Of a stretch of 10,467 bases of DNA, positions 1 through 10,467 are shown piece after piece. The stretch spans positions 1-10,467 of the forward strand of contig DMOT01000207.1 of the NCBI GenBank assembly GCA_003456765.1, read 5' to 3'. A program made the translations under genes and the position numbers. The DNA comes from Bacillota bacterium (GTDB lineage: Bacteria > Bacillota > DTU025). Every line of letters starts with the position of its first letter. The first letter of the stretch is position 1. Below the pieces are notes generated by a model, which was not told the DNA's origin, did no database searches, and was given only the letters and a program-made list of their open reading frames with translations.

Positions 1-1
1 T

Positions 2-913
2 ACAGGCTCCCGGGTGCTAGTCGACCCCTTGCTCTCCTGCGCCCAGCGGGGGATAGATCCTCTATGCCCCGCCTGCGCACGAGGGGACTACTCCCTCTGC
101 TACAATTTCACGGAAGGGACAGTCTCTCCGGGTTTCTCCATCGGATCCTGCCGCGATACTGGCGGCGGGTGGAGCGAGGAGTTCGTTGCCCATTACACCC
201 AGCTCATCCCGATTCCCGACAATGTGTCCTCAGAAGACGCAGTCCTGGTCGACGCGTTCTGTTCGTCACTCCATCCAGTAATGCGGAACTTCCCCCGGGA
301 CGACTCGACCGTGCTTGTAATAGGCTGCGGGGTTATAGGGCTGTCAGCTATTGCCTCAATTCGGGCCCTGGGCGGAAAAGCCCGCATCGTAGCCCTGGCC
401 AAGTACCCGTTCCAGGGACAAGCAGCGAAGCAATGCGGGGCCGACGAGGTAGTATATATGAACCATTCATCAGACTACTACGCCGGCCTGGCCAAGGCCC
501 TCGACGCCAAGCTCCTCGACCCCATGTTGGGCAAGAGAGTCGTTCTGGGCGGAGCCGACATAGTCTACGACTGCGTCGGAAGCTCCACCAGTATAGACGA
601 TGCCCTCAGGTTCACCCTGCCCCACGGGACCATGGTTCTGGTAGGGCTGGCGGCTTTCCCGAAGGGAGTGGACTGGACTCCCATATGGATGAACGAAGTC
701 CAGGTGCGCGGGTCGTTCTGGTGCTCGACAGAGGAATTTGAAGGACGCAGAATGCGAACATATGAGGTAGCGATGGAACTGCTTAAGGCGGGCCGATTGG
801 AGCTAGCCCACTTGCTTACGCACAAGTTCCGACTCGAAGACTACAAAGAGGCGATCGAAACCAACCTCAACATCGGCCGTACCGGTCTCATCAAATCGGT
901 CTTCGAGTTCTGA
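2..913 (+). CDS. Zinc-type medium-chain alcohol dehydrogenase family protein, 5' partial
   Basis: The reading frame is open from the window edge, so the N-terminus, including the first catalytic-zinc ligands, lies outside. About 303 residues are visible. A structural-zinc-like loop follows the start, with C-P-A-C and then C seven residues later (CPACARGDYSLC); the first of the usual four cysteines appears to be Asp or a more distant Cys. A Rossmann segment VLVIGCGVIGLSAIASIRALG carries the G-x-G-x-x-G nucleotide-binding motif, and the C-terminal part (DIVYDCVGSSTSIDDALRF, then a GRTGLIKSVFEF end) is typical of zinc-dependent MDR dehydrogenases of the threonine/sorbitol/alcohol dehydrogenase group. 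Such enzymes oxidise an alcohol with NAD(P) in the cytoplasm. The substrate cannot be read from the sequence. The gene converges on the aminotransferase at 1458-2402, with a 544-bp repeat-bearing gap between. The family call is firm; any more exact name would be a guess. Confidence 0.88.
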   Translation, partial: TGSRVLVDPLLSCAQRGIDPLCPACARGDYSLCYNFTEGTVSPGFSIGSCRDTGGGWSEEFVAHYTQLIPIPDNVSSEDAVLVDAFCSSLHPVMRNFPRDDSTVLVIGCGVIGLSAIASIRALGGKARIVALAKYPFQGQAAKQCGADEVVYMNHSSDYYAGLAKALDAKLLDPMLGKRVVLGGADIVYDCVGSSTSIDDALRFTLPHGTMVLVGLAAFPKGVDWTPIWMNEVQVRGSFWCSTEEFEGRRMRTYEVAMELLKAGRLELAHLLTHKFRLEDYKEAIETNLNIGRTGLIKSVFEF

Positions 914-1082
914 GAATCACCCGGGCTGGTATCCCAGTTCGTGATTGGGCGACTTGGCTGCTGCCGGAGACCCCAAAAGGGATTGCAGCGGCGCGGCGGC
1001 CGAAGTTCGCCTCGAGAGAAGGAGAGGGCAGCGAGCGGGGTTTGTGGGCGATGAGTCTGGTTTGCCCCGGGAGCGAATGAGG

Positions 1083-1145
1083 TTCGTGACCGCGAAGAGT
1101 ACAATTTTTAGACCCTTTGTGATCGCAAAGGTATAGTTTTTAGAC
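1083..1145 (+). repeat. Imperfect tandem duplication of a 31-bp unit, each with a small dyad
   Basis: Positions 1083-1113 and 1116-1145 align over their whole length with one single-base indel, and every substitution is a transition. Each unit ends in one copy of the 15-mer. Each starts with a short dyad: TTCG (1083-1086) with CGAA (1093-1096) in the first, and TTTG (1116-1119) with CAAA (1126-1129) in the second. The C-to-T change in the left arm is matched by a G-to-A change in the right arm, so pairing is preserved. Confidence 0.75.
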
Positions 1146-1171
1146 TGGGGGAGTCTAAGAACTATACCTTT
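1127..1171. repeat. Long palindrome 1: 20-bp arms, 5-nt loop
   Basis: Left arm AAAGGTATAGTTTTTAGACT (1127-1146) is complementary to 1152-1171 with a single mismatch that would be a G-U wobble in RNA. The loop is GGGGG. The core 1131-1167 is one 15-7-15 repeat pair. It is followed on the + strand by one further T, so a short U-run of four overlaps the arm end. It could therefore also work as a weak terminator for the upstream dehydrogenase, but the geometry shared with palindrome 2 suggests a repeat element first. Confidence 0.85.
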
Positions 1172-1292
1172 TCCCGTCCAACGTTCCAATATATCGGATT
1201 ATGCGCTTCTGTATAGCCATGTACTGTAGGTTCCTGGTTTGATATGCCATAGTCTCCCTGATTATTCCTGGCTGATATTGCCTCCCGGCCTT

Positions 1293-1337
1293 GGGTGTAT
1301 AAAATTTAGACCGGCCCCGTCTAAAAATTATACCCCC
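1293..1337. repeat. Long palindrome 2: 15-7-15 core plus 3-bp flank
   Basis: The core 1297-1333 pairs GTATAAAATTTAGAC (1297-1311) with GTCTAAAAATTATAC (1319-1333), with two central mismatches and spacer CGGCCCC. After one mismatch the flanks GGG (1293-1295) and CCC (1335-1337) extend it. Core length is 37 bp, the same as the core of palindrome 1. No T-run follows on the + strand, so it is not an intrinsic terminator in that direction. Confidence 0.8.
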
Positions 1338-1457
1338 GCGCCAAAAAAGCGACTCATTTTTAGACTATCCCACGAACCCAAACCAGGGGGTACCCTTCCG
1401 CAGCCACTCTGAATGCATAAACCGGCCCTGCTCCCAGCCACTTAAGGCGAAAACGCA

Positions 1458-2402
1458 TCAACCCCTAAGCTTGGCACTGGCTACACGTTCGGTATACATA
1501 GAGGCAAGCCTGCGGGTAATGGGGCCAGGCTCTCCCGCTCCCACGAGATGCCCGTCTATGTTGACTACAGGCATTATCTCCCCCACAGTGCTGGTCAAGA
1601 AGACTTCGTCAGCTACCAGGAGCTCTTCTGCCAAGACCCGCCTTTCCTTCACTTCGTACCCGGCCCGGTTCGCAAGCTCCAGTGTGATTCGGCGGGTAAC
1701 CCCGGGCAAGATGTTCTCCCTGGGCGGAGTAGCGATTCGTCCATCCTTCACCACAAACACGTTGGCGCTCGCGCCCTCTGTAACATAGCCGGCAAACTTG
1801 TCGCCCGGGCTGACAGATGACAGTTCTCCCGGAGCATCACAGTATTCCTCGACACTACCAGGCAGCGTAGTGCGATCCAGCCCCCTGAGCATCAATCCTT
1901 CCCAGACCCCATGCCTGTGAGCCTTCTCCTTGGCAAGGCAGTTTGACAGGAGGTTGACGGTCTTCAAGTGGCACCAGCCGTGCCGCATGTCAGGGCATGT
2001 GATGACAGATGTTCCCGCAGTGCATGCATCCGGCGGGATCGGCCGCACGGGGTAAAGGGTGATGAAGATCGTCGGCGACTGGGAATCAGGGAAATAGTGG
2101 GACCGAACCGCCGGGCCCCTCGACAGCTGAATATACATCTCGCCTTCCATGATTCCGGTCTCAGCCTGCAGTCGCCTGGCTGCCGACTCCAACGACTCCC
2201 GGGTCCAATCATGCGTAATGCCCAGCGCCGCCGCGCCATCGAGAAGCCGCTCTACGTGCGTGCCATGTTCGAACAGGCCTCCCGTGTAGCATCTAATAAC
2301 CTCATATAGCCCATCTCCGAAGAGATTGGCTCTGTCAAGCACACTCACATTCGCCTCTTCTACCTCCACAATCTGTCCGTTAAGAACAATCAACTGCGAC
2401 AT
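1458..2402 (-). CDS. dat: D-alanine aminotransferase-like class IV PLP aminotransferase
   Basis: This is a PLP enzyme of fold type IV, expected to exchange the amino group between D-alanine and 2-oxoglutarate to give D-glutamate for the cell wall. The start at 2402 (MSQLIVLNGQ) has GGAGG ten bases upstream; an in-frame ATG at 2438 has no such site. The product has 314 residues. Tyr33 in FGDGLYEV, the R-x-H motif (Arg100, His102) in RGPAVRSHYFP, Lys147 in LKTVNLLSN (Schiff-base lysine) and Glu209 in VTEGASANVF (pyridine-nitrogen partner) correspond to Tyr31, Arg98, His100, Lys145 and Glu177 of the well-studied Bacillus D-amino-acid transaminase. The R-x-H pair favours D-amino-acid over branched-chain specificity. 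The lysine-to-glutamate distance is 62 residues instead of 32, so about 30 residues are inserted near 174-205. No partner gene adjoins it. The family is certain; D-specificity is likely but unproven. Confidence 0.87.
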   Translation of the reverse strand: MSQLIVLNGQIVEVEEANVSVLDRANLFGDGLYEVIRCYTGGLFEHGTHVERLLDGAAALGITHDWTRESLESAARRLQAETGIMEGEMYIQLSRGPAVRSHYFPDSQSPTIFITLYPVRPIPPDACTAGTSVITCPDMRHGWCHLKTVNLLSNCLAKEKAHRHGVWEGLMLRGLDRTTLPGSVEEYCDAPGELSSVSPGDKFAGYVTEGASANVFVVKDGRIATPPRENILPGVTRRITLELANRAGYEVKERRVLAEELLVADEVFLTSTVGEIMPVVNIDGHLVGAGEPGPITRRLASMYTERVASAKLRG

Positions 2403-2529
2403 CTCTTCTTCACCTCCGTACACCGGAGTCTTCGCCATCCGCCATCGCCCATCCTTCAGCCCTGGGATGCTCCTGTAGCCGCCCTGAAGTCAAATCCGCC
2501 AGAACCTCCCTACCGCTTTGCAGTGATGA

Positions 2530-2538
2530 TGCTATAAT
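2530..2538 (+). promoter_or_regulatory. Extended -10 promoter element for the carboxyltransferase gene
   Basis: TGCTATAAT is a perfect extended -10 (TG-n-TATAAT), about 50-60 bp before the start codon. No good -35 sits 16-18 bp upstream, which is acceptable for an extended -10 promoter. Transcription would begin near 2545, leaving a leader of about 50 bases. Confidence 0.6.
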
Positions 2539-2595
2539 GTGGTGTGAGCGTATGGGTGAACGCAATCAAATTGGTCCGAGAGGGGGATGGACAAG

Positions 2596-3948
2596 ATGAT
2601 CAGAAGCCCGCGCACAAAGGATGGCGCTAGAGTGGGGATAACCGATACCACATTTCGCGATGCCCACCAATCCCTTTTCGCCACGCGAATGCGGACCGAG
2701 CACATGCTCGAGCTTGCAGCCTATTTAGATCGTGTCGGCTTCTACTCTATGGAGGTTTGGGGAGGCGCAACGTTCGATACGTGCCTGCGCTATCTAGGTG
2801 AGGATCCCTGGGAAAGGCTCCGCCTTCTGAGGCAGGTGCTTGTGAATACGCCAATGCAAATGCTGCTCCGCGGCCAGAACCTGGTCGGATACAAGCCTTA
2901 CGCCGATGATGTGGTCGACGCATTCGTCGACAAAATGGTCGAACTTGGCATCGACATCGTCAGGATATTCGATGCCCTAAACGACGTGAGGAATATCGAA
3001 CGCGCGGCCCTTGCCGTAAAGAACGCAGGCGCACATTTTCAGGGGACCATATCATACACAGTCAGCCCTGTGCACACTATCGACGGCTACGTAAAGTACG
3101 CCCGGCAGCTCAAGGATATTGGCGCCGACTCAATATGCGTGAAGGACATGGCAGGAATCCTCGCGCCTTACCCTGCCGAAGAGCTTGTTAGAAGGCTTGT
3201 TGCAGAAGTGGGCCTGCCGATTCAGGTTCATTGCCACTATACGTCCGGAATGGCCTCTATGTCATACATCAAGTCGATCGAGGCAGGGGCAACCGTAGTA
3301 GACTGCTCCACTTCCACAGTTGCCCTGGGGTCGTCACAACCTCCGTCGGAGTCGCTCATAGTCGCTCTGGCCGGTTCAGAATATGACACCAGGCTCGACG
3401 TGAGGCAGATCAGACCGGCTTCTGCGATTCTCCGAAACATCATAGAGAATACACCTGAGTACAGCGACCTGATCGCTCCGGTACGGGTAAACACAGATGT
3501 TCTCGTGTACCAGATACCCGGCGGCATGATTTCCAACCTCAGGGCCCAGCTCAAGCAGATGAACGCCGAGAACAGGATCGAAGAGATCCTTGCAGAGGTC
3601 CCGAAAGTCAGGGACGAGATGGGCTATCCGCCGCTTGTCACGCCAATGAGCCAGATCGTGGGGACACAGGCTACATTCAATGTAATCCAGGGCGAAAGGT
3701 ACAAAACAATCTCCAATGAAGTGCGAGCCTACATACGAGGCGAATATGGAAGGCCGCCTGGAGAGATAAATCCTGAATTGAAGCGGAATGCCATAGGAGA
3801 TCAGACGCCCACTACTCGCCGGCCCGGAGACGGCCTGGAGCCCGGAATGCCCGCTGCTCGCGAAGGAGTTCGGGAGTTTGGAGGAACAGAGGAGGACGCT
3901 ATCTCATATGCCCTCTTCCCCAACGAGGCGAAGAAGTACCTTGCCTAA
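2596..3948 (+). CDS. Pyruvate/oxaloacetate carboxyltransferase subunit without biotin domain
   Basis: This is a TIM-barrel carboxyltransferase of the group of pyruvate carboxylase subunit B, oxaloacetate decarboxylase alpha subunit and transcarboxylase 5S. These move CO2 between carboxybiotin and pyruvate/oxaloacetate. Counting from ATG 2596 (450 residues), the landmarks are the metal aspartate Asp17 in DTTFRDAHQSL, GGATFD, Lys183 in CVKDMAG (the lysine carbamylated in this family), His212 and His214 in VHCHYTSGMA (metal ligands), GGMISNLRAQL and YPPLVTPMSQIVG. The protein stops after EEDAISYALFPNEAKKYL, where longer relatives continue into a linker and a biotinyl domain; no M-K-M biotin site is present. 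It resembles the 5S architecture and needs a separate biotin carrier, which is not in this window. Start: ATG 2596 has a G-rich site (AGGGGG) nine bases upstream. The in-frame ATG at 2587 directly abuts that site and is the alternative. It is transcribed alone and converges on the tetR-type gene. Confidence 0.85.
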   Translation: MIRSPRTKDGARVGITDTTFRDAHQSLFATRMRTEHMLELAAYLDRVGFYSMEVWGGATFDTCLRYLGEDPWERLRLLRQVLVNTPMQMLLRGQNLVGYKPYADDVVDAFVDKMVELGIDIVRIFDALNDVRNIERAALAVKNAGAHFQGTISYTVSPVHTIDGYVKYARQLKDIGADSICVKDMAGILAPYPAEELVRRLVAEVGLPIQVHCHYTSGMASMSYIKSIEAGATVVDCSTSTVALGSSQPPSESLIVALAGSEYDTRLDVRQIRPASAILRNIIENTPEYSDLIAPVRVNTDVLVYQIPGGMISNLRAQLKQMNAENRIEEILAEVPKVRDEMGYPPLVTPMSQIVGTQATFNVIQGERYKTISNEVRAYIRGEYGRPPGEINPELKRNAIGDQTPTTRRPGDGLEPGMPAAREGVREFGGTEEDAISYALFPNEAKKYLA

Positions 3949-3996
3949 AAGACCTCCAGGGACTTGTAGCGAAAGACTCATAGAATTATCGCTCGT

Positions 3997-4039
3997 GCCA
4001 GGGTCGTGCAACACACGGATAGTGTTCGCAGGCCCTGGC
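3997..4039. terminator. Hairpin between convergent genes, possible bidirectional terminator
   Basis: GCCAGGG (3997-4003) pairs with CCCTGGC (4033-4039). Inside, AACAC (4010-4014) pairs with GTGTT (4022-4026) around a 7-base loop, and a few more pairs with one bulged base lie between. It sits in the 100-bp gap between the carboxyltransferase and tetR-type genes, which converge. No T-run follows on either strand, so this is not a classical intrinsic terminator. Position and symmetry suggest transcript-end function. Confidence 0.4.
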
Positions 4040-4048
4040 GAACATCTC

Positions 4049-4654
4049 TCATGGGCTCGGCTCCGTTTTCCTTCCAGACTGGTCAGGACGGTCTGCTGCC
4101 GTAATTCCCCTCAGCATGATGAATTTCAGTTCTCGAGCCATCCCGGGATTCCAAGACAAGCCGACCCCGCTGGGCATGGCTGCTGTGGCCATACTGCCTA
4201 GTATGTACCGGGTTATGGTATCAGGCTCCACGTCCTGGATCACGCCGGCGTCTTGGCCTTCACTGACAACCCGCGCTATGAGGGTTGCCAGCTGATGCCA
4301 GTGCTCAGATATCTCTTCCAGCCACTCCCTGCCAGGGGCCAGCGCTTCTTTGAAGAGCAGGTACACAAAATCACTCGACTTCATCTGGCGTTCGATAAAA
4401 GCATCGAATATGTAGCCTATCTGTTCAACCGGGTCTCCGATTCTGCCGACCGCAGCCTTTGCCTCATCTATGAGCTCCCTCAAGCCTTCCTTTATTGATG
4501 CGACAAACAGCTCGCGTTTGCCCTTGAAGTGGTAGTATATGGTGCCCTTCGCCACTCCTGTTGCCTCAGCTATCTCCTGGACCGATGTTGCATCATAACC
4601 CTTTTCCGCAAATACCCGCACCGCCTTGCGGTAAATAAGGCTTCTTGTGTCCAT
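4049..4654 (-). CDS. TetR-family transcriptional repressor, probable regulator of the MMPL transporter
   Basis: The product has 201 residues, a usual length for the family. Residues 8-50 form the N-terminal DNA-binding domain: RKAVRVFAEKGYDATSVQEIAEATGVAKGTIYYHFKGKRELF contains the helix-turn-helix with the hallmark G-T-I-Y-Y-H-F-K recognition segment. The rest is the variable all-helical ligand and dimer domain; the ligand cannot be inferred. Start: ATG 4654 has AAGGAG 11 bases upstream and GGAGG almost touching it. A longer in-frame reading to 4753 would run into the end of the transporter gene and lacks support. It lies 65 bp downstream of the transporter stop on the same strand, so it is probably the second gene of that operon and controls it through the palindrome at 6822-6841. 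The last 17 residues are polar and probably disordered. Confidence 0.9.
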   Translation of the reverse strand: MDTRSLIYRKAVRVFAEKGYDATSVQEIAEATGVAKGTIYYHFKGKRELFVASIKEGLRELIDEAKAAVGRIGDPVEQIGYIFDAFIERQMKSSDFVYLLFKEALAPGREWLEEISEHWHQLATLIARVVSEGQDAGVIQDVEPDTITRYILGSMATAAMPSGVGLSWNPGMARELKFIMLRGITAADRPDQSGRKTEPSP

Positions 4655-4719
4655 TCCTCCGCATTCTCCTTCCAGACGCGGCCTGCATTTGCCCTGTCCT
4701 ATCGCCTGACCCATGCCGC

Positions 4720-6795
4720 TCAAGCCTGCCCGTTGCTGCGCCCTGCAGGCCATCCCACAGATGTTCTCGCCAGAATCGGGTGGAGCAAGAGCAAAACCGG
4801 CGGGAGCAGTATGGCGGCGACACCCATGCTTATCAGGGCTCCTCTAGCCAGCAAAACGCCGAGTTCCTTGACTGCCCGCAGCGTAGTTGCGGAGTAGACT
4901 CCCATGATAGCAGCAAACAGTGCAAGGCCGCTGTTGAGAATCGCCGGGCCGCACTCGACCATCGTCTGGCGCATGCCCTCTCTGGGGTCGCATATGCTCA
5001 GCTTCTCCCGGAAAGTGCTCGCCACAAGGATGGCATAGTCCACTGTAGCGCCTAATTGGATCGCCCCTATTGCCAGACCGGAGAAGAAGAAGAGCGGCTC
5101 GCCCAGGAGCCATGATATGGCCTGATTCACCCATATCGCACTCATTATGGCAGCCACAAGCAGAACTGATACGGTAGGCGAGCGGAATGCGATCATCACG
5201 ATGACGAAGATTGCAGCCAGCGAGACTACGTTCACCACGACCATGTCCCTGTCAGTAAGGTGCCTGAGGTCGTTCCCTATAACAGGAGTCCCGGTGAAGT
5301 ACCACTCCGCGTCCAAGTCGGCCAGCATATCCCTTACATCCGCGATAAACCTTTCAGTGGCGGTTTCGTCCTCCGACTCCCCGAGATTGATTATGATGTT
5401 GCTATAGTCGCCTCCTACATACCTCTTGGTCACTTCCTCAGGCACAAACTCCAGAGGAATTGCAGGATCCACCACGTCCGCCAGGCACTCAGCACTGTTC
5501 ACGCCCTCCATCTCCCGGAGTTTGGCCGTGATCTGCTGTAGTCTCCAGCCTGGCACATCCTTGAGGACGATATAGGCCTCCTGCATGCTCCCGAGCTCCT
5601 CGCTGAATTCATCCATGGCGACAATTGACGGTATGTCACGGGGATAAGTAGTCTCAAGATCGTAACTGAGCTCAACCTTGGAGTAGCCGTAGTAGCCCAT
5701 CGCCATGATGGCAGCAGCCAGAGCAAACACGGGAACCCTTCGACGGATCGCCCAGCTCGCAACCGAATCGAACTTCGGCAGGATGGACTTGTGGGCAAGT
5801 TTTTCGATTGTTCCCTGGAAGACCAACACCAAACTGGGGAGAATCGTGAGTGTAGCGATGACCGACAGGATTATGCCCCGCGCCATCAAAAGCCCCATGT
5901 CAGCGCCGAGCCTCACACGCATGAGCGCGAGCGCTGCAAATCCTGTGGCCGTAGTGACAGCGCTGGCTAGAATCGCCGTTGCAGTGCTGGAGATCGCCTT
6001 CTCCATCGCAGTCTCCGCATCATGCTTCTCCCGTTCCGCCTGGAAGCTGTGTATGAGGAAGATGCAGTAGTCCATCGTTACACCGAGCTGCAAAGCTGCA
6101 GCGCACGAGTTGGTTATGTATGATACCCGCTGGCCGAAGAGATACGACAATCCAATGTTGTAAGCATAGGCCGCCCCGATCGTCACCATGAATATGAAGG
6201 GCATAGCGGCGGAAGGCAGCGTGACAACGAGAACAAGGAAGATGAGAACGACTGCCGCCCGAACCATGTCAGGCGTCTGGCTCATTCCCAGGTCCTTCAT
6301 CTCAACCCCGCTCACAACCTCGCCTATTAGATACTGATTGCTGTCGAGAAGGCTCCTGATATCGCCTATTGTCCGCTCCGCTTCGGGCGAGATGCCACCT
6401 TGTGAGAGATGGACCAATAGGAATGTAATGTCCCCCTTGTAGAATTGGGAGATCAGTTCATCGCCAAGGTAGTCGTGGGGGATCGCCGGGTCTGCAAGAT
6501 CGGAAATCCAGAAGACAGACGAGACGCCGTCGACTTGCTCAATGTCTTCCTTGAGCCTGAGAACCATCCAGTCGGGCTGATCCTTGACGACCACTATCGC
6601 ACGGTCGGCATAGTGGAATTTCTGGTCGAGAATCTCCATTCCCTTGACTGAATTGAGGTCGTCGGGAAGGTATGACATAAGGTCATACTCAATCCTGGCG
6701 TTGAGCATGCCATATACTGCTGGTATCAGCAGTACCAAGGCGACAACCAGAACCATACGTCTGTTCTTAACGATAATATGAGGCAACTGCTGCAT
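4720..6795 (-). CDS. MMPL/RND-superfamily membrane transporter
   Basis: This is a 691-residue inner-membrane protein with two homologous halves. Each half has one membrane helix (about residues 13-30 and 353-370), a large extracytoplasmic domain, and then a block of five helices. The halves share an A-D-P-A-I-P-like stretch (DLADPAIPHDYL near 99-110, VVDPAIPLEF near 441-450), evidence of internal duplication. Asp242-Tyr243 in LGVTMDYCIFL and Asp586-Tyr587 in LGATVDYAILV match the D-Y pairs that carry the proton relay in MmpL proteins, so it should be driven by proton motive force. The cargo is unknown; relatives export lipids, hydrophobic compounds or drugs. Start: ATG 6795 has GGAG seven bases upstream. 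The frame stays open to 6954, but that extension contains the promoter and operator, so it is not coding. It is first in an operon with the tetR-type gene. Confidence 0.9.
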   Translation of the reverse strand: MQQLPHIIVKNRRMVLVVALVLLIPAVYGMLNARIEYDLMSYLPDDLNSVKGMEILDQKFHYADRAIVVVKDQPDWMVLRLKEDIEQVDGVSSVFWISDLADPAIPHDYLGDELISQFYKGDITFLLVHLSQGGISPEAERTIGDIRSLLDSNQYLIGEVVSGVEMKDLGMSQTPDMVRAAVVLIFLVLVVTLPSAAMPFIFMVTIGAAYAYNIGLSYLFGQRVSYITNSCAAALQLGVTMDYCIFLIHSFQAEREKHDAETAMEKAISSTATAILASAVTTATGFAALALMRVRLGADMGLLMARGIILSVIATLTILPSLVLVFQGTIEKLAHKSILPKFDSVASWAIRRRVPVFALAAAIMAMGYYGYSKVELSYDLETTYPRDIPSIVAMDEFSEELGSMQEAYIVLKDVPGWRLQQITAKLREMEGVNSAECLADVVDPAIPLEFVPEEVTKRYVGGDYSNIIINLGESEDETATERFIADVRDMLADLDAEWYFTGTPVIGNDLRHLTDRDMVVVNVVSLAAIFVIVMIAFRSPTVSVLLVAAIMSAIWVNQAISWLLGEPLFFFSGLAIGAIQLGATVDYAILVASTFREKLSICDPREGMRQTMVECGPAILNSGLALFAAIMGVYSATTLRAVKELGVLLARGALISMGVAAILLPPVLLLLHPILARTSVGWPAGRSNGQA

Positions 6796-6821
6796 AACAC
6801 ATCTCCATCCATCAGAGACCT

Positions 6822-6841
6822 TGTACTGACCGGTCAGTACA
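6822..6841. promoter_or_regulatory. Perfect 20-bp palindromic operator, probable TetR-family binding site
   Basis: TGTACTGACCGGTCAGTACA equals its own reverse complement. Its ACTGACCGGTCAGT core resembles operators of several TetR-family repressors. It lies just downstream of the -10 element of the transporter promoter and covers the predicted transcription start near 6840, ideal for blocking initiation. The TetR-family product encoded downstream is the obvious ligand, which would make the operon self-regulated. The palindrome is read directly; the partner is inferred. Confidence 0.85.
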
Positions 6842-6846
6842 GTAAT

Positions 6847-6875
6847 ATGGTAGCCGTACGCCCTCGGGCTGTCAA
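6847..6875 (-). promoter_or_regulatory. Sigma-A-type promoter of the MMPL-tetR operon
   Basis: Reading leftwards, a perfect -35 TTGACA (6870-6875) is followed after exactly 17 bp by TACCAT (6847-6852), a four-of-six match to the -10 consensus. The predicted start near 6840 falls inside the operator palindrome, and the 5' leader would be about 45 bases. Confidence 0.75.
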
Positions 6876-7215
6876 GAATACCCCAGAGGCGCCAGATGTC
6901 TCCTTCCTGCGAGGCCTGCTCGTGCCCGCGGCTTCGCGGTTGACGCCTCCCCACAACCAGGGCCCCTACGTACCCGGCCCGCGCCTACGCACCCGGCCTG
7001 CCACTACGCACTCGGCCTGCCACTGCGTGCCTGGCCCGCCCCTGCATGGCTGGCCTGTTACTACCCCAATGGACGGCCGCACCCTGTGGCGGCTTCTATC
7101 ACGCTGACCATCCCACATCCAGCCTGGCGGGCCAGGGCCGCCTATTTGGGGTCTGCGCGTCAACCGCAGACTCTTGCGAAGGCCCGGGCGCTATCGCGCA
7201 AACATCGAAAACCTG
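6876..7215. other. Gene-free region between divergent promoters
   Basis: This gap separates the leftward MMPL promoter from the rightward pyr promoter. It contains the 19-bp tandem repeats at 6965-7059. It also has two small dyads: CCTGG (7123-7127) with CCAGG (7132-7136), and GTCTGCG (7151-7157) with CGCAGAC (7165-7171), a 7-bp stem with a 7-base loop. Neither dyad is followed by a T-run. Reading frames through here are low-complexity products of the repeats and have no ribosome-binding sites, so I call no gene. Confidence 0.65.
6965..7059 (+). repeat. Five 19-bp tandem repeats
   Basis: Five adjacent 19-bp units begin at 6965, 6984, 7003, 7022 and 7041. The consensus is CCTACGCACCCGGCCTGCC with A or C at the first base. 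Units 2 and 3 differ at two positions; unit 5 is the most diverged. A sixth, decayed unit may begin at 7060 (ACTAC). The 19-bp period is not a multiple of three and no gene covers it, so it is a non-coding minisatellite. Confidence 0.85.
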
Positions 7216-7244
7216 TTGACTTTAGCAGTCTATTGCCTTAGAAT
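7216..7244 (+). promoter_or_regulatory. Sigma-A-type promoter of the pyr operon
   Basis: TTGACT (7216-7221) and TAGAAT (7239-7244), each five of six to consensus, are separated by exactly 17 bp. Transcription would begin near 7251, immediately before the attenuator leader, so the whole PyrR-binding hairpin is in the transcript. It is the only promoter I see for pyrR-pyrB-pyrC-pyrK. Confidence 0.8.
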
Positions 7245-7252
7245 CAGATTCG

Positions 7253-7938
<686 letters not shown>

Positions 7939-7956
7939 ATCTTGCCAAAATAATAG

Positions 7957-7991
7957 TCCCTTTAAACTAGTCCAGTGAGGCTGGCAAGGGA
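7957..7991 (+). promoter_or_regulatory. PyrR-binding anti-antiterminator hairpin, attenuator 2 (pyrR-pyrB gap)
   Basis: The lower stem is TCCCTT (7957-7962) with AAGGGA (7986-7991). After an internal bulge the upper stem is CTAGTC (7967-7972) with GGCTGG (7979-7984), and the loop is CAGTGA (7973-7978). The AGTCCAGTGAGGCTGGCAAG stretch is nearly the textbook PyrR recognition sequence and shares the GTGAGGCT core with attenuator 1. The antiterminator alternative pairs 7973-7983 with 8026-8035 (one G-U, one bulge) and continues with AGGGAA (7987-7992) against TTCCCT (8019-8024). This uses the left arm of the terminator and destroys the PyrR hairpin. Confidence 0.88.
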
Positions 7992-8016
7992 AATTGCGGC
8001 AGCTGGTGCCGATGAG

Positions 8017-8050
8017 CCTTCCCTACAGCTTACTGCGGGGAAGGTTTCTT
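8017..8050 (+). terminator. Intrinsic terminator of attenuator 2
   Basis: CCTTCCC (8017-8023) pairs perfectly with GGGAAGG (8038-8044). Within the 14-base loop CAG (8026-8028) can pair with CTG (8033-8035). TTTCTT (8045-8050) follows. The T-run is shorter than in attenuator 1, so termination may be leakier. It sits 70 bp before pyrB and would let PyrR tune pyrB-pyrC-pyrK separately from pyrR. Confidence 0.75.
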
Positions 8051-8119
8051 GCAAATCAAGGCTGCTGTACGGGTCCTGCCTTCGCAAGGATAGTTACGGG
8101 GCGCAAAGGGGGCGCGACG

Positions 8120-9061
8120 ATGAATTTCGAGAAGAGAAAGGACCTGCTGGGGCTGAAGGACATGAGCAGGGAAGAGATTGAACTGATACTTGATACTGCC
8201 GTCCCCATGAAAGACGTGATCAGACGCGAAATCAAGAAAGTCCCTGCTCTTCGTGGCAAGGGCATGATCACTGTCTTTTATGAGAACAGCACCCGTACCA
8301 GAACCTCGTTTGAGCTTGCCGGGAAGTATCTTAGCGCTGATACGTCCAATCTGGCAGTCTCGACGAGCAGTGTTCAAAAAGGAGAAAGCCTCAAGGATAC
8401 CATTCAAACCATTGAGATGATGGGCCCCGACATTCTGGTCATGCGCCATTCGATGAGTGGGGCTCCACACTACGTTGCCAGAAACACAAGGATGAGAGTG
8501 ATAAACGCGGGAGACGGAACGAATGAACATCCCACCCAGGCGCTGCTCGACATGTTCAGCATCCGTGAGCGCAAGGGGACGCTTGAGGGGCTGAAAGTCG
8601 CGATTGTGGGAGACATCCTTCACAGCCGCGTGGCCAGGTCGAATATATACGGTCTGAGCAAGTTCGGATGCGAGGTGCGCGTGGTCGGCCCTTCAACACT
8701 GATGCCGCCTGAGATTGAGCGGCTCGGCGTGCGCCAGTATTTTGACTTGAAAGAGGGCATCAGCGGTGTCGATGTCATAAACGTTCTCAGGATCCAGAGG
8801 GAGCGGCAGCATGCCGGCCTCTTCCCTTCACTGGAGGAATACGCTGAGCTCTATATGCTCCGTCCCGAACATCTTGAGCTCGCAGGCGATGGCGCTATTC
8901 TTCTCCATCCTGGCCCGATGAACAGGGGCATCGAGATTTCAACCGAACTTGCGGAAGGTCCCAATACACTCGTTAACGAACAAGTCACAAACGGAGTTGC
9001 AGTCCGCATGGCGCTTCTATTCCTCATGATGGGAGGCCGAAGAGATGAGATTGCTGCTTAA
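8120..9061 (+). CDS. pyrB: Aspartate carbamoyltransferase catalytic subunit
   Basis: It joins carbamoyl phosphate and L-aspartate to carbamoyl aspartate, the first committed pyrimidine step. The product has 313 residues, within the usual catalytic-chain length. [13 protein letters not shown] (residues 53-65) is the carbamoyl-phosphate S-T-R-T-R loop. SSVQKGES (83-90) is the mobile 80s loop with its lysine. HPTQALLD (137-144) binds both substrates. [12 protein letters not shown] (163-174) starts the aspartate domain, and HPGPMNRG (263-270) is the conserved Pro-rich loop. Start: ATG 8120 has AAAGGGGG seven bases upstream. The frame is open back to 7994, but that stretch is the attenuator and is not coding. 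Its end overlaps pyrC by 17 bp, which suggests translational coupling. No regulatory chain gene (pyrI) is seen between pyrB and pyrC, so a simple trimer as in Bacillus is likely. Confidence 0.96.
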
Positions 9062-10355
9062 GGGCGGCAGAGTGGTCGACCCCGCAAATCGAATCAATAC
9101 TGTAACCTGCGTTCTGGTGGAAGATGGCAAGATCGCTGCGGTAGGAGCTATCCCGGGAGAGGAAGGTGATACTTCCGACACTGAAGTGATAGATTGCACA
9201 GGGAAGATTGTCTGCCCTGGGTTCATAGATCTCCATGCCCACCTGAGGGAGCCGGGGTACGAGTACAAGGAGGACATCCTTACCGGGTCCCGCGCCGCGG
9301 CAGCAGGAGGCTTTACCACCATATGCGCAATGCCGAACACCAACCCGGTGGTGGATAACGGCGCAGTGGCAGGATACGTGGCCAGAAGAGCACGGGAAGT
9401 AGGCATCGTCAATGTGCTGCCCATAGGCAGCATAACCAAAGGCCAGGCCGGCGAGGAACTGAGCGAAATGGCTGAACTGGTCCAGGCAGGGTGTGTGGCG
9501 GTCTCCGACGATGGAAAGTCCGTAATGAAATCAGACATCATGCGCCATGCCCTCGATTACGCCCGCATGTTCGACATTCCTGTATTCTCCCACTGCGAGG
9601 ATATCAACCTCTCTGCCGATGGCGAGATGCATGAAGGCTTTAGATCCACCGTCTACGGGCTACAGGGGATCCCGGCCGAGGCTGAGGAGATAATGATATC
9701 ACGTGACGCGATGCTGGCGAAGCTGACAGGAGGACGGCTCCACATCTGCCACGTTTCCACCATGGGTAGCCTCGAGATCATACGCAGGGCGAAAGCAGAA
9801 GGGATACGCATCACCTGCGAGGCAACACCTCACCACCTCACCCTTACCGACGAGGCTGTGGGCTCATACGACGCCGTCAAAAAGGTAAACCCGCCGCTCC
9901 GCTCAGAAGAGCACGTGGCTGCTTTGCGCGAGGCAGTCGCGAGCGGCCTGATAGATTGCATCGCCACGGATCATGCGCCTCACCACATCGAAAGCAAGGA
10001 TTGTGAATACGGGAATGCCGCATTTGGAATATCAGGCCTCGAGACTGCGGTTGCCCTGGTAATGGACAGACTAGTTCACACAGAAGTTCTGCAGCTCAGC
10101 AAGGCCGTTGCTCTGTTGACCTCGGCGCCGGCTCGGATTCTCGGGATCGAAAAGGGGACTCTCACTCCCAGGCGCGCTGCAGACATAACTATCATAGACC
10201 CGGATGAAGTCAGGACCGTGGATCCGCGCCGCTTCTACTCCAAGGGGAAAAACCCTCCATACAAGGGAATGCAGCTCAGAGGATGGCCATGGATGACTTT
10301 GGTCGCCGGTCGAATCGTCTTCAAGGAAGGCAGCGTTATGGAGATGAAACTTTAA
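9045..10355 (+). CDS. pyrC: Dihydroorotase, type I
   Basis: It reversibly cyclises carbamoyl aspartate to dihydroorotate in the cytoplasm. The 436-residue length fits the long type I class of Gram-positive bacteria, unlike the about 350-residue type II class. Metal-site residues are visible: His64 and His66 in [10 protein letters not shown], Asp155-Asp156 in VSDDGK (one of which should bridge the two zincs, as Asp does in type I enzymes), His183 in FSHCED, His236 in HICHVST and Asp309 in [13 protein letters not shown] (98-102) and NPPLR (282-286) are substrate-contact segments of the family. The start at 9045 has GGGAGG eight bases upstream, inside the end of pyrB. The stop overlaps the next start by one base (TAATG). 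Confidence 0.96.
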
Positions 10356-10467
10356 TGGAACGAGTCGATGCAAGACGCGCCGTTTGCGTGGAAACGGCAA
10401 CAATCATCAAGAACGACCACGTAGGAGTGGGACTATGGGAGATGGAACTTGCCGCCCCGCGGATAGT
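10355..10467 (+). CDS. pyrK: Probable dihydroorotate dehydrogenase electron-transfer subunit PyrK, 3' partial
   Basis: An ATG overlapping the pyrC stop by one base (TAATG) opens a frame of 37 codons to the window edge. It reads [12 protein letters not shown] and then continues through IIKNDHVGVGLWEMELAAP. This I-I-x-N-x-x-V-G-x-G-x-x-x-M-E-L-x-A-P pattern is the first beta strands of a ferredoxin-reductase-like FAD domain, as in PyrK, which passes electrons from dihydroorotate dehydrogenase (PyrD, type 1B) to NAD. Position directly after pyrC fits, since Firmicutes pyr operons carry pyrK and pyrD downstream. A GGAG lies about 12 bases upstream and coupling to pyrC is likely. The 2Fe-2S cysteines and most of the FAD site are outside the window, so another flavoprotein reductase is not fully excluded. 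Confidence 0.75.
   Translation, partial: MERVDARRAVCVETATIIKNDHVGVGLWEMELAAPRI

Follow-up and report, generated by a model that had tools for sequence, protein, structure and literature searches.

The six-site repeat blocks analyzed in this work probably constitute the core of a family of non-autonomous transposons derived from IS630-type insertion sequences. The most likely purpose of the array, we infer, is that of a cis-acting nucleoprotein platform.

A six-site array between convergent genes

The window, i.e., the whole analyzed stretch of 10,467 nucleotides, carries one such block in a gap of 544 bp between convergent genes (Table 1), which the first-pass annotation had rightly called gene-free. 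The annotation had also placed six copies of a 15-mer there, at start-to-start intervals of 32, 22, 144, 22 and 32 bp, and pattern matching in the window returned the same starts and intervals. With up to three mismatches, GTATAATTTTTAGAC matched at 1099+, 1131+, 1153-, 1297+ (also 1297-), 1319- and 1351+, that is, in seven rows versus 0.04 expected, and none of 200 shuffles reached seven. Only the site at 1319 is exact, the other five have one to three mismatches. Every 15-mer is itself a near-palindrome of the approximate form GTCTAAA-N-TTTAGAC (a 7-1-7 dyad), and site orientation hence carries little meaning.

Table 1. Coordinates of the array, its boxes and neighboring genes in the window, and loci of related dyads elsewhere
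Feature	Position in window or locus	Strand
Zinc alcohol dehydrogenase-like gene	2-913	+
Intergenic gap holding the element, convergent neighbors	914-1457	
Match to family model R1 (R1 positions 6-383 of 387)	1059-1435	+
Array of six 15-bp near-palindromes	1099-1365	
Site 1, 15-bp 7-1-7 dyad, GTACAATTTTTAGAC	1099-1113	
Spacer of sites 1-2, 17 bp, imperfect dyad (family form TTGCGATCGCAA)	1114-1130	
Site 2, GTATAGTTTTTAGAC	1131-1145	
Site 3, GTCTAAGAACTATAC	1153-1167	
Inner box TATGCGCTTCTGTATA (family form TATGCA-N4-TGYATA), 101 bp past site 1 start	1200-1215	
Site 4, GTATAAAATTTAGAC	1297-1311	
Site 5, GTCTAAAAATTATAC	1319-1333	
Site 6, GACTCATTTTTAGAC	1351-1365	
Outer box GAATGCATAAACC, 45 bp beyond site 6	1411-1423	
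Class IV aminotransferase gene	1458-2438	-
Dyad at 3' end of IS630 derivatives	G000:C171, G001:C126, G002:C10, C50, C185	

The window belongs to a genome of 1.7 Mb that is about 73% complete (G000); G001 and G002 are the other two genomes of the genus. A genome search, as suggested at first pass, placed 35 of the 36 rows of the 15-mer (up to three mismatches) in ten arrays of G000 according to our tally, compared with 11 rows in total for a reversed control pattern. R1, a sequence-only model built from nine G000 copies with the window copy included, found the same ten loci and, in addition, two fragments (C28, C188) as well as echoes of the palindromic sites on the opposite strand. The window copy reaches 278.5 bits against this model, of which it is itself one of the nine source sequences. 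Since the layout recurs at other loci, coincidence is excluded; the annotation had denied a chance origin from the equal intervals, and both the 15-mer family and its spacings were indeed found elsewhere.

R1 also detected the element in G001 and G002, i.e., in both other genomes of genus g1, and in none of the remaining nine genomes of the order (12 genomes scanned with laxer filters). Among 398 genomes of the phylum and 61 relatives no further convincing case appeared under stricter filters, with which weak matches are lost. Two weak matches beyond the genus, in G022 and G142, had the appearance of coding sequence by eye, and nhmmer with the consensus found nothing in either. No match was obtained in viral contigs with one exact pattern, or in plasmids and phages with the window copy as the only query. 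Judging from the genomes at hand, the family seems restricted to a single genus of uncultured Bacillota. Its neighborhoods are diverse: 20 of 28 listed neighbor genes were scanned, 14 matched a Pfam family, and no common neighboring gene emerged among those 20. By a crude ORF call, eight of the 17 copies with ORFs on both sides, including that of the window, lie between convergent genes. The array locus G000:C306 is about 98% identical to G001:C142 over 3 kb (L126, L143), while other orthologous stretches compared were near 78-94% identity; this reflects either a recent transfer or a mis-binned contig. At another locus, G000:C92, a c-di-AMP riboswitch (L031:1872-2003) lies about 280 bp downstream of the array copy and before a sulfate-permease-like gene.

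Judged by its core sequence, the window copy is a family member, and an old one without recognizable ends; the motif CCACTTA near 1441-1447 might be its right terminus. The annotation had thought of a non-autonomous transposable element with subterminal hairpins. The hairpin part does not apply, as the six sites form an internal core. A counterpart in G001 (C181a) occupies the same gap, and in a third metagenome-assembled genome (DUWJ01000408.1) the corresponding gap measures about 130 bp without the element, at a divergence too high for an exact joint. Across the copies, the spacer between sites 1 and 2 often contains TTGCGATCGCAA, the GCGATCGC core of which is identical to the cyanobacterial HIP1 octamer; this identity is probably coincidental. 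Reading sites 1 and 2 of the window copy as -35 and -10 promoter hexamers at 17 bp distance was set aside on visual inspection, as the family consensus does not preserve these hexamers. Elsewhere in the window, Rfam places a PyrR binding-site leader at 7955-8051, flanked by a pyrR-like gene (7354-7938) and a pyrB-like one; with the pyrC-like gene that follows, this is an ordinary regulated pyrimidine operon.

Terminal repeats, target sites and IS630 ancestry

The transposon part of the first-pass proposal was supported for the family. In G002, two six-site copies are embedded in elements 798 and 818 bp long; ends of this type also delimit six-site elements of G001, which measure 599 and 504 bp (lengths include both TA). 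These ends read CTAAGTA, counting the flanking C and the duplicated TA. G001 also contains, at C120 (L206), an intact insertion sequence about 1.14 kb long. Its ends read CTAAGTAACTTCGA, with the flanking C and TA counted, and its 347-aa transposase (L206:3238-4278) scores 253.6 bits against the NCBIfam IS630 model (cut-off 100) and also matches Pfam DDE_3. The array elements of G001 and G002 share the terminal inverted repeats of this insertion sequence. Five of the seven two-ended elements (C181b, C87, C65, C242 and the insertion sequence of C120) are framed as C[TA]..[TA]G; the exceptions are C9 with T after its right end and C380 with TG at the left. For C185 and C119 the right end was sought and none was obtained.

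In agreement with transposition, the six-site element G001:C181b has an exact empty site in the orthologous contig G000:C196, a check the annotation had proposed. Flank joining was applied to C181b alone, and its joined flanks align to C196 over 450 bp at 85.6% identity with no gaps across GATC-TA-GAT. With a flank divergence of about 8-9% between the two species, the element would have moved after they split; exact loss in G000 is the less likely alternative. The insertion into CTAG (L154) apparently changed the stop of the upstream gene from TAG to TAA, leaving its reading frame unharmed. The C181b stretch is only about 80% identical to its nearest relative within G001, and by this divergence several lineages seem to have stayed mobile with unchanged geometry.

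Remnants of the transposase gene inside the elements also point to an IS630 origin. Antisense pieces corresponding to positions 503-743 of the insertion sequence were found in the right arms of G002:C65 (E 2e-4), C9 (E 2e-7) and G000:C218 (E 0.002), and weak 3'-end pieces in the left arms of G001:C126 (E 0.03) and C181b (E 0.6). In G000 the end pattern, with up to three mismatches, matched none of the ten arrays, and no array copy there has both ends; a DDE_3 transposase was found neither in G000 nor in G002, both of which are incomplete. We thus picture elements of 0.5-0.8 kb that would be moved by an IS630-family transposase into TA, mostly within CTAG, and for the copies of the sister species the genome comparison demonstrates such movement at the sequence level.

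The annotation had alternatively considered a REPIN-like doublet, i.e., a pair of REP repeats moved by a REP-associated tyrosine transposase (RAYT). Palindromic, paired repeats in an intergenic gap fit this description, and REP, BIME and REPIN elements likewise consist of mirrored pairs of palindromic repeats; their ends, mobility and unit differ, though, from those found here. A matching transposase had been asked for as well, and the one obtained is the IS630-family enzyme of C120: Y1_Tnp was not found in the incomplete genomes G000 and G002 and was found in G001 only as a 94-aa frame, so that no intact RAYT turned up in the three genomes. Because IS630-type ends, TA duplication and the empty site already account for mobility, a REPIN origin is extremely improbable.

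The intact insertion sequence itself lacks the array and has one subterminal dyad only, GTCTGAGATTCAGAC, about 45 bp from its end and within the last transposase codons (L206:4254-4268). Throughout the three genomes, 52 places match the dyad with up to two mismatches; all but six belong to arrays or to array derivatives, and five of the six mark the 3' end of IS630 derivatives (GTCTGAAATTCAGAC; Table 1). These 3'-end dyads give a lead to the array's candidate binding protein. Several points speak against this lead: the five have a common ancestry, the dyad coincides with transposase codons, its score in the insertion sequence was equalled by 78 of 3000 Markov resamples, and a degenerate copy of the insertion sequence (C105) has no dyad.

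Fixed geometry and diverged spacers

In type A, the tabulation of spacings gave a centre of 144 bp in 16 of the 17 copies with both triples placeable and of 143 bp in G001:C181a. This count omits copies cut by contig ends (C261, C146, G001:C33, C101) and includes G000:C306, the sixth site of which is interrupted by N; as C306 is nearly identical to G001:C142, these two copies are not independent. Within each triple, the dyads are about three and about two helical turns apart. The inner box at +101 and the outer box at 45-47 were found in all 16 type-A copies with both scorable.

This regularity persists among paralogues that are mostly only 60-80% identical. Over the 15 copies used for column, covariation and consensus work, from which C306 and the 143-bp copy C181a were left out, pairwise identity was 72% for the sites, versus 64% for the remaining core sequence. 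Gaps were counted in 16 copies, C181a included, giving 120 pairs that are not independent of each other: there were 0.57 gap events per 100 aligned columns in the core versus 2.46 in the aligned flanks, at identities of 0.69 and 0.71, respectively. The core alignment was gapless in 46 of the 120 pairs and had at least one gap in 74; as the net length is equal, we read the core gaps as mostly length-compensating.

A second subfamily, type B, comprises G000:C258, G001:C169 and G001:C75, with centres of 156, 155 and 155 bp. The centre is thus longer by 11-12 bp, approximately one helical turn. Type B was found via its sites, and its three copies are related and count as one event. Both boxes keep their type-A distances, with the inner box (9-10 of 12 letters) placed 101 bp from one array end and the outer box (9 of 13 letters) 45 bp outside the opposite end; by our own estimate the joint chance of both positions is low, roughly 2 in 141 times 3 in 98. 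The DNA between the sites is less alike. Non-site columns of the left half match type A at 38-43 of 90 positions (shifted control: mean 22, maximum 33), those of the right half at 19-25 of 72 versus 20-30 in the control orientation, and the 60 bp past site 6, around the outer box, at 15-17 versus 12-19 of 60 in the control orientation. The right-half sites match at 32-36 of 45 positions and, because they are palindromes, at 30-35 of 45 in the control orientation as well. From these alignments it still appears that the sites held their position while the DNA between them was largely replaced. A decayed type-B copy, G001:C176, retains three recognizable sites, the distances of which would fit a centre of 154.

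Sites conserved in position with spacers replaced, within the limits of the type-B match, favor the platform reading. The array could instead be functionless, if a progenitor IS630-derived element had chanced to hold duplicated dyads and all later likeness were due to descent only. Transposons can carry passive internal sequence, decayed arrays exist in the family, derivatives with two sites or one occur and the two-site form has spread, and the pairs of the gap count are not independent. However, core indels are only about a quarter as frequent as those of the aligned flanks at similar identity, and the right-half spacers of types A and B are near chance identity with their sites in place. 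We therefore regard a functionless array as doubtful, albeit a reading of some weight.

The shortened derivatives also bear on function. Six further copies of the 798/818-bp element in G002 carry a deletion between sites 1 and 5, with an identical junction that forms a hybrid site 1/5. One junction in six copies points to a single deletion event and subsequent spread, from which it follows that the full array is not essential for movement in G002. G001:C177 has one hybrid-like site, where the array with the orthologous right flank in G000:C283 has six. The right flanks of the two are identical at 132 of 140 positions; on the left, the flank together with the site matches at 75 of 122 and the flank by itself outscores all 200 shuffles, but blastn of the entire left side of C283 gave no match. 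C177 thus arose either by deletion from site 1 to site 6 or by a wider rearrangement, which the poorly matching left flank makes possible. At G002:C65, a second, decayed array fragment (L180:4613-4806), of which only the left part is present, lies about 560 bp downstream of the complete array.

Hybrid sites, both the site 1/5 of the six G002 copies and that of the one-site element C177, are what res- or dif-like recombination sites would leave behind when a recombinase deletes the DNA between them. Slippage or recombination between the 15-bp repeats suffices, though, to explain the two-site deletion, for which a dedicated recombinase is possible; the G002 copies represent one event, and C177 may have been rearranged more widely. 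Moreover, the off-centre inner box has the same orientation relative to the outer box in 16 of the 16 type-A copies scored, so that no inversion was seen. Recombination sites are hence a very improbable explanation.

Another alternative is a structured RNA built of hairpins between neighboring sites. In the window, sites 2 and 3 form an inverted repeat with 20-bp arms, the spacer of sites 1-2 forms, in some copies, a dyad whose sequence varies, and two-sided changes occur at five of 19 pairs of the consensus fold. Pairing 5L-6R exceeded shuffles (covariation 1/300) and 2-5 was borderline (12/300); a few spacer or mirror pairings were high, with Watson-Crick pairing only. Most pairings tested in the 15 copies were, on the other hand, not above shuffles, within-site pairing was without covariation, and the consensus fold over 389 columns amounts to merely -4.9 kcal/mol. 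Rfam at gathering score placed no family on the element in ten sources, the only hits being the PyrR leader and the c-di-AMP riboswitch outside it. An RNA function of the array thus is unlikely.

A candidate nucleoprotein platform among known systems

The annotation had finally suggested a multi-site platform for protein binding. Its geometric side is borne out by a layout that stays fixed despite sequence turnover, and the binding protein is a prediction. The interior of the element would act as a platform of six 7-1-7 dyads, arranged as two mirror-image triples, to which the inner dyad and the outer box keep fixed distances. The dyads might be occupied by dimers of a single DNA-binding protein; candidates are the IS630 transposase, a relative of it, or a host factor. 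The two triples could then be brought together in one complex that would control or assist the element in cis. We may tentatively specify this complex as a fixed-geometry enhancer or repression platform, in which the mirrored triples are looped and a transposase or host-regulator complex controls transposition. It is likewise conceivable, at about the same modest level of confidence, that the whole-turn change of the centre from 144 to 155-156 bp kept the helical phase of such a platform. In bacteriophage lambda, the operators OL and OR are mirrored triples, two groups of three dyads that can be joined by a DNA loop. This analogy concerns layout only, as nothing links the array to a repressor, promoter or phage.

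MITE interiors usually are seen as passive filler. The present elements are a MITE-like IS630 derivative, set apart by size and above all by the fixed six-site platform. With ISY100 and IS630, of the IS630/Tc1-mariner group, the system found here shares an NCBIfam IS630 transposase (that of C120), the inverted ends and the duplicated TA, mostly in CTAG. According to an excerpt of PMC2170065, ISY100 targets TA almost exclusively and duplicates it on insertion, and its transposase, the sole protein required, binds the terminal repeats; the reference list of that paper also names a work whose title concerns preferential transposition into the TA of CTAG. In contrast to the array elements, that excerpt describes no internal platform for ISY100 (PMC2170065), and the intact insertion sequence found here has no array. 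In the open-licence literature, we found no such internal platform for the IS630 family and nothing resembling the array.

The RUP elements of Streptococcus pneumoniae, as described in part of PMC2229807, likewise are non-autonomous and intergenic, with ends like those of a resident IS630 and TA targets, and are thought to derive from IS630-Spn1. They measure 107 bp, whereas the two-ended elements of this work span 504-818 bp and feature a spaced array together with weak transposase-gene remnants. In the same part of that source (PMC2229807), the Correia or NEMIS elements of Neisseria occur in a longer version with an internal IHF site and a shorter one without it. The array elements resemble them, by description, in holding a site for a protein inside the element, which for the array is predicted only; they differ in that one IHF site stands against six dyads and two boxes at fixed distances.

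The exact six-site geometry was kept in diverged lineages as well as in both subfamilies while much of the DNA between the sites changed, and this points to a function in cis within a small transposon. Should the array bind the transposase, this would add a multi-site layer like that of Mu or Tn7 to a family thought to need its ends alone. If it binds a host protein instead, the elements would scatter ready-made operators across the genome.
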